In this document: piece by piece, positions 1-64,000 of the stretch | Numbering within the stretch: the first letter of the stretch is position 1 | Layout of the letters: every line of letters starts with the position of its first letter | Notes under the pieces: generated by a model | Database searches by the model: none | What the model saw: the letters and a program-made list of their open reading frames with translations, nothing else | Told to the model about the DNA's origin: nothing | Assembly (NCBI GenBank): GCA_902779575.1 | Contig: CACZBW010000001.1 | Span: forward strand, 1 to 64,000 | DNA from: an uncultured Lachnospiraceae bacterium | GTDB taxonomy: Bacteria; Bacillota; Clostridia; Lachnospirales; Lachnospiraceae | Direction: 5' to 3' | Length of the DNA: 64,000 bases | Position numbers and translations under genes: made by a program

Positions 1-1
1 C

Positions 2-1225
2 ACCATCCTCGCATCCATTGCGCAGCAGGAATCAGCCTCCATCAGCCAGAACGTGCAGATCGGTGTGCGATACCATTACCAGGAAGGCAAGGTGTGCTCC
101 GGTGTCCACAGGCTCCTTGGTTACAACCGTACACCAGAAGGTTCCCTCGTAATCGTGCCGGAGGAAGCGGAGATTGTTCAGCGGATCTTCCGGGATTACC
201 TTGACGGCTATTCCCCGAAACACATCGCCCGGATGCTGGCGGAGGAAGGGGTGGACGGCAATAAGACCACTTCCGGCGGCACGGTATTTGAGCGCAACTG
301 GAATGATCAGGGCATTACTTACATTCTGAAGAACGAAAAATACAGCGGAGACCTGCTCCTGCAAAAATACTACACGGTCGATTTCCTGACAAAGAAGGTA
401 GCGCCGAACAACGGCCAGCTTCCTCAGTATTTCGTGGAAAACAGCCACGAACCTGTGATTCCGAGAGAAATCTTCCAGCAGGTGCAGGCAGAGATGGCGA
501 GGAGAAGAAAGCACTGGCAGGAATTCAAGTATTACCACAGCAATGTGCTTTCCTCCAAAGTGGTGTGTGGAAACTGCGGCCTGCCCTACAGACAGGTGAA
601 AACGACATGGCGCTGTGATTCCAAAATGAATAAAAGCAGGCACCCGGACGTCGAGTGCAGGAATGATTCCATCCGGGATGACAGGCTGCGCCAGATCATC
701 GTGGATGCCTTCAATGCCCTGCCGGAACGAAGGGACGAGCTTGTCAGGCTGGAGGAGCGCCTTCGCTGGGGCGGGCTGGACAAGGCAGACGAAGTGCTGA
801 CCAGAATGGAGACGGCGATGGATTCTCTGGAAGAGGAAATCCGTGAAGCACAGGAGGCTGGCAACACAGACGCAGAAGAGAACGCGCGAAAGCAGCTGGC
901 AGAGGTCAGAGAAAAGTGGGCAGCCGCATCTGAGCTGAGGGCGGTTTACGCCGACAAAGCCCTTCATATCCGGGGTCTGCAGGATCGTGTCAGGGCGATT
1001 GCGGAAGGAAGCGAAGAGCGCCCCTACCGAGAAAGCCCGAACGGACGGTGCGCGAAACCGGATCTTTTCTTCCGGCTCACAAGGCCAGGATACGCGGACG
1101 GCAGAGTGACGGAATGCTCCGACGACGATATTCTCCGGTTTATCGAGAAAGTCGAGATCGGTTGGCAGACGGTCACGGTGACTTTCAAAGCCGGGATCAG
1201 CGTGGAGCTGCCAAGGGAAGCATAA
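2..1225 (+). CDS. large serine recombinase, C-terminal part (5' end outside window)
   Basis: Site-specific DNA recombinase of the large serine (resolvase/invertase-related) family, which integrates and excises mobile elements. The visible 407 residues start at the end of the catalytic domain (TILASIAQQES, a family hallmark followed by the long E helix), then the 'Recombinase' DNA-binding domain (about residues 20-130), a zinc ribbon with CGNC near residue 190 and further cysteines to about 222, a coiled coil (about 225-320) and a short C-terminal domain. The catalytic serine lies upstream of the window. The frame is open from base 2, so the GTG at 53 is not the start. It is probably the last gene of an integrative element. 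Family assignment is firm; the element type is unknown. Confidence 0.9.
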   Translation, partial: TILASIAQQESASISQNVQIGVRYHYQEGKVCSGVHRLLGYNRTPEGSLVIVPEEAEIVQRIFRDYLDGYSPKHIARMLAEEGVDGNKTTSGGTVFERNWNDQGITYILKNEKYSGDLLLQKYYTVDFLTKKVAPNNGQLPQYFVENSHEPVIPREIFQQVQAEMARRRKHWQEFKYYHSNVLSSKVVCGNCGLPYRQVKTTWRCDSKMNKSRHPDVECRNDSIRDDRLRQIIVDAFNALPERRDELVRLEERLRWGGLDKADEVLTRMETAMDSLEEEIREAQEAGNTDAEENARKQLAEVREKWAAASELRAVYADKALHIRGLQDRVRAIAEGSEERPYRESPNGRCAKPDLFFRLTRPGYADGRVTECSDDDILRFIEKVEIGWQTVTVTFKAGISVELPREA

Positions 1226-1237
1226 GCAAGAAACACG

Positions 1238-1290
1238 GCCCGCAGCATGGGAAAACCGGGAAAACCGGCCTGTGCTGCGGGTCTTTTTTC
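1238..1290 (+). terminator. rho-independent terminator after the recombinase
   Basis: GGCCCGCAGCA pairs with TGCTGCGGGTC across a loop that carries a short AAAACCGG repeat, followed by a run of six T. It sits 12 bases past the recombinase stop codon. Confidence 0.85.
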
Positions 1291-1298
1291 GTTTGGAG

Positions 1299-1397
1299 GT
1301 GCAATTAATCATACAGACCGTGCTCAGACATCATGAAATGTATACCGTCCTCGAAGCCCTGATAGAGCAGCACTTCTTTGCTAAAACGACGCAATAA
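1299..1397 (+). other. possible short reading frame at the element edge
   Basis: A 32-codon frame opens with GTG beside a GGAGG sequence (1295-1299) and ends in TAA; it includes MYTVLEALIEQ. The would-be Shine-Dalgarno overlaps the start, so initiation here is doubtful. It could be a small element-encoded peptide or the tail of a gene fused at the attachment site. Low confidence that it is expressed. Confidence 0.2.
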
Positions 1398-1455
1398 TCT
1401 GGGCGGAATCGCAAATAAACCGGGGGTTTCGTTGCCGTATGTAGGGGTTGTTCTT

Positions 1456-4400
1456 ATGCTTAGTGAGTGGGTGGACTTTGAGTACTCCGTGAACGGCAAA
1501 ATGTACCAGTTTAGCCTTCCTGGAGGTGGATTTGTAAGCTTTACAGACCTGGTAGAAGTGCTGGGTATAATTGGCGATACAAACTCTGAGGGAAATGGGG
1601 ACGAAACCGAGTCTGTAATTGTAGAAAATGCTGAGGAAAACGCCGCCAACGATGTGGTAGAAGAGAATAGTGTAAACTTCGATACGAATACGGCGCTCAC
1701 GTTGGGCGATGTGGAAGTCAGCGAAGCCACAAGGAAATTTGTTGCGGACGTGGCTTCTGTGGAATTCAGCACGTCGTCCCTGGTGGATGTTAGCAAGGTT
1801 GAAGCAGATACCACGGTTGGTCAGATTAAGGAAGGCCGCGGGCTGGAGTGTGAGTACAGCGCGGAACTGACGGAAGAGCAGATAGAGGAAATTAATGAGC
1901 AGACGGTTGAAGCCGGGGACTGGGCTCTGATTAGTGTGCAGCCGTTTGATACAGAGGAGACGCTAACTGTAACCTTAAAGAATGGTGAAGTATTCACAAT
2001 ACGGGTGACAGATGCTTCTTACAGTATAACAGCAGTTACGAATCTAAATGGTGCCAAAGGCGCTTTGATTAATCCGGTCAGAAATAATGCAGTTCAGAGT
2101 ACGGCGCATTCCACGTATGGAAGGCTTCAGGCGGCGGCTGTCAGTATTAATACTGCTGCGGGAACTGTTACGACGTCTGATTCCTCTGTTCAGCTTACAG
2201 AGTGGACGTTTACCAGGGTCGGCGAGAGTGGAAATACTTATTACATCCACTCGTCTGCCGGGTATCTGAATATAGATAATCAGGGAAATGTATCTGTGTC
2301 TGATTCACCTCAAGGCTTACGGGTCGATACGAATAACAATAATCAGATACGTATTCGCAGCGGCAGCTATGCACTGAATAATTGGGGAAGCCAAACCAAT
2401 AATGGATATGGTACCTGGGCTGGTGGTGGAGAATCCGGCAACCCGGATGAATGGTTTACCGTTTACAGTATCGAACAGACTTTCCCGGTCACCCTCCATT
2501 TCGTAAAGGAAGGCGGAACATCATTTACGGCTGGAGAAGTCACCTATGCTGACGGCACACCGGTAGAAATTGTGAATGGCAATTTTAAGATCAATCCGGA
2601 AAAACTGGTAATCGGAGCAGACGGAATCATTGACCTAAACCAGTTCCTTGTTAATGGATATACTCTCAGCAATACCCACAAGAGCACATGGCAGGATATT
2701 AACAACAGTACAGACAGCTACACACACTCCATTATCGGGAATGAATTGAAATGGAATAATGGTACATTGCAGTACAGATTGTTCTATACACACCATGATA
2801 AGGCCGGTTCCTGGTGGTTTGATGCCGGAAAGGAACCTACGCGTGACTTTAATCATTGGTCTTATAACAACGGTAGTGATCCCAGCGACCACACAGCCGT
2901 TGCTGATAATGATGCACATCCATACGATTATTATTTAGTATATGATCCCATCCCAATATCTTCAGGCAGTCCCTCCGGACATACGCCATCCGGAGAAACG
3001 ATTGATGACATCGGGAAAGACAAGACATTGACTCCGAATGGAGACGGCACCTATACAATGGATCTGAGCGTGTCCACTCATGCAAAAGGTCATGAAGAGA
3101 GTAACGGAATCAATCTGGTTATCGTATTTGATACTTCGAGCAGTATGCGAAGAAGCGTTTATAATGCAAACACACAGTATGGCGATAACGAGTTCAAAAA
3201 TCGGACAGACAGTCGTTTTATTCAAGCGAGAAATGTATTGAACGCCTTCCTGAACGATCTGTTACCCAATGATAATGCTTCAACGAATATGGTGCAGCTC
3301 GCGCTGGTCGATTTCAACTATAGCGCATCGACGCACACCTTCAATGGAGGCACAGGGACACCAGCTTATTGGACAAACAGTGCCGATACATTTATGACTA
3401 CTCTTGATAGCCTGTCATGCCCCAGCGGCACGAACTGGGCGCAGGCTCTTGACACGGCGAAAACGGTTGCGGCAACAGGCGACGATGATCCGACCTATAT
3501 TCTGTTGATGACAGATGGTGCGCCGTCTCAGTATTGGGACCCTTCTAGTAAGAGTAATTATTTCGTCAGCGGTGAAGGCTGCTATCTGGGAGCCAGAGAT
3601 GAAGCACGGGATATCGTGAATGCTGGTTATGAACTCTATGGAGTCTTTTCCTTTGGTGATTCAACGGATGAGAATAATAAATATCTGGACAAGCTGGTAG
3701 ATTATGCATATAACAAAAATGTCCACTCAGATCACAGCTATTATGCCTCAGACCCGGGGAAGCTGGAGCAGGCGTTAGCAAGCATTTTCGGAATCCTGAA
3801 AGAAAGGGTCGCCCATATTGCTGTCAACTATCAAGACGGCATTGCGATGGATACAACATCTACAGCCCTTTCTGCCAACGTCGGGGGCAATCTTGGAAGT
3901 ATTACCTACAGCAAGACTGGAGGTACGACTGCGGATTATTCGGTTACCACAGATGCAAGTGGCAATGCCGTCTTCGAGATTGGAGGCTCTACCTATCCTG
4001 GCGGTACGGATACCATAACATATACCAAAATTTCGGGTTCCAGCAGTGAAGAGGGAGGCAGTGGTATTACGGTTGATGAAAATGCGACCGCGACTGTTTA
4101 TAAATGCACTGTTGGCTCGGGAGACGACGCAAAGACATTCTATATGCCGATCGCGACTCTCGAAACGAATACTATTACCAAAGTAGGAGACCTGAATTGG
4201 GATTTGTCACCTCTCGGCATGCTGGAGGAAGGCGCGACTTATAAGATCAGCTTTGTCGTGTGGCCAAACCAGGAGGCATACGATTATGTAGCAAAACTGA
4301 ATAACGGACTGATGACATGGGGGGCAGATTCAACGCCGACACCTGTTTATGCCTCAGATGGAACAACTCTGCTTTATTATAAAAACGGAGTTGCCAACTA

Positions 4401-6366
4401 TCCAAACATCGTGCGCTATCCCAACGGTATCTTCGCAGTACTTACCAACACAATACAGGAAGTGACATATTACATTGCGACTGAGGATACGTTTAATACA
4501 TCTGACGAAACGACATATACCGGCCAGTACACTGTGAATCCGGTAGCCCCCGATCCTATGCCTCTGACGGCATCATCTTCACAGATTGAAAAGGTGTGGA
4601 ATATCAGCAGAGACCCGGATATTCTGGCGCAGCTGCTATATGGGGATCCGGAGAATCCCTATTCAATCGGTTTTGATATCCTACAGGATGAAAGTACAAC
4701 ACCATATACGTCCGTTGGCCTTGGCTGGGATGCGGAGCAGGGAAAGTACATCTGGAATTCCACAGATCTCATCTACGTTAAATGGGACGATGCACAGAAC
4801 AAATTCGTGAGATGCTCGCAGGGAGACGAGGACGCTCGGGAGATCGGCACCCACTGGGCGGAGAGCTTTTCCATTGCGACAGGTTTGATGCTCAGCGAAG
4901 CCCGTATGGATGCTCTCGGGCTTGATAAAACAGCTTATACCTTTACAGCATATCCTGAGGAAGGAGGAACTAAATACTACCTTCTTGAAGAGGGACATGA
5001 CTATACGATCAGCGAACCAGATGTAGGTTATGAATTCGACTTTGAGGCTCCGGTCTACCATCCGATGCTGGTTGACGGTGTTTTAATGAATGTTGATTTT
5101 GAGAATGTTGCTAAAGACAGTGATGGAAAAGTTACATCTTATAACATTACCGGAATGTCGTCAATTAACGTTGCATCAGACGGCCGCTCCGCATTAACAG
5201 TTGTTAACTCGCTGCGCGGGTATCTCAATTTAGAGAAACGCGTGCTGGATAACAGCGGCAATCCGGATCCGACGGATGATACCGAGTTCGAGTTCACACT
5301 TACGGTGAACAATGATGATGAACTGTTTGAAGGAGATCATATTCCGTGGTTTGCTGTCAATGACTGCTTCTACCATACTGTAGATGAGGATGGGGAGTGG
5401 CATTATTATCAGGTGGATAAGGTCAGCGGATCAAATTCTACATGGCGAGTAATTACTGAAAAAGGGTCATCCGGCCCGGTCTACACATTCACCAGTGATT
5501 CCTTTAATAAGGACAATGCGGATGAGCAGACGATTACCTGCACAAATGTCAATGATGCAAATGATACGATTACGCTCGATCTTTATGGCAATCAGACAAC
5601 ACCCGATCCGGCCGGAAGCAACAAAACAATCAAGGTGATCCGGTCCATCAGACAGGATCAGAAGCTGACCATCGGCAATATTCCGGCAGGGAGTACATAT
5701 ACGGTGGTGGAGTCCGGAACGTATGGTTATGAGTTAGCGGCCACCAGTGGGAATACTTCAGGGACAATTGTTTCCAATAGTGAAACCGATGTAATCTTCA
5801 CGAACCGGAAGATCAGTACAGATGTAAACATTTTAAAGAATAAAGAAAACGGAGAAGGTCTCTCAGGCGCTGTCTTCCAGTTGAGAACGGTGAAGAAAAC
5901 CGAGGGGGACAACAACGGTGTTGAGGAACTTGCATCGGTGGAGATTGGGGGTGTTGATGATTTTAACAGGGAAATCAACGGTGAACAGAAGGAGTTCAAG
6001 AGTGCTTTTGAAACAACAGATGCTGCGCACACGTTGACCAATCTGCCGGATGGTACCTACCGACTTTACGAAGTATACGTTCCGGCCGGGTACATCAACA
6101 CATTGCCCTATATTGAATTTGATGTCTCCAACGGAACTGTCACATGCTCTATGGCAGATGATGAAGAAAAAGTAGGTTTCGACGGCACAGGAACCATCAG
6201 CCTGATCACAATAACCAACACCCCCGGAGTGCAGCTCCCCAACACCGGCGGTCCCGGCACTTTGCTCTTCACGATTCTGGGCAGTATGCTGATCCTTGGA
6301 GCGGTATTACTGCTGTGGAGGAGACGGAGATTGACTTTTCAACCAAATATCTATAAGCGGGTCTGA
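1456..6366 (+). CDS. LPXTG-anchored VWA/Cna-B type surface adhesin, apparently 5'-truncated
   Basis: A cell-wall-anchored adhesin or pilin-like protein of about 1636 residues. Seen in order from the ATG used here: an acidic N-terminal region; a von Willebrand A domain whose MIDAS motif DTSSS begins near residue 559; beta-rich repeats; Cna-B/SpaA-type domains near residues 1257 and 1454; sorting motif LPNTG near 1594; a hydrophobic segment; and an Arg-rich tail. Such proteins are exported by Sec and attached to peptidoglycan by sortase. No signal peptide is present. The frame stays open only back to 1366, where stops appear, and the region above it belongs to a recombinase element. I therefore infer loss of the true 5' end. 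ATG 1456 has a fair AGGGG site 8 bases upstream; TTG 1378 has none. Codon use looks more AT-rich than in downstream genes. Export, and so function, is doubtful. No sortase gene lies in the window. Confidence 0.8.
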   Translation: MLSEWVDFEYSVNGKMYQFSLPGGGFVSFTDLVEVLGIIGDTNSEGNGDETESVIVENAEENAANDVVEENSVNFDTNTALTLGDVEVSEATRKFVADVASVEFSTSSLVDVSKVEADTTVGQIKEGRGLECEYSAELTEEQIEEINEQTVEAGDWALISVQPFDTEETLTVTLKNGEVFTIRVTDASYSITAVTNLNGAKGALINPVRNNAVQSTAHSTYGRLQAAAVSINTAAGTVTTSDSSVQLTEWTFTRVGESGNTYYIHSSAGYLNIDNQGNVSVSDSPQGLRVDTNNNNQIRIRSGSYALNNWGSQTNNGYGTWAGGGESGNPDEWFTVYSIEQTFPVTLHFVKEGGTSFTAGEVTYADGTPVEIVNGNFKINPEKLVIGADGIIDLNQFLVNGYTLSNTHKSTWQDINNSTDSYTHSIIGNELKWNNGTLQYRLFYTHHDKAGSWWFDAGKEPTRDFNHWSYNNGSDPSDHTAVADNDAHPYDYYLVYDPIPISSGSPSGHTPSGETIDDIGKDKTLTPNGDGTYTMDLSVSTHAKGHEESNGINLVIVFDTSSSMRRSVYNANTQYGDNEFKNRTDSRFIQARNVLNAFLNDLLPNDNASTNMVQLALVDFNYSASTHTFNGGTGTPAYWTNSADTFMTTLDSLSCPSGTNWAQALDTAKTVAATGDDDPTYILLMTDGAPSQYWDPSSKSNYFVSGEGCYLGARDEARDIVNAGYELYGVFSFGDSTDENNKYLDKLVDYAYNKNVHSDHSYYASDPGKLEQALASIFGILKERVAHIAVNYQDGIAMDTTSTALSANVGGNLGSITYSKTGGTTADYSVTTDASGNAVFEIGGSTYPGGTDTITYTKISGSSSEEGGSGITVDENATATVYKCTVGSGDDAKTFYMPIATLETNTITKVGDLNWDLSPLGMLEEGATYKISFVVWPNQEAYDYVAKLNNGLMTWGADSTPTPVYASDGTTLLYYKNGVANYPNIVRYPNGIFAVLTNTIQEVTYYIATEDTFNTSDETTYTGQYTVNPVAPDPMPLTASSSQIEKVWNISRDPDILAQLLYGDPENPYSIGFDILQDESTTPYTSVGLGWDAEQGKYIWNSTDLIYVKWDDAQNKFVRCSQGDEDAREIGTHWAESFSIATGLMLSEARMDALGLDKTAYTFTAYPEEGGTKYYLLEEGHDYTISEPDVGYEFDFEAPVYHPMLVDGVLMNVDFENVAKDSDGKVTSYNITGMSSINVASDGRSALTVVNSLRGYLNLEKRVLDNSGNPDPTDDTEFEFTLTVNNDDELFEGDHIPWFAVNDCFYHTVDEDGEWHYYQVDKVSGSNSTWRVITEKGSSGPVYTFTSDSFNKDNADEQTITCTNVNDANDTITLDLYGNQTTPDPAGSNKTIKVIRSIRQDQKLTIGNIPAGSTYTVVESGTYGYELAATSGNTSGTIVSNSETDVIFTNRKISTDVNILKNKENGEGLSGAVFQLRTVKKTEGDNNGVEELASVEIGGVDDFNREINGEQKEFKSAFETTDAAHTLTNLPDGTYRLYEVYVPAGYINTLPYIEFDVSNGTVTCSMADDEEKVGFDGTGTISLITITNTPGVQLPNTGGPGTLLFTILGSMLILGAVLLLWRRRRLTFQPNIYKRV

Positions 6367-6464
6367 TATGGAAGAAACGCAGAAGGGCAGCGTGGGTGAG
6401 ATAAGTTTTGATGTTTTGACATAAAGGATTTGAAACAGAAAAAAATAAATATCTGATTGAAGAA

Positions 6465-6492
6465 AGCATCGGTCAACTGGACCGGTGCTTTT
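6465..6492 (+). terminator. terminator after the adhesin
   Basis: AGCATCGGTC and GACCGGTGCT form a 10-bp stem (one G-U) around the loop AACTG, followed by TTTT. Confidence 0.75.
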
Positions 6493-6562
6493 CATTCGGG
6501 ACCTGAGACTTTAACTTTGCCATCGCTTTAGCAATTTAAAGCATAGCTGCCGGCAAATGGTC

Positions 6563-6590
6563 TTGAACTGCCTTGTCAAAGTGCTATAAT
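6563..6590 (+). promoter_or_regulatory. sigma-A promoter of the cstA-like gene
   Basis: TTGAAC, 16-base spacer, then a perfect TATAAT; 40 bases upstream of the start codon. Confidence 0.75.
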
Positions 6591-6629
6591 AGCTTTGATC
6601 ATTATTCTACAAAAAGGGAGGGAGATATT

Positions 6630-8096
6630 ATGATCAGTTTTATTGTCTGTCTCTGCCTCATCGTGCTTGGTTATCTGACCTACTCCAAAGTGGTCGATAA
6701 CACCTTCGCGCCTGATGACCGCGAGACGCCCGCAGTTGCTATCAACGACGGAGTCGACTTTGTCGTACTCCCCCAGTGGAAGCTCTTTCTGGTCCAGCTC
6801 CTCAACATCGCAGGCCTCGGCCCGATCTTCGGCGCCATGCAGGGTGCGCTCTGGGGACCGATTGTATTCCTCTGGATCACCTTCGGAACTGTCTTTGCAG
6901 GCGGCGTTCATGACTATTTCTCCGGCATGCTGTCCGAGAGAAACCGCGGCGCTTCCATTTCCGAAGTCACAGGTACTTATCTCGGCGGGACCATGAAGAA
7001 CGTTATGCGTGTCTTCTCCGTGATTCTTCTGATCATGGTCGGTACCGTATTCGCAGTCGGACCTGCAGGCCTGATCGTGAAGCTGATCAGTGAAAAAGGC
7101 GTTACAGGGCCGTTTGCGACAACGACTGTCTGGCTTGGCATCATCCTTTGCTATTACTTCATCGCTACATTTATCTCGATTGACGCAGTCATCGGTAAGA
7201 TCTATCCGATCTTCGGCTTCTGCCTGATCGCGATGGCAGTCGGCGTGTCGATCGGACTTCCGACTCACGGCTATGTTATCCCGGAGATTTTCTCCAATTT
7301 CAGAAATCTTCATCCTGCCGGAACTCCGGTCTGGAGCTTTATGTTCATCACCGTAGCCTGCGGAGCCATCTCCGGCTTCCATGCAACACAGTCTCCGCTT
7401 ATGGCGCGCTGCCTGAAGAGCGAGCGCCAGGGCCGTTTCGTATTCTACGGCGCTATGGCTGCCGAAGGCTGCATCGCCCTTGTATGGGCTGCTGCCGGCT
7501 GCGCAATCTATGAGAAGACCGGCGGTCTCAGCACTGGTCTTCAGGAAGTTCTGGCACAGGGCCAGTCCGCTGCCATCTATGATGTCTGCGTAAAGACGAT
7601 GGGTTCTGTCGGCGTGGTTCTCGCGATGCTCGGCGTTATCGCCTGCCCCATTACCTCCGGCGACACCGCATTCCGTTCAGCGCGTCTGACGCTGTCTGAC
7701 TGGTTTAAGCTGGATCAGGAGTCTTTTGCGAACAGACTGAAGCTCTGCATCCCGGTTCTCGGCATCGGTGCGTTCCTTGGCTTCGGCAATACGCTTGGTT
7801 TCCTGAGCTATCAGGTGATCTGGAGATATTTCAGCTGGTCGAACCAGACGCTGGCGATGATCGTACTCTGGGCCGGCGCCATGTATCTTGCAAAAGAGAA
7901 GAAGAATTACTGGATCGGCGTATGCCCGGCAGTATTCATGAGCGCGGTTTCTTCGACTTACTTCATGATGGCTCCGGAGACACTGGGTCTTATCCCGTTC
8001 TTCAAAAACAATACGACAGTTGCTTATCCGGTCGGCATTATTTTCGCAATCGCGATGTTCTGCATTTTCTGGAAGAGCAGCAGAAAGTATGCCTGA
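6630..8096 (+). CDS. cstA: CstA/BtsT-family carbon starvation transporter
   Basis: Polytopic inner-membrane transporter of the carbon starvation family. Characterised relatives carry peptides (CstA) or pyruvate (BtsT); the substrate here is not known. The 488-residue product has many hydrophobic helices and the typical N-terminal core, including GLGPIFGAMQGALWGP and FAGGVHDYFSGM. It is close to the shorter Firmicute form of the family rather than the 700-residue E. coli form. The start ATG follows AGGGAGGGAG by a few bases; a further in-frame upstream stretch has no ribosome site. It is monocistronic: own promoter, and a strong terminator after the stop. No sensor kinase/regulator pair like the enterobacterial BtsSR lies beside it. 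Confidence 0.85.
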   Translation: MISFIVCLCLIVLGYLTYSKVVDNTFAPDDRETPAVAINDGVDFVVLPQWKLFLVQLLNIAGLGPIFGAMQGALWGPIVFLWITFGTVFAGGVHDYFSGMLSERNRGASISEVTGTYLGGTMKNVMRVFSVILLIMVGTVFAVGPAGLIVKLISEKGVTGPFATTTVWLGIILCYYFIATFISIDAVIGKIYPIFGFCLIAMAVGVSIGLPTHGYVIPEIFSNFRNLHPAGTPVWSFMFITVACGAISGFHATQSPLMARCLKSERQGRFVFYGAMAAEGCIALVWAAAGCAIYEKTGGLSTGLQEVLAQGQSAAIYDVCVKTMGSVGVVLAMLGVIACPITSGDTAFRSARLTLSDWFKLDQESFANRLKLCIPVLGIGAFLGFGNTLGFLSYQVIWRYFSWSNQTLAMIVLWAGAMYLAKEKKNYWIGVCPAVFMSAVSSTYFMMAPETLGLIPFFKNNTTVAYPVGIIFAIAMFCIFWKSSRKYA

Positions 8097-8133
8097 GTAG
8101 AAGCTATTTTCGAAAATGGTTCAGACAGTTATG

Positions 8134-8163
8134 GAGGGCGGGAGCGATCCCGCCCCTCTTTAT
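8134..8163 (+). terminator. terminator after cstA
   Basis: GAGGGCGGGA pairs with TCCCGCCCCTC (one bulged C) around a four-base loop, followed by a T-rich stretch. Confidence 0.8.
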
Positions 8164-8315
8164 TCTTTACAGTGCAATTCCTGCGGGTTTGTAGCAGGCT
8201 CAGTCTGTATGCAGGGCTGCTGTCAGGATTGCCGCGAAATTACATTTCCGGATAAACCGTTTTTAAGTGAATCAGTCAGGAACACTGGATGTTCCTGAAA
8301 GAGGAGGATTTGTTC

Positions 8316-9356
8316 ATGCTTTTTACACCTGTACCCCTTGGTAAGAAGACATTTCCGCGCGAAGTGCTTCGCAGTGATGTCAAAGCCTGCCTGAAGGCCG
8401 GCCCATGCGGACTCGGTGAAAAAGCTGTTTATCTCAACAGCTTTTTCGTGGACCGCCGCTTTTACGCGGCGTACAGCGATATCAGCCGTGTGTTTAAGCG
8501 GGTTGCCATGTCAAAGGGCGGATTTACCGGAAAGGGGATGTTCAGTTCGATTCCCTATCTGGTGGTCCAGCTCAGGGACGGAACGGAGAAGCAGTGTAAT
8601 TTCAAATACGAGGAGCAGGTGGATGAATTCATCATCGAGTTTAGGAAGAGATGTCCCGGGATCCCGACTGTGAGCCGGGAGGGCGAGCGTCGGCTTGCGG
8701 AGGAGCGGGCGAAGGAAGAGGCGCGTTATCTGAAGACGCTTTCTCCGGAGGCGGAAGAGACACTGAAGGAGCTTCGGACGGCCAAAGCCTATCTGGAGGA
8801 GCATGCCGAAGTGCCTGCGCACCTTTCCGCATCGGCGAAGCAGAAGAGGGTGATGGATCAGATGAATCCATATTACCGGTACGCGGCGATCGCCATTTTT
8901 ATGCTGGCAGCCGGCGCGCTTGCAATCGGTATCGTCTCTGTGATCCGGCATCAGGGATATGCCATGTATTTCGTCCTTTTCGGCATGGCGTTCATGTTTT
9001 ATACCATGTCTTCACAGATTCTTCCTACCAGGCGCAATAATAAGCGCTATGCGGACAGAGTCTGGCAGGAGGCGGTTGCGGAGAGCCGTGAGCTGAATAC
9101 GCAGTGTCCCGGCTATAAGGTTCCGGACGAGTATGCGCATCCGGCGACCTATGACCGGATGATCCGTGTAATCCGGGAGGGAAAGGCAAAGACGGCGGAC
9201 GAAGCCTGGAAGGTCATGACAGAGGAACTTATGGCGATCAATTCGAGTGTGACAGTTTCTCAGACGGAGTATGATGAGATTACGGCGATAAAGCCGATGT
9301 TTCTCATTGTCAGGCAGGAATCGGGTTCCTTGATAATGGACGATTACCGCTCATAA
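8316..9356 (+). CDS. unknown two-pass membrane protein
   Basis: I do not recognise a named family. The 346-residue product has a cytosolic-looking N-terminal half (about 1-130) rich in beta-strand patterns, possibly PH-like, then a charged helical stretch with many Glu and Arg (about 130-185). Two adjacent hydrophobic helices follow (about 187-238), and a soluble C-terminal tail. There is no signal peptide. ATG 8316 is chosen because GAGGAGG lies 10 bases upstream; an earlier in-frame ATG at 8289 has no such site. The last 13 bases overlap the 3' end of the toxin gene on the opposite strand. A role in membrane-associated signalling or regulation is possible but only a guess. Confidence 0.6.
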   Translation: MLFTPVPLGKKTFPREVLRSDVKACLKAGPCGLGEKAVYLNSFFVDRRFYAAYSDISRVFKRVAMSKGGFTGKGMFSSIPYLVVQLRDGTEKQCNFKYEEQVDEFIIEFRKRCPGIPTVSREGERRLAEERAKEEARYLKTLSPEAEETLKELRTAKAYLEEHAEVPAHLSASAKQKRVMDQMNPYYRYAAIAIFMLAAGALAIGIVSVIRHQGYAMYFVLFGMAFMFYTMSSQILPTRRNNKRYADRVWQEAVAESRELNTQCPGYKVPDEYAHPATYDRMIRVIREGKAKTADEAWKVMTEELMAINSSVTVSQTEYDEITAIKPMFLIVRQESGSLIMDDYRS

Positions 9357-9607
9357 TGAGTCCAGAGACTGACGATCTTGACAGTGTTCTCTTCTTCAAG
9401 AACCTGATAGACTAACCGGTGTTGATGATTTATTCTTCTGGAGTAAAGTCCCAGAAGATCACCAACCAGCTTTTCATATGATGGTGGGGTCTGATATGGA
9501 TTTTCGCGAAGAACTTCAATGAGAGCCCTGGCTTTAGTATCCGGATGAACTGCCTTTAGTTTCGGTATATCTTTTACAGCGGTTTTTGTATAGATAATTT
9601 TATACAC
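9344..9607 (-). CDS. YoeB/Txe-type mRNA-cleaving toxin
   Basis: Small RelE-superfamily endoribonuclease of the YoeB/Txe group, which cuts mRNA on the ribosome unless bound by its antitoxin. It has 87 residues, the usual length. Residues matching the YoeB active site are visible: Glu45 (YEKLVGD), Arg64 (HRLVYQV) and the C-terminal His84-Tyr85 of WTHYER. The GTG start directly abuts the antitoxin stop codon (TAAGTG), and the GAGGAGGTGG inside the end of the antitoxin gene serves as ribosome site, so the two are translationally coupled. Its 3' end overlaps the unknown membrane-protein gene by 13 bases. All key residues are present, so it is probably active. Confidence 0.9.
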   Translation of the reverse strand: MYKIIYTKTAVKDIPKLKAVHPDTKARALIEVLRENPYQTPPSYEKLVGDLLGLYSRRINHQHRLVYQVLEEENTVKIVSLWTHYER

Positions 9608-9856
9608 TTACCATTCCACCTCCTCTTCGGGAATGGTATCGGACAAAGGAGTGTTAAGACCTTCAATCAGCTTTTCCCTCATACCGGGGATTGAAGTCAG
9701 ATTCAAGGTCTCCATGATCCCGAGGTAATCTTCTTCGCTGATCATCACAGCATTGCCGTCTTTGGTGGTGATATTGACAGGCTCATTAAAGCGAACGGTG
9801 TTTTGAACTATAGAGAAAACGTTCTTTCTGAAATCTGTAATTGTAGTGGTAGTCAT
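9608..9856 (-). CDS. YefM/Phd-type antitoxin
   Basis: Antitoxin of the Phd/YefM family, 82 residues. The N-terminal part (MTTTTITDFRKNVFSIVQ) forms the DNA-binding/dimer domain, and the acidic C-terminus (IPEEEVEW) is the kind that wraps the toxin. The start chosen has AAAGGAGG upstream; a longer frame to 9916 would run through the promoter. Family members repress their own operon together with the toxin. The palindrome over the -10 box fits that. Confidence 0.9.
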   Translation of the reverse strand: MTTTTITDFRKNVFSIVQNTVRFNEPVNITTKDGNAVMISEEDYLGIMETLNLTSIPGMREKLIEGLNTPLSDTIPEEEVEW

Positions 9857-9875
9857 ATGAAATCCTCCTTTCCTT

Positions 9876-9910
9876 GCGTACATTATAGTGTACGCTGCGG
9901 AAGAAATCAA
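9876..9910 (-). promoter_or_regulatory. toxin-antitoxin promoter with YefM-like operator
   Basis: On the minus strand TTGATT, 17-base spacer and perfect TATAAT form a promoter. A perfect inverted repeat GCGTACA-N6-TGTACGC (9876-9895) covers the -10 box. YefM operators in other bacteria are built around TGTACA cores, so autorepression is very likely. Confidence 0.8.
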
Positions 9911-9925
9911 TAACAAGAGGTTAAA

Positions 9926-9955
9926 GACCGGCGCAGATTGCCGGTCTCTTTTTTA
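9926..9955 (+). terminator. plus-strand terminator beyond the toxin-antitoxin pair
   Basis: GACCGGC and GCCGGTC pair around a seven-base loop, then TCTTTTTT. It points in the plus direction, so it does not serve the minus-strand toxin-antitoxin pair. It could have been the original terminator of the membrane-protein gene at 8316-9356. Confidence 0.75.
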
Positions 9956-10265
9956 TTTGGTTTCGTTTTATCTGGTGCAGTATACGAAAAATCGAACATG
10001 AAGAATATGTTTCATATGCACAATGTTACTGCCGTAAATGTTTTAAATGTAAAATAATAGTTGTAATGCATAGGTGCATATGATACCATAAAATAAGACA
10101 TATGTAATAATTCAATAATTGCCGCGCTCAGAGTCCGGCCTGTATTCTGACAATAATGGGAGCGGGATGGAAACGCAGTTCTGTTCTGCGTTTCATCCGC
10201 ATCCCTGTATATATAGCAACCAATCAACCCTTCATTTCAAAAAAAGCAAAGAAAGAGGTGGGCCT
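9956..10265 (+). promoter_or_regulatory. 310-base leader region of the TAXI gene
   Basis: No convincing ORF. A possible promoter is TTGTAA (10071-10076), 17 bases, TACCAT. Downstream lies a stable hairpin at 10162-10200: GAAACGCAG and CTGCGTTTC pair around TTCTGTT, extended by CATCCGC with GCGGGATG. No T-run follows, so it is more like a leader structure than a terminator. AGAAAGAGGTG precedes the start codon. Confidence 0.4.
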
Positions 10266-11225
10266 ATGTTTAAGAAACTGACTGCAGGACTTGTGACCGG
10301 TGTATGTGTTCTTGTATCTTTTGGAACTATGGCTGTTATGGCGGATGATCTGTACTTTGTGACGGGCGGCCCCATGGGCACTTACTATGCAGTGGGAAGT
10401 GCTCTGGCTGATGTGCTGAACCCTCTGCTGCCGGAGTCAAAACTTGTGATTGAATCCAGCGGGGCGTCCAGGGCCAATCTGGAAATGATCGAGGAAGGCG
10501 ACGCGCAGTTCGGCACAGTACAGAACGATGTCATGTATTATGCAAGCACCGGAACCAGCCTGTTTGACGGAGAGGATCCTTATACAAACTTCTCGGCGGT
10601 TGCCGGTCTGTATGATGAGACGATTCAGATCATCACATGTGATGATGCGATAAAAACGGTTGCGGATCTGGCAGGAAAGAAGGTTTCCGTCGGTGACGCG
10701 GGCTCCGGCGTGGAATTTAACGCGCGCGAGATTCTTGAGGCATACGGCCTGTCTTTTGATGATATTGAAGTTGTGAATGCTTCGTTCGGCGATTCTGCCA
10801 ACAGCCTGAGAGAAGGAGAACTGGACGCGGCATTTATCGTAGCAGGCGCCCCGACGGCAGCTGTGGAGGAACTCGCGGAGAACGCAAGCATCGGACTGGT
10901 CCAGCTGGATGAGGAACATATTGCGGCACTGAAGGATTCTTATAATTTCTATACGGACGCGGTTGTTCCGGCTGGAACCTATGCAGGCGTTGAAAAGGAT
11001 ATCGTGACTGTTTCCGTACGCGCGACCCTGGTTGCTTCCAATGCTGTCAGTGAAGACCTGGTTTACGATCTTCTGAAAGCCGCCTTCGAGAATAAGGACG
11101 CTCTGATTGAAAAGCAGGCAAAGTTTGAGTCTCTGAATGCGGAAGATGCTGTAAAGGGCATGAGCGTATCCTTCCATGCAGGCGCGAAGAAGTATTATGA
11201 AGAGCAGGGAATTACCGTTGAGTAA
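10266..11225 (+). CDS. TAXI-family TRAP transporter solute receptor
   Basis: Extracytoplasmic binding protein of the TAXI (TRAP-associated extracytoplasmic immunogenic) family, which feeds a TRAP permease and often binds glutamate-like or other carboxylates. The 319-residue product has a signal peptide ending near AVMA/DD and the family core: FVTGGPMGTYYAVG at the mature N-terminus, then ESSGASRANLEMI and VSVGDAGSGVE. The signal has no lipobox cysteine, so secretion by signal peptidase I is expected. It overlaps the DUF1850 gene by a few bases. No DctQ/DctM or fused permease gene follows, which is odd, since this receptor needs one to work in import. Confidence 0.9.
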   Translation: MFKKLTAGLVTGVCVLVSFGTMAVMADDLYFVTGGPMGTYYAVGSALADVLNPLLPESKLVIESSGASRANLEMIEEGDAQFGTVQNDVMYYASTGTSLFDGEDPYTNFSAVAGLYDETIQIITCDDAIKTVADLAGKKVSVGDAGSGVEFNAREILEAYGLSFDDIEVVNASFGDSANSLREGELDAAFIVAGAPTAAVEELAENASIGLVQLDEEHIAALKDSYNFYTDAVVPAGTYAGVEKDIVTVSVRATLVASNAVSEDLVYDLLKAAFENKDALIEKQAKFESLNAEDAVKGMSVSFHAGAKKYYEEQGITVE

Positions 11226-11742
11226 TCTTCGGATCCGGAGCAGGGCATTCATCTTTATCGCATTTATTGTGCTTATGGCATGCTTTGCTTTCACGAACAC
11301 CGCCTTCGCCTGCAGAGAGTCCGGAGGGGGAAGCCTGATTCTGGAGGATCCTTCCACTCAGAAGCAGTACGCTTCCTACGAGGTGAAAGCCGGGGACGTC
11401 TTCTCCATAGAATTCATTCACTCTGTAAATAAGAGTCCCGTGATCGATTATTTTGAGATACGGGAAGACGGGATCTATGGGATAAAGACGGTCTATTATG
11501 GCTTTGGGGCCGGCGTTCCGACGGAACTGGAAGAGGGACAGGAGCTCAGTTACGGGGAGGACGGCAGTATGATCATCTCCGGATTTGAACTGAAAATGAG
11601 CAGCCTGATCTATCGGGTTGGTACGGTTTCCGACCACATTCTGTGCCTGGAAGAAGGGACGGAGATCAGTCTTCGGGACCTCTGCGGGCGGAATGCCAGA
11701 GTCGCTTTCCGATTCGAACCGGAAATGCCGTCAACTGAATAA
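11218..11742 (+). CDS. DUF1850 protein, partner of TAXI-TRAP systems
   Basis: Secreted or membrane-attached protein of about 174 residues with an N-terminal hydrophobic signal (to about residue 31) and a DUF1850 core: FSIEFIHSVNKSPVIDYFEI and YYGFGAGVPTEL. DUF1850 genes usually lie between a TAXI receptor and a fused TRAP permease; the role is unknown. The TTG start overlaps the upstream stop codon (TTGAGTAA) and has AGGGA 7 bases upstream, giving coupled translation. An ATG at 11197 is the alternative. The gene is followed by a terminator, so the permease is missing from this operon. Confidence 0.8.
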   Translation: MSNLRIRSRAFIFIAFIVLMACFAFTNTAFACRESGGGSLILEDPSTQKQYASYEVKAGDVFSIEFIHSVNKSPVIDYFEIREDGIYGIKTVYYGFGAGVPTELEEGQELSYGEDGSMIISGFELKMSSLIYRVGTVSDHILCLEEGTEISLRDLCGRNARVAFRFEPEMPSTE

Positions 11743-11753
11743 TGATTTGCCAG

Positions 11754-11786
11754 AAAAGCCGGTCTCAGAAATGGGACCGGCTTTTG
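11754..11786 (+). terminator. terminator of the TAXI-DUF1850 operon
   Basis: AAAAGCCGGTC and GACCGGCTTTT form an 11-bp stem, with an A-tract before and T-tract after, so it may work in both directions. Confidence 0.85.
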
Positions 11787-11795
11787 TTATTACTT

Positions 11796-11824
11796 TTGAA
11801 AAAGTATACATTATATGTTATAGT
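11796..11824 (+). promoter_or_regulatory. promoter of the ABC exporter
   Basis: TTGAAA, 17-base spacer, TATAGT; the start codon follows about 60 bases downstream. Confidence 0.65.
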
Positions 11825-11882
11825 CGGATTAACTTGAGAGAACAGTATGCCGCGATGTGTTTTATAAGGAGGATCTTTGATT

Positions 11883-13784
11883 ATGCCGCCGTCAGGAAGA
11901 AGAGGGCCGGGAGGTCCGATGGGCAAATTTCTTACCGAGGAGGAGAAAAGCAGCCAGCCGAAGGTCACGCCTGCTCTGCTGAAAAGGATTTTCTCCTATC
12001 TGATGCCGTATAAGCTTCAGCTTGCTCTGGTGCTGGGCTGTATCGTGGTTTCATCCTTTTTCACCCTGCTGCCCTCGATCCTGACCGGAAAGATCCTGGA
12101 TGAGGGTCTCCTGAAGGGAGACCTGAACGCTCTGGTGCGCTATATTCTTCTGTCTCTTCTGGTGACGTTCCTCGCGAATCTCATCGGGCTTGCGGAAAGT
12201 TATATCAATACCTGGATGGCGCAGCATATCACATTTGACATGCGAAATCAGATGTACCGCCATCTGCAGGAGATGTCCCAGCGGTTTTTTACAGATAATA
12301 ACCAGGGGGACATTATCACGCGCATGACCAGCGACATCGATGGGGTTCAGTCTGTTATTTCCAACACCTTTTCGAGCATTCTGTCCAATGTCGTCACCCT
12401 TGTGATTGCCATGATCGCCATGTTCCAGAAGAACTGGATCCTGGCTCTGATCGGGATCGTGATCGTTCCCCTCTTTTCCATTCCGACCCGCAGAGCCGGG
12501 AAGACGAGGTGGTCGCTTACCAATGAATCCCAGGAATGCAATGATGAGATTAACGGGATCCTGAATGAGACGCTTTCCGTGAGCGGGCAGCTTCTGGTCA
12601 AGCTTTTCGGAAAGGAAGAGCAGGAATACAGCCGTTATGAGTCGGCGAACAGGCGGATGATCGGGCTGAACATCCGCGAGCGGATGGCGGGCCGCTGGTT
12701 TTTTGTGGTGCTGAGTACATTTACCAGCATCGGGCCCATGCTGATCTATTTTGTCGGCGGCCTCCTGATGATCCGCTATCATGCTTCTCTGACGGTCGGC
12801 GATATCACAGTCCTTGTAGCGCTTCTCGGGAAAATGTATATGCCGGTGAACAGTCTTTTGAATATTCAGGTCGACTGGATCCGCTCGATGGCTCTGTTTA
12901 CACGTATTTTCGATTACTTTGACGTTCCGGTGGAGATTCAGAACGCCCCGGACGCGATAATACCTTCGCAGGTCGAGGGAACAATCGAGTTTTCCCATGT
13001 CGGTTTTTCCTACGAGCCGTCCAGAAAGATCCTGAAGGATGTCAGTTTTACCCTTCATGCCGGAAAGAGCATTGCCATCGTGGGACCTTCGGGATCGGGC
13101 AAGAGTACGATTATCAACCTGATCCCGCGTCTTTATGACGTGGAGGAGGGGAGCGTCATGTTTGACGGGATCGATGTGCGGAAACTGGATCTTGCCTTTC
13201 TCCGGGAACAGATCGGGATCGTTTCCCAGGAAACCTATCTTTTTAACGGGAGCATACGGGAGAATCTTCTCTATGCAAAACCGGACGCTTCTGAGGAAGA
13301 AATGATAAGTGCGCTGAAAAAAGCGAATATTTATGACTTTGTAGAGAAGCAGGAGGCGGGCCTGGATACCCTTGTCGGAAACCGGGGCCTGAAGCTTTCG
13401 GGAGGAGAGAAGCAGAGGATCTCGATCGCCAGGATTCTTTTGAAAAATCCTTCGATCTTTATTTTTGACGAGGCGACGTCAGCGCTGGATTCCATCTCGG
13501 AGCAGAAGATCCAGGAGGCCATCGATCCGATTATCCGGACCCATACCAGTATCCTGATTGCCCACCGCCTGTCCACGATTCTGGCTGCGGACGAGATCCT
13601 GGTGGTACAGGACGGCAGAATTGTGGAACGGGGAAGCCACAAGGAGCTTGTAAAGGCGGGCGGCGTCTACACGCAGCTCTATGAGACACAATTCTCGAAA
13701 GCGCTCGTCGAACCGGAGAATGAGGGACTCAGCGAGCTGGAGCAGTATATCTGGGGTCAGCAGCCCGCGGACGAGCCCGGATAA
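11883..13784 (+). CDS. ABC exporter, fused membrane and ATPase domains
   Basis: Half-size ABC exporter of 633 residues, expected to act as a homodimer exporting lipids, peptides or drugs. A Gly/Pro/Arg-rich N-terminus precedes six membrane helices (about 35-330), then the ATPase: Walker [10 protein letters not shown] near residue 402, signature LSGGEKQR near 506, Walker B IFIFDEATSALD near 525, and the H-loop histidine in AHRLST. All catalytic motifs are intact. ATG 11883 has AAGGAGG upstream. It is alone, without a second half-transporter, and a MATE pump follows 136 bases later, so the pair may serve efflux. The substrate cannot be told from sequence. Confidence 0.9.
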   Translation: MPPSGRRGPGGPMGKFLTEEEKSSQPKVTPALLKRIFSYLMPYKLQLALVLGCIVVSSFFTLLPSILTGKILDEGLLKGDLNALVRYILLSLLVTFLANLIGLAESYINTWMAQHITFDMRNQMYRHLQEMSQRFFTDNNQGDIITRMTSDIDGVQSVISNTFSSILSNVVTLVIAMIAMFQKNWILALIGIVIVPLFSIPTRRAGKTRWSLTNESQECNDEINGILNETLSVSGQLLVKLFGKEEQEYSRYESANRRMIGLNIRERMAGRWFFVVLSTFTSIGPMLIYFVGGLLMIRYHASLTVGDITVLVALLGKMYMPVNSLLNIQVDWIRSMALFTRIFDYFDVPVEIQNAPDAIIPSQVEGTIEFSHVGFSYEPSRKILKDVSFTLHAGKSIAIVGPSGSGKSTIINLIPRLYDVEEGSVMFDGIDVRKLDLAFLREQIGIVSQETYLFNGSIRENLLYAKPDASEEEMISALKKANIYDFVEKQEAGLDTLVGNRGLKLSGGEKQRISIARILLKNPSIFIFDEATSALDSISEQKIQEAIDPIIRTHTSILIAHRLSTILAADEILVVQDGRIVERGSHKELVKAGGVYTQLYETQFSKALVEPENEGLSELEQYIWGQQPADEPG

Positions 13785-13920
13785 ATGCGGCGGAACTTTC
13801 AGTCCGGATCATGCTTTCGGCCGGAATATGAGTTCGCGCTGCGGAAATGAATACAGTATACTTTTTGAAATGATCATGATATACAGAGAAATCAGCCGTG
13901 GATAGTCAGAGAGGTTTATC

Positions 13921-15282
13921 GTGAGAAATACAGAAACCGTTGAAATTGATAAGGGAATTTTTAATCAGAGATTATTTGAGCTTGCACTTCCTTTTGCCTT
14001 CCAGAGCCTGATGCTGGCGTCCGTCGCGGCGGCGGATGCCCTGATGCTTGGCAGGATCGCCCAGAATGAGATGACGGCGGTGTCGCTGGCGACACAGATT
14101 CAGTTTGTACAGAACATGTTCCTCGCGGCAGTGACAGCTGCCGGCGCGATTCTCGGCGCCCAGTATTACGGCAAGGGGGACAGAAAAACCCTGCAGAAGC
14201 TTTTTCACCTGATGCTCTTTTTTGCAGGCCTGATCTCCCTGTTATTCTTCGGGGCCTGTGAATTTATTCCAGGCCTGCTGATGCGGGTTTTCGCGCATGA
14301 TCCGGAACTGGTCCGGATCGGCAGCGCCTATCTGCGCATAGCCGGCTGGTCCTATCTGCTGACCGGAATTTCCCAGTGCTATCTTACCATGATGAAGGTG
14401 ACAGACCATATGAAACCCTGCGCCTGGGTCAGTTTCAGCGCAGTGATGTGCAACATTCTCCTGAATGCTTTATTCATCTTCGGACTATTCGGCCTGCCTT
14501 CCATGCAGTCGAGAGGTGCGGCTCTTGCGACGACCCTGTCCAGAGTTCTGGAACTTGTCCTGTGCCTGATCATCAGCTTCCGGAGCGGTTATATCCGCCC
14601 TGCCTGGAACAGGCTTTTCGCGCTGGACCGCCTGCTGACCATTGATTTCGAAAGGCAGTGCCTGCCGCTTCTGGGCGGCGGACTGCTCTGGGGCGTCGGA
14701 TTTACTTCCTATACGGCGATCATGGGACATATGGACGCGGACGCCGCCGCGGCAAATTCGGTGTCTGCCGTAATCCGCGACCTGATCTGCTGCGCCTGCA
14801 ACGGTATCGGCAGCGCCGCCGGGATTATGGTCGGAAATGAACTCGGCGCCGGAAGACTGGAGCGCGGGAAAGCTTACGGAATCCGTCTGAAGAATATTTC
14901 CTGGGTGATCGGGTTCGGATCGACAGCGCTTGTTCTGGCGCTGACCCCTCTGGTTGTGCGGATGGTGATCCTGACGGAGGAAGCGCAGAGCTATCTGACC
15001 GGCATGATGATTATCATGGGCATCTACATGATCGGAAGATGCGTGAATACCATCACAATCAACGGCGTTCTGGACGGCGGGGGAGATACGCTTTTTGACA
15101 TGTACAGTCTCGCGGTCTGTATGTGGGGGATTGCGATTCCGCTGGCTTTGCTGGGCGCATTTGTCTTCCACTGGCATGTCCTGCTGGTTTACGCCTGCAC
15201 ATGCCTGGACGAGGTGGGCAAGATCCCGTGGGTCATGTACCGCTTCCGAAAATATAAATGGGTGCAGAACCTGACGAGGTAA
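13921..15282 (+). CDS. MATE-family efflux protein
   Basis: Cation-coupled multidrug and toxin extrusion pump of 453 residues with about twelve hydrophobic helices in two related halves. MATE hallmarks are visible: the helix-1 region LALPFAFQSLMLASVAAADALMLG is represented by LALPFAFQSL and DALMLGRI, plus AAGAILGAQYYGKGD and IMVGNELGAGRLERG in the two halves. The GTG start has GAGAGG 6 bases upstream. It follows the ABC exporter on the same strand and is followed 66 bases later by a MaoC-like gene; shared transcription is possible. Substrate unknown. Confidence 0.9.
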   Translation: MRNTETVEIDKGIFNQRLFELALPFAFQSLMLASVAAADALMLGRIAQNEMTAVSLATQIQFVQNMFLAAVTAAGAILGAQYYGKGDRKTLQKLFHLMLFFAGLISLLFFGACEFIPGLLMRVFAHDPELVRIGSAYLRIAGWSYLLTGISQCYLTMMKVTDHMKPCAWVSFSAVMCNILLNALFIFGLFGLPSMQSRGAALATTLSRVLELVLCLIISFRSGYIRPAWNRLFALDRLLTIDFERQCLPLLGGGLLWGVGFTSYTAIMGHMDADAAAANSVSAVIRDLICCACNGIGSAAGIMVGNELGAGRLERGKAYGIRLKNISWVIGFGSTALVLALTPLVVRMVILTEEAQSYLTGMMIIMGIYMIGRCVNTITINGVLDGGGDTLFDMYSLAVCMWGIAIPLALLGAFVFHWHVLLVYACTCLDEVGKIPWVMYRFRKYKWVQNLTR

Positions 15283-15348
15283 CCAGAGAAAAAGGACAGT
15301 ATGATCGATACAGACAGATGTCGGAAAATGTAAAAGGAGGTAAATGCT

Positions 15349-15768
15349 ATGTCGAAAATACCCTATGAAGTCGGCCGTTCCGTCCAGGTGAGCAAGACGA
15401 TCGGCGAGTCGGACGTCTATCTGTTTGCCGGCATTACCGGTGATTTCTTCCGGAACCATATTGATGAGGAATATATGAAGACGACTCCCTACGGGCACAG
15501 GATCGCCCACGGCGTTCTCTCCCTTGCCCTGGCGAGTACGGCTTCCTCCAAATTTACCGAGGACTGTCCGGTTCCGGTCGTTTCCGCCGGATATGATCAT
15601 GTGCGTTTTATCGCGCCTGTTTTTATCGGGGACACATTGACCGTTCACTATGTCTGCGATCAGATCGATGAAGAGAAGATGAGATCCTACGCGAAGATTG
15701 AGGTGACCAATCAGAAGCAGGAGCTGGTTATGGTCGCCATACATATCCTGAAGTATTTTGAGAAATAA
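15349..15768 (+). CDS. MaoC-like hot-dog dehydratase/thioesterase
   Basis: Small (139-residue) single hot-dog domain protein of the MaoC family, which includes (R)-specific enoyl-CoA hydratases. The hydratase motif region is GDFFRNHIDEEY followed by GHRIAHGVLSL, with an Asp and a His in the catalytic positions (about 31 and 36). The domain is complete and about the usual length. AAAGGAGGTAAAT precedes the ATG. It is followed within 33 bases by a small protein gene, suggesting an operon. Without fatty-acid or polymer genes nearby, the true acyl-CoA substrate is unclear. Confidence 0.85.
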   Translation: MSKIPYEVGRSVQVSKTIGESDVYLFAGITGDFFRNHIDEEYMKTTPYGHRIAHGVLSLALASTASSKFTEDCPVPVVSAGYDHVRFIAPVFIGDTLTVHYVCDQIDEEKMRSYAKIEVTNQKQELVMVAIHILKYFEK

Positions 15769-15801
15769 AGTCCGGAACTGACTTAGAAAGGTTTTTGAAA
15801 G

Positions 15802-16092
15802 ATGTATATGAGTATCGGGGAGATGCTGGATGAACTGGCCTTGAAAGCCAGGAAGGATCCGCAGCTGAAGGAAGATCTGAAAGCAACCAGACTGGCTCCC
15901 AATCCGCTGGCTGCTTTCTGTGAAAAGTGCCGGTCCTGCGGTTATCCGGTCTATGATATGGATCTGCTGCAGGCGGGAGAGGAGGCGTACGCTGCCATGC
16001 GCAGAAGCACAAACGGCGGCGGAGAGAATTCTCCCCTTCTGGAAGGCGAAGACGATTATTATGAGATGTTCTTTGCCGGACTGGAGGAGTGA
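15802..16092 (+). CDS. small Cys-containing protein, possibly Nif11-like
   Basis: A 96-residue protein of uncertain family. The N-terminal half (IGEMLDELALKARKDPQLKE, then a short helix and CEKCRSCGYPVY) resembles the helical leader domain called Nif11, found in some nitrogen-fixation proteins and in leader parts of ribosomally made peptide precursors. The C-terminal part is NGGG-containing and acidic (MRRSTNGGGENSP, then EGEDDYYEMFF). No maturation enzyme or dedicated peptide exporter lies beside it, although an ABC exporter and a MATE pump are upstream. AGAAAGG precedes the start. The Nif11 link is my reading of the pattern, not proven. Confidence 0.55.
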   Translation: MYMSIGEMLDELALKARKDPQLKEDLKATRLAPNPLAAFCEKCRSCGYPVYDMDLLQAGEEAYAAMRRSTNGGGENSPLLEGEDDYYEMFFAGLEE

Positions 16093-16204
16093 CGGCGCTG
16101 CCTGACCCCGCAGACCTGTGATCGGACCTGCGGGCGGGCAGTATGCCATTAGAACAGGGCTTCCTGTCTGAAGCACGGAATGCGAATCCTTTTTATTTTG
16201 TGCC

Positions 16205-16233
16205 TTGTCAAACAGAAAAGCAATTGTTATACT
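16205..16233 (+). promoter_or_regulatory. promoter of the ROK regulator gene
   Basis: TTGTCA, 17-base spacer, TATACT, about 118 bases ahead of the chosen start codon. A second TTGTCA lies just downstream of the -10 box. Confidence 0.7.
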
Positions 16234-16351
16234 CTTGTCAGAGTATTTTTACTTTTATAAAAGTCGGAAGATTATGGCAGGGAAGGATGGCGCGGAAAAG
16301 GGTTTCGGATTTTTCGGGCGGTACATAAAGATCCCGGCGGAGGGTTATTCT

Positions 16352-17470
16352 ATGGCCAGCAAGATCGAACTCAGACAGATTAATCGGAATAATATTTATC
16401 GCTGCATATACGAGAGCGGCGGTATATCCAGGCAGGAGATCGCGCTGAAGACCGGACTGAGCATTCCGACGATCATTCAGAATCTTTCGGATCTGGAGGG
16501 AAGGAATCTGATCACCGCGGACGGCGTATTTCAGTCCACGGGAGGGCGCAGGGCCAGGGTGATCCGCTGCGTTCTTGACGCTGCCTACGGAATCGGGATT
16601 GATATTACGCAGAATCATGTCACCATCGTCGTAGTGGATCTCTCCGGCGATATCGTATGCGGCGGCGTGAGGGAAAAGTTCCCCTACCAGGATACAGAGC
16701 ATTATTATGATACTCTGGCGTTTAAGCTGGAACAGCTTCTGGAACGGAACGGAATTGACCGGAAGAAGGTGCTCGGAGTGGGTATTTCGATGCCCTGCAT
16801 CGTTGACACAGCGAGAAATTACGTCACTTACGGAAGACTTCTCGGAGCGCCTGCGGACATTTACAAACGCTTTGCGTCCAGGCTTCCTTACCGCGTGGAA
16901 ATCTTCAATGACGCCAATTCCGGAGGCTTTGCCGAGACGTGGAAGTCCGAGCAGGAGAACATGGTTTTCTATCTGATGCTCAGTAATTCCGTCGGCGGGG
17001 CGATCATTGACCGCGACGAGATTTATCTGGGAGACAATTTCCGCAGTTCGGAAATCGGACATCTGAAGATCGTGCCGGACGGAGCTCCCTGCTACTGCGG
17101 GCAGAAGGGCTGCGTCAATGCCTACTGTTCCGCGCAGCTGCTCTCAGACCGGACGGACGGCAATCTGGAGCAGTTTTTCGCGAAAGTGGACGAAGGGGAT
17201 CCGGAATGCGTGCAGGCTCTGGATACTTATCTGGATTATCTGGCTGTGACTGTGATTAACCTCCGTATGATGCTTGACTGCGGGATTATTCTCGGAGGCT
17301 ATGTGGGAGCCTATATGGACCGCTGCGTGGAGAAGCTGCGGGAGCGGATTACGAAGCTTAACCCTTACGAGACAGACAGTGGTTTCGTACAGCCTTGCCA
17401 CTATAAGACGGAGGCTTCCGCTGTCGGAGCGGGTCTTCCTTTTATCAAGAAATTCATGATGGAGATCTGA
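16352..17470 (+). CDS. ROK-family transcriptional regulator
   Basis: Sugar-responsive repressor of the NagC/XylR (ROK) type, 372 residues. An N-terminal winged helix-turn-helix (about 5-65: SRQEIALKTGLSIPTI) precedes a ROK domain with a DxGxx-like nucleotide/sugar fold and the ROK zinc site CYCGQKGCVNAYCS near residue 250. The start has CGGAGGG about 8 bases upstream; the frame extends into the promoter if earlier starts are used. It ends in its own terminator and precedes a ribose/polyol-type ABC operon, which it probably controls in response to the imported sugar. Confidence 0.9.
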   Translation: MASKIELRQINRNNIYRCIYESGGISRQEIALKTGLSIPTIIQNLSDLEGRNLITADGVFQSTGGRRARVIRCVLDAAYGIGIDITQNHVTIVVVDLSGDIVCGGVREKFPYQDTEHYYDTLAFKLEQLLERNGIDRKKVLGVGISMPCIVDTARNYVTYGRLLGAPADIYKRFASRLPYRVEIFNDANSGGFAETWKSEQENMVFYLMLSNSVGGAIIDRDEIYLGDNFRSSEIGHLKIVPDGAPCYCGQKGCVNAYCSAQLLSDRTDGNLEQFFAKVDEGDPECVQALDTYLDYLAVTVINLRMMLDCGIILGGYVGAYMDRCVEKLRERITKLNPYETDSGFVQPCHYKTEASAVGAGLPFIKKFMMEI

Positions 17471-17534
17471 TTCGGGATTTTGCCGGACAGACTTCAGGAC
17501 CCGGAAGATAAAAGACAATAGAGAAAATGTAGGC

Positions 17535-17573
17535 ACAGCCGGTGGAAAACGATCATTCCACCGGCTGTTTTTG
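17535..17573 (+). terminator. terminator after the ROK gene
   Basis: ACAGCCGGTGGAA and TTCCACCGGCTGT form a perfect 13-bp stem around an eight-base loop, followed by TTTT. Confidence 0.9.
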
Positions 17574-17664
17574 TGCATAATTTCCAAAGCAGTTCGCTGA
17601 ATTTCTGTAGTAATGCCGAATATGAATTGGGGGATTGACTTTCAACTGCTGCTGAACTATTATT

Positions 17665-17693
17665 TTGTTGTACAAAGTTACATAAAGTATATT
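17665..17693 (+). promoter_or_regulatory. promoter of the sugar ABC operon
   Basis: TTGTTG, 17-base spacer, TATATT. Between it and the ATPase start lies a leader with a GC-rich hairpin (GTCCGG-ATG-CCGGAC, 17726-17740). Several GTTACA/TTACAA sequences around the promoter could be regulator half-sites. Confidence 0.55.
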
Positions 17694-17790
17694 TATAAAA
17701 GTTGTTACAAGAATAACGAATTGACGTCCGGATGCCGGACCCGCGAACGCGTGCGGGCAGTTCGCTGAGCGAGGAAAAGGAGGTGAAGCG

Positions 17791-19308
17791 ATGGATGAGA
17801 TAAAGCTGAGAGTTGAGGGCATCGAGAAGTCTTTCCCCGGTGTGAAAGCGCTGAGCAATATCAGTTTCAGGGTGCGGAAAGGAACCGTTCATGCTCTCTG
17901 CGGAGAGAACGGCGCGGGAAAGTCCACGCTGATGAAGGTTCTGACCGGCCTGTACAAGGCTGACGCCGGGCAGATCTATATTGACGAAAAGCCGGTAGAG
18001 ATCAGGAATCCGATTCAGGCGAGGGAGTACGGGATCTCGATGATCGCCCAGGAGCTGAACTATGTCTCCGAGCTGTCCGTGGAGGAGAATCTTTTCATGG
18101 GCCGCCTTCCTGTTAACCGCTTCGGAAAGGTTGACTGGAAAAAGGTCCGCCGGGAAGCGATCAAGTTCCTGAAAGAAGAAAACCTGTCCTATGCCCCGGA
18201 CCAGAAGCTGAAGACATTGACCGTATCGGATATCCAGATGCTGGAGATCATCAAGGCGATTACCAATAACGCCCAGATCGTCCTGATGGATGAGCCTACT
18301 TCCTCCATTTCCGAAAGAGAAGTAAAGCTCCTCTTTGAGAAAATCCAGGAACTGAAGGAGAAGGGCGTCAGCATCGTATACATTTCCCACAAGATGGATG
18401 AAGTATTCCGGATCGCGGATGATATCACGGTGATCCGGGACGGCGCCGTTGTATCTTCAGACAGGGCCGAGGATCTGGACATTGATACCGTGATCGCCCG
18501 GATGGTCGGAAGAAAGATGGAAAATGTCTATCCGAAGGAGATTCTTCCTCTGGGGGATAAAGTCTTTGAAGTAAAGAACTTCTGCCAGAAGGGGATCTTC
18601 GATCAGATTAGTTTCCACGCCCGCAAGGGGGAGATCGTAGGTTTTGCGGGACTGGTCGGCGCGGGCCGGACGGAGGTCATGCGCGCGGTCTACGGGCTGG
18701 ATCCGAAGGAGAGCGGAGAGATTCTGATCGACGGAAAGCCGCAGACGATCCGCAGACCGGAGGACGCGATCTCCAAGGGAGTCATCATGCTCTCGGAAGA
18801 CCGGAAGGAATACGGAATCATTCCTGTCAGGAGTGTTACGGAGAACGCCTCGGTTGCTTCTTTAAAGAATTATTTCTACGGCGGGATGAGTCATAAAAAG
18901 AAAGAGAAGGAGGACGTCGGCAGGATTTTCCGGAAGATGAATGTAAAAACGCCGACTCTGGATACGCTGATTTCTTCCCTTTCCGGCGGGAATGCGCAGA
19001 AGGTGCTGCTGGCAAGGTGGATGCTCTGCGAACCCGAGATTATGATTCTGGATGAACCGACGAGAGGCATAGACGTAGGCGCCAAGTTTGAGATTTACAA
19101 ACTGATGACGGATATCGTCAAGGAAGGCCGGACGATTGTGATGGTCTCGTCGGAACTGCCGGAGCTGATCGGCATGTGCGACCGGATCTATGTGATGTGC
19201 CAGGGGCTGATTACAGGATGCCTTGAGCGGAAGGATTTCTCGCAGGAAAAGATCATGATGCTGGCGACTGGTTTGCTGAACACATCTGACAGGGAGGAAG
19301 AGAGATGA
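17791..19308 (+). CDS. sugar/polyol ABC importer ATPase (RbsA/MglA type)
   Basis: Energy-coupling subunit of a class-II monosaccharide importer of the CUT2 family, 505 residues with two fused ATPase domains. Domain 1 has Walker A GENGAGKST (about 38-46), a degenerate signature around TVSDIQ, and Walker B IVLMDEPTSS. Domain 2 has the atypical P-loop GLVGAGRTE (about 288), signature LSGGNAQKV (about 398) and IMILDEPTRGID. The degenerate second site is normal for this family. AAAGGAGGTG precedes the start, and the stop overlaps the permease start (ATGA). Confidence 0.92.
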   Translation: MDEIKLRVEGIEKSFPGVKALSNISFRVRKGTVHALCGENGAGKSTLMKVLTGLYKADAGQIYIDEKPVEIRNPIQAREYGISMIAQELNYVSELSVEENLFMGRLPVNRFGKVDWKKVRREAIKFLKEENLSYAPDQKLKTLTVSDIQMLEIIKAITNNAQIVLMDEPTSSISEREVKLLFEKIQELKEKGVSIVYISHKMDEVFRIADDITVIRDGAVVSSDRAEDLDIDTVIARMVGRKMENVYPKEILPLGDKVFEVKNFCQKGIFDQISFHARKGEIVGFAGLVGAGRTEVMRAVYGLDPKESGEILIDGKPQTIRRPEDAISKGVIMLSEDRKEYGIIPVRSVTENASVASLKNYFYGGMSHKKKEKEDVGRIFRKMNVKTPTLDTLISSLSGGNAQKVLLARWMLCEPEIMILDEPTRGIDVGAKFEIYKLMTDIVKEGRTIVMVSSELPELIGMCDRIYVMCQGLITGCLERKDFSQEKIMMLATGLLNTSDREEER

Positions 19309-20288
19309 AGAATTCAAAGTTAACGGCAGGTCTGCAGCGCTTTTCCATCTTTATCGTGCTGCTTGTCATGTTTGTCGCGTGCAGTCTGCTGAGTCCATAC
19401 TTTCTGACGCCGAATAACCTGATGAACGTCGCCAGACAGCTCTGCGTCGGAATTCTGCTGGCCTATGCCGAGATGATCCTGATCGTCAGCGGCTTCCTGG
19501 ACCTGTCCATCGGCTCCGTGCTGGCCCTGTCCGGCGTCCTGGCTGTTTCGACTTATAAGAGCACCCATGTGATGGTTCTGGCTCTGCTGGTCGCGTTCCT
19601 GGTCGGTATCGTCTGTAATATGGTCAACGCCGTATTTGTCGCGCAGTTTGACGTTCCGGCATTCATCGCGACCCTGGGCATGCAGCAGGTTGCCCGCGGA
19701 ATCGCCCTGTACTATACGGGAGGCGCCAATATCCTCCAGCTGGGAAAATTCGTTCAGCTCGGACAGGGCATGGTCGGCCCCTTCCCGGTACCGGTTCTGA
19801 TCGTTCTGCTGATTACGGTGATTGTCTGGTATCTCTTCAATCATACGCGCTACGGGCGCAGTCTTTACGCGATCGGCGGAAACCGCAAAGCGGCGGAAGC
19901 CAGCGGAATCAACACGAAGAAGTCGATTTTTATCTCCTATGCCATCGTCGGCGTGCTCGCCGGCCTTGCCGGTGCGATCTTCATGGCGAGAAACAATTCC
20001 GGTATCCCGAACGGAGCGGTCGGCTATGAGATGACCGGTCTTACGGCGGCCATCGTTGGCGGAACCTCCTTCTCGGGCGGCGTAGGAACCGTTATGGGAA
20101 CCGTGGCAGGAGCATTTATTATCGGTTTCCTGGAAAATATCATGAACCTGATCGGCGTCAACTCCTATATTCAGAGCATTATCGAAGGCGCGATCATCGT
20201 ACTGGCCGTTGCCTTTGATATCCGGAGCAAGAGCCGCAAGCAGACCAAGCAGATCATGGCGGTCAAGGATGAGGCCCCGAAGGCCTGA
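19305..20288 (+). CDS. sugar/polyol ABC importer permease (RbsC type)
   Basis: Membrane subunit of the CUT2 importer, 327 residues, about ten hydrophobic helices. The family motif GNRKAAEASGINTKK near residue 190 is the cytoplasmic loop that contacts the ATPase. The start overlaps the ATPase stop by 4 bases, so expression is coupled. A single permease gene fits the homodimer used by RbsC-like systems. Confidence 0.92.
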   Translation: MKNSKLTAGLQRFSIFIVLLVMFVACSLLSPYFLTPNNLMNVARQLCVGILLAYAEMILIVSGFLDLSIGSVLALSGVLAVSTYKSTHVMVLALLVAFLVGIVCNMVNAVFVAQFDVPAFIATLGMQQVARGIALYYTGGANILQLGKFVQLGQGMVGPFPVPVLIVLLITVIVWYLFNHTRYGRSLYAIGGNRKAAEASGINTKKSIFISYAIVGVLAGLAGAIFMARNNSGIPNGAVGYEMTGLTAAIVGGTSFSGGVGTVMGTVAGAFIIGFLENIMNLIGVNSYIQSIIEGAIIVLAVAFDIRSKSRKQTKQIMAVKDEAPKA

Positions 20289-20391
20289 GTTATGGAAAGA
20301 ATATTACCTGCCTCGTGCGGGAAAATATTAAAGCAGCATGGGGGATTCCCCAAAACCATCGTACAGTTTCTAAAGAAAGGATGTACAACAA

Positions 20392-21435
20392 ATGAAGAAG
20401 TGGAAGGTTTTCTCAGCAGCAGTTCTTTCAGCGGCAATGCTTGCAGCCCCGATGACAGCTATGGCAGACGATGCTTATCGTGTATGCTTCGTCGCACGCG
20501 CAAGCGCGGACACATTTGCGGCATGGCTGACAAATGAGATGAAGAAAGCGGCGGACCAGTACGACGATATCGAGCTCACCTGCGTAAGCGGCGAGGCTGA
20601 TGACGCCGAGATGGCAAAGCAGCTTGAGGACTGCATTACAAAGCAGTATGATTATGTTATCGTACAGTCCAACAACAATGCAGCACAGGCTCCCTATGTA
20701 AAGGCAATCGCTGACGCCGGTATCCCGGTAGTCACAACCAACCCGACCACCCATCAGGCAGACCTTGACGGTGAGACCGGTGATCCGGAAGTTGACAATG
20801 CGGTTATGGCCGGCACCGGCACAGTCGACGCTGACCCGGTTGCACAGGCAGCGGTAGGTGCCAAGAGAGCGGTTGAGGAAGTTCCGGAGAACGCCAATGT
20901 TGTCGTATTCCGCGGACCGTCCGGAAACTATCATGCTGAGAAGCGTCGTGAAGCATGGGATACCTATTTCTTTGACGTACGCGACGATGTCAACATCCTC
21001 TATGAAGATTACGCTAACTGGAACAACGACGAAGCCATGGCTCTGATGGAGACCTGGGTACAGGGCGGAACGCACATTGACGCGATCATCTCCATGAACG
21101 ACAACATGGCTGCAGGCGCAATCGAGGCAGTCAGAAATAACACCGATTATATCGCAGAAGACGGAACCCCGAGCTTCCTGGCATATGGTGTTGACGGAAC
21201 CGCACAGGGCTGCCTGCTGATCAGGGAAGGCCTTCTGACCGCTACCGCGCTTCAGGATGCAGGCGAGATCGCTGCTCTGAACATGAAGTATGCTGAGGCA
21301 GTTCTGAACGGTGAGATGGATTATACCGAAGTCAACGACTATGTTGACGCTCCGGAAATCAACGCTGAGAACGTTGATGAATTCCTGAAGATCTACATCG
21401 AGAACGGTGAAATCTCCGAGGCTGACCTTGACTGA
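20392..21435 (+). CDS. periplasmic-type sugar/polyol binding protein (RbsB-like)
   Basis: Extracellular substrate receptor of the ribose/galactose-binding fold, 347 residues. The signal peptide ends near AMTAMA/DD, with no lipobox cysteine. The two-lobe fold is supported by EDCITKQYDYVIVQSNN and IPVVTTNPTTHQ in lobe 1 and by DAIISMNDNMAAGAIEA, which is the loop typical of this family. It is the last gene of the ATPase-permease-receptor operon. A zinc polyol dehydrogenase follows after a terminator, so a polyol or related sugar is the likely ligand. No kinase is present. Confidence 0.9.
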   Translation: MKKWKVFSAAVLSAAMLAAPMTAMADDAYRVCFVARASADTFAAWLTNEMKKAADQYDDIELTCVSGEADDAEMAKQLEDCITKQYDYVIVQSNNNAAQAPYVKAIADAGIPVVTTNPTTHQADLDGETGDPEVDNAVMAGTGTVDADPVAQAAVGAKRAVEEVPENANVVVFRGPSGNYHAEKRREAWDTYFFDVRDDVNILYEDYANWNNDEAMALMETWVQGGTHIDAIISMNDNMAAGAIEAVRNNTDYIAEDGTPSFLAYGVDGTAQGCLLIREGLLTATALQDAGEIAALNMKYAEAVLNGEMDYTEVNDYVDAPEINAENVDEFLKIYIENGEISEADLD

Positions 21436-21483
21436 TTCTGACATAACAGCAGAATAGATCTGTTGAAACGGGTCGGGCTGTCT

Positions 21484-21625
21484 GTTCCGGGAAGCGGCAT
21501 GCAGCTGCTTTCCCGGAACGGCAGCCGCCCTGTGTACTGAAATTGTCTGCGGGCCAGACAATAAGAAGGATACAGTTCCTGTACGATGGTACATACCCGG
21601 CGGCATTCCGTCCGGGTATGTTTTA
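21484..21625 (+). terminator. three hairpins downstream of the binding protein, the last a terminator
   Basis: Hairpin 1 (21484-21519): GTTCCGGGAAGC with GCTTTCCCGGAAC, no T-run. Hairpin 2 (21542-21562): ATTGTCTG and CAGACAAT, perfect 8 bp around CGGGC. Hairpin 3 (21591-21625): ACATACCCGG and CCGGGTATGT then TTTT, a normal terminator. The first two may protect the receptor mRNA 3' end or bind a regulator. Confidence 0.7.
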
Positions 21626-21731
21626 TAAGCGGAATCGCCCAAAAGCGGCTGCTGTGCCCGCATGAGCAAAGATCCATACACTGCCTGTACCGGGCAGTGT
21701 AATTAAAGAGCGAAAGAGAGGATGTACGATT

Positions 21732-22781
21732 ATGAAGGGAACCATGAAGACTGCAGTTATGACCAGACTGAAATACTGTGAGATCCAGCAGCGCCCGATC
21801 CCGGAACCCAAGGATGATGAAGTCCTGGTGAAGGTGGAAAATGTAGGCGTGTGCGGCTCGGATCTGCACTATTATGAGTCAGGGAGAATCGGCAATTTTA
21901 TCGTTGAGTATCCGTTTGTTCTGGGACATGAAGCCGGCGGTACGGTTGTCGAAGTCGGCAAAAATGTCAAGAATCTGAAGGTTGGCGACCGCGTAGCCAT
22001 GGAACCCGGAAAGACCTGCGGAAAATGCGAATTCTGCAAGACAGGAAGATACAATCTCTGCCCGGACGTCATCTTCTTCGCAACTCCGCCGGTTGACGGT
22101 GTATTCCAGGAGTACGTCGCTCATGAAGCGGCCCTCTGCTTCAAGATTCCGGAGAATATGACCACTGAGGAAGCGGCTCTGATTGAGCCTCTGGCAGTCG
22201 GCATGCACGCCGCCATGCAGGGCGATGCGCATCTTGGACAGATTGCCGTCGTAACCGGCTCCGGATGCATCGGCCTTATGTCCCTGCTTTCCCTCAAGGC
22301 CCGCGGCGTTTCAAAGGTGATCGTTGTGGACGTGATGGACAAGCGTCTGGAACAGGCTAAGAAGCTCGGCGCTGATTATGTCATCAACGGCATGAAGGAA
22401 GATACTGTTGCCAGGATTATGGAACTGACCGACGGGAAGGGCTTTGACCTGGGCGTCGAGACATCAGGATCCCAGATCTGCGCGCAGCAGCAGATCAAAG
22501 CGGCCAAGAAGGGCGCCACGATCGTTCTGGTCGGTTACAGCGCATCCGGTGAGATGACTCTGCCGATCGGAATGGCTCTTGATAAAGAGCTGACCTTCAA
22601 GACTGTCTTCCGTTACAGGAATATCTATCCTCTGGCCATCGATGCCGTAGCCAGCGGAAAGATCGACGTGAAGGGCGTTGTCACGAATTACTTCCAGCTG
22701 GATGATATCCAGGAAGCTCTGACCGCCTGCGTGGAAGATAAGGCGAATATCGTCAAGGGCGTAATCAAGGTGGCGGACTGA
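21732..22781 (+). CDS. zinc-dependent polyol (sorbitol/xylitol-type) dehydrogenase
   Basis: Medium-chain NAD(P)-dependent dehydrogenase, 349 residues, oxidising a secondary alcohol of a sugar alcohol to a ketose. Catalytic zinc ligands Cys41 (VCGSD), His66-Glu67 (GHE) and Glu152 are visible, as are the four structural-zinc cysteines 96, 99, 102 and 110 and the nucleotide motif GSGCIG (176-181). Length and motifs fit the sorbitol/xylitol dehydrogenase branch better than ethanol dehydrogenases. GAGAGGATG lies upstream. Its position after the importer operon suggests it acts on the imported compound. The exact polyol is not determined. Confidence 0.88.
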   Translation: MKGTMKTAVMTRLKYCEIQQRPIPEPKDDEVLVKVENVGVCGSDLHYYESGRIGNFIVEYPFVLGHEAGGTVVEVGKNVKNLKVGDRVAMEPGKTCGKCEFCKTGRYNLCPDVIFFATPPVDGVFQEYVAHEAALCFKIPENMTTEEAALIEPLAVGMHAAMQGDAHLGQIAVVTGSGCIGLMSLLSLKARGVSKVIVVDVMDKRLEQAKKLGADYVINGMKEDTVARIMELTDGKGFDLGVETSGSQICAQQQIKAAKKGATIVLVGYSASGEMTLPIGMALDKELTFKTVFRYRNIYPLAIDAVASGKIDVKGVVTNYFQLDDIQEALTACVEDKANIVKGVIKVAD

Positions 22782-22832
22782 GCATATTGAGTTTGGACGA
22801 CACTATAGAAATGCCGTAAGATAAGTATACAG

Positions 22833-22878
22833 AGACCGGTTATGAGAGTTGGAAAAGATTCGCATAACCGGTCTTTTT
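22833..22878 (+). terminator. terminator after the polyol dehydrogenase
   Basis: AGACCGGTTATG and CATAACCGGTCT form a perfect 12-bp stem, followed by TTTTT. Confidence 0.9.
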
Positions 22879-23003
22879 GTGATCCCATACATCTGTTTTT
22901 CATACAGTTGTTCATGATTCACCGTACAGCTGTTTCTTTAAAGCCGGCTCTGATTTTTCACACAGGCGCCTTCAGACTGGCCGCATACGGCAGTTATAAT
23001 TTC

Positions 23004-23032
23004 TTGCTTCACTGAAGACGGCAGTTTATAAT
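23004..23032 (+). promoter_or_regulatory. promoter of the secreted protein gene
   Basis: TTGCTT, 17-base spacer, TATAAT. Apart from this promoter and the preceding terminator I see nothing definite in the 360-base gap 22782-23141. Confidence 0.6.
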
Positions 23033-23141
23033 GAAAAAAGGAAATGCTGATCCGGAACTTTTACAGCTGAATATCAGTTGAATCAGTGTTTCCTTATTTT
23101 TCGGCGGCAGATTATTTCAGAGAGAAGAGGAGGGTTTCCGT

Positions 23142-24464
23142 ATGAACAGCTCAGGTGGAAAAAGAATCAGAAAAGCAGCGCAGACGGCTGGCATCCTGTT
23201 TTTTGCGGCAGCGATATCTATGCCTTTTTCAGCCGCCGCAGCGCAGAGAGATACCGGGGCCAGTCTTGATTCTCTCAGACAGACGGCGAAGGATGCAGAT
23301 GACCTTCTTGCGGTTGCCTATCTGGGATTCGGTACGGATTTCGCCTCTTATATGGCCGGATCGGATACTTACGGACGTTATCTGAAGGAATATCCTTTCC
23401 TGGCGGATATCCCGAGGGAAAGATGGCTGAACGCGGGCGGTTATGAGCTGTATGCGCTTGTTCCCGCGGACAGCTCTTATACGGTCAGCGTCTGCAGTTA
23501 CACTGTGGATGAGACGAATGATTATCATGGAGCTGCAGGGGATCTTCTCTGGCAGATCGGGGAAGGAGATCCGTTCCTTCTGTTATGCAATGTCAGCGAG
23601 ATCATGCCGAATGTCATCGTTTTAGTTGAGGATGAAAACGGTGAGATCATTCTCGAATATTCGCCCGGCCTGTCCATGAAAGACGGAAGTCTGTGGACGA
23701 ACCGGAAAAGGATCTGTGATTTTACGATTTATGGGGAGCCGGCTGCGTATGGATCTGAACCTGTAACAGGCGGATACGGGGATGGAGGCGGTTATGTCCG
23801 GGATCCGGGAACGGAAGGAACTGCCGGCAGCCTTGCCGGTGCCGGGGCTCCCGGAACGAACGGATCCGGCCGTGAGGTGTACAGCGATCTTATTGACCGT
23901 TATACAGAGGCGATGAATGCGGTATTGTCGGAGTATGACTTTGACCTGCTTACGGAACTTGGTTCAGATAATTATGAGCCGATGTACGGCGGGGAATCCG
24001 TTGGATATCTGTACAGGGATCTGGACGGGAACGGACAGGAGGAGCTGATCTTTATCCGCCAGTATGAAAGAACAGAGGACAGCTATGTGCAGGATCTCTA
24101 CACTTTTGCGGGCGGGGAGGTCAGACATCTGATCAGCGGCTTTGTAAGGAACCGTTTTCTTCTGTGTTCAGGCGGCGGCCTCTTCCAGCGGGCAAGCAGC
24201 GGCGCCAGCGATTCCTTTGCCGCTGTCTGGAAGATGAATGACGCGGGGGATGAGCTGGTCCGTTCCGAGGTCGTGCAGTTTAAGAATGCCGACCTGCTTG
24301 GGAATATGACAGATGAGATACATTATTATTACCTGAATATGGCGGATGGCGTCAAACGGGAGATTACGGAGGATGATGCATACAGCCGTGTGCAGGATTT
24401 TGAAGCACGTGTTCAGATGCCCCGGGCGGATGAGCTGCAGATGATTGTCACGAAGGCACAGTAA
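23142..24464 (+). CDS. unknown secreted protein, 440 residues
   Basis: No named family recognised. The signal peptide spans about residues 1-34 (hydrophobic core then SAAAA/QR). A globular region follows (about 40-200), then a Gly-rich linker (about 205-240: GGYGDGGGYVRDPGTEG and more), and a second domain (about 245-440). The latter carries YLYRDLDGNGQEELIFI, the EF-hand-like calcium-loop pattern common in secreted Clostridia proteins of the VCBS/dockerin-like kind. GAGGAGGG precedes the ATG. It is probably a cell-surface or secreted protein. The stop lies 80 bases before a YunG-like gene. Confidence 0.65.
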   Translation: MNSSGGKRIRKAAQTAGILFFAAAISMPFSAAAAQRDTGASLDSLRQTAKDADDLLAVAYLGFGTDFASYMAGSDTYGRYLKEYPFLADIPRERWLNAGGYELYALVPADSSYTVSVCSYTVDETNDYHGAAGDLLWQIGEGDPFLLLCNVSEIMPNVIVLVEDENGEIILEYSPGLSMKDGSLWTNRKRICDFTIYGEPAAYGSEPVTGGYGDGGGYVRDPGTEGTAGSLAGAGAPGTNGSGREVYSDLIDRYTEAMNAVLSEYDFDLLTELGSDNYEPMYGGESVGYLYRDLDGNGQEELIFIRQYERTEDSYVQDLYTFAGGEVRHLISGFVRNRFLLCSGGGLFQRASSGASDSFAAVWKMNDAGDELVRSEVVQFKNADLLGNMTDEIHYYYLNMADGVKREITEDDAYSRVQDFEARVQMPRADELQMIVTKAQ

Positions 24465-24544
24465 TGCTTCCGCTGCCGGGGAGGCAGATGCCGAAACAGA
24501 TGAAGCATGGCGGCAGTCACGAAGGGATGAGCAGGAGGAGATCT

Positions 24545-24988
24545 ATGAGCGGTCGATTCTATGGATGGGAGAATGCGGATCTGCCTTTCAGGGAGCCGGA
24601 TTCTGATTTTCCCGGAATCCGGACAGTGGGAGAACTCTATGAGGCCCTGTCCGGAAGCTGGTGTGCCGAAACCTGCGCTCCGCGGATGCGCGCAGACTGG
24701 AATCCCGGAAACAGAACGCTCGGACAGTGTTCTGTCACGGCCTTCCTGGTACAGGACCTCTTCGGCGGCAGGGTGTTCGGCGTTCCGCTCGGGGACGGGA
24801 ATTACCATTGCTATAACCAGATTCAGGATCATGTCTTTGACCTGACGTGCGAACAGTTCGAAGGCAAAGAATTCCGCTATGACTGCAGTCATGAGCAACA
24901 GCGGGAGATCCATTTTGTGAAGGAAGAGAAGAGAAAGCGCTATGAGCTTCTGCGGAAGCGGCTGATGGAGTATTGCAGCGGATTTTAA
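24545..24988 (+). CDS. YunG-like protein
   Basis: A 147-residue cytosolic protein resembling the B. subtilis YunG family, of unknown function. Seen: ELYEALSGSWCAETC, then GQCSVTAFLVQDLFGG and YHCYNQIQDHVFDLT. The Cys-His-Asp pattern in this order recalls papain/transglutaminase-like folds, but enzymatic activity is not shown for the family. The start with AGGAGGAG just upstream is preferred over an earlier ATG at 24464 that overlaps the previous stop. Its stop codon shares bases with the truA stop on the other strand. Confidence 0.7.
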   Translation: MSGRFYGWENADLPFREPDSDFPGIRTVGELYEALSGSWCAETCAPRMRADWNPGNRTLGQCSVTAFLVQDLFGGRVFGVPLGDGNYHCYNQIQDHVFDLTCEQFEGKEFRYDCSHEQQREIHFVKEEKRKRYELLRKRLMEYCSGF

Positions 24989-25785
24989 TAGACGACTTTC
25001 ATGAGCGTTAATCCGCTGGCGGGAGCCGTGTGGCAGGCGGCCCCTTTCGTCTGCGCTTCGAGCGCGGCCGCGGGGGCGTCTTCGGGAAATCTTCCGGCTC
25101 CGACTTCCACGAGCTCTCCGGTCAGAAGGCGGACCATATGGTTCAGAAATCCGTCTCCGTAATAGTCCAGAAAGATCGTATCCTGGTCCGGCTGTGTGAT
25201 CCGGATGTCAGTGATCGTGCGGACGGCGCTTTTTTTCATTTTAAGTCCGCAGTAGCTGGTAAAGTCATGGGTTCCGATCAGCGCCCGGGAGGCGCGGTGC
25301 ATTTTTTCGATGTCCAGAGGGCTGCCGTACTGCCACAGAAAACGCCGGTTCATGACATCCGAAACAGGGGATGTGCGGATTCTGTAGCGGTACCATTTGG
25401 AGGAAGCCAGATAGCGGGCGTGAAAACGTTCGGAGGCGCGCACCATCTGGGGAACGGCGATATCCTCGGGAAGATAATGATTCAGGGCTGAGAAGAGGGC
25501 CGCGTCCTCGGCGGAAGTCTTCATCGATCTGAGGGAGGTCTCTTCCTGGGCGGCAAATGCTTCCAGCTTATCTTCGGGAACCCAGAAATTAGCGGTCTGC
25601 CCCAGGGCATGTACGCCGGCGTCCGTCCGTCCGGCGCCCCATACTTCGATCGGCGTATCCAGACAGCGGCTCAGAAGGGTCTCAAGCTTACCCTGAATGG
25701 TATTCTCCGTGCCGGGCTGTTTCTGCCAGCCTTTGTAGCGGGTTCCTTCATACTGTACGGTTATTTTATAATTAATCTGGTGCAT
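24985..25785 (-). CDS. truA: tRNA pseudouridine(38-40) synthase
   Basis: Converts uridines 38-40 of the tRNA anticodon arm to pseudouridine. The 266-residue product has the catalytic motif GAGRTDAGVHALGQ with Asp55, and the later motifs RYRIRTSPV, FLDYYGDGFLNHMVR and LVEVGAGR. The start is the Met of MHQINYKITVQYEGT; an upstream in-frame extension lacks family similarity. It is read divergently from the cyclo-ligase gene and convergently with the YunG-like gene; the two stop codons overlap in the sequence TTAA. Confidence 0.92.
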   Translation of the reverse strand: MHQINYKITVQYEGTRYKGWQKQPGTENTIQGKLETLLSRCLDTPIEVWGAGRTDAGVHALGQTANFWVPEDKLEAFAAQEETSLRSMKTSAEDAALFSALNHYLPEDIAVPQMVRASERFHARYLASSKWYRYRIRTSPVSDVMNRRFLWQYGSPLDIEKMHRASRALIGTHDFTSYCGLKMKKSAVRTITDIRITQPDQDTIFLDYYGDGFLNHMVRLLTGELVEVGAGRFPEDAPAAALEAQTKGAACHTAPASGLTLMKVVY

Positions 25786-25926
25786 GGATTTCTCCCCGGT
25801 CGATGGTGAATGGGACTGCCTGAACCGAAACGAGGCGGCAGTCCGGATTTGTCTGATCTGTAAAATCGCCTTAACTGATACCTTATCGGATTTTTCGTGT
25901 TTTTTCAAGACGTCGGGAGCGGAGAA

Positions 25927-26532
25927 ATGTCCGGATCTTTACAGCTTGCGCAATCCAGACTGCAGGATATGAATACGATACAGATTGAGAAACAGCGGAT
26001 CCGAAGAATCATCGCTGAAAGAAAAGCAGAATATACCCGGGAAAGGCTTGCATCGATGAGCAGGGTCATCGTGGAACGGCTTCTGGCCTTACCGGACTTA
26101 AGAAAAGCGGAGACAGTTTTTGCCTATATGTCTCTGCCGGGGGAAGTTCAGCTGCAGGATTTCCTGGTCCGCTGCCGGTCGGAAGGGAAAAGGACCGCGG
26201 TTCCGAAGCTGGTAAAAGGAAGCCGGGAAATGCATTTTTATCAGGTTGATTCCGCTGACTGCCTCAGGGAGGGAGCCATGCATATCCTGGAGCCGGATCC
26301 GGAGCGCTGCCCGTGTCTGGACAGTGAGGAGGATGCATTTATGGTTCTCCCGGGACTTGCATTTGATGCCTCCGGCGGAAGAGTCGGATACGGGGGCGGA
26401 TATTATGACCGGTATCTGGAGAAGCATCCGGGGCATCCGCTCGCGGCCGCTGCCTTTCATTTCCAGCTCTTTGAAAAAGTACCTGTGGAGGAGACGGATT
26501 TTCCGATCCCGGTCCTTGTGACAGACTTGTGA
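25927..26532 (+). CDS. 5-formyltetrahydrofolate cyclo-ligase
   Basis: ATP-dependent enzyme that turns 5-formyl-THF into 5,10-methenyl-THF, rescuing folate for one-carbon metabolism. 201 residues. The N-terminal basic helix KQRIRRIIAERK, the central FAYMSLPGEVQ and the ligase signature GRVGYGGGYYDRYL are present. The ATG at 25927 has GGGAG 7 bases upstream; the ATG at 25969, closest to the conserved start, is the alternative. Confidence 0.88.
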   Translation: MSGSLQLAQSRLQDMNTIQIEKQRIRRIIAERKAEYTRERLASMSRVIVERLLALPDLRKAETVFAYMSLPGEVQLQDFLVRCRSEGKRTAVPKLVKGSREMHFYQVDSADCLREGAMHILEPDPERCPCLDSEEDAFMVLPGLAFDASGGRVGYGGGYYDRYLEKHPGHPLAAAAFHFQLFEKVPVEETDFPIPVLVTDL

Positions 26533-26695
26533 TCCGCAGGCAGAATGAACTTCCTGACTGGTTTTTTGAATGGTTTGCTGCGCATATACAATTAGGAACA
26601 GAATGATTGCTCCGCCAAAGGTCAGAGCGCAAGTACATCATAAGATAGAATAGACTATAATGCTGCAAGTATTTATCCATGAAGGGGGAAGTAAA

Positions 26696-27589
26696 ATGAG
26701 TGAAAAAGAAACTGCTGTAATCAAAAGTAATTTACTGACCGTTTCAAGCGTTGCGGAAGGCGCCATGCTGACAAGCATCCGCGCGGGGCAGACGGAATTT
26801 CTCTGGCAGGGGGATCCGGAATTCTGGTCCGGGCAGTCCCCGGTCTGCTTCCCGATCTGCGGAAGCCTGCGCGGTGACGCCGCGAAGTGCGGGGCAGGCG
26901 AAGTGAAGAACATCAAAAGGCACGGATTTGCAAGATTTGAAACATTTGAAATCACTGCCCAGGATGAGCAGTCTGTGACATATGTTCTGAATTCCTCCCC
27001 TGCGACAAAGGAGATCTATCCCTATGATTTCCGCTTTGCGCTTTCCTACAGGGTGGAAGAGAACAGGCTTACCTTCAGCTATAAAGTGAAGAATACGGGA
27101 GATGTTCCCATGCCCTTCTTTATCGGCGGACACCCGGCGTTCAACTGTCCGCTTTTCGGGGGAGAGTCCTATGAGGATTATGTGGTCTGCTTTGAGGAGA
27201 AGGAAAACGCGAATCTGATGTATCCGCTGGATTCTGAGCCGACCCTGCTGGACGAGGAAAGCCGGCGCGTGATTCTGGATAATGACAGGATTCTCCGGCT
27301 TGACCACAGCCTTTTCCTGCATGACGGCCTGGTCTTTGATCAGCTGAAGTCCAGAAGCCTGACTTATGTCAACCCGAAGACGGGAAGAGGACTGAAGCTT
27401 GATTTTGCTGATTTTTCAAATCTGGTGATCTGGTCGACGGCGAAACCGGCTCCCTTCGTGGCGCTGGAACCCTGGAACGGTTTCTCGACCAAGAGCAGCG
27501 AGGATGATATTCTGGAGCATAAAGTGAACGTCCAGACCGCGCAGCCCGGGGAGGAGAAAGCGTATTCCTTCACTGTGACTGTTCTGTAA
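26696..27589 (+). CDS. aldose 1-epimerase family protein
   Basis: Galactose-mutarotase-like protein, 297 residues, interconverting sugar anomers or related phosphosugars. It shows the beta-sandwich pattern of the family with FLWQGDPEFWSGQSPVCFPI near the N-terminus, HGFARFETF, FIGGHPAFNCP and the late VALEPWNGFST. This short form (about 290 residues) is the YihR/LacX-like branch, for which the natural substrate is often unknown. GAAGGGGGAAG precedes the start. It has its own terminator and no sugar operon directly beside it. Confidence 0.85.
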   Translation: MSEKETAVIKSNLLTVSSVAEGAMLTSIRAGQTEFLWQGDPEFWSGQSPVCFPICGSLRGDAAKCGAGEVKNIKRHGFARFETFEITAQDEQSVTYVLNSSPATKEIYPYDFRFALSYRVEENRLTFSYKVKNTGDVPMPFFIGGHPAFNCPLFGGESYEDYVVCFEEKENANLMYPLDSEPTLLDEESRRVILDNDRILRLDHSLFLHDGLVFDQLKSRSLTYVNPKTGRGLKLDFADFSNLVIWSTAKPAPFVALEPWNGFSTKSSEDDILEHKVNVQTAQPGEEKAYSFTVTVL

Positions 27590-27634
27590 TAAAGAGGATT
27601 CAGGCAGACACGGCGGTGTTTCCGCAGTAAAAAT

Positions 27635-27668
27635 ATGCCCTGGCAGCTTCCTGTACCAGGGCATTTAT
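27635..27668. terminator. bidirectional terminator between the epimerase and the hydrolase
   Basis: ATGCCCTGG and CCAGGGCAT pair around a 12-base loop with A-rich and T-rich flanks. It lies between convergent genes and probably serves both. Confidence 0.75.
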
Positions 27669-27714
27669 AAAAACTGTCCGATTCATGATCTGCAGCCGTA
27701 TAATCAACTGTTTC

Positions 27715-28566
27715 TCAGAGCTCATCGGCGATATTGCCGAGGACCGTCACGATCCGGCTGATCCGGCTGAAATTATAAGGTACATTCGACAGAACGACGA
27801 CCAGATAGGGATGTTTCCCATAGATGATTCCGGCGTCGTTGGTCGCGTTGCGGTATTGTCCGCTGTAAAAGCTGGGTCCCGCGATCCATCCGGCTTTGGT
27901 CTGGGTTCTGTATTTTTTCCCGAGGACGCTGTGCAGGACAGACAGATTGGGACTGGTATAGAGGCTTCCGACAGACTTTCCGAAAGAGCTGCTGTTGAAG
28001 AAAATGTAGTTCTGCAGCCAGAGCTTCGCAAGCTCGCCGGCGCTGACGTTCGTATAGGGATGGGTCGCAAGGCTGGTGCGGACGCCTGCCTTTTTGCACC
28101 ATTGCTTCATGCAGTTTTTTCCATACCGGTTGACGAGACTCATATAATCTTCGTTGCTGGACCAGCGGATCGTGGCGGTCACATTCCCGTTCGAAGCGCT
28201 GATGGCGGACGGCTGGGCGGAGGCCAGACTGGCGACAAAAGGACCTTTCATGGTACTGGCTGAATAGAATGATTGGCCGGCGTTGTAAGACAGGCCTTTT
28301 CCGCTCTTCAGGTCAAGCAGGACGATGCCGGTGCCGGATGGAGAGATGGATTTGATCGCCGACTTAAGCGATTTGAGCTTCTCCTCGCTTATTTTCGCGC
28401 CGCCAAGGGCTGTGATCTTTTTGTTATCGGGAATCTCTTTCAGCGCGGCGGATGCCTTATCGAGGGATTCCTGCTTTACCGAAGAAGCAGCCTGGACAGA
28501 GGAAAAGACAGGACCGTTCAGAATCAGAGCCATCAGACAGGCCAGAAGCAGTGTCAGTTTTTTCAT
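27715..28566 (-). CDS. secreted class-A beta-lactamase-like serine hydrolase
   Basis: 283-residue protein with a signal peptide (cleavage near VQA/AS). It has the serine penicillin-recognising enzyme fold: SxxK at Ser104-Thr-Met-Lys107, an S-x-N-like SSNED near 136, and K-A-G at 224-226 in place of the usual K-T/S-G. The key Ser/Lys pair is present, but typical beta-lactamase Glu166-region motifs were not recognised. I read it as a peptidoglycan- or peptide-directed hydrolase rather than an antibiotic resistance enzyme. AGGAGG lies upstream of the start. It is transcribed divergently from the metallophosphoesterase across 67 bases. Confidence 0.75.
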   Translation of the reverse strand: MKKLTLLLACLMALILNGPVFSSVQAASSVKQESLDKASAALKEIPDNKKITALGGAKISEEKLKSLKSAIKSISPSGTGIVLLDLKSGKGLSYNAGQSFYSASTMKGPFVASLASAQPSAISASNGNVTATIRWSSNEDYMSLVNRYGKNCMKQWCKKAGVRTSLATHPYTNVSAGELAKLWLQNYIFFNSSSFGKSVGSLYTSPNLSVLHSVLGKKYRTQTKAGWIAGPSFYSGQYRNATNDAGIIYGKHPYLVVVLSNVPYNFSRISRIVTVLGNIADEL

Positions 28567-28633
28567 TTTTTCGGAATACCTCCTGAATATAATATATCTG
28601 AAGTATTGTATCACAAATCAGGAGAAAGCAAAT

Positions 28634-30067
28634 ATGTTTTTCGGCCTGTGCGATGAGGATGCGCAGACAGCTTTTGCAGAGGTTATTATGAGAGAAGGAT
28701 GGTCAGGCAGGGTATATAATGTTTTTTTCGGGCAGGAGCAGTTTCGGAGGATGGCGGCTGTTCTGGCTTTCTTATTTCTTCTCCTGTTTTTTTCCGGGAA
28801 GATAACTGGATCCGGCGCTGCTGCGGAAGGTGCCGCTGCGGAAGCGGAAGCGATAGAAGGAACAGATGCAGAAGCGGCTGCTGCAGAAGGGCTTTCTGCG
28901 GAAGAAGCTTCCGGCCGAGATGCTGACAAAGATGAGGGCGTATGCATCTACGTTATGACGGATCCGCACTATCTCTCGTCTGAACTGACGGACGGAGGAG
29001 CCAGTTTTCTGAAAACTGTACAGAACGGGGACAGCAAGCTTCCCCAGTATTCGGACCTTTATATGACGGCTTTTACGGATGCGGTTCTGGATGCGGAGCC
29101 GGATCTGGTGATTCTGAGCGGCGATCTGACTTATAACGGCGAACGGCCCAGCCATGAAGGAATCCGCGCCTACTGCAGACAGATCGAAGAAGCCGGCATT
29201 CCTGTTCTCGTGATTCCCGGCAACCATGATATCAGCAATCAGAATGCGGTGCGCTTTACCGGCAGCAGCTTTGAACGGGTGGAGAATACGGACGGTGACC
29301 AGTTCCTCGAAATCTGGCAGGAATACGGGTATAATGAGGCATCTTCACTGGATTCCGCTTCGGGAAGCTATATCTTTGAATTTTTACCTGTTTTATGGTT
29401 TCTGTGTCTGGATGTAAACAGCTATTCAAATAATTCGGTTCCGGGAAGCAGCATCTCCTGGATTCAGCAGCAGATGGCCAGGGCAGAGCGGTCCGGAGCC
29501 CGTGTGATCCTTGTGTCGCACCAGAATCTTCTGCGGCACAATTCCGTTTTCTTTTACGGTTATCAGATTTATAACGCGGACCTTCTGATTGAACTTTTCA
29601 GTGATTATAAGATCCTCTGCTGCCTGTCAGGCCATACGCATCTGGAATCGGTGCGCCGGGAGGGGGATATTCTGGAGATTGTTACCAGTGCGCTTGCAGT
29701 CGCGCCAAATCAGTATGGAATTCTGACCCTGACAGACGGGAGAATGCGCTATCACACGGAGAGACTGGATCTGCCTGAAGAAGTACGAGAGGAGGCAGCC
29801 GCTTTTGCAGAGGCAAGAAGCAGGGAAATTGCCAGAGCAAACATGGATGAGGCGTCGCTGACGGACGAAGAAATCAGCCTCATGACAGATACCTTTCTCG
29901 GCATCAATTCGGCATATGCCATGGGGGAAGCTCTGGATCTTACCGGATACCGGAAAGGAATCAGACTGTGGCAGGAGCAGCCGGTCAGCAATGTCAGTCT
30001 TTATCTGCTCAGCCTTGGGGATGATCTGAAGCAGCCGCGGAACATGGTGGATATAAAGATTGAGTGA
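28634..30067 (+). CDS. membrane-anchored metallophosphoesterase
   Basis: Calcineurin-type phosphoesterase of 477 residues. A membrane helix (about 38-57) anchors it with the enzyme outside. Next comes an Ala/Glu-rich linker (about 61-100), then the metal-binding motifs in order: DPHY (Asp110, His112), GDLTYNG, GNHD, SHQN and GHTH. All metal ligands appear intact. The substrate may be a cell-surface or nucleotide phosphate. The ATG has AGGAGAA 7 bases upstream. The linker's repetitive codons look like a low-complexity expansion. Confidence 0.85.
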   Translation: MFFGLCDEDAQTAFAEVIMREGWSGRVYNVFFGQEQFRRMAAVLAFLFLLLFFSGKITGSGAAAEGAAAEAEAIEGTDAEAAAAEGLSAEEASGRDADKDEGVCIYVMTDPHYLSSELTDGGASFLKTVQNGDSKLPQYSDLYMTAFTDAVLDAEPDLVILSGDLTYNGERPSHEGIRAYCRQIEEAGIPVLVIPGNHDISNQNAVRFTGSSFERVENTDGDQFLEIWQEYGYNEASSLDSASGSYIFEFLPVLWFLCLDVNSYSNNSVPGSSISWIQQQMARAERSGARVILVSHQNLLRHNSVFFYGYQIYNADLLIELFSDYKILCCLSGHTHLESVRREGDILEIVTSALAVAPNQYGILTLTDGRMRYHTERLDLPEEVREEAAAFAEARSREIARANMDEASLTDEEISLMTDTFLGINSAYAMGEALDLTGYRKGIRLWQEQPVSNVSLYLLSLGDDLKQPRNMVDIKIE

Positions 30068-30089
30068 GGATGAGATAAGGTGCAAAGAT

Positions 30090-30251
30090 GATGAAATGGC
30101 CATGGAATCGGGGAACAGCTGCAGAAAAGAGAAGCGGCCCCAAAAAGGATAATCCGGGAAAACAGAAGCGGCTGCGGAAATGAGGAGCGGCTGTGAAAGA
30201 AAAGAGGCTGCAGAAATAAGGAGCGGGAATCTGTCAGGGTTCCCGCTCTTT
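30090..30251 (+). terminator. purine-rich repeats ending in a terminator
   Basis: After the phosphoesterase stop, short imperfect repeats related to GCGGCTGCGGAAATGAGGA recur (30120-30220). They end in a hairpin at 30221-30251: GAGCGGGAA with TTCCCGCTC, then TTTC. The hairpin also fits as the 3' end signal of the lacI-type gene on the other strand, though its T-run there is weak. Confidence 0.5.
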
Positions 30252-30294
30252 CAAGTCTCATTATTCGTTTTCTTAATGATACGTTTTGATATCC

Positions 30295-31371
30295 TCAGTC
30301 ACCGGTGGACTCCCTGTAGATCAGGTCAGTCTCTGTATAGACTGTCCGGTAATTCATGTAGGGAGAGTGGATGCGGGAATAGAGAAGATTCACCGCAACC
30401 TGTCCCATGATCTGGCTGTGAATATGGATGGAAGTCAGCCTGGGCGACATAATCCGGGATTCCGGGGAGTCATCAAAACCGCAGAGCCAGACATCTTCCG
30501 GGACGGAAAGATTCAGCTTCCGCAGAAGGTTCATGATATCAAGCGCGACAAAATCATTGGCGCAGATGAATACGTCCGGAAGGGATGACATGGCCTTCAG
30601 GGAATCTTCCACATGCTGTATATAACTGTTATCTGAAACAGCGATGGATCCATCTGTGATATTCCAGGAATTATCAAGGCCAAGCAGATCCACGCACTGG
30701 CGGATGGCGCTGTAGCGCTCGTAGAAGGACTGGCAATGGTGGATATCCCCGATATAACCGACTTTGGTCTTTCCGCGTTTTTTCATCTCCTTCAGGAAGG
30801 CGAAAAGCTGGGACTGGCTGTCCATGAGCAGCTGGTCTGCCTGAAAGGATCCTTCAAAGATGGATACAGGTCCGTCAACCAGAAGGAGGGGGATATCGAG
30901 ACCGCAGAGCATCCTGCAGTAGTCCGCATGGAACAGTTCGATGCACATGATTCCGGCGATATGCTCCAGATTGCAGGACTTTGGAAGAAGCAGGGTGTCG
31001 ATCTCCTCCGGCATAATCCGGTACATGCTGATGCTGTAGCCGAGTTCTGAGAGATCATGCTGGAAACGGTCGAGCATGGTCATGGCAAAATGAGAACTGC
31101 CGATAAAACCGGAGGAAAGAACCGCGATTTCTTTTTTTCCTGCGGCAGGGGCGGCAGAAATATCCTGCATAAGAGGGTTCAGATCCTGGACCGGATCTTC
31201 CCTGAACTGCAGGTAGGAAAACTGTTTATAACCCATTTCCTTTGCCTTGCGGAGAACACGGTCCCTGGTATTGTCCGCAAGAATTCCTGTGTTGTTGATC
31301 GCCTTTGATACTGTATTGCGAGAAAGCCCGAGTTCATCTGCTATATCCTGGAGAGTCACTCTGCCTGCCAT
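30295..31371 (-). CDS. LacI-family transcriptional regulator
   Basis: Repressor of 358 residues with an N-terminal LacI helix-turn-helix (VTLQDIADELGLSRNTVSKA, residues about 5-24) and a periplasmic-binding-like sensor domain. It is likely to bind a sugar. The start is the Met before AGRVTLQDIA, with AGAGG upstream; an earlier frame extends into the promoter. It lies at the edge of the fructan/sucrose locus and probably controls it, since the divergent permease promoters there carry inverted repeats. Confidence 0.9.
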   Translation of the reverse strand: MAGRVTLQDIADELGLSRNTVSKAINNTGILADNTRDRVLRKAKEMGYKQFSYLQFREDPVQDLNPLMQDISAAPAAGKKEIAVLSSGFIGSSHFAMTMLDRFQHDLSELGYSISMYRIMPEEIDTLLLPKSCNLEHIAGIMCIELFHADYCRMLCGLDIPLLLVDGPVSIFEGSFQADQLLMDSQSQLFAFLKEMKKRGKTKVGYIGDIHHCQSFYERYSAIRQCVDLLGLDNSWNITDGSIAVSDNSYIQHVEDSLKAMSSLPDVFICANDFVALDIMNLLRKLNLSVPEDVWLCGFDDSPESRIMSPRLTSIHIHSQIMGQVAVNLLYSRIHSPYMNYRTVYTETDLIYRESTGD

Positions 31372-31431
31372 AAGTCTACCTCTTCTTTCCTGACGCCACC
31401 GAAGTTCTTTCATGGATCTCGTGTACTCCTG

Positions 31432-31460
31432 ATTATATTGAACAAAATTGAAAATGTAAA
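31432..31460 (-). promoter_or_regulatory. promoter of the lacI-type gene
   Basis: On the minus strand TTTACA, 17-base spacer, TATAAT. The TGTAAA half-site sequence also occurs in the divergent control region near 33.1 kb, so autoregulation is possible. Confidence 0.65.
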
Positions 31461-31519
31461 GATAATCCGGCATTTCAGTCTGTTACGGTTTTTACCCCGA
31501 CAGTATGAAAACAGGCGGA

Positions 31520-32356
31520 TCAGGGCTCCTGGACCAGATAGTTCAGATATTTTACAGCTTCCGCTTTGCGGGGGCTGTTTTCTATAATGCCGAGATAAAC
31601 TGTCCCGTTCAGTTCCGCGTTCTGAATCCTTGCAGAAACAGAAGACAGGTCGATCCCGTAGACGGCCTCTGTGGTGACAGAGGAATACTCACTCTCATTT
31701 CCAAGGAGCACATCCACGGAGTTGTCTTCCTTTATTTGGATGTTTTTCCGGAAACCTGCCTGTACGGTGTCATACAGGGTGCTTATTCCGGGGCGCGTCC
31801 CTGTGCCAGTTTCAGCATCATCAGAGCTTTCAGCAAAAGAGTGATTCTTATGAGGCGTATTTTCATGCATCGAAGACATGCCCTCCGGCAGCGCTTCTTC
31901 AGACAGCAGAGCCTGCAGATCAGTCAGGTATCCGTTCTGGGAGAAGGCGTCGAAAGCTTCCCTGTCCATCAGAACCAGGTCAAGCTGCTCGGCGTCAATC
32001 GCACCGAGAATCCGCATTTTTGTCGCATATGTATAAGGATGATATTCACTGTTTTCATCGGAGGAGAGGAAGAGATTATTCTGAAGAAGAAGCGATTCCT
32101 CTCTTCCCTTATAGCCCATCTCTCTGCGGTAATTCTCCGTGAGCTCCTCTGTGAGCGCTTCGGAGGGCGCGAAATTCACAAATCCAAGGTAAAGCAGATA
32201 TTCCTTCTGCGTCAGGCTCCTGATCGAAAACCAGATGACAAAATACAGGAAAAGTCCGGCCAGGAACAGGGGAAACTTGTAATAATCCAGAAGATACTGA
32301 ACCTTTTTCCATCCCTTCAGCTCCCGCAGGAGGGAGGAGGAGGCGCGCCGGCTCAC
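31520..32356 (-). CDS. YesL-associated membrane-anchored protein
   Basis: 278-residue protein with one membrane helix (about 28-45: PLFLAGLFLYFVIWFSI) and an extracellular domain of unknown family. Its start overlaps the yesL stop by 4 bases (GTGA), so the pair is co-translated. Genes of this kind follow yesL in many Clostridia and may work with LplBC-type oligosaccharide importers, but no function is established. The C-terminal half resembles solute-binding-protein folds only loosely. Confidence 0.6.
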   Translation of the reverse strand: MSRRASSSLLRELKGWKKVQYLLDYYKFPLFLAGLFLYFVIWFSIRSLTQKEYLLYLGFVNFAPSEALTEELTENYRREMGYKGREESLLLQNNLFLSSDENSEYHPYTYATKMRILGAIDAEQLDLVLMDREAFDAFSQNGYLTDLQALLSEEALPEGMSSMHENTPHKNHSFAESSDDAETGTGTRPGISTLYDTVQAGFRKNIQIKEDNSVDVLLGNESEYSSVTTEAVYGIDLSSVSARIQNAELNGTVYLGIIENSPRKAEAVKYLNYLVQEP

Positions 32357-32982
32357 AGTTCCTCAGCCAGGGCCCTGTCTCTGAGCTGCCTTATGATCTG
32401 GTTCATCAGATAAGAGCAGAGAAGGGCGCAGAGGCCTTCGCCGAACATGAGGATCGGCGTGAAAAAACGGACCGCTGTCAGGATCATAAGGAAATAAACC
32501 CCTGCCTGCAGTGCCGTACAGATGAGAAAGCGCATTCCGATCATGAAAGCGTTTTTGATCATGTTCAGCGGAGTGTTCTCAAAATTGGCCATCAGGGGAA
32601 AGACATACATGAGAATAATCAGGTATGCTGCGGCAGCTACAAAATAAAGGGCTGTCACGATGGTCCAGAAGGCATTTGAAAAATGCATATGCCAGAGGAC
32701 ATAACCGTCGACGGAAAGAACTGCGCCGATCGCGAGCAGGATCAGCCATGTCTTCGTCGCGGAACGGAGATTGCTGCGGAAGGATTTCCTGAAGTCCCTG
32801 AAAATGCCTCCTTCTTCGTCGTTCACCATGTGAAGGGTGACGTCGAAGAGGGCAGTGGTAGCCGCACCGGCTGTGACGATCGGAAGGCTGAAGACAAACC
32901 AGAGAAGGTTCAGGAAAACAGAGTCCGCTATCTTTGTGATCAGGCGCATGACCCGGTTATCGGGATTCAGGAGATTATGCAT
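32353..32982 (-). CDS. YesL-family membrane protein (DUF624)
   Basis: 209-residue integral membrane protein with about five helices and the DUF624 N-terminus (MRLITKIADSVFLNLLWFVF, then SLPIVTAGAATTALF). YesL proteins accompany carbohydrate ABC importers of the LplBC type in Firmicutes; their role is unknown. AAAGGAGG lies upstream, with a long spacing of about 12 bases. It is transcribed divergently from the permease operon and shares its control region. Confidence 0.85.
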   Translation of the reverse strand: MHNLLNPDNRVMRLITKIADSVFLNLLWFVFSLPIVTAGAATTALFDVTLHMVNDEEGGIFRDFRKSFRSNLRSATKTWLILLAIGAVLSVDGYVLWHMHFSNAFWTIVTALYFVAAAAYLIILMYVFPLMANFENTPLNMIKNAFMIGMRFLICTALQAGVYFLMILTAVRFFTPILMFGEGLCALLCSYLMNQIIRQLRDRALAEEL

Positions 32983-33098
32983 GGGTTTGGAGATCCTCCT
33001 TTCCTGCTGCAGATTTTAATTAAGAAATCCACCGGCACTTGCTTCTCTTTGCTTCCGGAATATGATTTGTTCTTTTTCCGTACTTTTTCGTTATTTCT

Positions 33099-33136
33099 AC
33101 TATAACTCTGTTTTACAATTGTGTCAAATGTAAAAC
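33099..33136 (-). promoter_or_regulatory. yesL promoter with an overlapping inverted repeat
   Basis: On the minus strand TTGACA (33122-33127), 17-base spacer, TATAGT (33099-33104). The inverted repeat GTTTTACA-N11-TGTAAAAC (33110-33117 and 33129-33136) covers the -35 box, a good position for repressor binding. Confidence 0.75.
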
Positions 33137-33140
33137 CTAA

Positions 33141-33182
33141 GACGGATTTCTATATTGACAAATCCGTCAGAAGTGCTATATT
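33141..33182 (+). promoter_or_regulatory. permease-operon promoter with an overlapping inverted repeat
   Basis: Plus-strand TTGACA (33155-33160), 16-base spacer, TATATT (33177-33182). A perfect inverted repeat GACGGATTT-N10-AAATCCGTC (33141-33168) overlaps the -35 box. More TGTAAC/GTTACA-like half-sites follow between 33183 and 33278. Confidence 0.75.
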
Positions 33183-33302
33183 TGTAAACAGAAAATGTAA
33201 CAAAACGGACATTTTCCATCTGTAATCTGACGAAAAAGAAAGGAGGCTGAACAGTTAGTCAGTTTACAAAAAGTTACACATTTGCAAAAGGAGGAAAGAG
33301 GA

Positions 33303-34247
33303 ATGACAGATTCCAATGCGGGTTCCGCAGCGGGAAAGAATTATGATTCAAAGCTGCATAAAACAGCCGTCTATATCAGACAGAACTGGCAGCTTTACGT
33401 AATTTTTATGCTGCCGGCTTTGCTGCTGACTATCATCTTCAGGTACATACCCATGGGCGGCATTCTGATCGCTTTCGAGAAGTATAGTCCGATCAAGGGC
33501 ATTCTTCACTCTGAATGGGTCGGTTTTAAAAACTTCAACAGGTTCCTGTCTTCGCCGGACTTCATGAAATATCTGGTGAATACACTGAAGCTGAGTATCT
33601 ATGGACTGCTCTGGGGTTTCCCCGTGCCGATTCTGCTGGCTTTCCTGCTGAACAGGATCGAGAGCAAGAACATCAAGAAGAATGTCCAGCTGGTATTGTA
33701 CATGCCGAACTTTATTTCGGTCATCGTCCTCTGCGGTATGGTCCGTATTCTTCTTTCCGTCACGGGTCCTGTGAACCTGCTGCTCGGAACACAGATCAAC
33801 TTTATGACCATGCCCTCCGCCTTCCGTACGATCTATATCGCGTCCGGCATCTGGCAGGGCGCGGGCTGGGCTTCCATCATGTATACGGCTTCGCTTTCCA
33901 ATGCGAGCCAGGACCTGAAGGAAGCGGCGCAGATTGACGGAGCCAACATTCTCCAGCAGATCAAAGCTGTTGAATGGCCGGCGATCAAGGACATGGTTGT
34001 CATTCAGTTCATTCTGTCGGCCGGTAATATCATGAGTATCGGTTTCGAAAAAGCTTATGCTCTGCAGACTGACCTGAACCTGGCAAGTTCTGAAATTATC
34101 GCTACCTATGTTTACAAAAAAGGTCTTCTGGACGGAGATTACAGCTTTTCCACAGCCGTCGGTCTCTTTAATACGGTGATCAATGTGATCCTCCTGATTA
34201 CAGTGAACAAGATCGTATCAAAGATGAACGATGGAAAGGGAATCTGA
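33303..34247 (+). CDS. oligosaccharide ABC permease (LplB type)
   Basis: First permease of a carbohydrate CUT1-like importer of the LplB branch, 314 residues, six or so helices. The EAA loop facing the ATPase is visible: EAAQIDGANILQQIKAVEWP (about residue 222). AAAGGAGG precedes the start. It overlaps or nearly touches the second permease. No ATPase gene is in the operon; this branch often uses a shared MsmK-like ATPase encoded elsewhere. Confidence 0.9.
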   Translation: MTDSNAGSAAGKNYDSKLHKTAVYIRQNWQLYVIFMLPALLLTIIFRYIPMGGILIAFEKYSPIKGILHSEWVGFKNFNRFLSSPDFMKYLVNTLKLSIYGLLWGFPVPILLAFLLNRIESKNIKKNVQLVLYMPNFISVIVLCGMVRILLSVTGPVNLLLGTQINFMTMPSAFRTIYIASGIWQGAGWASIMYTASLSNASQDLKEAAQIDGANILQQIKAVEWPAIKDMVVIQFILSAGNIMSIGFEKAYALQTDLNLASSEIIATYVYKKGLLDGDYSFSTAVGLFNTVINVILLITVNKIVSKMNDGKGI

Positions 34248-34263
34248 GAAAGGATGGGGAACT

Positions 34264-35172
34264 GTGCAGAATAATAAAAGAAAAAGCAGATTTGCCCGTT
34301 ACTCCGGACAGGATAAGCTGCTCCTGATCCTGGGATATATTCTCCTGGCCCTGTTCGTGGTCGCGATTATTATCCCCATGCTTTACATCGTCGTAGCGTC
34401 TTTAATGGATCCGATAACGCTTCAGAACAAGGGCATCAGCTTTGATCTGAGCAAATGGACCGTTACCGCCTATCAGCGTGTTCTGCAGAATAAGCAGATC
34501 TGGGTCGGCTTTAAGAATGCTGTCATCTACTCGGTGGTATTCACCTTTGTATCCGTTCTGGTTACCCTGCTTGCGGCATATCCGATGTCCAGGGAGGACT
34601 TCAAGGGAAGAAAATTCATTAATGTTATCTTTGTCATCACCATGTTCTTCGGCGGCGGCCTGATTCCGACCTATTTGCTGATCAGCGGCCTGGGGCTGCT
34701 GGACAGTATGTGGGCAATCATTCTTCCGGGCGCTTTCAGTGTCTGGAATATGATCATCGCCCGCACCTATTATCAGGGTGTCCCTAAGGAACTCAGAGAG
34801 GCCGCGGATGTGGACGGAGCAAATGAGATGGTCTATTTCTTCCAGATCCTGCTTCCTGTCTGCACGCCGGTAATAGCGGTTCTGGCCATGTGGCAGTTCG
34901 TCGGCATGTGGAACAGCTATTTTGACGCGATGATTTACCTGAATTCCGCTTCCAAGCAGCCTCTGCAGCTGGTCCTTCGCGCGATCCTGATTCAGAACCA
35001 GCCGGAGTCCGGCATGATCTCTGACATGCAGAGTACCGCGCAGAGAGCGCAGCTGGCGGAACTGCTGAAGTACGCGACAATTATTATCTCCAGTCTGCCG
35101 CTTCTGGTTATGTATCCTTTCTTCCAGAAGTACTTCGACGCAGGCATTATGGCAGGTTCGGTGAAAGGCTGA
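34264..35172 (+). CDS. oligosaccharide ABC permease (LplC/YtcP type)
   Basis: Second permease, about 302 residues, partner of the gene before it. The EAA loop REAADVDGANEMVYFFQILL (about residue 180) contacts the ATPase. The GTG at 34264 with AGGATGGGG upstream is preferred; an in-frame ATG at 34231 overlaps the previous gene. The C-terminus KYFDAGIMAGSVKG is typical of the branch. It works as a heterodimer with the LplB-type subunit. Confidence 0.88.
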   Translation: MQNNKRKSRFARYSGQDKLLLILGYILLALFVVAIIIPMLYIVVASLMDPITLQNKGISFDLSKWTVTAYQRVLQNKQIWVGFKNAVIYSVVFTFVSVLVTLLAAYPMSREDFKGRKFINVIFVITMFFGGGLIPTYLLISGLGLLDSMWAIILPGAFSVWNMIIARTYYQGVPKELREAADVDGANEMVYFFQILLPVCTPVIAVLAMWQFVGMWNSYFDAMIYLNSASKQPLQLVLRAILIQNQPESGMISDMQSTAQRAQLAELLKYATIIISSLPLLVMYPFFQKYFDAGIMAGSVKG

Positions 35173-35225
35173 TCCTGAAAAAATGAGACACTGTTGCTTT
35201 CACATAACAAAAAGGAGAAAAGAAT

Positions 35226-36899
35226 ATGAAGGCAGGATCTGTAAAACGTTTCATGGCGCTTCTGCTTACGGCAGGCTTGCTTGCATCCGTGAATGTACCG
35301 GCGGCGGAAGTCGAGCTTCTTCCGGATGCTGACGGCAATACCACAGCGGGCGAATATACTTTCCCGCTGGAGGAGACACAGACTCTGACCGCGATCACTA
35401 CCTTCCCGGCCAGCACCGAATCTGATCCGAACAACCGCACCATCTTCAAACGTCTGGAAGATAAGACCAACGTCCATATCGAATGGACTGCGATCCAGGC
35501 AGACCAGTGGGGCGACAAGAAAGCGCTCACTTTTGCAAACTACAAAGATCTCCCGGATTTCATCTTCCAGGCAGGCCTGAACGATACAGACCTTCTGAAG
35601 TATGCGGAGCAGGGACTGATTCTCAATGTGGAAGAGTATATCGAGAAGGATATGCCGAATCTTAACGCAATCTTCGAGAATTATCCGGAATACAGGGCTA
35701 TGTGCGAAGACGCTGACGGCCATATCTGGGCGCTTCCCTGGATTGAGCAGCTCGGTTCCGAGAAGACTGCCATTCAGACCATCGGCAACATGCCTTTCAT
35801 CAATACCAAGTGGATGGATTTCCTTGGTCTTGAGATGCCCGGCACGACAGACGAGTTCGAGCAGGTTCTGCTTGCGTTCAAGGAGCATGCATCCGAACTG
35901 CAGTCTGAGTTCGGTATCGAAGGCGATATCATCCCGATGTCCTGCATCATCAACGACGGCGACCAGGATCCGGCGATCCTGATCAACGGATTCGGCGAAG
36001 GCTACGGCGACGGAGACCGCGGCCGCCATATCGCGGTAACAGACGACAAGGAAGTAATCTGCTCGGCTGTCCAGGAAGGCTACAAGGAAGGTATCGCATG
36101 GCTGCATAAACTCTATGAGGAAGGCCTGATCGATCCGGAAGCTTTCACCCAGGAATGGTCCACCTATGTCGCAAAGGGCAAGTCTCACCGTTACGGCGTG
36201 CTGTTCAGCTGGGACGTAGCAAATATCGACAATCTTGCTGATTATGAGCCGCTTCCGGCACTTGAGGCTGATGTTAAGAATATCACCCCGCAGAATGGTT
36301 CCTTCACTTCCGGTTTCGACCGCGGCCGCTGCGTACTGACCGGTATGTGCAAGAATCCCGATCTTGTCTGCGCATGGCTTGACCAGATGTACGATCCGTA
36401 TCAGTCCCCGCAGAACAACTGGGGAACCTACGGCGAAGATGATGAATTCGATATCTTCCAGATTGGAACGAATGCCAACGGCGATCCGATGCTGACCCAC
36501 ACGCCGCTCGGCGACTGGTCTCCGGTTGAGGTTCGTGAAGCAGAGTCCGTCAATGGTCCTCTTGCAATCCTGAACGAGTATTATGGCGTTTATGTTACCT
36601 GCCCGGATGACGCACAGTATCGTCTTGACTGGATCGCTGACATCTACACCAAGGATATGACCAAGAATTATGTGTATCCGAACCTGCTTATGTCTCCGGA
36701 AGACACAGAGGAACTGTCCAACCTGATGGCGGACGTTACCACCTGCATCAATACCCACAAGTCTGACTGGATCATGAACGGATTCACAGATGACGACTGG
36801 AACAGCTATCTGTCTGAACTGGATGCGTATGGTCTGTCCAGCTATCTGGAAATCTTCCAGAAGTATCTTGACAACTATTTCGCAAGCCTCGGTGAATAA
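35226..36899 (+). CDS. oligosaccharide-binding protein (LplA type)
   Basis: Extracellular receptor of 557 residues for the LplBC-type permeases. The signal peptide ends near VPA/AE with no lipobox cysteine. A large two-lobe fold follows with motifs typical of the branch, for example NRTIFKRLEDKTNVHIEWT and WALPWIEQLGS. It is the third gene of the operon and is followed by a strong hairpin, then GH32. The ligand is inferred to be a fructan oligosaccharide or sucrose from the downstream enzyme. Confidence 0.88.
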   Translation: MKAGSVKRFMALLLTAGLLASVNVPAAEVELLPDADGNTTAGEYTFPLEETQTLTAITTFPASTESDPNNRTIFKRLEDKTNVHIEWTAIQADQWGDKKALTFANYKDLPDFIFQAGLNDTDLLKYAEQGLILNVEEYIEKDMPNLNAIFENYPEYRAMCEDADGHIWALPWIEQLGSEKTAIQTIGNMPFINTKWMDFLGLEMPGTTDEFEQVLLAFKEHASELQSEFGIEGDIIPMSCIINDGDQDPAILINGFGEGYGDGDRGRHIAVTDDKEVICSAVQEGYKEGIAWLHKLYEEGLIDPEAFTQEWSTYVAKGKSHRYGVLFSWDVANIDNLADYEPLPALEADVKNITPQNGSFTSGFDRGRCVLTGMCKNPDLVCAWLDQMYDPYQSPQNNWGTYGEDDEFDIFQIGTNANGDPMLTHTPLGDWSPVEVREAESVNGPLAILNEYYGVYVTCPDDAQYRLDWIADIYTKDMTKNYVYPNLLMSPEDTEELSNLMADVTTCINTHKSDWIMNGFTDDDWNSYLSELDAYGLSSYLEIFQKYLDNYFASLGE

Positions 36900-36928
36900 T
36901 TTTAAAAAATAACTGTTCAGCCAAAAGG

Positions 36929-36968
36929 GGCAGCCGCCGCATTTAACTAGTGCGGCGGCTGCCGCTTT
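36929..36968 (+). terminator. strong hairpin between the binding protein and GH32
   Basis: GGCAGCCGCCGCA and TGCGGCGGCTGCC form a perfect 13-bp stem around TTTAACTAG, followed only by GCTTT. The weak T-run suggests partial termination, giving more receptor than enzyme mRNA. Confidence 0.7.
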
Positions 36969-37001
36969 AAGAAGATGGATTCATATGGAGGAAAGAACAG
37001 A

Positions 37002-38504
37002 ATGAGCAGCCAGACACTGCGAGAAGCGCGTAGTTTTGAAGAAGTGGCGGAAAAAGCCATACCCGCAGAGGAGAAACCTGCATTCCATCTTTCCCCGCGG
37101 GTCGGATGGATGAATGACCCGAACGGTTTTTCCTGGTATCAGGGAAAGTTTCATCTCTTTTACCAGTATTACCCTTACGCAACAAAGTGGGGACCGATGC
37201 ACTGGGGGCATGCGGTTACCACAGATTTTCTGCACTGGGAGCACTGCCCGGCTGCTCTGGCTCCGGATGAGCTCTATGACTGTGACGGATGCTTCTCCGG
37301 CAGCGCAGCTGTCCTTCCGGACGGAAGGCAGCTTCTCATGTATACAGGGGTTCAGTGTGAGCGATCCCTGTACGGAGAGCGCATTGAGACACAGACTCAG
37401 TGCCTGGCGGTCGGAGACGGCTGCAATTATGAGAAGTATGAAGGGAATCCGGTACTGACGGGAGCGGATCTTCCGGAGGGATCAAGTATTCATGATTTCC
37501 GGGATCCAAGGCTTCTGCAGCGTCAGGACGGAACGTATGACTGTTTTGTGGGAAGCCGCCCTGCAGACGGGAGCGGCCAGATTCTTCTCTATCACAGCGA
37601 TGACGGTTTCCACTGGACTTTCCGCAATGTGGTTATAAAGAACCGGAACCGTTTCGGAAAGATGTGGGAATGTCCGGACTTTTTTGAGCTGGACGGGAAA
37701 TGGGTTCTGCTGACCAGTCCGCAGGACATGCTGCCTTCGGGATTTGAGTACCATAACGGAAACGGAACTCTGTGCCTGATCGGATCCTATGACGAGGAAA
37801 AGATGGTCTTTGAGGAAGAGACAGATCATGCGGTTGATTACGGGATTGATTTCTACGCGCCGCAGACGGTTCTTACCCCGGACGGAAGAAGAGTCATGAT
37901 CGGCTGGATGCAGAACTGGGATACGGTTCTCCAGCACCGGACAGTTAAGATGAGCTGGTACGGGCAGATGAGCCTGCCGAGAGAACTGCATGTCCGGGAT
38001 GGCAGATTGTTTCAGTGGCCGGTGAGAGAACTTGAAAACTACCGCTGTGCAGGGACGGAATTCCATGAGGAATCGTTCTCGGGGAAGAAGAGTTTCCCGG
38101 GTGTTTCCGGCCGTATGGCGGATTTTGAGGTCGGGATCGCTCCGGCGGACGGAGCTGAAATTTACCGCAGTTTTTCCATACAGCTGGCGCAGAATGAGGA
38201 ATATCACACTACGCTCAGTTTTCATCCTTCGGAAAATATCCTGAAGATTGACCGGAAATATTCGGGGTCCAGAAGGGCGATTATTCACCAGAGACGCGCG
38301 CAGATCAATGCGGATCAGGGTGTACTGAAACTGCGCATTGTTCTCGACCGCTACAGTATGGAGATATTTGTCAACGGGGGAGAGCAGGTGCTGACTGCGG
38401 CGATCTTTACAGATCTTTCGGCAGACGGAATCGTTTTCTCGGCGTCAGGAGATATTAAACTCCACGGGATGTTCTATCGGCTCGATATGGACAGACAGGC
38501 ATGA
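37002..38504 (+). CDS. GH32 beta-fructosidase (sucrose/fructan hydrolase)
   Basis: Glycoside hydrolase family 32 enzyme, 500 residues, hydrolysing beta-fructosidic bonds in sucrose, sucrose-6-phosphate or fructo-oligosaccharides. The three catalytic sites are visible: WMNDPNG with nucleophile Asp39, RDP near 167, and WECPDFF with the acid/base Glu near 223. It has a five-bladed propeller followed by a beta-sandwich (about 350-500). No signal peptide, so it acts in the cytosol on imported sugar. The ATG at 37002 has GGAGG upstream. Since uptake is by ABC rather than PTS, unphosphorylated substrates are more likely. Confidence 0.92.
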   Translation: MSSQTLREARSFEEVAEKAIPAEEKPAFHLSPRVGWMNDPNGFSWYQGKFHLFYQYYPYATKWGPMHWGHAVTTDFLHWEHCPAALAPDELYDCDGCFSGSAAVLPDGRQLLMYTGVQCERSLYGERIETQTQCLAVGDGCNYEKYEGNPVLTGADLPEGSSIHDFRDPRLLQRQDGTYDCFVGSRPADGSGQILLYHSDDGFHWTFRNVVIKNRNRFGKMWECPDFFELDGKWVLLTSPQDMLPSGFEYHNGNGTLCLIGSYDEEKMVFEEETDHAVDYGIDFYAPQTVLTPDGRRVMIGWMQNWDTVLQHRTVKMSWYGQMSLPRELHVRDGRLFQWPVRELENYRCAGTEFHEESFSGKKSFPGVSGRMADFEVGIAPADGAEIYRSFSIQLAQNEEYHTTLSFHPSENILKIDRKYSGSRRAIIHQRRAQINADQGVLKLRIVLDRYSMEIFVNGGEQVLTAAIFTDLSADGIVFSASGDIKLHGMFYRLDMDRQA

Positions 38505-38575
38505 CCGGCATAAAACTGCCGGGCGGAGTATGAAGTCTGCCGGATACGCAGTTTGAACCGGCGTAAGAATACACA

Positions 38576-38610
38576 GAAAGAAGCTGTCCTCGTGAGGGCA
38601 GCTTCTTTCT
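38576..38610. terminator. bidirectional terminator between GH32 and mgtE
   Basis: GAAAGAAGCTG pairs with CAGCTTCTTTC, with an inner CCTCGTGAGG extension, T-rich on the plus side and T-containing on the minus side. Confidence 0.8.
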
Positions 38611-38680
38611 TATATATAAGATTGTATTGCTGTCTTTGCAGAGCATCCCGGCTGACTTAATATGTCAGGAGCTTTACAGA

Positions 38681-40018
38681 TCACTTCAGCAGCGGCATCG
38701 CAATCGTTGCAAGGCCCAGGAAGAAAAAGAATCCCATGCAGTCCGTCACGGTGGTGACGAAGACGCTGGAGGCGATCGCGGGATCTACCTGGAGCTTTTC
38801 CAGCAGGATAGGCACCAGGAATCCGGCAAGGGCCGCGCAGAGCATATTCAGGATCATGGCGACGGCGGCGATCAGTCCGAACCAGGGATTGAAATTGTAA
38901 AAAAGCGCGATTACCGCGACTAATGCGCCGATCACAACTCCGTTGATCAGGCCTGCGCCGAGCTCTTTGAGAAGGATCTTGATGGCGTTTTCCTTATCGA
39001 TCTCATCCAGGGAGAGCGCGCGGACTACCATGGTAAGGGACTGGGTGCCGGCATTTCCGCCCATCCCCGATATGATGGTCATGACAGCGGAGAGGGCTAC
39101 GATCTTCTCGATGGTTCCGTCAAAACGGGCGATGACCGAGGAGGCCAGCAGGGCCGTGATCAGGTTTACGACCAGCCAGGGAAGGCGGGATTTGACGGAT
39201 TCCATGACGGTGCCGTCAATCTTCTCCTCCTTGTTGATACCGCCCATGTGGTGGATATCTTCCGTGAACTCTTCATTCAGGACTTCGATGACGTCGTCGA
39301 CCGTGACGATTCCGATCATCTTTCCATTGTCATCCACGACCGGGAGAGCAGGGTAGCCGTATTTCCGGAAGGTATCGGCGACGTCTTCCTGGTCATCGGA
39401 GGCGTTGACCGAAATCACCTTTGTATTCATGATCTCTTCGATCGGCGTATCGAAAGGCTGCATGACCAGGTCTCTCAGGGAGACAACGCCCCGGAGCGTA
39501 TAATCTTCCTTGTCGACTACGTACATATAATAGCTGGTTTCGGCGTCGACCTCTGTCTTCAGGTAGTTCAGGGCCCGCATGACGGTATTGGACGCGTAGA
39601 TGGCGATGAACTGGGTCGTCATGATACCGCCGGCGGTATCTTCCTCATACTTCAGCAGCTTCGTGACGTCTGTTTTGGTCCGTCCGCGCAGCAGGGAGGT
39701 TATGACGGCGTCCTTGTTATCCTCTTCCAGTTCCTGGATCAGGTCGGCAATCTCGTCCACGCTCATCCGGTTCAGGACCGAACGGGTGCGGTCAGGATCC
39801 ATGACCTTCAGGATCTCATATTTATCGTCGTCCTCCGCTTCGTCGATGACGTCAGCCAGGAAATCGTCCGGAAGAGCGAGCAGATAGGTATAGTTTCCAT
39901 CACATTCTTCCTGGACCGCTTCCAGTACGTCCGCAGGATGCGTCTCGTCAACCAGTCTCTGGATATTGTCCGGAACGCCGCTTGTCAGCAGCCTTATAAT
40001 GGATTCGTAGTCAGCCAT
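38681..40018 (-). CDS. mgtE: magnesium transporter MgtE
   Basis: Magnesium channel of 445 residues. A cytosolic superhelical N domain (about 1-130) and two CBS domains (about 135-255) sense Mg2+ and gate five membrane helices (about 285-445). The pore region contains GMGGNAGTQSLTM, the MgtE signature. Complete and of usual length. It is monocistronic on the minus strand. I looked for a magnesium M-box leader and saw none in the short upstream gap. Confidence 0.93.
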   Translation of the reverse strand: MADYESIIRLLTSGVPDNIQRLVDETHPADVLEAVQEECDGNYTYLLALPDDFLADVIDEAEDDDKYEILKVMDPDRTRSVLNRMSVDEIADLIQELEEDNKDAVITSLLRGRTKTDVTKLLKYEEDTAGGIMTTQFIAIYASNTVMRALNYLKTEVDAETSYYMYVVDKEDYTLRGVVSLRDLVMQPFDTPIEEIMNTKVISVNASDDQEDVADTFRKYGYPALPVVDDNGKMIGIVTVDDVIEVLNEEFTEDIHHMGGINKEEKIDGTVMESVKSRLPWLVVNLITALLASSVIARFDGTIEKIVALSAVMTIISGMGGNAGTQSLTMVVRALSLDEIDKENAIKILLKELGAGLINGVVIGALVAVIALFYNFNPWFGLIAAVAMILNMLCAALAGFLVPILLEKLQVDPAIASSVFVTTVTDCMGFFFFLGLATIAMPLLK

Positions 40019-40254
40019 GGGAGTTGCCCTCCGTCAGTGTTTTTCACCCGAACATTATAACACACCGGAAAAGGAAGGGCATCCCCATGGAAAAAACTTT
40101 GTCTCTGTATTATACTATCATGGTAACGCTGTTTGCCGGGTTATGAATTATGAAATCCCGGATCAGCCTTTCCCGGTTATTTTTCAGAGCGCGTATTGCA
40201 ATCAGAGCCGTATGCGGCGCGGAAGGCTGTATGGAAAGCCGAGGAGTCTGCTGT

Positions 40255-41172
40255 ATGGATTGCATCAGAGCCCAGCAGCTCATCAAGGGGTATATGGAGG
40301 GACAGCTGTCGGACCGGGATCTGGAAGCATTTCTGGATCATGTGGCGGGCTGCCGCAAATGCTATGATGAGCTGGAGATCTATTTTTCCGTCTATCATCT
40401 GATCGATGACAGGAAGGATGACGGGAATTACAATTTTATAGAAAAACTGAACCTCAGGCTTGAGAAATCCAGGGACTATCTGCGCAGGCGCCTGTATTAC
40501 AAGATTTTCCGCGTAGTCCTGGTTGTCCTGGCTGAGCTTGTGCTTATGATGTCTGTCATAGGCGCCTATACATACCGTTACAGGATGGATCAGGAAGAGA
40601 TCCGCAGTGAAACCGGAAAGAAGGAGAATCCGGAGGGCGAAGCATCTGTCGACAGGCAGGGCGGAGAAAACGGGTCCGGAGAGGATTCCGTTTTTATGTA
40701 CGACAGCCGGGGTGAGGCGGCGGAAACAATCGCGGCCGGACCGGAAGAAACAGGTTCCGGTACGCATTCCTCCGATACGGAGAAAGAAACCGCGGAGACT
40801 GAGCCGGAGATTCCGGGAACAGAGGCAGAGACCGGGGAGACAGATTCGGAATCCGCAGCGATGGAACCGGTGCCCGCGGAGACAGAAAAAGAGACCGCGG
40901 CAGAGCCGCAGAGTCTGGAAGCCGCGGTGACGGAGGCGGATTTCTTCGATACGGAAGCCGAGGAGAAAGCGCTGGAGAAAACACGCGAAGCGCTTTACTA
41001 TGTGATCGGCCGACCGGTTCCGGAGGAGGAAGACTCCTTAAGTGAGAATGCGGGACGAAGAAAAGGCCGCCCGGAAACACAGGCTGAGACCGAATCGGAA
41101 GCAGAGACGGAGACGAAGCCGGAAGCAGAGACGGAGACGGAACCGGAAGCAGAGACGGATAACGGAGTCTGA
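40255..41172 (+). CDS. zf-HC2-type membrane protein with Glu/Thr-rich tail
   Basis: 305-residue bitopic membrane protein. The N-terminus has an anti-sigma-type zinc finger pattern: Cys3, His29, Cys33 and Cys36 (HVAGCRKC). A membrane helix is at about 84-106, followed by a long acidic Glu/Thr/Ala tail (about 110-305) with ETEPE-like repeats. zf-HC2 domains often inhibit extracytoplasmic-function sigma factors, but no sigma gene adjoins it. GAGGAG lies 8 bases before the ATG chosen; earlier in-frame ATGs have none. The DNA for the tail is repetitive and ends in a 27-base repeat. Confidence 0.65.
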   Translation: MDCIRAQQLIKGYMEGQLSDRDLEAFLDHVAGCRKCYDELEIYFSVYHLIDDRKDDGNYNFIEKLNLRLEKSRDYLRRRLYYKIFRVVLVVLAELVLMMSVIGAYTYRYRMDQEEIRSETGKKENPEGEASVDRQGGENGSGEDSVFMYDSRGEAAETIAAGPEETGSGTHSSDTEKETAETEPEIPGTEAETGETDSESAAMEPVPAETEKETAAEPQSLEAAVTEADFFDTEAEEKALEKTREALYYVIGRPVPEEEDSLSENAGRRKGRPETQAETESEAETETKPEAETETEPEAETDNGV

Positions 41173-41214
41173 GGCAGCAGCAGAATTGGAAGCAGAGACG
41201 GATAACGGAGTCTG
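41145..41214 (+). repeat. 27-bp direct repeat across the 3' end of the zf-HC2 gene
   Basis: The 27 bases from GGAAGCAGAGACGG to ACGGAGTCTG occur at 41145-41171 and 41188-41214, perfect copies 43 bases apart. The stop codon lies in the first copy. It looks like a recent tandem duplication in a repetitive coding tail. Confidence 0.8.
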
Positions 41215-41283
41215 GGGCGGAACCGGATCCGGGATCCGGGAGAGCTGCTGCGGATCGGTATGGAAGATCCAGGGAGAAGACAG

Positions 41284-44046
41284 ATGAGTGAGAAAATCGT
41301 ATTAATTGACGGACACAGCATTCTGAACCGGGCGTTCTACGGGATCCCGCTGCTTTCGAACGGAGAGGGGCTTCATACAAATGCTGTGTACGGGTTTCTG
41401 AATATTCTCTTTAAAGTGCTGGAGGAGGAGCAGGCCCAGTATCTGGCGGTTGCTTTCGATCTGCACGCGCCGACCTTCCGCCATAAAATGTACGAAGATT
41501 ACAAGGGGACGCGGCACGCCATGCCGGAAGAACTGCGCGAGCAGGTTCCGCTGATGAAAGAGATGCTGGGCGCGATGCAGGTGCCGCTGATGATGCTGGA
41601 GGGCTATGAGGCGGATGATCTGCTGGGGACCGTTTCCAGAGAGATGGAAGAGAAAGGACTTGAGGTCCGGATTATTTCCGGCGACAGGGATCTTCTGCAG
41701 CTTGCTTCGGATCGGACGATGATCCGGATTCCCAAAACGAAGAAGTCCGGAACCGAGGTCGAAGATTATCTGGCATCGGATGTAAAGGAGCGTTATCTGG
41801 TGACTCCTGAGGAGTTCATCGACGTGAAGGCCCTGATGGGGGACGCATCGGACAATATTCCGGGGATCCCGGGAGTCGGGGAGAAGACGGCGGTCAGGAT
41901 TATAGAGCAGTACCATTCAATTGAAAATGCCTACGCCCATATCGATGAGATCAGGCCGGGCAAGGCTCAGAATTCTCTCCGCGAGCACTGGGATGACGCG
42001 GTTCTTTCGAAAACCCTGGCGACGATCGACCGCCATGCGAAACTGGAGGACGGAAGCCCGTTTACCATCAGCCTGGAGGATGCCCGTCTCGGTGAGGACA
42101 ATGAGAAGCTGTTTACCCCGGAAGCCCTGGAGATGGCAAAGCGGCTGGAACTCCGCGCCATGATTTCAAAATTCTCTGAACGGATCGCGAAGGCTGATGA
42201 AGAGCCGCGGGAGAAGAAAGAACAGCCCTTCCGCCTTGTTGAACTGAATGGGGAGCAGGACTTTGCGCATTTTCTGAAGAAGGCCGGAAAGTGTGAAGAG
42301 ATCGGCCTGCAGCTGCTGGCGGAGAATGGAAGACTGCTGGGAGCCGCGGTTTCTTTTGCGGATGAGACGGCTCTTCTGGCAGGTATTTCTCAGGGACAGC
42401 TTCAGCTTCTGGCTGCGGCGGCGAGGAAAATCGATACGGCCGGACTTAAGGAACAGCTCTTTTTCCTGGATGACGGATCGGAATTTCCTGAAGAACAGCA
42501 GGAGAAGTATTTTGACGCAGAGATCGGGGCTTATCTCCTGAATCCGCTTTCAGGAGAATATACATACGATAATATTGCAAAGGATTTTGCATCCGGCATG
42601 GTGCCTTCCAGGGCGGAACTGCTGGGGAAAAAGACTCTTTCCGAGGTATGGAGCCTGGCTTTTGGCGAATTCCCCGGGGAGAGCGGCAGGACCCGGCGGA
42701 CAAAGGACAGCGGCGGGCCTTCCGATGAAGCCGGAGCCAGGGAGGCGCTTCTTTCCTATGCCTGCCTTCAGGCGGAAACAGCACTGAAAAGCCGGGAGAA
42801 GATGCGGGAGCGTCTCTTAGAAGAAGGGATGCTGGAGCTGTTTGATACGGTGGAGATGCCGCTTGTATTTGTTCTTTACCACATGGAGAAGGAAGGAATT
42901 CTGGTCCGCGGGGAGGAACTGCGCGCATACGGGGAAAAGCTGACCGGAAGAATCAGTGAGCTGGAGAAGGAAATATGGACCCTTGCCGGCCGGACTTTCA
43001 ATATCAACTCCCCGAAGCAGCTGGGGACAGTGCTCTTCGAAGACCTGAAGCTGCCGGGCGGAAAAAAGACAAAGACCGGCTATTCCACCGCTGCGGATGT
43101 GCTGGAGAAGCTGGCGGAGACGGCCCCGATTGTGGATCAGATTCTGGAATACCGGCAGCTGACCAAGCTGAAATCCACATATGCGGACGGACTTTCAGCC
43201 TTTATTTCCGAAGACGGACGCATTCACGGCAAATTCAACCAGACGGTGACGGCGACCGGACGCATCTCCTCCGCCGACCCGAACCTGCAGAATATTCCGG
43301 TCCGCACGGAACTGGGAAGGGAGCTGCGCAGGGTATTCGTCCCGAAGGAAGGATCTGTCTTCATCGATGCGGACTATTCCCAGATTGAGCTTCGCGTCCT
43401 GGCTCATGTGTCCGGAGATGAAAACCTGATTGAGGCTTATCATTCCGCGGAGGATATCCATGCGATCACGGCTTCCCAGGTCTTCCGCGTACCGCTTGAG
43501 GAGGTGACGCCGCAGCTTCGGCGCAACGCGAAAGCGGTTAATTTCGGCATCGTATACGGGATCAGTTCCTTCGGCTTAAGCCAGGGGCTTTCCATCACGA
43601 GGCAGGAAGCGGCGGAATACATTGAGCAGTATTTTAAAACCTATCCGGGGATCAAGGCTTATCTGGACGGCTGCGTCCAGTCGGCAAAGACGCTCGGTTA
43701 TTCCACGACCATGCTCGGCCGCAGGCGTCCGATCCCCGAACTGAAGGAATCCAATTTCATGCGCAGGTCCTTCGGGGAACGCGTGGCGATGAACGCGCCG
43801 ATTCAGGGCACCGCCGCGGATATTATCAAGATCGCCATGATCGGAACAGACCGCATTCTCCGGAAGGAGGGCCTCCGCTCCAGGCTGATCCTGCAGGTCC
43901 ACGATGAACTTCTGGTGGAGACCGCGAAAGGGGAAGAGGAGCGCGTGAAGCAGATTCTGAGCGAACAGATGACCGGCGCCGCGAAGATGCGGGTCAATCT
44001 CGAGATCGATATGCATGAGGGCGGAAGCTGGTACGAAGCGCATTGA
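41284..44046 (+). CDS. polA: DNA polymerase I
   Basis: Repair and Okazaki-fragment polymerase, 920 residues. The N-terminal 5'-3' exonuclease is intact (LIDGHSILNRAFYG, GYEADDLLGT, SGDRDLLQL and DNIPGIPGVGEKTA). The middle 3'-5' exonuclease domain lacks a clear DxE metal motif (region EEIGLQLLAENG), as in Bacillus-type enzymes, so proofreading is probably absent. The polymerase domain has DADYSQIELRVLAH, RRNAKAVNFGIVYG and VHDELLVE. The start with AGGGAG upstream is used; an ATG at 41260 adds 8 unrelated residues. It heads a cluster with coaE and a metallo-hydrolase. Confidence 0.95.
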   Translation: MSEKIVLIDGHSILNRAFYGIPLLSNGEGLHTNAVYGFLNILFKVLEEEQAQYLAVAFDLHAPTFRHKMYEDYKGTRHAMPEELREQVPLMKEMLGAMQVPLMMLEGYEADDLLGTVSREMEEKGLEVRIISGDRDLLQLASDRTMIRIPKTKKSGTEVEDYLASDVKERYLVTPEEFIDVKALMGDASDNIPGIPGVGEKTAVRIIEQYHSIENAYAHIDEIRPGKAQNSLREHWDDAVLSKTLATIDRHAKLEDGSPFTISLEDARLGEDNEKLFTPEALEMAKRLELRAMISKFSERIAKADEEPREKKEQPFRLVELNGEQDFAHFLKKAGKCEEIGLQLLAENGRLLGAAVSFADETALLAGISQGQLQLLAAAARKIDTAGLKEQLFFLDDGSEFPEEQQEKYFDAEIGAYLLNPLSGEYTYDNIAKDFASGMVPSRAELLGKKTLSEVWSLAFGEFPGESGRTRRTKDSGGPSDEAGAREALLSYACLQAETALKSREKMRERLLEEGMLELFDTVEMPLVFVLYHMEKEGILVRGEELRAYGEKLTGRISELEKEIWTLAGRTFNINSPKQLGTVLFEDLKLPGGKKTKTGYSTAADVLEKLAETAPIVDQILEYRQLTKLKSTYADGLSAFISEDGRIHGKFNQTVTATGRISSADPNLQNIPVRTELGRELRRVFVPKEGSVFIDADYSQIELRVLAHVSGDENLIEAYHSAEDIHAITASQVFRVPLEEVTPQLRRNAKAVNFGIVYGISSFGLSQGLSITRQEAAEYIEQYFKTYPGIKAYLDGCVQSAKTLGYSTTMLGRRRPIPELKESNFMRRSFGERVAMNAPIQGTAADIIKIAMIGTDRILRKEGLRSRLILQVHDELLVETAKGEEERVKQILSEQMTGAAKMRVNLEIDMHEGGSWYEAH

Positions 44047-44091
44047 TACGGAGACTGCCGGCATATACAGGAACGTGAGGAGTTTTTCGGG

Positions 44092-44709
44092 ATGGCAGAA
44101 CGGGCTTTTATACTGGGCGTCACGGGCGGCGCAGGGGCAGGAAAGAGCAGAATTCTCAGATATATGAAGGAGCGGTACGGCGCTTATCTGATTGTGTGCG
44201 ACGATGTCGGCGCCGCCCTTCAGAGGAAGGGGGAAGCATGCTACGCTCCGATCGTGGATCTTTTCGGCTGTGATTATCTTCTGGAGGACGGGGAGCTTAA
44301 CCGGAAAAAGATTGCGATGGCAGTATTTGATGATCCCGGCCTTCTGAAAAAACTGACAGAGATCGTCCATCCGGCCGTTAAGCAGAAAGTGCGGGAAGAG
44401 ATTGAGCAGCATGCCTCATATGAGCTGATTGTGGTCGAGGCGGCCCTGCTGCTGGACGACCATTATGATGAGATCTGTGATGAAATCTGGTACATCTACG
44501 CCTCCGAAAAGGTCAGGAGGCAGAGACTGAAGTCGGACAGAGGTTATTCCGATGAACGGATCGATGAGATGTTCCGCACACAGAGAAAAGAAGAGAGCTT
44601 TCGGGAACTGACGGACCTGACGATTGACAATTCTTCCGACATCATTCAGAATACCTGCGGGCAGATCGACCGGGCGCTCCGGGAGCGCGGCTTCTTCCCG
44701 AAAGACTGA
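44092..44709 (+). CDS. coaE: dephospho-CoA kinase
   Basis: Last step of coenzyme A synthesis, phosphorylating dephospho-CoA. 205 residues with P-loop GGAGAGKS (about 12-19), VCDDVGAALQRKGE, HPAVKQKVREE and a C-terminal LID-like segment. The residue after the Walker A lysine is Ser rather than Thr, which is common in this family. It follows polA closely, a common order in Clostridia. Confidence 0.92.
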   Translation: MAERAFILGVTGGAGAGKSRILRYMKERYGAYLIVCDDVGAALQRKGEACYAPIVDLFGCDYLLEDGELNRKKIAMAVFDDPGLLKKLTEIVHPAVKQKVREEIEQHASYELIVVEAALLLDDHYDEICDEIWYIYASEKVRRQRLKSDRGYSDERIDEMFRTQRKEESFRELTDLTIDNSSDIIQNTCGQIDRALRERGFFPKD

Positions 44710-44862
44710 AAAGACCCGGCAACGGCGCAGGCAGGATCCGTCTGAAAGGAATTCGGGAAGGAACGCGAAGAGCGCTCTGCCGGGCAGAAAAGAAGGAAGA
44801 GATACTGGGGAATCAGTGTTTCTGCAGTGAATCAGGGAAAAAGAGAGAAAGGTTTTGCAGGA

Positions 44863-45663
44863 ATGGAATTTGGCAGCATAGCGAGCGGGAGCAGCGGGAA
44901 TTGTATCTTCGCGTCTTCCGATAACAGTTCGGTCCTGATTGATACGGGAATCAGCTGCAAACGGATCGTGGAAGGGCTGAAGCTCTATAATCATAAGATG
45001 GAGGACCTGAGCGGCATTCTGATTACGCATGAGCACAGCGACCACATCGCCGGACTCGGGGTGATCTGCCGCAAATATCACATTCCTGTCTATGCGACGG
45101 CCGCGACGATCCGCCAGATCCGGCGTTATTCCCCGCTGGGCAAGGTGGACGATGCGCTCTTCCGGGTAATCGAACCTGACAGACCTTTCCATATCAATGA
45201 CCTGAAGGTGGAAGCATTCCGGATCTCCCATGACGCGGCGGATCCGGTTGCCTACAGGGTTGAGAGCGGAAATAAGGCTGTGGCGGTGGCTACGGATATG
45301 GGCTGTTACAGCCAGTATCAGGTGGATCACCTTCAGGATCTGGACGCGGTTCTGGTGGAGTCGAATCATGATGAGAACATGCTGGAGGTCGGGCCGTACC
45401 CCTACCCGCTGAAGCGGAGAATTATGGGGGAGAAAGGACATCTTTCCAACTCGGCTGCGGGGATGCTGCTGTGTGACATTTTAAATGACCACATGAAGAC
45501 TGCCTACCTCGGACATCTGAGCAAGCAGAATAATTACGCGGCACTGGCTTACGCGACGGTCACATCCGAGATCACACTGAATGAGGACTGCCCTTACAGG
45601 GAGGGCGATATTCCCATTCTGGTCGCGAGCCGGGATATGCCGATGGAACTGCTGGAATTATAA
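44863..45663 (+). CDS. metallo-beta-lactamase-fold hydrolase (WalJ/YycJ type)
   Basis: 266-residue hydrolase with the MBL-fold metal motif THEHSDHIAG near residue 58 and later SHDAADPVAY and ESNHDENML. YycJ/WalJ-type enzymes are thought to act as 5' exonucleases in DNA repair or cell-wall stress. The ATG at 44863 with GAGAAAGG upstream is chosen over a GTG at 44827. It lies in the polA-coaE neighbourhood, on the same strand. Confidence 0.88.
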   Translation: MEFGSIASGSSGNCIFASSDNSSVLIDTGISCKRIVEGLKLYNHKMEDLSGILITHEHSDHIAGLGVICRKYHIPVYATAATIRQIRRYSPLGKVDDALFRVIEPDRPFHINDLKVEAFRISHDAADPVAYRVESGNKAVAVATDMGCYSQYQVDHLQDLDAVLVESNHDENMLEVGPYPYPLKRRIMGEKGHLSNSAAGMLLCDILNDHMKTAYLGHLSKQNNYAALAYATVTSEITLNEDCPYREGDIPILVASRDMPMELLEL

Positions 45664-45740
45664 TTTTTTCGACCTGAGTCATGAGAGGAAGCGGCAGTAC
45701 TGCCGCAATATTTTTGCGGCGCGCCGGAAGGAGGAGAAAT

Positions 45741-46013
45741 ATGACGAAACTGATTATAACCGTGATCGGAAAGGATACCGTCGGAATTATCGCCAGGGTC
45801 TGCAGCTATCTGGCGGATCACAACATCAATATTCTGGATATTTCCCAGACAATCGTCGGGGGATATTTCAATATGATGATGGTTGCGGACCCGGCTCAGT
45901 CGACTGTGACGGCCGGACAGGCTGCGGATGAGCTCGACGCGCTTGGGAAAGAGATGGGACTTTCGATCCGGGTTATGAAGGAAGATATCTTCAACGCGAT
46001 GCACAGAATCTGA
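45741..46013 (+). CDS. ACT-domain protein (UPF0237)
   Basis: 90-residue stand-alone ACT domain, likely binding a small molecule such as an amino acid. The pattern is typical: ITVIGKDTVGIIARVCSYLA then INILDISQTIVGGYF. It has GGAAGGAGGAG upstream. It is directly followed by the UPF0210 protein gene, a pairing conserved in many bacteria, so the two probably act together. Confidence 0.9.
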   Translation: MTKLIITVIGKDTVGIIARVCSYLADHNINILDISQTIVGGYFNMMMVADPAQSTVTAGQAADELDALGKEMGLSIRVMKEDIFNAMHRI

Positions 46014-46095
46014 TTTATGAAAGAGGAGCATATGACGATCGCGCGAAAGAACGCGCTTGCAGCCGCTCCCGGAAGCGGAAAGGAATAAATGCGGC

Positions 46096-47460
46096 ATGAT
46101 TAGTATAATGGAAGCGAATGAGACGGTCAAAATGATCACTCAGGAGAATCTGGATGTCAGAACGATCACGATGGGCATCAGCCTGATCGACTGCATCGAT
46201 TCGGATCTGGACCGGCTGAACGAGAAGATTTACAGGAAGATAACGGAGAAGGCGAGGGACCTGGTCAGCGTCGGCAGGGATATAGAAAAGGAATATGGGA
46301 TCCCCATTGTCAACAAGAGGATTTCAGTCACTCCGATCGGACTGATCGGGGCCGCGGCCTGCAGGACGGAGGATGATTTTGTCGCGATCGCGAAGACCCT
46401 GGACCGGGCGGCCGGGACGGTAGGAGTGAATTTCCTGGGCGGTTATTCCGCGGTGGTTTCCAAAGGGATGACGCCGGCGGAGGAACGGCTGATCCGCTCG
46501 ATCCCGAAAGCTCTTTCATCGACACAGTATATCTGCGCCAGCGTAAATGTGGGATCCACACGGACCGGGATTGATATGGACGCGATCCGCCTGCTGGGGA
46601 ATATTATTCTGGAAACGGCGGAACTGACGAAGGAAAAGGATTCTCTTGGATGCGCCAAACTGGTGGTCTTCTGCAACGCGCCGGATGACAATCCCTTCAT
46701 GGCGGGGGCATTTCACGGCGTGACCGAAGGCGATACGGTGATTAATGTCGGCGTCAGCGGCCCGGGGGTGGTAAAAACCGCTCTCGAGCAGATCCGCGGC
46801 GAAAGTTTCGAGGTGCTCTGCGAAACGATTAAGAAGACCGCTTTCAAGGTGACCCGCGTCGGACAGCTGGTCGCGCAGGAGGCATCGCGCAGATTGGGGG
46901 TTCCTTTCGGAATTATCGACCTGTCGCTGGCGCCGACGCCGGCGATCGGCGATTCCGTGGCGGATATTCTCTGTGAAATCGGCCTGGAAAAGGCCGGCGC
47001 TCCGGGGACAACGGCAGCGCTTGCGCTTCTCAACGACCAGGTCAAGAAGGGCGGCGTCATGGCGTCAAGCTATGTCGGAGGCCTGTCCGGCGCTTTCATT
47101 CCGGTCTCCGAAGACCAGGGAATGATCGACGCGGTGGAGGCGGGGGCCCTGCATCTGGAAAAGCTGGAGGCCATGACCTGCGTATGCTCGGTCGGCCTTG
47201 ACATGATTGCCATTCCTGGAGATACAAAGGCTTCCACGATTTCCGGCATCATCGCGGATGAGATGGCGATCGGCATGGTGAATTCAAAGACGACGGCAGT
47301 GCGCCTGATTCCTGTTATCGGGAAAGGGGTCGGGGACAGCGTGGAGTTCGGAGGACTGCTGGGACATGCGCCGGTCATGCCGGTAAATGCATTTTCCTGC
47401 GACGCCTTCATCAGCAGAAGCGGGCGGATTCCGGCGCCGATCCATTCCTTTAAGAATTGA
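46096..47460 (+). CDS. UPF0210 (PFL-like) protein
   Basis: 454-residue protein of the conserved UPF0210 family, of unknown function, whose fold is thought to resemble glycyl-radical enzymes (PFL family). Seen: [53 protein letters not shown] and [12 protein letters not shown]. The ATG at 46096 lies 83 bases after the ACT gene, in the same operon. Several ATGs are close together; 46096 best fits the conserved N-terminus. Confidence 0.88.
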
Positions 47461-47521
47461 GGACAGGACCCGGAGGATCATGGAAGGATGTCGGGCAGGC
47501 TTTGAAGGACTGAAGCAGATT

Positions 47522-47539
47522 ATTCATTTTTCAATGAAT
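47522..47539. promoter_or_regulatory. palindrome ahead of the amino-acid ABC operon
   Basis: ATTCATT and AATGAAT, a perfect 7-bp inverted repeat around TTTC, 70 bases upstream of the promoter -35 box. The AT-rich TGAAT/ATTCA halves recall arginine-repressor boxes, but their orientation is inverted relative to the usual box. Confidence 0.35.
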
Positions 47540-47608
47540 ATTTAGGCAAAAATGTATATTCCGGAAAAAGTTATTGCATAAATAAGCTTTTCTGTCAAAA
47601 GTTATTTC

Positions 47609-47636
47609 TTGTAATCTGGGCAGATACTGCTATAAT
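47609..47636 (+). promoter_or_regulatory. promoter of the amino-acid ABC operon
   Basis: TTGTAA, 16-base spacer, TATAAT; the start codon is about 145 bases downstream. Confidence 0.75.
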
Positions 47637-47780
47637 GTCAATAGCTTTGCTCAGGCAGAGCGGCAGCAGATGGAGAAGGCATGCGGGGCCGGAAGGCCTG
47701 CGCGCCGCAATGTAAAAGGGAGACAGCGCTATGGGCGCTGTACGGGAACCGGATCCGGTTCCCCGGAGGAGGTTTTCAGA

Positions 47781-48590
47781 ATGATGAAGAGGAAATTTGT
47801 TGCACTTTTAACTGCAGGGCTTATGACAATCGGCGCAGGCTGCGCGGTTTTCGCGGAAGATGTTGATTTTTCGGCTGTTAATACCGTAATCAAAGGCCAG
47901 CTGACGGTCGGAACGGAAGCGGGATTCGCTCCCTACGAGTATATGGTCGGTGATGAAGTGGTCGGTATCGATATGGATATCGCCGCAAAGATCGCGGAGA
48001 AACTCGGCGTTGAACTTGTGGTTAAGAATGAAGCCTTTGACGGAGCGCTTCTGGAAGTGCAGCAGGGGAAGGTTGACCTTGTGGCAGCAGGCGTTTCTGT
48101 CAGTGAAGAACGCATGAAGGTGATGGACTTCTCGGACAAGTACGTTGATTCGAAGGATGTCGTCGTTGTAAAAGCGGATAAGCCGGCTGTTGAGGAAGCA
48201 ACGATTGACGGACTGAAGGGTAAGGTTGTCGGCGTGCAGCAGGGGAATATCGCTGATCTCTGGGTTACCGACAGCACGGAAGCAAAGAGCGTGCAGCGCT
48301 ATACGCAGTTTGTCCAGGCGGCTCAGGACCTTGCCAACGGCAAGATCGACGCGATTGTCATGGATGAGGCTCCGGCCATGGAGCTGGTTGCCGCCAATGA
48401 TGCCCTTATGATCATGGAAGGGGATCCGCTCTTTGAGGATTCTTACGCGATCGCGATCAAGAAGGGCAACGATCAGATGACCGCAGCCGTAAATGCGGTA
48501 ATCGCCGAGCTGAAGGAGAGCGGCGAACTGGATGAGATCATCGCGGCGCACACAGGAGCGGCGGAATCCGAGACGGAAGCTGAGGAATAA
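47781..48590 (+). CDS. polar amino-acid ABC binding protein
   Basis: Extracellular receptor of the family-3 (SBP_bac_3) type, 269 residues. The signal peptide (MMKRKFVALLTAGLMTIGAG) is followed by Cys-Ala near the cleavage site; the -3 residue is Gly, so a lipobox is doubtful. The hallmark LTVGTEAGFAPYEYM and EVVGIDMDIAAKIAEKLG are intact. The ligand is a polar amino acid; the exact one is not clear. Confidence 0.9.
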   Translation: MMKRKFVALLTAGLMTIGAGCAVFAEDVDFSAVNTVIKGQLTVGTEAGFAPYEYMVGDEVVGIDMDIAAKIAEKLGVELVVKNEAFDGALLEVQQGKVDLVAAGVSVSEERMKVMDFSDKYVDSKDVVVVKADKPAVEEATIDGLKGKVVGVQQGNIADLWVTDSTEAKSVQRYTQFVQAAQDLANGKIDAIVMDEAPAMELVAANDALMIMEGDPLFEDSYAIAIKKGNDQMTAAVNAVIAELKESGELDEIIAAHTGAAESETEAEE

Positions 48591-48604
48591 TCCCCGGGCA
48601 GTCT

Positions 48605-48740
48605 GCTGAAGCTTCTGCATTGCAGCTTCAGCGCAGGATCATGATGACATCCGTCATTCCGGCGGTCCTGAAAATATACGGAAATTACAGAGCGGAGCCT
48701 GCGCCGTCAGCAACAGAGGTGAGGGCTCCGCGGTTTTTTT
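48605..48740 (+). terminator. two hairpins between the binding protein and the permease
   Basis: GCTGAAGCT and AGCTTCAGC (48605-48632) have no T-run. GCGGAGCC and GGCTCCGC (48692-48731) are followed by GGTTTTTTT, a terminator with a large loop. Partial read-through would raise receptor over permease and ATPase. Confidence 0.65.
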
Positions 48741-48756
48741 AGGAGAGACATGAGAT

Positions 48757-49467
48757 ATGGCACAATGGTTCAAGAAGATCTGTGATGCCTTCTACAATGC
48801 ATGGGTTCCTGAAAAGAGGTACCTCGCATATCTGAGCGGTCTGCGTATGACCCTCCGGATTGCCCTGTTCGCGGTAATGATCGGTATCGCGATCGGAATC
48901 GTCCTGGCAGTAATCAAGGTGTCGGCAAAACACTCCAAAAGCAAAGTTCTGAAAGCCCTTGCGGTTTTCGCGAATCTCTATACGACAGTGATCCGGGGCA
49001 CGCCCATGATCGTTCAGATTATGATCATCTATAATCTGATTTTCACTTCGCCCAATTCCAACCCGGTTGTCATCGGCGCCGTCTGCTGCGGCATCAATTC
49101 CGGCGCTTATGTGGCGGAGATTATCCGTGCCGGCATCGAGTCGATTCCCGTGGGACAGATGGAAGCGGGCCGTTCTCTGGGTCTGTCTTATTCCATGACC
49201 ATGAGGACCATCATCCTGCCGCAGGCGGTAAAGAATATTCTTCCCGCCCTTGGAAATGAGTTTATTTCCCTGGTGAAAGAGACTTCCGTTATCTCCGTCA
49301 TCGCCGTCAATGACCTGATGAAGATGGCAGGTTATGTCGGATCCAGAACCTGGGACGTCATACCGCCCTATGTGATCGCCGCGGCGATCTATCTGCTCAT
49401 GACTCTGGCCCTGACCAGGCTGATGGGCGCGTTTGAGAGGAGGATGGCTAAGAGTGATCGTCACTAA
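48757..49467 (+). CDS. polar amino-acid ABC permease
   Basis: 236-residue HisM/GlnP-type permease with about five helices and the EAA-like loop [19 protein letters not shown] near residue 145. The start has AGGAGAG 9 bases upstream, right after the terminator T-run. It overlaps the ATPase gene. Confidence 0.92.
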
Positions 49468-50176
49468 GGATTTGAAAAAACACTTTGCGGGTCATGAGGT
49501 TCTGCGCGGGATCAGCCAGCATATCGTCAAAGGGGAAAAGGTTGTCATCATAGGACCTTCGGGTTCCGGCAAATCAACATTTCTCCGCTGCCTGAACCTG
49601 CTTGAGGAGCCTACGGGCGGCGAGATCATATTTGAAGGGAAAACTATTACGGACCCGAAGGTAAACATCGACCAGATCCGCCAGAAGATGGGAATGGTAT
49701 TCCAGCAGTTTAATCTGTTTCCGATGAAGACCGTCCGGCAGAATATAACGCTGGCTCCGGTCCTGCTGAAGAAGATGAGTCAGGAACAGGCGGACGCGCG
49801 CGCGGAAGAACTGCTGAAAAGGATCGGCCTTCCGGATAAGGCTGACAGTTACCCGGGCATGCTGTCCGGCGGGCAGCAGCAGCGAATCGCCATCGCGAGA
49901 GCGCTGGCCATGAATCCGGACGTGATGCTCTTTGATGAGCCGACCTCGGCGCTCGACCCCGAGATGGTCGGAGAAGTTCTTGCGATCATGAAAGAGCTTG
50001 CCCAGGAGGGCATGACCATGGTCGTCGTCACGCATGAGATGGGATTTGCCCGGGAAGTGGGATCCAGGGTTCTCTTTATCGATGAGGGAATCGTAGCGGA
50101 GGAAAATACGCCCTACGAATTTTTCAACAGCCCGCAGAATCCGCGGCTGCAGGATTTTCTGTCGAAGGTTCTTTAA
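49454..50176 (+). CDS. polar amino-acid ABC ATPase (GlnQ/HisP type)
   Basis: 240-residue ATPase of the PAAT importer. Walker [11 protein letters not shown]-loop VFQQFNLFP, signature LSGGQQQR, Walker [15 protein letters not shown] and the H-loop THEMGF are all present. The GTG start overlaps the permease by 14 bases and has AGGAGG 10 bases upstream. Confidence 0.93.
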
Positions 50177-50253
50177 GATCAGACGGAGATTGCGGCGCCA
50201 AAGTATGGTATGCAATAATCGTATAAACAATTTCTTATAAATCGGGGATGGAC

Positions 50254-50322
50254 AAACTCCTTTCAAGATGTTACAATTTTATTAACTCAGGATAATAAAA
50301 TGTAATATTTTGAAAGGAGTTT
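50254..50322 (+). promoter_or_regulatory. about 30-bp hairpin sequestering the ribosome site of the transglutaminase gene
   Basis: AAACTCCTTTCAA pairs with TTGAAAGGAGTTT, and TTACAATTTTATTA with TAATAAAATGTAA (one bulged A). The four bases between (GATG with TATT) can also pair with two G-U. The loop is ACTCAGGA. The SD GAAAGGAG is wholly inside the 3' arm, and a T-run leads directly into the ATG at 50326. It could act as a translational switch or a terminator-like attenuator. A weak possible promoter (TATAAA, 50236-50241) would start the mRNA just before it. Confidence 0.8.
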
Positions 50323-50325
50323 TTT

Positions 50326-51156
50326 ATGACTCGTTCGTTTCGAAATTATCTGATCGTCGGTTTTTCTTTATTGATCGGCTGCTCTTTTGCAGGATCCGGG
50401 ATGACGGCGCTCCATGCGCAGCCGGCATCTTCCGCACAGGAGATTTCATTGGAGGATGAAGATGACAACGGGTATTCGTCCTCAACGGCGGAGACAGAGA
50501 GATCCTCTTCCGAAGCAGGGGCAAAAGGGCTGTCCTCCTCTGAGGCAGCGGCGTCTTCACAGGGGACGAATGCGCTTGTTTCGGATCCTGCTTCGCACAG
50601 GAGCGGCATGGTCTATACCGGGAATAAAAACATCGACTACCTGGCGGAAGTCATGGTCCAGGCTGCCGGCGTGAAAGAGAATATGGATGACGACACGAAG
50701 GTGAAGCTCATCTATCATTACATTACCGTGAATTTCCATCATATTCATTCCGGCGAACCCTTTAAAATCTACTATGATCTGGACGCGCTGAAGAAGGAGA
50801 TCAAAAGTTTCCGGGCTCAGACAGCAAAGAGGGCGAACGCCGGTGAGATCAGCTATACGGACAAATATTCCGGAATGCTGAAATATATGCTGAAAAGGGG
50901 CGGAGAGTGCAACGCGCAGGCCGGCGTATTCGCTGTGCTGCTGAACCATGTGGGCGTCGAGTGCGGCGTCTGCCACGGACGTTACCTGAACCGGAACGGC
51001 ACGGCGCCGAATCATTACTGGAACTACGCTGTAGTTGACGGCAGAACCTACTACTATGATGTGGACGTGGAGCTCCAGAACTACGGAAAAGGCCAGGGAG
51101 ATTACTACTGGTATAAGAAGACGCGTGCCGAGGCGGAAGAGACGCACGCTTTTTAA
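50326..51156 (+). CDS. transglutaminase-like putative lipoprotein
   Basis: 276-residue exported protein. A probable lipobox LLIGC (Cys19) gives membrane attachment by a lipid, followed by a Ser/Glu-rich linker (about 38-95). The transglutaminase/cysteine protease-like core has Cys195 (GGECNAQAG), His230 (NHYWNY) and Asp245 (YYYDVDVE) in the order of the catalytic triad. Such surface proteins are often peptidases or involved in cell-wall or protein cross-linking; the substrate is unknown. Its ribosome site lies in the long hairpin just upstream, so strong post-transcriptional control is likely. Confidence 0.8.
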   Translation: MTRSFRNYLIVGFSLLIGCSFAGSGMTALHAQPASSAQEISLEDEDDNGYSSSTAETERSSSEAGAKGLSSSEAAASSQGTNALVSDPASHRSGMVYTGNKNIDYLAEVMVQAAGVKENMDDDTKVKLIYHYITVNFHHIHSGEPFKIYYDLDALKKEIKSFRAQTAKRANAGEISYTDKYSGMLKYMLKRGGECNAQAGVFAVLLNHVGVECGVCHGRYLNRNGTAPNHYWNYAVVDGRTYYYDVDVELQNYGKGQGDYYWYKKTRAEAEETHAF

Positions 51157-51280
51157 GGAAACAGTGAGCGGAAGACATCGTTCCCTGAATTGCAGGGAAG
51201 CGATTTCTGAATCGCCGCTCTTCAGAGGTCAGATCAGGAGAAGAATCATAAAGAGAAGTAGAGTTACAAAAGATTTACGG

Positions 51281-51326
51281 ACCCCGGGCTGCCGTGCGGG
51301 AAACGCACAGGCGGACCGGGGTTTCT
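51281..51326 (+). terminator. terminator after the transglutaminase gene
   Basis: ACCCCGG and CCGGGGT with an inner CGTGCG/CGCAC stem, then TTTCT. Confidence 0.7.
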
Positions 51327-51358
51327 GTATAGTTCCGGAGGATCCGTTTTCGACCTGT

Positions 51359-52801
51359 TCAGAGGATGACGAGCTGCCTGGTATATTCATTCTGTACTTT
51401 TCCGCCGGATTTCCGCGCTTCGAGAATGGCTCTGACGGATGCGGCGTAAAGATCTGTGCAGAGCATTCTGCGTCCGGCCGGGCCCAGAAGCGCTTCCGCG
51501 TCCGCCAGTCTGGTAATCAGCGGAAGGTCGCAGTTCTTTTTTATGGACGTGAGCAGGGGAGCGGAGTCCTTTCTGAAGCCGAGAACCCTGACATAGCAGG
51601 CGGTACCGGCAGTACGGTATTCTTCTATGTCTTCCCTGCGGATCCCGAGCAGAATATGCATCAGCGCCCGCTTTACACGGGACAGGGTGATCTGCCTGCT
51701 CTTCAGCAGGGAGGCATATTCTTCAAATCCCGTATAGCCGGCGAGGGTATTCGAGATCCGGTTTCCGAGCGCCGGATCCACATCCCAGAAGGATTCGAAA
51801 GAAGCTTTTCCGGGTCCGGATTTCTGAAGGAAAGAAAGGTCATTCAGCTTCATCTGCAGGATCAGGCCGAGATCATCCGGGAAGAGGAGCCTTCTTTCCG
51901 ACAGGGAACGGCTCAGCAGGGCGAGAGATCTTTCGGGAAGGCAGGAAGAGAGCAGGCGGTCCGGGACCGGCGGATTCTGTCCGTGCCTTTTATCTTCGCC
52001 CGGGATGGCAATTTCAGAAAGTCCGGAACCGGCCGGGCTGCCGGTGATGCAGGAGCTGCCTGCGTTCTCTGAACGGTCTGAGATGCTACGCAGCAGACTC
52101 CGTATGGAGGAGGCGGAGGAGAAAGCTCCGGAGTAAGCCTCCTCATTGTGACCGCTTCCGATTCTTCTGACCGGGAATACTTTCATGGGACTTCCCATGC
52201 GAAGCAGCGCCTTTTCATATTCAATCGCAAGGACATTATTGGGAGAGTCCAAAATCTTCCGGATCCGTGAGATCTGATCCGGCTCCGGAACGGAAGCTTC
52301 CTGAGTCAGGCCGGATCTGATTTCTGAGAAAGCAGTGCCGGGCAGCAGTGTTCCAAAGGCCTCCGCCCGGGCCTGCGGGAAGGTCATACCTTCTTTCAGT
52401 TTCTGCCGGAGGATTTCCCGGTAGGGTTCCGGTTCGGTATCCATGGAAAAGAAAGCAGCTGCTTTCCGGAGGAGTTCCGGAAATTCCGTTTCACACCCGA
52501 AGGAAAGCAGATCGCAGATTCCCAGGTGGGACAGGAGGCTGACTCCGCCTTCCGCGAAATATTCCGCGCTTCCGACCGCGTTCCAGGCAGGGAGCTGGAG
52601 GACCAGATCGGCACCAGCTTCCAGCGCGCAGCGGGTGCGCGACCATTTATCCAGAAGGGCCGCTTCGCCCCGCTGGACAAAATCCGGGCTCATAACGACG
52701 ATGATATAGTCTGCGCCGGTTCTTTTTCTTGTTTCTGCAATATGATAAGCATGTCCGTTATGGAAGGGATTGTATTCTGCGATAATGCCTGCCGTTTTCA
52801 T
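51359..52801 (-). CDS. tmcAL: tRNA(Met) cytidine acetate ligase
   Basis: ATP-dependent ligase that makes N4-acetylcytidine at position 34 of elongator tRNA(Met) (YlbM/TmcAL family). 480 residues: the nucleotidyltransferase motif HNGH (EYNPFHNGHAYH) is near residue 14, with PDFVQRGE and QLPAWNAVGSAEYFA following. It is longer than the B. subtilis enzyme (about 415), with an apparent Ser/Gly/Pro-rich insertion at about 245-300. AGGAG lies upstream of the ATG. It is beside pta-ackA, a common order in Clostridia. Confidence 0.9.
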   Translation of the reverse strand: MKTAGIIAEYNPFHNGHAYHIAETRKRTGADYIIVVMSPDFVQRGEAALLDKWSRTRCALEAGADLVLQLPAWNAVGSAEYFAEGGVSLLSHLGICDLLSFGCETEFPELLRKAAAFFSMDTEPEPYREILRQKLKEGMTFPQARAEAFGTLLPGTAFSEIRSGLTQEASVPEPDQISRIRKILDSPNNVLAIEYEKALLRMGSPMKVFPVRRIGSGHNEEAYSGAFSSASSIRSLLRSISDRSENAGSSCITGSPAGSGLSEIAIPGEDKRHGQNPPVPDRLLSSCLPERSLALLSRSLSERRLLFPDDLGLILQMKLNDLSFLQKSGPGKASFESFWDVDPALGNRISNTLAGYTGFEEYASLLKSRQITLSRVKRALMHILLGIRREDIEEYRTAGTACYVRVLGFRKDSAPLLTSIKKNCDLPLITRLADAEALLGPAGRRMLCTDLYAASVRAILEARKSGGKVQNEYTRQLVIL

Positions 52802-52945
52802 CGATAATCTCCTTAGCCGCGAAACTGCGGAACGGATTTATTCTGCCACAGACAGAGGAGCTGTGCAAGCGCGGGCAGCTTCCTTTCCTGCAGAGTCTCC
52901 CCGGAAATGAACCGTAACACTTAAGGAAAAATTACAAAATAGCCG

Positions 52946-52974
52946 TTGCATGTTCATACAAGTTATACTATAAT
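52946..52974 (+). promoter_or_regulatory. promoter of a putative structured RNA
   Basis: TTGCAT, 17-base spacer, perfect TATAAT. The first terminator downstream is at 53171-53222, before the pta promoter, and no convincing gene lies between. Confidence 0.65.
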
Positions 52975-52980
52975 ACAGAC

Positions 52981-53222
52981 ATAAGAACTGAAGAATAATG
53001 ATCGTTTTTTGGTTGATTTGCCAGACGGTCATTACAGTCTGTTATGGATATGTTGATCAGACCTACAGGAGACAGAGCGTAATCTCTGCTGCAGATGTGC
53101 TGCCCGGCTTCAAGGAGCGGAAAGCCCGGAGCGGGAAGAGCATGCGTCAGTATCCATACAACTTTAGTCAGAACCCGGCCTCACGGGCACAGTATTCGCT
53201 GTGCGGAGGCCGGGTTCTTTTT
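52981..53222 (+). ncRNA. candidate structured small RNA upstream of pta
   Basis: About 240 bases bounded by a good promoter and a strong terminator. A 100-codon ORF inside lacks a ribosome site and family features and runs past the terminator. Helices seen: AATGATCGT with ACGGTCATT; CAGAG with CTCTG; GCAG with CTGC; and a long-range pair GTTATGGATA (53041-53050) with TATCCATACAAC (53151-53162). The family is not recognised; 6S-like is one idea. It may also just be a long leader. Confidence 0.4.
53171..53222 (+). terminator. terminator ending the putative RNA
   Basis: GAACCCGGCCTC and GAGGCCGGGTTC form a perfect 12-bp stem, with an inner GCACAG/CTGTGC, followed by a T-run. Confidence 0.9.
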
Positions 53223-53235
53223 CACATCTTTTTAC

Positions 53236-53264
53236 TTGTAGAGACAACTGAATTAGTCTATAAT
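53236..53264 (+). promoter_or_regulatory. promoter of pta-ackA
   Basis: TTGTAG, 17-base spacer, TATAAT, 79 bases before the pta start. Confidence 0.75.
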
Positions 53265-53343
53265 GTGAGACAGTGCGAAAACGGCTTTTCTGCCGGTTAA
53301 GTATGGTATTGATCTGCTGTTCAGGAAAGGAGATTCATTCATT

Positions 53344-54348
53344 ATGGCATTCATTGATGAGATTAAGGCAAAAGCAAAAGCAAACAAGAAGGTGATCGTA
53401 CTTCCCGAGTCCGAAGACGAGAGAACCTACCGCGCCGCTGCGGCTGTGCTTGCGGAAGATATTGCGAATATCGTGATCATCGGCAATGTGGATGACGTAA
53501 ACGGTAAAGCTGCCCAGTATGGCGTTGATATCAGCAAAGCGACCGTGATCGATCCTGCGACCAGCGACAAGCTTCCGGCATATATCGACAAGCTGGTGGA
53601 GCTCAGACAGAAGAAGGGGATGACTCCCGAGCAGGCGAAGGATATCCTCCTGAACCAGTATATCTATTACGGCGTTATGATGGTTAAGATGAAGGACGCA
53701 GACGGTCTTGTATCCGGCGCGTGCCACAGCACGGCCAACACTCTTCGTCCCTGCCTGCAGATCCTGAAGACCGCTCCGGGAACCAAGCTTGTATCCGCAT
53801 TCTTCCTTATGAATGTGCCGGACTGCGTGTACGGTGAGAACGGAACCTTTGTATTCGCGGACTGCGGACTGAACCAGAACCCGACCAGCGAAGAGCTGGC
53901 GGAGATTGCCGCTTCCTCTGCTGTTTCCTTTAAGAGCCTGACCGGAAAAGAGCCCAGAGTCGCCATGCTTTCCTACAGCACCATGGGTTCCGCAAAGCAT
54001 GACGACGTCAGCAAAGTACAGGAAGCAGTCAGGATCGCGAAAGAGAATCATCCGGAGATCTGCCTGGACGGCGAGATGCAGCTGGATGCAGCCATTGTCG
54101 AGTCCGTCGGATCTTCCAAGGCGCCGGGCAGCCCGGTCGCCGGCAAGGCCAACGTCCTGATTTTCCCGAATCTGGATTCCGGGAATATCGGTTACAAGCT
54201 CGTTCAGAGACTGGCCAAGGCGGAAGCTTACGGTCCGATGACACAGGGAATCGCGGCTCCGGTTAACGATCTGTCCCGCGGATGCTCCTGGGAAGATATC
54301 GTGGGCGTTGTTGCCATCACAGCGGTTCAGTGCCAGATGCAGGATTAA
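53344..54348 (+). CDS. pta: phosphate acetyltransferase
   Basis: Transfers acetyl from acetyl-CoA to phosphate in acetate fermentation. 334 residues, the short form lacking the N-terminal regulatory domain of enterobacterial Pta. Family motifs include VLPESEDERTYRAAA, GLVSGACHSTANTLRP and MLSYSTMGSAKHDDV. AAAGGAG precedes the ATG. With ackA next, it makes ATP and acetate. Confidence 0.95.
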   Translation: MAFIDEIKAKAKANKKVIVLPESEDERTYRAAAAVLAEDIANIVIIGNVDDVNGKAAQYGVDISKATVIDPATSDKLPAYIDKLVELRQKKGMTPEQAKDILLNQYIYYGVMMVKMKDADGLVSGACHSTANTLRPCLQILKTAPGTKLVSAFFLMNVPDCVYGENGTFVFADCGLNQNPTSEELAEIAASSAVSFKSLTGKEPRVAMLSYSTMGSAKHDDVSKVQEAVRIAKENHPEICLDGEMQLDAAIVESVGSSKAPGSPVAGKANVLIFPNLDSGNIGYKLVQRLAKAEAYGPMTQGIAAPVNDLSRGCSWEDIVGVVAITAVQCQMQD

Positions 54349-54428
54349 CTGACGGCACTTTGGACTGTCAGATTTCATCATACTTATGACGACCGGATCA
54401 TAACATTGCGTTAAGGAGAGAATATATT

Positions 54429-55631
54429 ATGAAAGTACTTGTTGTTAACTGCGGAAGTTCTTCGCTGAAGTATCAGGTGATCAACTCCGAGACGGAAGAA
54501 GTCGAAGCAAAAGGGCTGTGCGAGAGAATCGGTATCGACGGACGCCTTGTCTATCAGCCGACAGGCGGCGAGAAGGAGACGACCGAGGCTCCCATGCCGA
54601 CGCACAATGAAGCGATCCAGATGGTTCTGGACGCGCTGGTCAATCCGAAGACCGGTATCCTGAAGAGCCTGGATGAGATCGAGGCGATCGGACACCGCGT
54701 CCTGCACGGCGGAGCCAAGCTGACGGCTTCCTGTATCATCGACGACAGCGTAAAAGCTGTTATCCGTGAGTGCTTCGACCTCGGACCTTTGCATAATCCG
54801 GCGAACCTTATGGGTATCGAGGCCTGCCAGAAGCTTATGCCGGGCAAGCCGAATGTCGCTGTGTTCGACACTTCCTTCCATCAGACCATGCCTCCGAAGG
54901 CTTACCGCTATGCGATCCCGACGAAGTATTATGATAAGTACGCGATCCGCAAGTACGGCTTCCACGGCACCAGCCACAAGTTTGTCTCCAAAGAGACCAT
55001 TAAGTACCTTGGTCTTGATCCGGACAACTCCAAAGTAATTGTGGCTCATCTGGGCAACGGCGCTTCCATCAGCGCTGTCCTGAACGGGAAATGCGCTGAT
55101 ACTTCCATGGGCCTTACCCCATTGGAAGGCCTGATCATGGGAACGCGTTCCGGCGATCTGGATCCGGCTGTTCTGGAATACCTCTGCAACCATGAGAAGA
55201 TCGACATCACCGAGATGCTGCGCATCCTGAACAAGGAATCCGGCGTATTTGCCCTGTCTGACAATCTCGGCTCTGATTTCCGTGATCTGGAAGACGCCAT
55301 GAATGAGGGGAATGAAGCTGCAGGCCTCGCGATTGACGCTTTTGCCTACAGAGTTGCCAAATATATCGGCTCCTATGTGGCGGCCATGAACGGCGTTGAC
55401 GCGATCACATTTACCGGCGGAATCGGTGAGAATGCTGGCCTTGTCCGCGGAAAGGTTCTTTCCTATCTCGGATATCTGGGAATTCAGATTGATGAGGAAG
55501 CGAATAAGAAGAGAGGCGAGACTTTCGTTCTGTCCTCTGCTGATTCAAAGGTGAAGGTCATTGTTCTTCCGACCAACGAAGAGCTGGCGATCTGCCGCGA
55601 TACCGTGGAACTGGTTACCGCAGCGAAATAA
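54429..55631 (+). CDS. ackA: acetate kinase
   Basis: Converts acetyl phosphate and ADP to acetate and ATP, the main ATP step of acetate fermentation. 400 residues; VNCGSSSLKYQ, HRVLHGGAKLT, FDTSFHQTMPPKAYRYAIP and FTGGIGENAGL are all intact. AAGGAGAG precedes the start. It is co-transcribed with pta. Confidence 0.96.
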   Translation: MKVLVVNCGSSSLKYQVINSETEEVEAKGLCERIGIDGRLVYQPTGGEKETTEAPMPTHNEAIQMVLDALVNPKTGILKSLDEIEAIGHRVLHGGAKLTASCIIDDSVKAVIRECFDLGPLHNPANLMGIEACQKLMPGKPNVAVFDTSFHQTMPPKAYRYAIPTKYYDKYAIRKYGFHGTSHKFVSKETIKYLGLDPDNSKVIVAHLGNGASISAVLNGKCADTSMGLTPLEGLIMGTRSGDLDPAVLEYLCNHEKIDITEMLRILNKESGVFALSDNLGSDFRDLEDAMNEGNEAAGLAIDAFAYRVAKYIGSYVAAMNGVDAITFTGGIGENAGLVRGKVLSYLGYLGIQIDEEANKKRGETFVLSSADSKVKVIVLPTNEELAICRDTVELVTAAK

Positions 55632-55647
55632 GAAGAAATAAAAGGAA

Positions 55648-55689
55648 AATCCGGCGGACTGCGGCTTCAAAGCCCGCCGGATTGTCTTG
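55648..55689 (+). terminator. terminator after ackA
   Basis: AATCCGGCGG and CCGCCGGATT pair perfectly over 10 bp; only a short T-rich sequence follows. Confidence 0.65.
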
Positions 55690-55753
55690 TGCCGCCGCCG
55701 CAGGAACAGCCGGTTGCACGACTCACGGTTCCACACACATCAGGCCGCACGCA

Positions 55754-55959
55754 TATTCCACTTGGCAGCTTTGCTGCTTAGTGGAATAGCGTACAGAGTA
55801 GACGATCCCTGCTTTGCACGTATTCCGAATCTTCGATACTCTGTCTGAGGCTGTGAGTGGAGTTCCTGCTTCGCAGGGCAAAATTAGAAATCAGAACCTG
55901 ATTTCAAATAGGCCATGAATAGTAACAAGCTGATTTCAAACTGGCCGTGAATAGTAACA
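55754..55959. repeat. cluster of palindromes and a tandem repeat between ackA and yceD
   Basis: The 350-base gap holds no gene. TATTCCACT and AGTGGAATA (55754-55788) enclose GCAGC/GCTGC. ACAGAGTA (55793-55800) pairs with TACTCTGT (55837-55844). A small CCTGC/GCAGG hairpin is at 55865-55877. Two 30-base copies starting CTGATTTCAAA and ending GAATAGTAACA lie at 55898-55927 and 55930-55959, 27 of 30 identical. Confidence 0.7.
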
Positions 55960-55978
55960 TCTGTGTCCGAAAAAACGC

Positions 55979-56007
55979 TTGACAAGGCAAACAGGCGTCG
56001 ATATAAT
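55979..56007 (+). promoter_or_regulatory. consensus promoter of yceD-rpmF
   Basis: TTGACA, 17-base spacer, TATAAT: a perfect consensus sigma-A promoter, fitting the high output needed for ribosomal protein L32. Confidence 0.9.
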
Positions 56008-56035
56008 GATTGAGTGCGTTTGGAGGTTTCTGTCT

Positions 56036-56578
56036 ATGAACCTGAATCTTACCGAGGTTATTCTGGAAGACGGCAGATCGATCGATACAGAGCTGCCGCT
56101 TGAACTTGAAGAACTGGGCTATGGCTTCGGAACCTATCCTATAGAGGAAAAGGAGCCGATGAAGCTTGAGGTCGTCAGGACAAAGAAGAAGGTTCTGAAG
56201 ATTCACGGGAAAAGTTCCCTGACGGTCCGGATTCCGTGCGACAGATGTCTTGAGGAGGTTTCTGTCAGGATTCCCCTTGATTTCGAGGAACTTGCCTTTG
56301 TGGGAAGCCCGGAAGAGGAAGAGACGGATTCCGACCTTGAGAGCGCATTCGAAAAGGATTACTTCATAGAGGGATATAACCTGGACGTGGATAAGCTTGC
56401 TTATGGTGAGGCTCTGCTGAACTGGCCTTCCCGGGTTCTCTGTTCTGAGGACTGCAAGGGATTGTGCCCGGTGTGCGGTCAGAACTTAAACCGCTCAGAG
56501 TGCGGATGTGATCGCACGCAGCTTGATCCAAGAATGGCGAAGGTCCTGGATATTTTCAGCAATTTTAAGGAGGTGTAA
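56036..56578 (+). CDS. yceD: DUF177 (YceD) protein
   Basis: 180-residue protein of the YceD/DUF177 family, almost always encoded just before rpmF, and thought to help in 23S rRNA accumulation. A C-terminal zinc-like cysteine set is seen: CSEDCKGLCPVCGQN then CGC. The start has GGAGG 9 bases upstream; earlier starts fall inside the promoter. Confidence 0.92.
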   Translation: MNLNLTEVILEDGRSIDTELPLELEELGYGFGTYPIEEKEPMKLEVVRTKKKVLKIHGKSSLTVRIPCDRCLEEVSVRIPLDFEELAFVGSPEEEETDSDLESAFEKDYFIEGYNLDVDKLAYGEALLNWPSRVLCSEDCKGLCPVCGQNLNRSECGCDRTQLDPRMAKVLDIFSNFKEV

Positions 56579-56581
56579 ACC

Positions 56582-56767
56582 ATGTCGATCTGCCCGAAGA
56601 ATAAGCATTCCAAAGCCAGAAGAGATTCCAAGAGAGCCACTGTCTTCAAGATGAGCGCTCCTGCTCTGGTAAAGTGCAGCAAGTGCGGAGCCCTTATGAG
56701 ACCGCATACTGTCTGCAAGGCATGCGGAAGCTACAACAAGAGAGAGATCATCCCGGTAGAGGACTGA
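56582..56767 (+). CDS. rpmF: 50S ribosomal protein L32
   Basis: 61-residue zinc-binding L32. N-terminal basic segment CPKNKHSKARRDSKRA, then CSKC and CKAC (zinc ribbon). It has AAGGAGGTG and follows yceD within three bases. A strong terminator follows. Confidence 0.97.
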   Translation: MSICPKNKHSKARRDSKRATVFKMSAPALVKCSKCGALMRPHTVCKACGSYNKREIIPVED

Positions 56768-56794
56768 TCTTCCGTTTGTCATCAGATAAGATGG

Positions 56795-56826
56795 ACCGTC
56801 ACAGGAAAGCTGTGGCGGTTTTTTTT
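56795..56826 (+). terminator. terminator after rpmF
   Basis: ACCGTCACAG and CTGTGGCGGT (one G-U) around GAAAG, then eight T. Confidence 0.9.
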
Positions 56827-56913
56827 CGGCTGCCTTTTCCCTGCCTGCGTGCGCAGAGCGGAAGACCGGAGCGATGAAGTATTTCAGCCGGAGGCAGCAG
56901 ATCTACTGCCTGC

Positions 56914-56942
56914 TTGCATTTTCAGATATGATTTAGTATAGT
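56914..56942 (+). promoter_or_regulatory. promoter of plsX
   Basis: TTGCAT, 17-base spacer, TATAGT, 65 bases before the plsX start. Confidence 0.65.
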
Positions 56943-57006
56943 TAGCAGGTAGAATTTCAGGAATCTGAGGCGGCGGGGGCCGTCAGAAAGATAAGGTGGA
57001 ACTGCG

Positions 57007-58026
57007 ATGATCAGGATAGCGATAGATGCTATGGGCGGCGACAACGCGCCGGGCGAGATCGTCCGGGGTGCGGTGGACGCGGCTAAGCGCATGGAACAGG
57101 TATCCCTGATTCTGGTGGGGGATCAGGAAAAAATCGAAAGGGAGCTGCAGAAACTCTCTTATCCGAAGGACAGGATCCGTATACAGCATGCTTCTGAAGT
57201 GATCGGCACGGAGGAACATCCGGTTGAGGCGGTCCGCCATAAAAAGGATTCTTCGCTGGTTGTCGGAATGAACATTGTGCGGAAAGGGGAAGCGGATGCT
57301 TTTGCCTCCGCCGGGAATTCCGGAGCTGTCGTGGTGGGCGCCCAGGGGATCGTGGGAAGGATCCGCGGCGTGCAGCGGCCTCCCTTTGCCACCATGATGC
57401 CGACCGCGAAAGGCAGGACGCTGCTTCTTGACGCCGGCGCGAATATAGATTCCAGACCGGAGCATCTGGTCCAGTGGGCGAGGCTGGGAACCATCTATAT
57501 GGAGAATATTGCCGGGATCAGGAATCCTTCTGTCGGCATTGTGAACATCGGCGCGGAAGAAGAAAAGGGGAACTCCCTGGTCAGGGAAACCTTCCCGCTT
57601 CTGAAGGAGAGCGCGGAGCGCGGAGAGATCCGTTTTGTCGGAAGCTGCGAGGCCCGGGATATACCGGCAGGCGGCGTGGACGTGGTCGTCTGCGACGGGT
57701 TTTCCGGCAACCTGATCATCAAGATGTATGAAGGAACTGCCAGAGTGCTGATGGGTGAGCTGAAGTCCTGCCTGACTTCCGGTTTTCTTACAAAGATCGG
57801 GGCGGCGCTGATTCTGCCTTCCCTGAAGGGCACCCTGAAAAAGTTCGACGCGAATCAGTACGGAGCCGCACCGATTCTCGGACTTAAGGCACTGGTGCTG
57901 AAGATGCACGGATCCGCCAAAGCAGTCGAAGTCGAACGTGCTGTGGAACAGACGGTCCAGTTCTATCAGGAAGATATTGCGAGCAAGATAACAGAGGCCA
58001 TGCAGGAACATAAGGCCGCGGAATAA
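57007..58026 (+). CDS. plsX: phosphate acyltransferase
   Basis: Makes acyl-phosphate from acyl-ACP for phospholipid synthesis. 339 residues; AIDAMGGDNAPGEIV at the N-terminus and DGFSGNLIIKMYEG in the middle are hallmarks. AAGGTGG precedes the ATG. acpP follows, supplying the acyl carrier. Confidence 0.94.
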   Translation: MIRIAIDAMGGDNAPGEIVRGAVDAAKRMEQVSLILVGDQEKIERELQKLSYPKDRIRIQHASEVIGTEEHPVEAVRHKKDSSLVVGMNIVRKGEADAFASAGNSGAVVVGAQGIVGRIRGVQRPPFATMMPTAKGRTLLLDAGANIDSRPEHLVQWARLGTIYMENIAGIRNPSVGIVNIGAEEEKGNSLVRETFPLLKESAERGEIRFVGSCEARDIPAGGVDVVVCDGFSGNLIIKMYEGTARVLMGELKSCLTSGFLTKIGAALILPSLKGTLKKFDANQYGAAPILGLKALVLKMHGSAKAVEVERAVEQTVQFYQEDIASKITEAMQEHKAAE

Positions 58027-58175
58027 CCTGGGCTGAGGGAAACGCTGATTCATCCGCTCTGATATACAGATATTTATGAAAGCTTATGAACCGGCTTTTC
58101 CATATAATGCACCGGGTGTAAAGGCGCCCGGAGTGTACACGGCGCAGGGAGGACTATCAGAAGGAGGGAAAGAGT

Positions 58176-58406
58176 ATGGAATTTGAAAAGCTGCAGCAGA
58201 TTATCGCGGACGTACTGAGTGTGGATGTGGATGAGATCACGCCTGAAACCACTTTCCAGGAGGACCTGGGAGCGGACAGTCTGGATGTCTTCCAGATCAT
58301 CATGGGAGTTGAGGAAGAATTCAACATTGAGATTCCCACGGAGGAAGCAGAAAAGATTGTAACAGTGGGAGACGCTGCGGAAGCGATCCACAATGCGGTT
58401 CGTTAA
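58176..58406 (+). CDS. acpP: acyl carrier protein
   Basis: 76-residue acyl carrier protein. Ser35 in GADSLD carries the phosphopantetheine arm. Acidic four-helix pattern, normal length. AGAAGGAGGG precedes the ATG. Confidence 0.96.
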   Translation: MEFEKLQQIIADVLSVDVDEITPETTFQEDLGADSLDVFQIIMGVEEEFNIEIPTEEAEKIVTVGDAAEAIHNAVR

Positions 58407-58436
58407 TCTATTTCCAGTTGAATTATCATCCGAGGC

Positions 58437-58491
58437 CAGGCCCACGTTCCTGCACTGCGCAGTCTGTGACTGACGCAGGAACGCGGGCCTG
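58437..58491 (+). promoter_or_regulatory. long hairpin in the acpP-rnc intercistronic gap
   Basis: CAGGCCCACGTTCCTGC and GCAGGAACGCGGGCCTG form a 17-base-pair stem with a single A/C mismatch around a 21-base loop. It ends 22 bases before the rnc start and has no T-run, so it is not a terminator. Confidence 0.7.
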
Positions 58492-58513
58492 ACTTCAGAA
58501 AGGTCATTTATTT

Positions 58514-59221
58514 ATGGATGCGGAAAAACTGAAGCGGCTTGAGAAGGTGACCGGATATCATTTTCAGAATATGAGCCTGCTGAACCAGGCGCTCAGCCAC
58601 AGTTCCTATGCGAATGAACACCGGGCGGAGCACCTGCATGACAATGAACGTCTGGAATTCCTGGGAGACGCCGTTCTGGAACTGGTGAGTTCAGAGTTCC
58701 TTTATCTGGAGTACCCAAGGATGCCGGAGGGGGATATGACCAAGCTGCGCGCGAGCATCGTATGTGAACCTACGCTTGCTCTCTGTGCAAGGGAATTCGG
58801 CCTTCCGGAGTATCTTCAGCTCGGAAAAGGGGAGGAGCTGACCGGAGGAAGGCGGCGCAATTCGATTGTTTCGGATGCGCTGGAAGCCCTGATCGGGGCG
58901 ATCTATCTTGACGGAGGGTTCGGTTCGGCAAGGGCGTTTATCCGGCGCTTTATCCTGACAGACATTGAGCATAAAAAGCTGTTTTACGACAGCAAGACCA
59001 TCCTGCAGGAGATTGTCCAGCGGGATTTCAAGGATGAGGAAGTCGCCTACGAACTGATCGGGGAAGAGGGACCCGATCATGACAAACACTTTACCGTGGC
59101 GCTGCGGATCGGGGAGAAAACGGAAGGGGTCGGAAGCGGAAGCACGAAGAAAGCGGCTGAACAGGAGGCGGCGTACCGCGCCCTGCTCTCGCTCAGGAAG
59201 AGAGGGATCACGATCACGTGA
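58514..59221 (+). CDS. rnc: ribonuclease III
   Basis: Double-strand RNA endonuclease, 235 residues. The catalytic signature NERLEFLGDAVLEL (Glu45, Asp52 region) is in the N-terminal nuclease domain; a dsRNA-binding domain occupies about 160-230, including GSGSTKKAAEQEAA. AGAAAGG precedes the start. Long hairpin upstream may be its own target. Confidence 0.95.
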   Translation: MDAEKLKRLEKVTGYHFQNMSLLNQALSHSSYANEHRAEHLHDNERLEFLGDAVLELVSSEFLYLEYPRMPEGDMTKLRASIVCEPTLALCAREFGLPEYLQLGKGEELTGGRRRNSIVSDALEALIGAIYLDGGFGSARAFIRRFILTDIEHKKLFYDSKTILQEIVQRDFKDEEVAYELIGEEGPDHDKHFTVALRIGEKTEGVGSGSTKKAAEQEAAYRALLSLRKRGITIT

Positions 59222-59238
59222 TGCCCGGAGTTTGAGAT

Positions 59239-62200
59239 ATGTATCTGAAAAGTCTTGAAGTACAGGGCTTCAAATCCTTTGCGAACAGGATTGTGTTCCA
59301 GTTTCACAACGGAATTACCGGCGTCGTGGGCCCGAACGGGTCCGGAAAGAGCAATGTATCTGACGCGATCCGCTGGGTTCTTGGCGAACAGAGCGCCAAA
59401 TCCCTGCGCGGAGGGTCCATGCAGGACGTCATCTTTTCCGGAACGCAGGCCAGGAAGGCCATGAGTTATGCCTATGTGGCGATTACCATGGACAATTCCG
59501 ATCACGCGCTTCCGGTTTCCTATGAGGAGGTTACTGTAGCCAGGCGTCTTTACCGTTCCGGTGAGAGCGAATACCTGATCAACGGGACAGCCTGCAGAAT
59601 GCGCGATATTCAGGAGCTTTTCTACGATACGGGCATCGGCAAGGAGGGCTATTCCCTGATCGGCCAGGGCCAGGTCGAAAAGATCCTGAACGGCAAGCCG
59701 GAAGAGAGAAGAGAACTTTTTGATGAGGCGGCCGGTATCGTAAAATTCAAGCACCGCAAGAACGCTGCCTTGAAAAAACTGGAAAATGAACAGAATAACC
59801 TGGTCCGTGTGAGTGACATTCTTTCTGAGCTGGACCGGCAGGTTGGCCCGCTGAAGCGTCAGTCCGAGACTGCAAAAGTATATCTTGCAAAGCGGGAAGA
59901 GCTGAAAACACTGGACGTGAATCTGTTTCTGATTGATGCGGACCGTTTCGACGAGACCCTGGCCCAGACAAATCAGAAGCTTACAGATGCGCAGAGCCAG
60001 ATGGAGGAGACGCAGAATCAGCTTCTGCAGGCGAAGCAGCAGTACGAAGACCTGGGTACGCAGCTGCGGGACATCGGGGAAGAAGTTACTGCCGTAAATG
60101 AAGATCTCGGCAGATGCAGGGTGGACCGCCAGCAGACTGCAGGCAGGATCGACCTGATCGATGAACAGATCCAGGCCTTGAATGCTTCGGATGAACAGCT
60201 CAAGGTCCGTTCGGGAAAGATTCAGGGGGAGACCGCCCTCAGGGAAGAGCAGCTCGGGCGCGCCAGGCAGCGCAGACAGGATCTGTCGGAGGAAGAGGAG
60301 AAACTGACCGGCGAGCAGAAGAGCAGGCAGGATTCCTTCACGGAGCTTCAGGACCGGATTGCCGGTCTGAATGAAAGCATTGAGTCAGATAAATCAGAGA
60401 TCATCCGGATCCTGAACGACCGGACTGATATACAGACAGGGAGGCAGAGAGCCTCCACCATGATCGAGCAGATCGCGCTCAGGCAGTCGCAGCTTTCCAG
60501 TATGGAGCTGACCCTGAGCAGTGAGGAAAAGGAACAGTCAGCCTCCAGGCAGGAACTTGCCGGCCGGCAGACAGAAGCGGAGAATGAGGCGGAGGACCTG
60601 CAGGCACGCAGCGAGCGCCTGAATGAGGAGCTGCAGAAAGTCCATAACGCTTTTCTGGACGCCAGTCAGGATCTGGAGAAGCTGCGGGAAGAATATCAGA
60701 GAGAATCCTCCCGCCTGGATACGCTGAAAGCGATAGCGGAACGTTATGAAGGCTACGGCGGCTCAATCCGCAGGGTTATGGAACAGAAGAGCCGCGAGCC
60801 CGGAATCCTGGGCGTAGTCGCAGATCTGATCAAGACAGAGAAAAAATATGAGCTGGCTATCGAGACAGCGCTTGGCGGCAGTATCCAGAATATCGTGACG
60901 GATAATGAGAACACGGCGAAGCGCATGATCAGTTTCCTGAAGGAAAACCGCTTCGGACGGGCGACCTTCCTGCCGCTGACAGCCATGAAAAACAGCCAGC
61001 CCTTCAAAGACAGGGGCGCTCTGGAGGAAACTGGGGTCATCGGCCTTGCATCGACTCTTGTAAGCTGCGAGGACCGGTTCCGCGATCTGGCGCAGCATCT
61101 GCTGGGCAGGACAATTGTGGTGGACAATATCGACCATGCAATCGCGATCGCCCGCAGAAATCATTACTCCCTGCGCCTTGTAACCCTTGACGGAGAGCTT
61201 CTGAGTCCGGGCGGTTCCATGACCGGAGGAGCTTTCAAGTCAAACAGCAATCTTCTCGGAAGAAGGCGGGAGATTGAGGAGATGACGGGGAGACTTGAAA
61301 AGCGCGCGCAGCGCCTGAAAAGTCTGACCGGGGAAGTTGAGGAAGCCCACACTCGCAGAAACCGGCTTCGCGATGAGATCACTGCCGTATCCGGTCTTCT
61401 CCAGAAAAATGAATATGGTCAGAGTACGCTGCGGTTGCAGCTGAAGGACCTCGAGGGCAGAATGGGGGAGACCCGGGACGCCAGAAGCAGGATTAAAAAG
61501 GAAAGGGAAGAACTGCTGGCGCAGAAGGCGGCGCTGGAAAAAGAAGAATCCATGTCCGGCGAGAGCCTGGAACAGTCCGGCCAGAAGGAGCAGGAGATCA
61601 ATGAGCGGATCAGCAGGACTTCGGAAAAAGCCGCGGAACTGTCGAAGCTTTTATCGCAGACTGACACGGAGCTTTCCAGAATCAGGGTAAAACTTGCCTC
61701 CTTTTCCCAGGAGAAAAAGTTTACAGACCAGAATATCGCGAGACTGGAAGAGGAACTGAAAAGCCGCCGGGAAGAAGCGGAGGAGATCTCCCTTCGTCTT
61801 GAGGAAAATGAAAAGAACAGACAGAGCCGGCGGGAGGAGATGCTCGCCCTGAGAGAACAGATCGCGAAGGGAAAAGAGGAAGAGGATCTCCTGCAGGAGA
61901 AGCTGAACGGCCTGAACGGGCGCAGGGAAGAGATTGAGAAAGAACAGAAGTCTTTCTTTGACCGCAGGGAAGAGCTGAGCGAGCGCAATACGCTTCTGGA
62001 CCGCGAGATCTTCCGTCTGGAAGACCAGCTGAACAGGCTTCAGGAAAACCAGGAAAAGAGCGTCGCCTATCTCTGGGAGGAATATGAGCTGACGCCGGTA
62101 GCCTGCCGGCAGCTGCGCAGGGACGATCTCGGCTCCATGACCGCGATCCGGAAAAAACTGTCCGACGTACGGAAGGAGATCAAAGCCCTCGGAAACGTCA

Positions 62201-62799
62201 ACGTCAACGCGATTGAAGAATACAGGGAACTGTCGGAGCGCCACGATTTTCTGAAAACACAGCATGAGGACCTGGTAAAGTCCGCTGCCGACCTGCAGAA
62301 GATCATCGCGGATCTGGACCAGGGCATGCGGGAGCAGTTCCGGCTGCAGTTTTCCAGAATCCAGCGGGAATTCGATCAGACATTCAGGGAACTGTTCGGA
62401 GGCGGAAAGGGAACGCTGGAGCTGGTGGAGGATGAGGACATTCTGGATGCCGGTATCCGTGTGATTGCACAGCCGCCGGGAAAGAAGCTGCAGAATATGC
62501 TGCAGCTGTCCGGAGGAGAGAAGTCGCTCACTGCGATCGCTCTGCTTTTCGCGATCCAGAACCTGAAGCCTTCGCCTTTCTGCCTGCTCGACGAGATCGA
62601 ATCGGCGCTGGACGAGGCGAACGTGGAGCGCTACGCAAATTATCTGCATAAGCTTACAAGACATACCCAGTTTATCATCATCACGCACAGGCGCGGCTCC
62701 ATGGCCGCGGCGGACCGCCTGTACGGGATTACCATGCAGGAAAAGGGCGTCTCCGCCCTGGTATCGGTCGACCTTGTGAAGGATGAACTGGATGCCTGA
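59239..62799 (+). CDS. smc: chromosome segregation protein SMC
   Basis: 1186-residue SMC ATPase for chromosome condensation. Walker A GPNGSGKSN (31-39) at the N-terminus, long coiled coils (about 170-500 and 680-1010), a hinge (about 510-675) with GFNNN-like VADLIKTEKKYELAIE and GGSMTGG, and the C-terminal LSGGEKSLTAIALLFA with Walker B FCLLDEIESALDEANV. All complete. It follows rnc by 17 bases. Confidence 0.97.
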   Translation: MYLKSLEVQGFKSFANRIVFQFHNGITGVVGPNGSGKSNVSDAIRWVLGEQSAKSLRGGSMQDVIFSGTQARKAMSYAYVAITMDNSDHALPVSYEEVTVARRLYRSGESEYLINGTACRMRDIQELFYDTGIGKEGYSLIGQGQVEKILNGKPEERRELFDEAAGIVKFKHRKNAALKKLENEQNNLVRVSDILSELDRQVGPLKRQSETAKVYLAKREELKTLDVNLFLIDADRFDETLAQTNQKLTDAQSQMEETQNQLLQAKQQYEDLGTQLRDIGEEVTAVNEDLGRCRVDRQQTAGRIDLIDEQIQALNASDEQLKVRSGKIQGETALREEQLGRARQRRQDLSEEEEKLTGEQKSRQDSFTELQDRIAGLNESIESDKSEIIRILNDRTDIQTGRQRASTMIEQIALRQSQLSSMELTLSSEEKEQSASRQELAGRQTEAENEAEDLQARSERLNEELQKVHNAFLDASQDLEKLREEYQRESSRLDTLKAIAERYEGYGGSIRRVMEQKSREPGILGVVADLIKTEKKYELAIETALGGSIQNIVTDNENTAKRMISFLKENRFGRATFLPLTAMKNSQPFKDRGALEETGVIGLASTLVSCEDRFRDLAQHLLGRTIVVDNIDHAIAIARRNHYSLRLVTLDGELLSPGGSMTGGAFKSNSNLLGRRREIEEMTGRLEKRAQRLKSLTGEVEEAHTRRNRLRDEITAVSGLLQKNEYGQSTLRLQLKDLEGRMGETRDARSRIKKEREELLAQKAALEKEESMSGESLEQSGQKEQEINERISRTSEKAAELSKLLSQTDTELSRIRVKLASFSQEKKFTDQNIARLEEELKSRREEAEEISLRLEENEKNRQSRREEMLALREQIAKGKEEEDLLQEKLNGLNGRREEIEKEQKSFFDRREELSERNTLLDREIFRLEDQLNRLQENQEKSVAYLWEEYELTPVACRQLRRDDLGSMTAIRKKLSDVRKEIKALGNVNVNAIEEYRELSERHDFLKTQHEDLVKSAADLQKIIADLDQGMREQFRLQFSRIQREFDQTFRELFGGGKGTLELVEDEDILDAGIRVIAQPPGKKLQNMLQLSGGEKSLTAIALLFAIQNLKPSPFCLLDEIESALDEANVERYANYLHKLTRHTQFIIITHRRGSMAAADRLYGITMQEKGVSALVSVDLVKDELDA

Positions 62800-62927
62800 T
62801 ACAGGCCGGAAGGACAGTCAGCCGTGTATGCTGTTCCGCCGGGACGGCAAAGCTGCCGTGGGGAATATCCGGGCGGCCGGTTGTGCACAGAGCCGTGAAT
62901 ACTGAGAGATTTTATAAGGAGGAACAG

Positions 62928-63875
62928 ATGGCCGAGGAAAAGAAGGGTTTTTTCAGGCGACTGGTTGCAGGGCTTACCAAAACCAGGGACAGCATTGTAT
63001 CCGGATTTGATTCCATTTTCTCCGGATACTCCAGCATCGATGATGATTTTTATGATGAGATTGAAGAGATCCTGGTGATGGGAGATATCGGCATCACTGC
63101 GACCACGTCCATCATTGACAACCTGAAAGAAAAAGTGAAGGAGCAGCATATCCGCAAGCCTTCCGAGTGCAAGGAACTTCTGATCCAGAGCATTAAGGAC
63201 CAGATGGATGTCGGCGATACGGACTACGAATTTGAGAACCGCAGGAGTGTGGTTCTGGTCGTGGGCGTTAACGGGGTCGGCAAGACAACCAGTATTGGAA
63301 AACTGGCGGGAATGCTCAGGGATGAAGGGAAACGCGTGATTCTGGCGGCGGCGGACACCTTCCGCGCGGCGGCAGGCGAGCAGCTGACAGAATGGGCGGA
63401 CAGAGCCGGCGTCGAAATCATCGGCGGCCAGGAGGGGTCCGACCCCGCGTCCGTCGTCTATGACGCGATCAACGCGGCAAAAGCCCGCAGCGCCGATATT
63501 CTTCTGATCGATACCGCCGGCCGCCTTCATAATAAGAAGAATCTGATGAATGAGCTGGGCAAGATCAACCGGATCATTGACAGAGAATATCCGGAAGCTT
63601 ACCGGGAAACCCTGGTGGTTCTCGACGGTACAACCGGTCAGAATGCGCTGGCCCAGGCAAGGGAATTTGAGGAGGTAACAAATGTAACCGGAATCATCCT
63701 GACCAAGCTGGACGGGACCGCAAAGGGCGGCATCGCGGTCGCGATCCATTCCGAACTCGGGATCCCGGTCAAGTATATCGGCGTCGGGGAGAAGATTGAC
63801 GATTTGCAGAAGTTCAATGCGGATGAGTTTGTCAACGCGCTGTTTGACGTAAAAACAGAGGGAAAAGATGAGTGA
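62928..63875 (+). CDS. ftsY: signal recognition particle receptor FtsY
   Basis: SRP receptor GTPase that guides membrane-protein synthesis to the membrane. 315 residues with a short N-terminal acidic part. The G1 loop is GVNGVGKTT (113-121), G3 DTAGRLHNKKN and G4 TKLDGTAKGG. AAGGAGG lies 5 bases before the ATG. It overlaps the next gene by 8 bases. Confidence 0.96.
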   Translation: MAEEKKGFFRRLVAGLTKTRDSIVSGFDSIFSGYSSIDDDFYDEIEEILVMGDIGITATTSIIDNLKEKVKEQHIRKPSECKELLIQSIKDQMDVGDTDYEFENRRSVVLVVGVNGVGKTTSIGKLAGMLRDEGKRVILAAADTFRAAAGEQLTEWADRAGVEIIGGQEGSDPASVVYDAINAAKARSADILLIDTAGRLHNKKNLMNELGKINRIIDREYPEAYRETLVVLDGTTGQNALAQAREFEEVTNVTGIILTKLDGTAKGGIAVAIHSELGIPVKYIGVGEKIDDLQKFNADEFVNALFDVKTEGKDE

Positions 63876-64000
63876 GATGCTGACCATGGAAGCCTTTGAG
63901 CAGGCTTCGGAAATCGTAAAAGAGGTGACGGCGGATACTTCGCTGGTCTATAGTGAGTATTTCAGCCAGCAGACCGGAAACAGGGTTTACCTGAAGCCGG
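63868..64000 (+). CDS. threonine ammonia-lyase, N-terminal part (3' end outside window)
   Basis: The 44 visible residues MSEMLTMEAFEQ then ASEIVKEVTADTSLVYSEYF and NRVYLKP match the N-terminus of PLP-dependent threonine ammonia-lyases, which deaminate threonine to 2-oxobutyrate. The ATG overlaps the ftsY stop (ATGAGTGA). The PLP lysine lies beyond the window. Confidence 0.75.
   Translation, partial: MSEMLTMEAFEQASEIVKEVTADTSLVYSEYFSQQTGNRVYLKP

Follow-up and report, generated by a model that had tools for sequence, protein, structure and literature searches.

A gene for a transglutaminase-core protein in the 64,000-nt stretch of Lachnospiraceae DNA analyzed here (the window) has its ribosome binding site buried in a long hairpin directly before the start codon, which raises the question of how the gene is translated and what the hairpin does. 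An earlier note on this DNA had described a roughly 30-bp hairpin in which an anti-Shine-Dalgarno (anti-SD) sequence pairs with the SD and which leads through six T residues to the ATG, and folding bore out all of these points. Positions 50253 to 50323 folded into one helix of 30 pairs (50254 to 50322; −32.5 kcal/mol) with two G-U pairs (50267/50309 and 50270/50306) and a single bulged base, A50276. All of its parts are given here on the + strand. The upstream arm (50254 to 50284) contains the anti-SD, CTCCTTTC (50257 to 50264), and is followed by an apical loop of 8 nt (50285 to 50292) and by the downstream arm (50293 to 50322; seen both in a listing of inverted repeats and in the fold), which places the SD, GAAAGGAG (50312 to 50319), opposite the anti-SD and wholly inside the hairpin. 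The six-T run (50320 to 50325), whose first three residues are paired in the full hairpin, directly precedes the ATG at 50326.

Ten inverted repeats with arms of at least 18 nt lying no more than 100 nt apart were listed for the window, and the arms of the hairpin (26 nt, 88%) were the longest of them. Positions 50248 to 50340 folded at −34.7 kcal/mol, compared with −12.6 ± 2.5 kcal/mol for 200 shuffles (z, −8.9), none of which was as good. Of 2062 sampled segments of 93 nt (step, 31), 100 had a GC content below 40%, and the hairpin ranked first among these in stability; at least 25 G+C-richer 93-nt segments had a lower energy than the hairpin segment. The possibility of a mobile or dispersed hairpin was rejected, as it occurs once in its own genome (E, 0.001; a minus-strand match was its own palindrome), and the leader had no match in phages, plasmids, or viral contigs (the last searched by exact pattern).

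The DNA for the 5′ strand of the helix contains a promoter-like sequence for the transglutaminase gene, which stands at the same place in G001, the one other species of the genus that has both gene and leader. Scanning of 50150 to 50450 at a threshold of 9 yielded a sole promoter-like site, of σ70 type (TGGACA-17-TACAAT with TG; 10 of 12 matches), but chance expectation from shuffles is 0.9 sites per region, so the scan alone is weak proof. Using a hand-made matrix, we found that the site ranked 13th among 127900 scored positions of the window and that no other + strand position from 50100 to 50326 scored as high. Its −35 hexamer, TGGACA (50249 to 50254), is imperfect in both species, reading TAGACA in G001; its extended −10, TG-T-TACAAT, occupies 50269 to 50277 (hexamer, 50272 to 50277). 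The stretch of the upstream arm with the anti-SD serves as the spacer. Placed by rule 7 nt after the −10, transcription would start at 50284, immediately before the loop, and RNA starting there would begin past the upstream arm and thus be made without the SD-hiding strand. The earlier note had pictured a switch within one transcript, perhaps worked by a helper such as an RNA-binding protein, a small RNA, or temperature, and had named a start inside the hairpin as evidence against it. The predicted start lies just there, which argues against a one-transcript switch but gives the hairpin another sense: since the best promoter of the region sits in the upstream arm, the choice would be which promoter made the RNA, and no helper is required.

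Folding of the two predicted RNAs supported this distinction. In RNA from 50180, which carries both arms, opening of the SD cost ~17 to 20 kcal/mol, and hiding of the SD in such RNA is well supported by this modeled cost. In RNA from 50284, in which the helix cannot form, the cost was ~4 to 9 kcal/mol, varying with the 3′ end; a pairing of the SD with ACUC just past the AUG remains there (opening cost, ~7 kcal/mol) and is possible in G001 too, so the silencing would be a difference of degree.

The setting of the hairpin offers a source for the longer RNA. Upstream on the same strand lie three genes of an ABC transporter, encoding its solute-binding protein, permease, and ATPase (Pfam SBP_bac_3, BPD_transp_1, and ABC_tran), the last of which, at 49433 to 50176, is a possible origin of read-through. 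A terminator scan of 50150 to 50450 returned zero sites, although its limits (loop of 3 to 8 nt, at most 20 pairs counted) are ill-suited to this hairpin; with the co-directional upstream genes, this result makes read-through RNA possible. Downstream, the open reading frame (ORF) of 276 aa at 50326 to 51156 scored 26.6 bits against the Pfam model of the transglutaminase core (PF01841; cut-off, 23). The description “surface transglutaminase” is thus carried by Pfam as far as the domain goes, while its surface or secreted part rests on an N-terminal hydrophobic stretch that, like a Ser-rich linker, was seen by eye.

A partial copy (50188 to 50233, + strand) of a dispersed intergenic repeat separates the ABC gene from the promoter and is absent here in G001. 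The repeat, ~45 to 60 bp with a core near AAAATYGTATAAACAATT, occurs at 11 places in its own genome (G000) at an E value of <0.02, the window copy included; copies are found in the window and in contigs C1, C3, C4, C10, C15, and C29. One of them (L005) has, by eye, an 11-bp inverted repeat at its two ends, CGCCTGAAGTC/GACTTCAGGCG, and what stands in the window resembles only the left half of L005. The repeat is REP- or MITE-like.

What is computed here is the hairpin, the promoter-like sequence, the conservation of the stem in two species, and the difference in energy. As the most probable explanation of these results, and one we hold with reasonable though not high confidence, we propose that the hairpin silences read-through RNA and that the inner, σA-type promoter yields the translatable RNA. 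RNA arriving from the ABC transporter genes would carry both arms and form the 30-pair helix, to which ribosomes would not bind; part of it may also end at the T-run. RNA from the gene's own promoter, inside the upstream arm, would start at the loop, lack that arm, and have a usable SD. If only this RNA is translated, expression of the transglutaminase would follow its own promoter only. In view of the genes concerned, a fitting purpose would be that secreted, wall-active enzymes are not made whenever a neighbor is transcribed.

Comparison with G001 suggests that the arms are maintained as arms. The transglutaminase proteins of the two species are 88% identical; of the 831 coding positions, 141 differ, as do 38 of the 103 fourfold sites. 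None of the 60 aligned stem positions was substituted, and one T of 61 was deleted in G001, leaving a run of five T residues. The loop, on the other hand, differed at four of eight positions; that all four substitutions within the hairpin should fall in the loop has a chance of ~8e-5, and this confinement indicates that the arms are kept as such. For the 42 stem positions outside the promoter hexamers, TG, SD, and start, the chance of no substitution was ~4e-9 if the fourfold rate is applied and 4e-4 if the overall coding rate is used, rough figures that assume independent sites and an equal intergenic rate and that count the deleted T as one of the 42. All 14 spacer positions from 50255 to 50268 were kept in G001, and these are hardly needed by a promoter alone. 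The earlier note had proposed aligning the leaders of orthologues for paired changes: the stem proved identical in G001, and since no pair varies between the two species, there is no compensatory change and no covariation signal. In G001, the stop codon of the upstream gene lies 13 nt before the arm.

Among the matches and homologues examined beyond this pair, the same hairpin was not found. A protein search of 19 genomes of the genus gave four with the transglutaminase protein at an E value of 1e-10, the source genome included. When 61 genomes were searched with the leader, 37 had matches at an E value of 0.1, the only long match (100 nt, 90%) being that in G001; in 397 genomes of the family, 17 had matches at an E value of 0.001, and in the 16 besides the source genome these were no longer than 49 nt. 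Five leader matches besides G001 were examined, two of them (L066 and L067) from the 397-genome search. Three (L022, L023, and L066) had no such leader by eye, and a fourth, L030, is the NlpC/P60 leader described below. The fifth, L067 (1480 to 1550, minus strand, in G421), precedes a gene for a CAP-domain secreted protein and has a TGTAACA/TGTTACA palindrome that ends at the SD. A contig search gave 15 homologue loci, one of which (L050) is apparently the G001 contig, and stretches of six others were examined. By eye, the hairpin was absent at the starts of L051, L052, L053, L060, L009 (G005), and L008 (G017); the stretches from L056 and L061 consisted of coding sequence only. Conservation of the pairing in relatives, which the earlier note had made a touchstone, thus holds in one close relative and fails in the distant homologues with a visible start.

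An independent pair of leaders shows the same arrangement before a different gene. L030 belongs to G043, from another family of the order (leader-search match of 60 nt, 74%; E, 0.016), and the gene behind it encodes NlpC/P60 and SH3 domains. Its promoter matches TTGACA-17-TATAAT at 12 of 12 positions, with ACTCCTT in the spacer; its hairpin (−28.7 kcal/mol; z, −6.7) buries the SD and is followed by a T-run, and RNA from position 1518 folded no better than shuffles (z, 0.28). In G461 (L163), a second species of the genus of G043, an NlpC/P60 gene likewise has a 12/12 promoter with ACTCCTT in the spacer and a hairpin (z, −6.4) that buries the SD in folded read-through RNA; the short RNA there is partly structured (−11.7 kcal/mol; z, −1.75). 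The upstream genes are co-directional and unrelated, encoding a sulfatase in G043 and a serine dehydratase in G461, which indicates that the leader belongs to the NlpC/P60 gene and not to the neighborhood. The outer stems of the two species share their 5′ strand and differ at one base of the 3′ strand, so that a T-T mismatch in G043 is a T-A pair in G461; the inner stem differs more. Both leaders have T-runs, and by eye their TTACA-type boxes precede the −35 and are separate from the hairpin.

The T-runs bear on another explanation, in which the chief role of the element, which also contains the promoter of the next gene, is to terminate the ABC transporter operon, and the hiding of the SD is a by-product. 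The G+C-richer base of the stem adjoins the T-run, no other terminator was found between the genes, the hairpin of G001 stands 13 nt past a stop codon, and the NlpC/P60 leaders end in T-runs as well. However, the terminator scan gave no site, poorly suited as its limits are to such hairpins, and the stem is A+T-rich, with three unpaired T residues beyond the full stem in the window and, one T having been lost, two in G001. We therefore consider this explanation unlikely as the main function. Termination of some read-through RNA at the T-run may nonetheless take place, so that of the two routes in the original suggestion of an on/off device acting by translation or termination, the hiding of the SD is supported and termination is possible, with zero scanned terminators.

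A main transcript that starts upstream, carries the whole hairpin, and is opened by a protein, a small RNA, or temperature would fit a hairpin that is real and conserved and that lies behind genes on the same strand. Against it stand the good promoter within the upstream arm and the helix itself, which at −32.5 kcal/mol is probably too stable to melt at growth temperature. Moreover, no Rfam family reached its gathering score in the 64-kb window, and the nine weak Rfam matches in 50160 to 50400 were all to microRNA precursor families and far below the cut-offs. We regard such a transcript as quite unlikely.

Finally, it is very unlikely that the inverted repeat is a DNA operator at which a regulator binding both arms controls the promoter, with the RNA hairpin incidental: the arms around the promoter are indeed conserved, and a WalR-like motif (consensus, which we take to be TGTWAH-N5-TGTWAH) lies at 50269 to 50285 with one mismatch, but the 30-nt arms extend through the SD to the T-run, both departures from symmetry other than the bulge are G-U pairs in + strand RNA, the genome has no other copy of an arm, unlike what a regulon would show, the WalR-like fit is weak because the motif matches nine places in the window, and the TTACA-type boxes of the NlpC/P60 leaders stand clear of the hairpin. 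A like palindrome that favors the operator is that of a Fur-family gene with a divergent neighbor in G160 (L136, 1209 to 1290; G160:C7), where TTGACA-17-TATAAT has an anti-SD in its spacer and a long palindrome over its −10; an operator is at least as likely there, and that palindrome could be an autoregulatory one. The nine WalR-like places in the window, each with one mismatch allowed, compare with 2.0 expected in shuffles. Separately, between divergent genes at 33082 to 33190 of the window, an inverted repeat (33125 to 33149/33160 to 33184) overlaps a strong + strand promoter-like site (−10 at 33177) and adjoins a − strand one (33104). These two sites rank second and fourth in the window scan, and the first two ORFs on the + side are ABC permease-like by eye.

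Leaders of like design were also seen elsewhere; the cases that follow were chosen for striking hairpins and not at random. An N-acetylmuramoyl-l-alanine amidase gene directly behind dapF has an outer stem of 17 pairs (z, −8.9). A LytTR response regulator gene that follows an NAD(P)-binding oxidoreductase has a hairpin with a z of −5.2, and a lipoprotein-like gene downstream of dapB has one with a z of −4.9. In G561, where pdxS (SOR_SNZ) follows an aminotransferase, the z was −4.3 and no −35 passed the scan; G538 has the like leader. In G529, a lipoprotein-like gene that follows a transporter-like ORF has a hairpin with a z of −5.3 and TATACT, with the like leader in G508. Like leaders precede a gene that starts like an EF-G/Tet(M)-type GTPase (by eye) and a phage tail-like gene. 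The upstream ORF was co-directional wherever examined, except for the divergent neighbor of the Fur-family gene, and the −35 boxes were poor by eye in several of these cases. IS200-type transposase leaders were found as well, eight identical in G168 and two near-identical in G145, with one gene of each examined. The G168 leaders (L123; G168:C1:145799 and seven other places) have TATAAT inside an SD-hiding hairpin and also an inner hairpin, and related ones occur in G145 and G174. Another apparent leader family has three members, long SD-hiding hairpins that resemble one another in sequence (ACTCCTTTTT[A/G]G.AAGAA...) and stand before ATG, at G706:C91:134895, G684:C126:92, and G684:C129:60215, with paired differences by eye.

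Pattern counts across genomes gave a mixed picture. In the 21 genomes searched with it, the pattern CTCCTTTN{20,50}AAAGGAGN{3,10}ATG had 21 matches versus 1 for its reversed control, which we did not take as evidence because the control ignores gene-start context and the matches include two divergent pairs (G037:C32 and G044:C81). In 200 genomes, CTCCTTN{3,13}TATAATN{15,45}AAGGAG had 62 matches in 46 genomes (reversed control, 14), and a permuted CTTCTC control had 28 in 25 genomes (its own reversed control, 31); single controls ranging from 14 to 31 mean that the background varies twofold. With duplicates removed, the counts were 52 versus 27 for the permuted control, from which one match (G077) had been dropped as containing the true motif. 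An outer stem of at least 8 was present in 13/52 versus 1/27 (Fisher P = 0.027), or in 10/49 versus 1/27 (P = 0.085) without three IS200 leaders. When no SD was required, TTGACAN{0,9}CTCCTTN{2,11}TATAAT was not enriched, with 38 matches in 33 of 329 genomes versus 40 in 38 of 329 for the permuted form (reversed control, 5; reversed control of the permuted TTCCTC form, 17). In 368 genomes of the order, ACTCCTTTN{15,45}AAAGGAGTN{0,14}ATG had 64 matches in 46 genomes versus 19 for a reversed control that ignores gene-start context, several places being divergent pairs or near-identical relatives; TATAAT was seen by eye in 9 of the 64, and the matches examined besides L030 were L163, L164, L165, L171, and L172. 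A family-wide rule of anti-SDs in promoter spacers was given up in light of the 38 versus 40 matches and the mixed statistics, which point to individual cases, partly mobile elements. We can suggest only tentatively, leaning slightly against it, that chromosomal genes of Lachnospiraceae and of other families of the order have repeatedly evolved leaders whose promoter spacer is the anti-SD, as a translational insulator in place of a terminator; the genes so equipped would include those for cell wall enzymes (transglutaminase, amidase, and NlpC/P60).

Strong terminators are often missing between neighboring genes in bacteria, and read-through RNA is commonly taken as expressed. A promoter inside an SD-hiding hairpin would separate “transcribed” from “expressed,” and RNA coverage would then overstate expression. 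SD-hiding riboswitches and RNA thermometers resemble the transglutaminase leader in that the SD pairs with an upstream anti-SD; in those systems, however, the hairpin is part of the regulated transcript, whereas the transcript predicted here is made without the anti-SD. Mobile elements offer another likeness, in the transposase leaders of the IS200/IS605 type, beside which the fold-back of IS10 may be set. In the IS200-like genes of G168 and G145, TATAAT lies within a hairpin that hides the SD, as does the −10 of the transglutaminase leader. In Salmonella IS200, one stem-loop is reported to end impinging transcripts and a second to hide the ribosome binding site (PMC3196728). Mobile elements of the IS200/IS605 type need protection wherever they land, but no transposase is evident by eye in the ORF list beside the transglutaminase gene; identity with an IS200/IS605 leader was rejected, as the only Pfam domain of the gene is Transglut_core.

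The closest counterpart is in phage T4 and its relatives. The leaders of T4 gene e, soc, I-TevI, and segB and of Aeh1 mobE are reported to hold the ribosome binding site in a stable helix on RNA from an upstream promoter, and a promoter in the DNA of the 5′ strand gives RNA that lacks this strand and is translated (PMC2988022, PMC3014915). For gene e and I-TevI, long early RNAs hide the site and late promoters give open RNA (PMC2988022, PMC3014915), and synthesis of T4 lysozyme is reported to be 100-fold lower from the long RNA (PMC3014915). The earlier note knew of no described element like this one. That stands for this type of gene, before which we found none in open-licence literature, but not for the mechanism, which is described for T4 (PMC2988022, PMC3014915). 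Our search of open-licence literature found the T4 and IS cases and no promoter-in-hairpin leader before a chromosomal cell wall gene. The logic of a promoter within the hairpin is the same in T4 and here, where it is predicted from sequence and folding. In T4, however, the promoter inside the hairpin is a middle or late one of the phage and the device times infection, whereas here the promoter is of the host σA type and serves a chromosomal gene; unlike the T4 leaders, moreover, this one is a near-perfect palindrome of 30 pairs. We rate the transglutaminase leader as the same working as the T4 device in a different carrier, a host chromosomal gene. It would extend a trick of phages and transposons to the genes of their hosts and would give builders of constructs a simple element with which to insulate genes.
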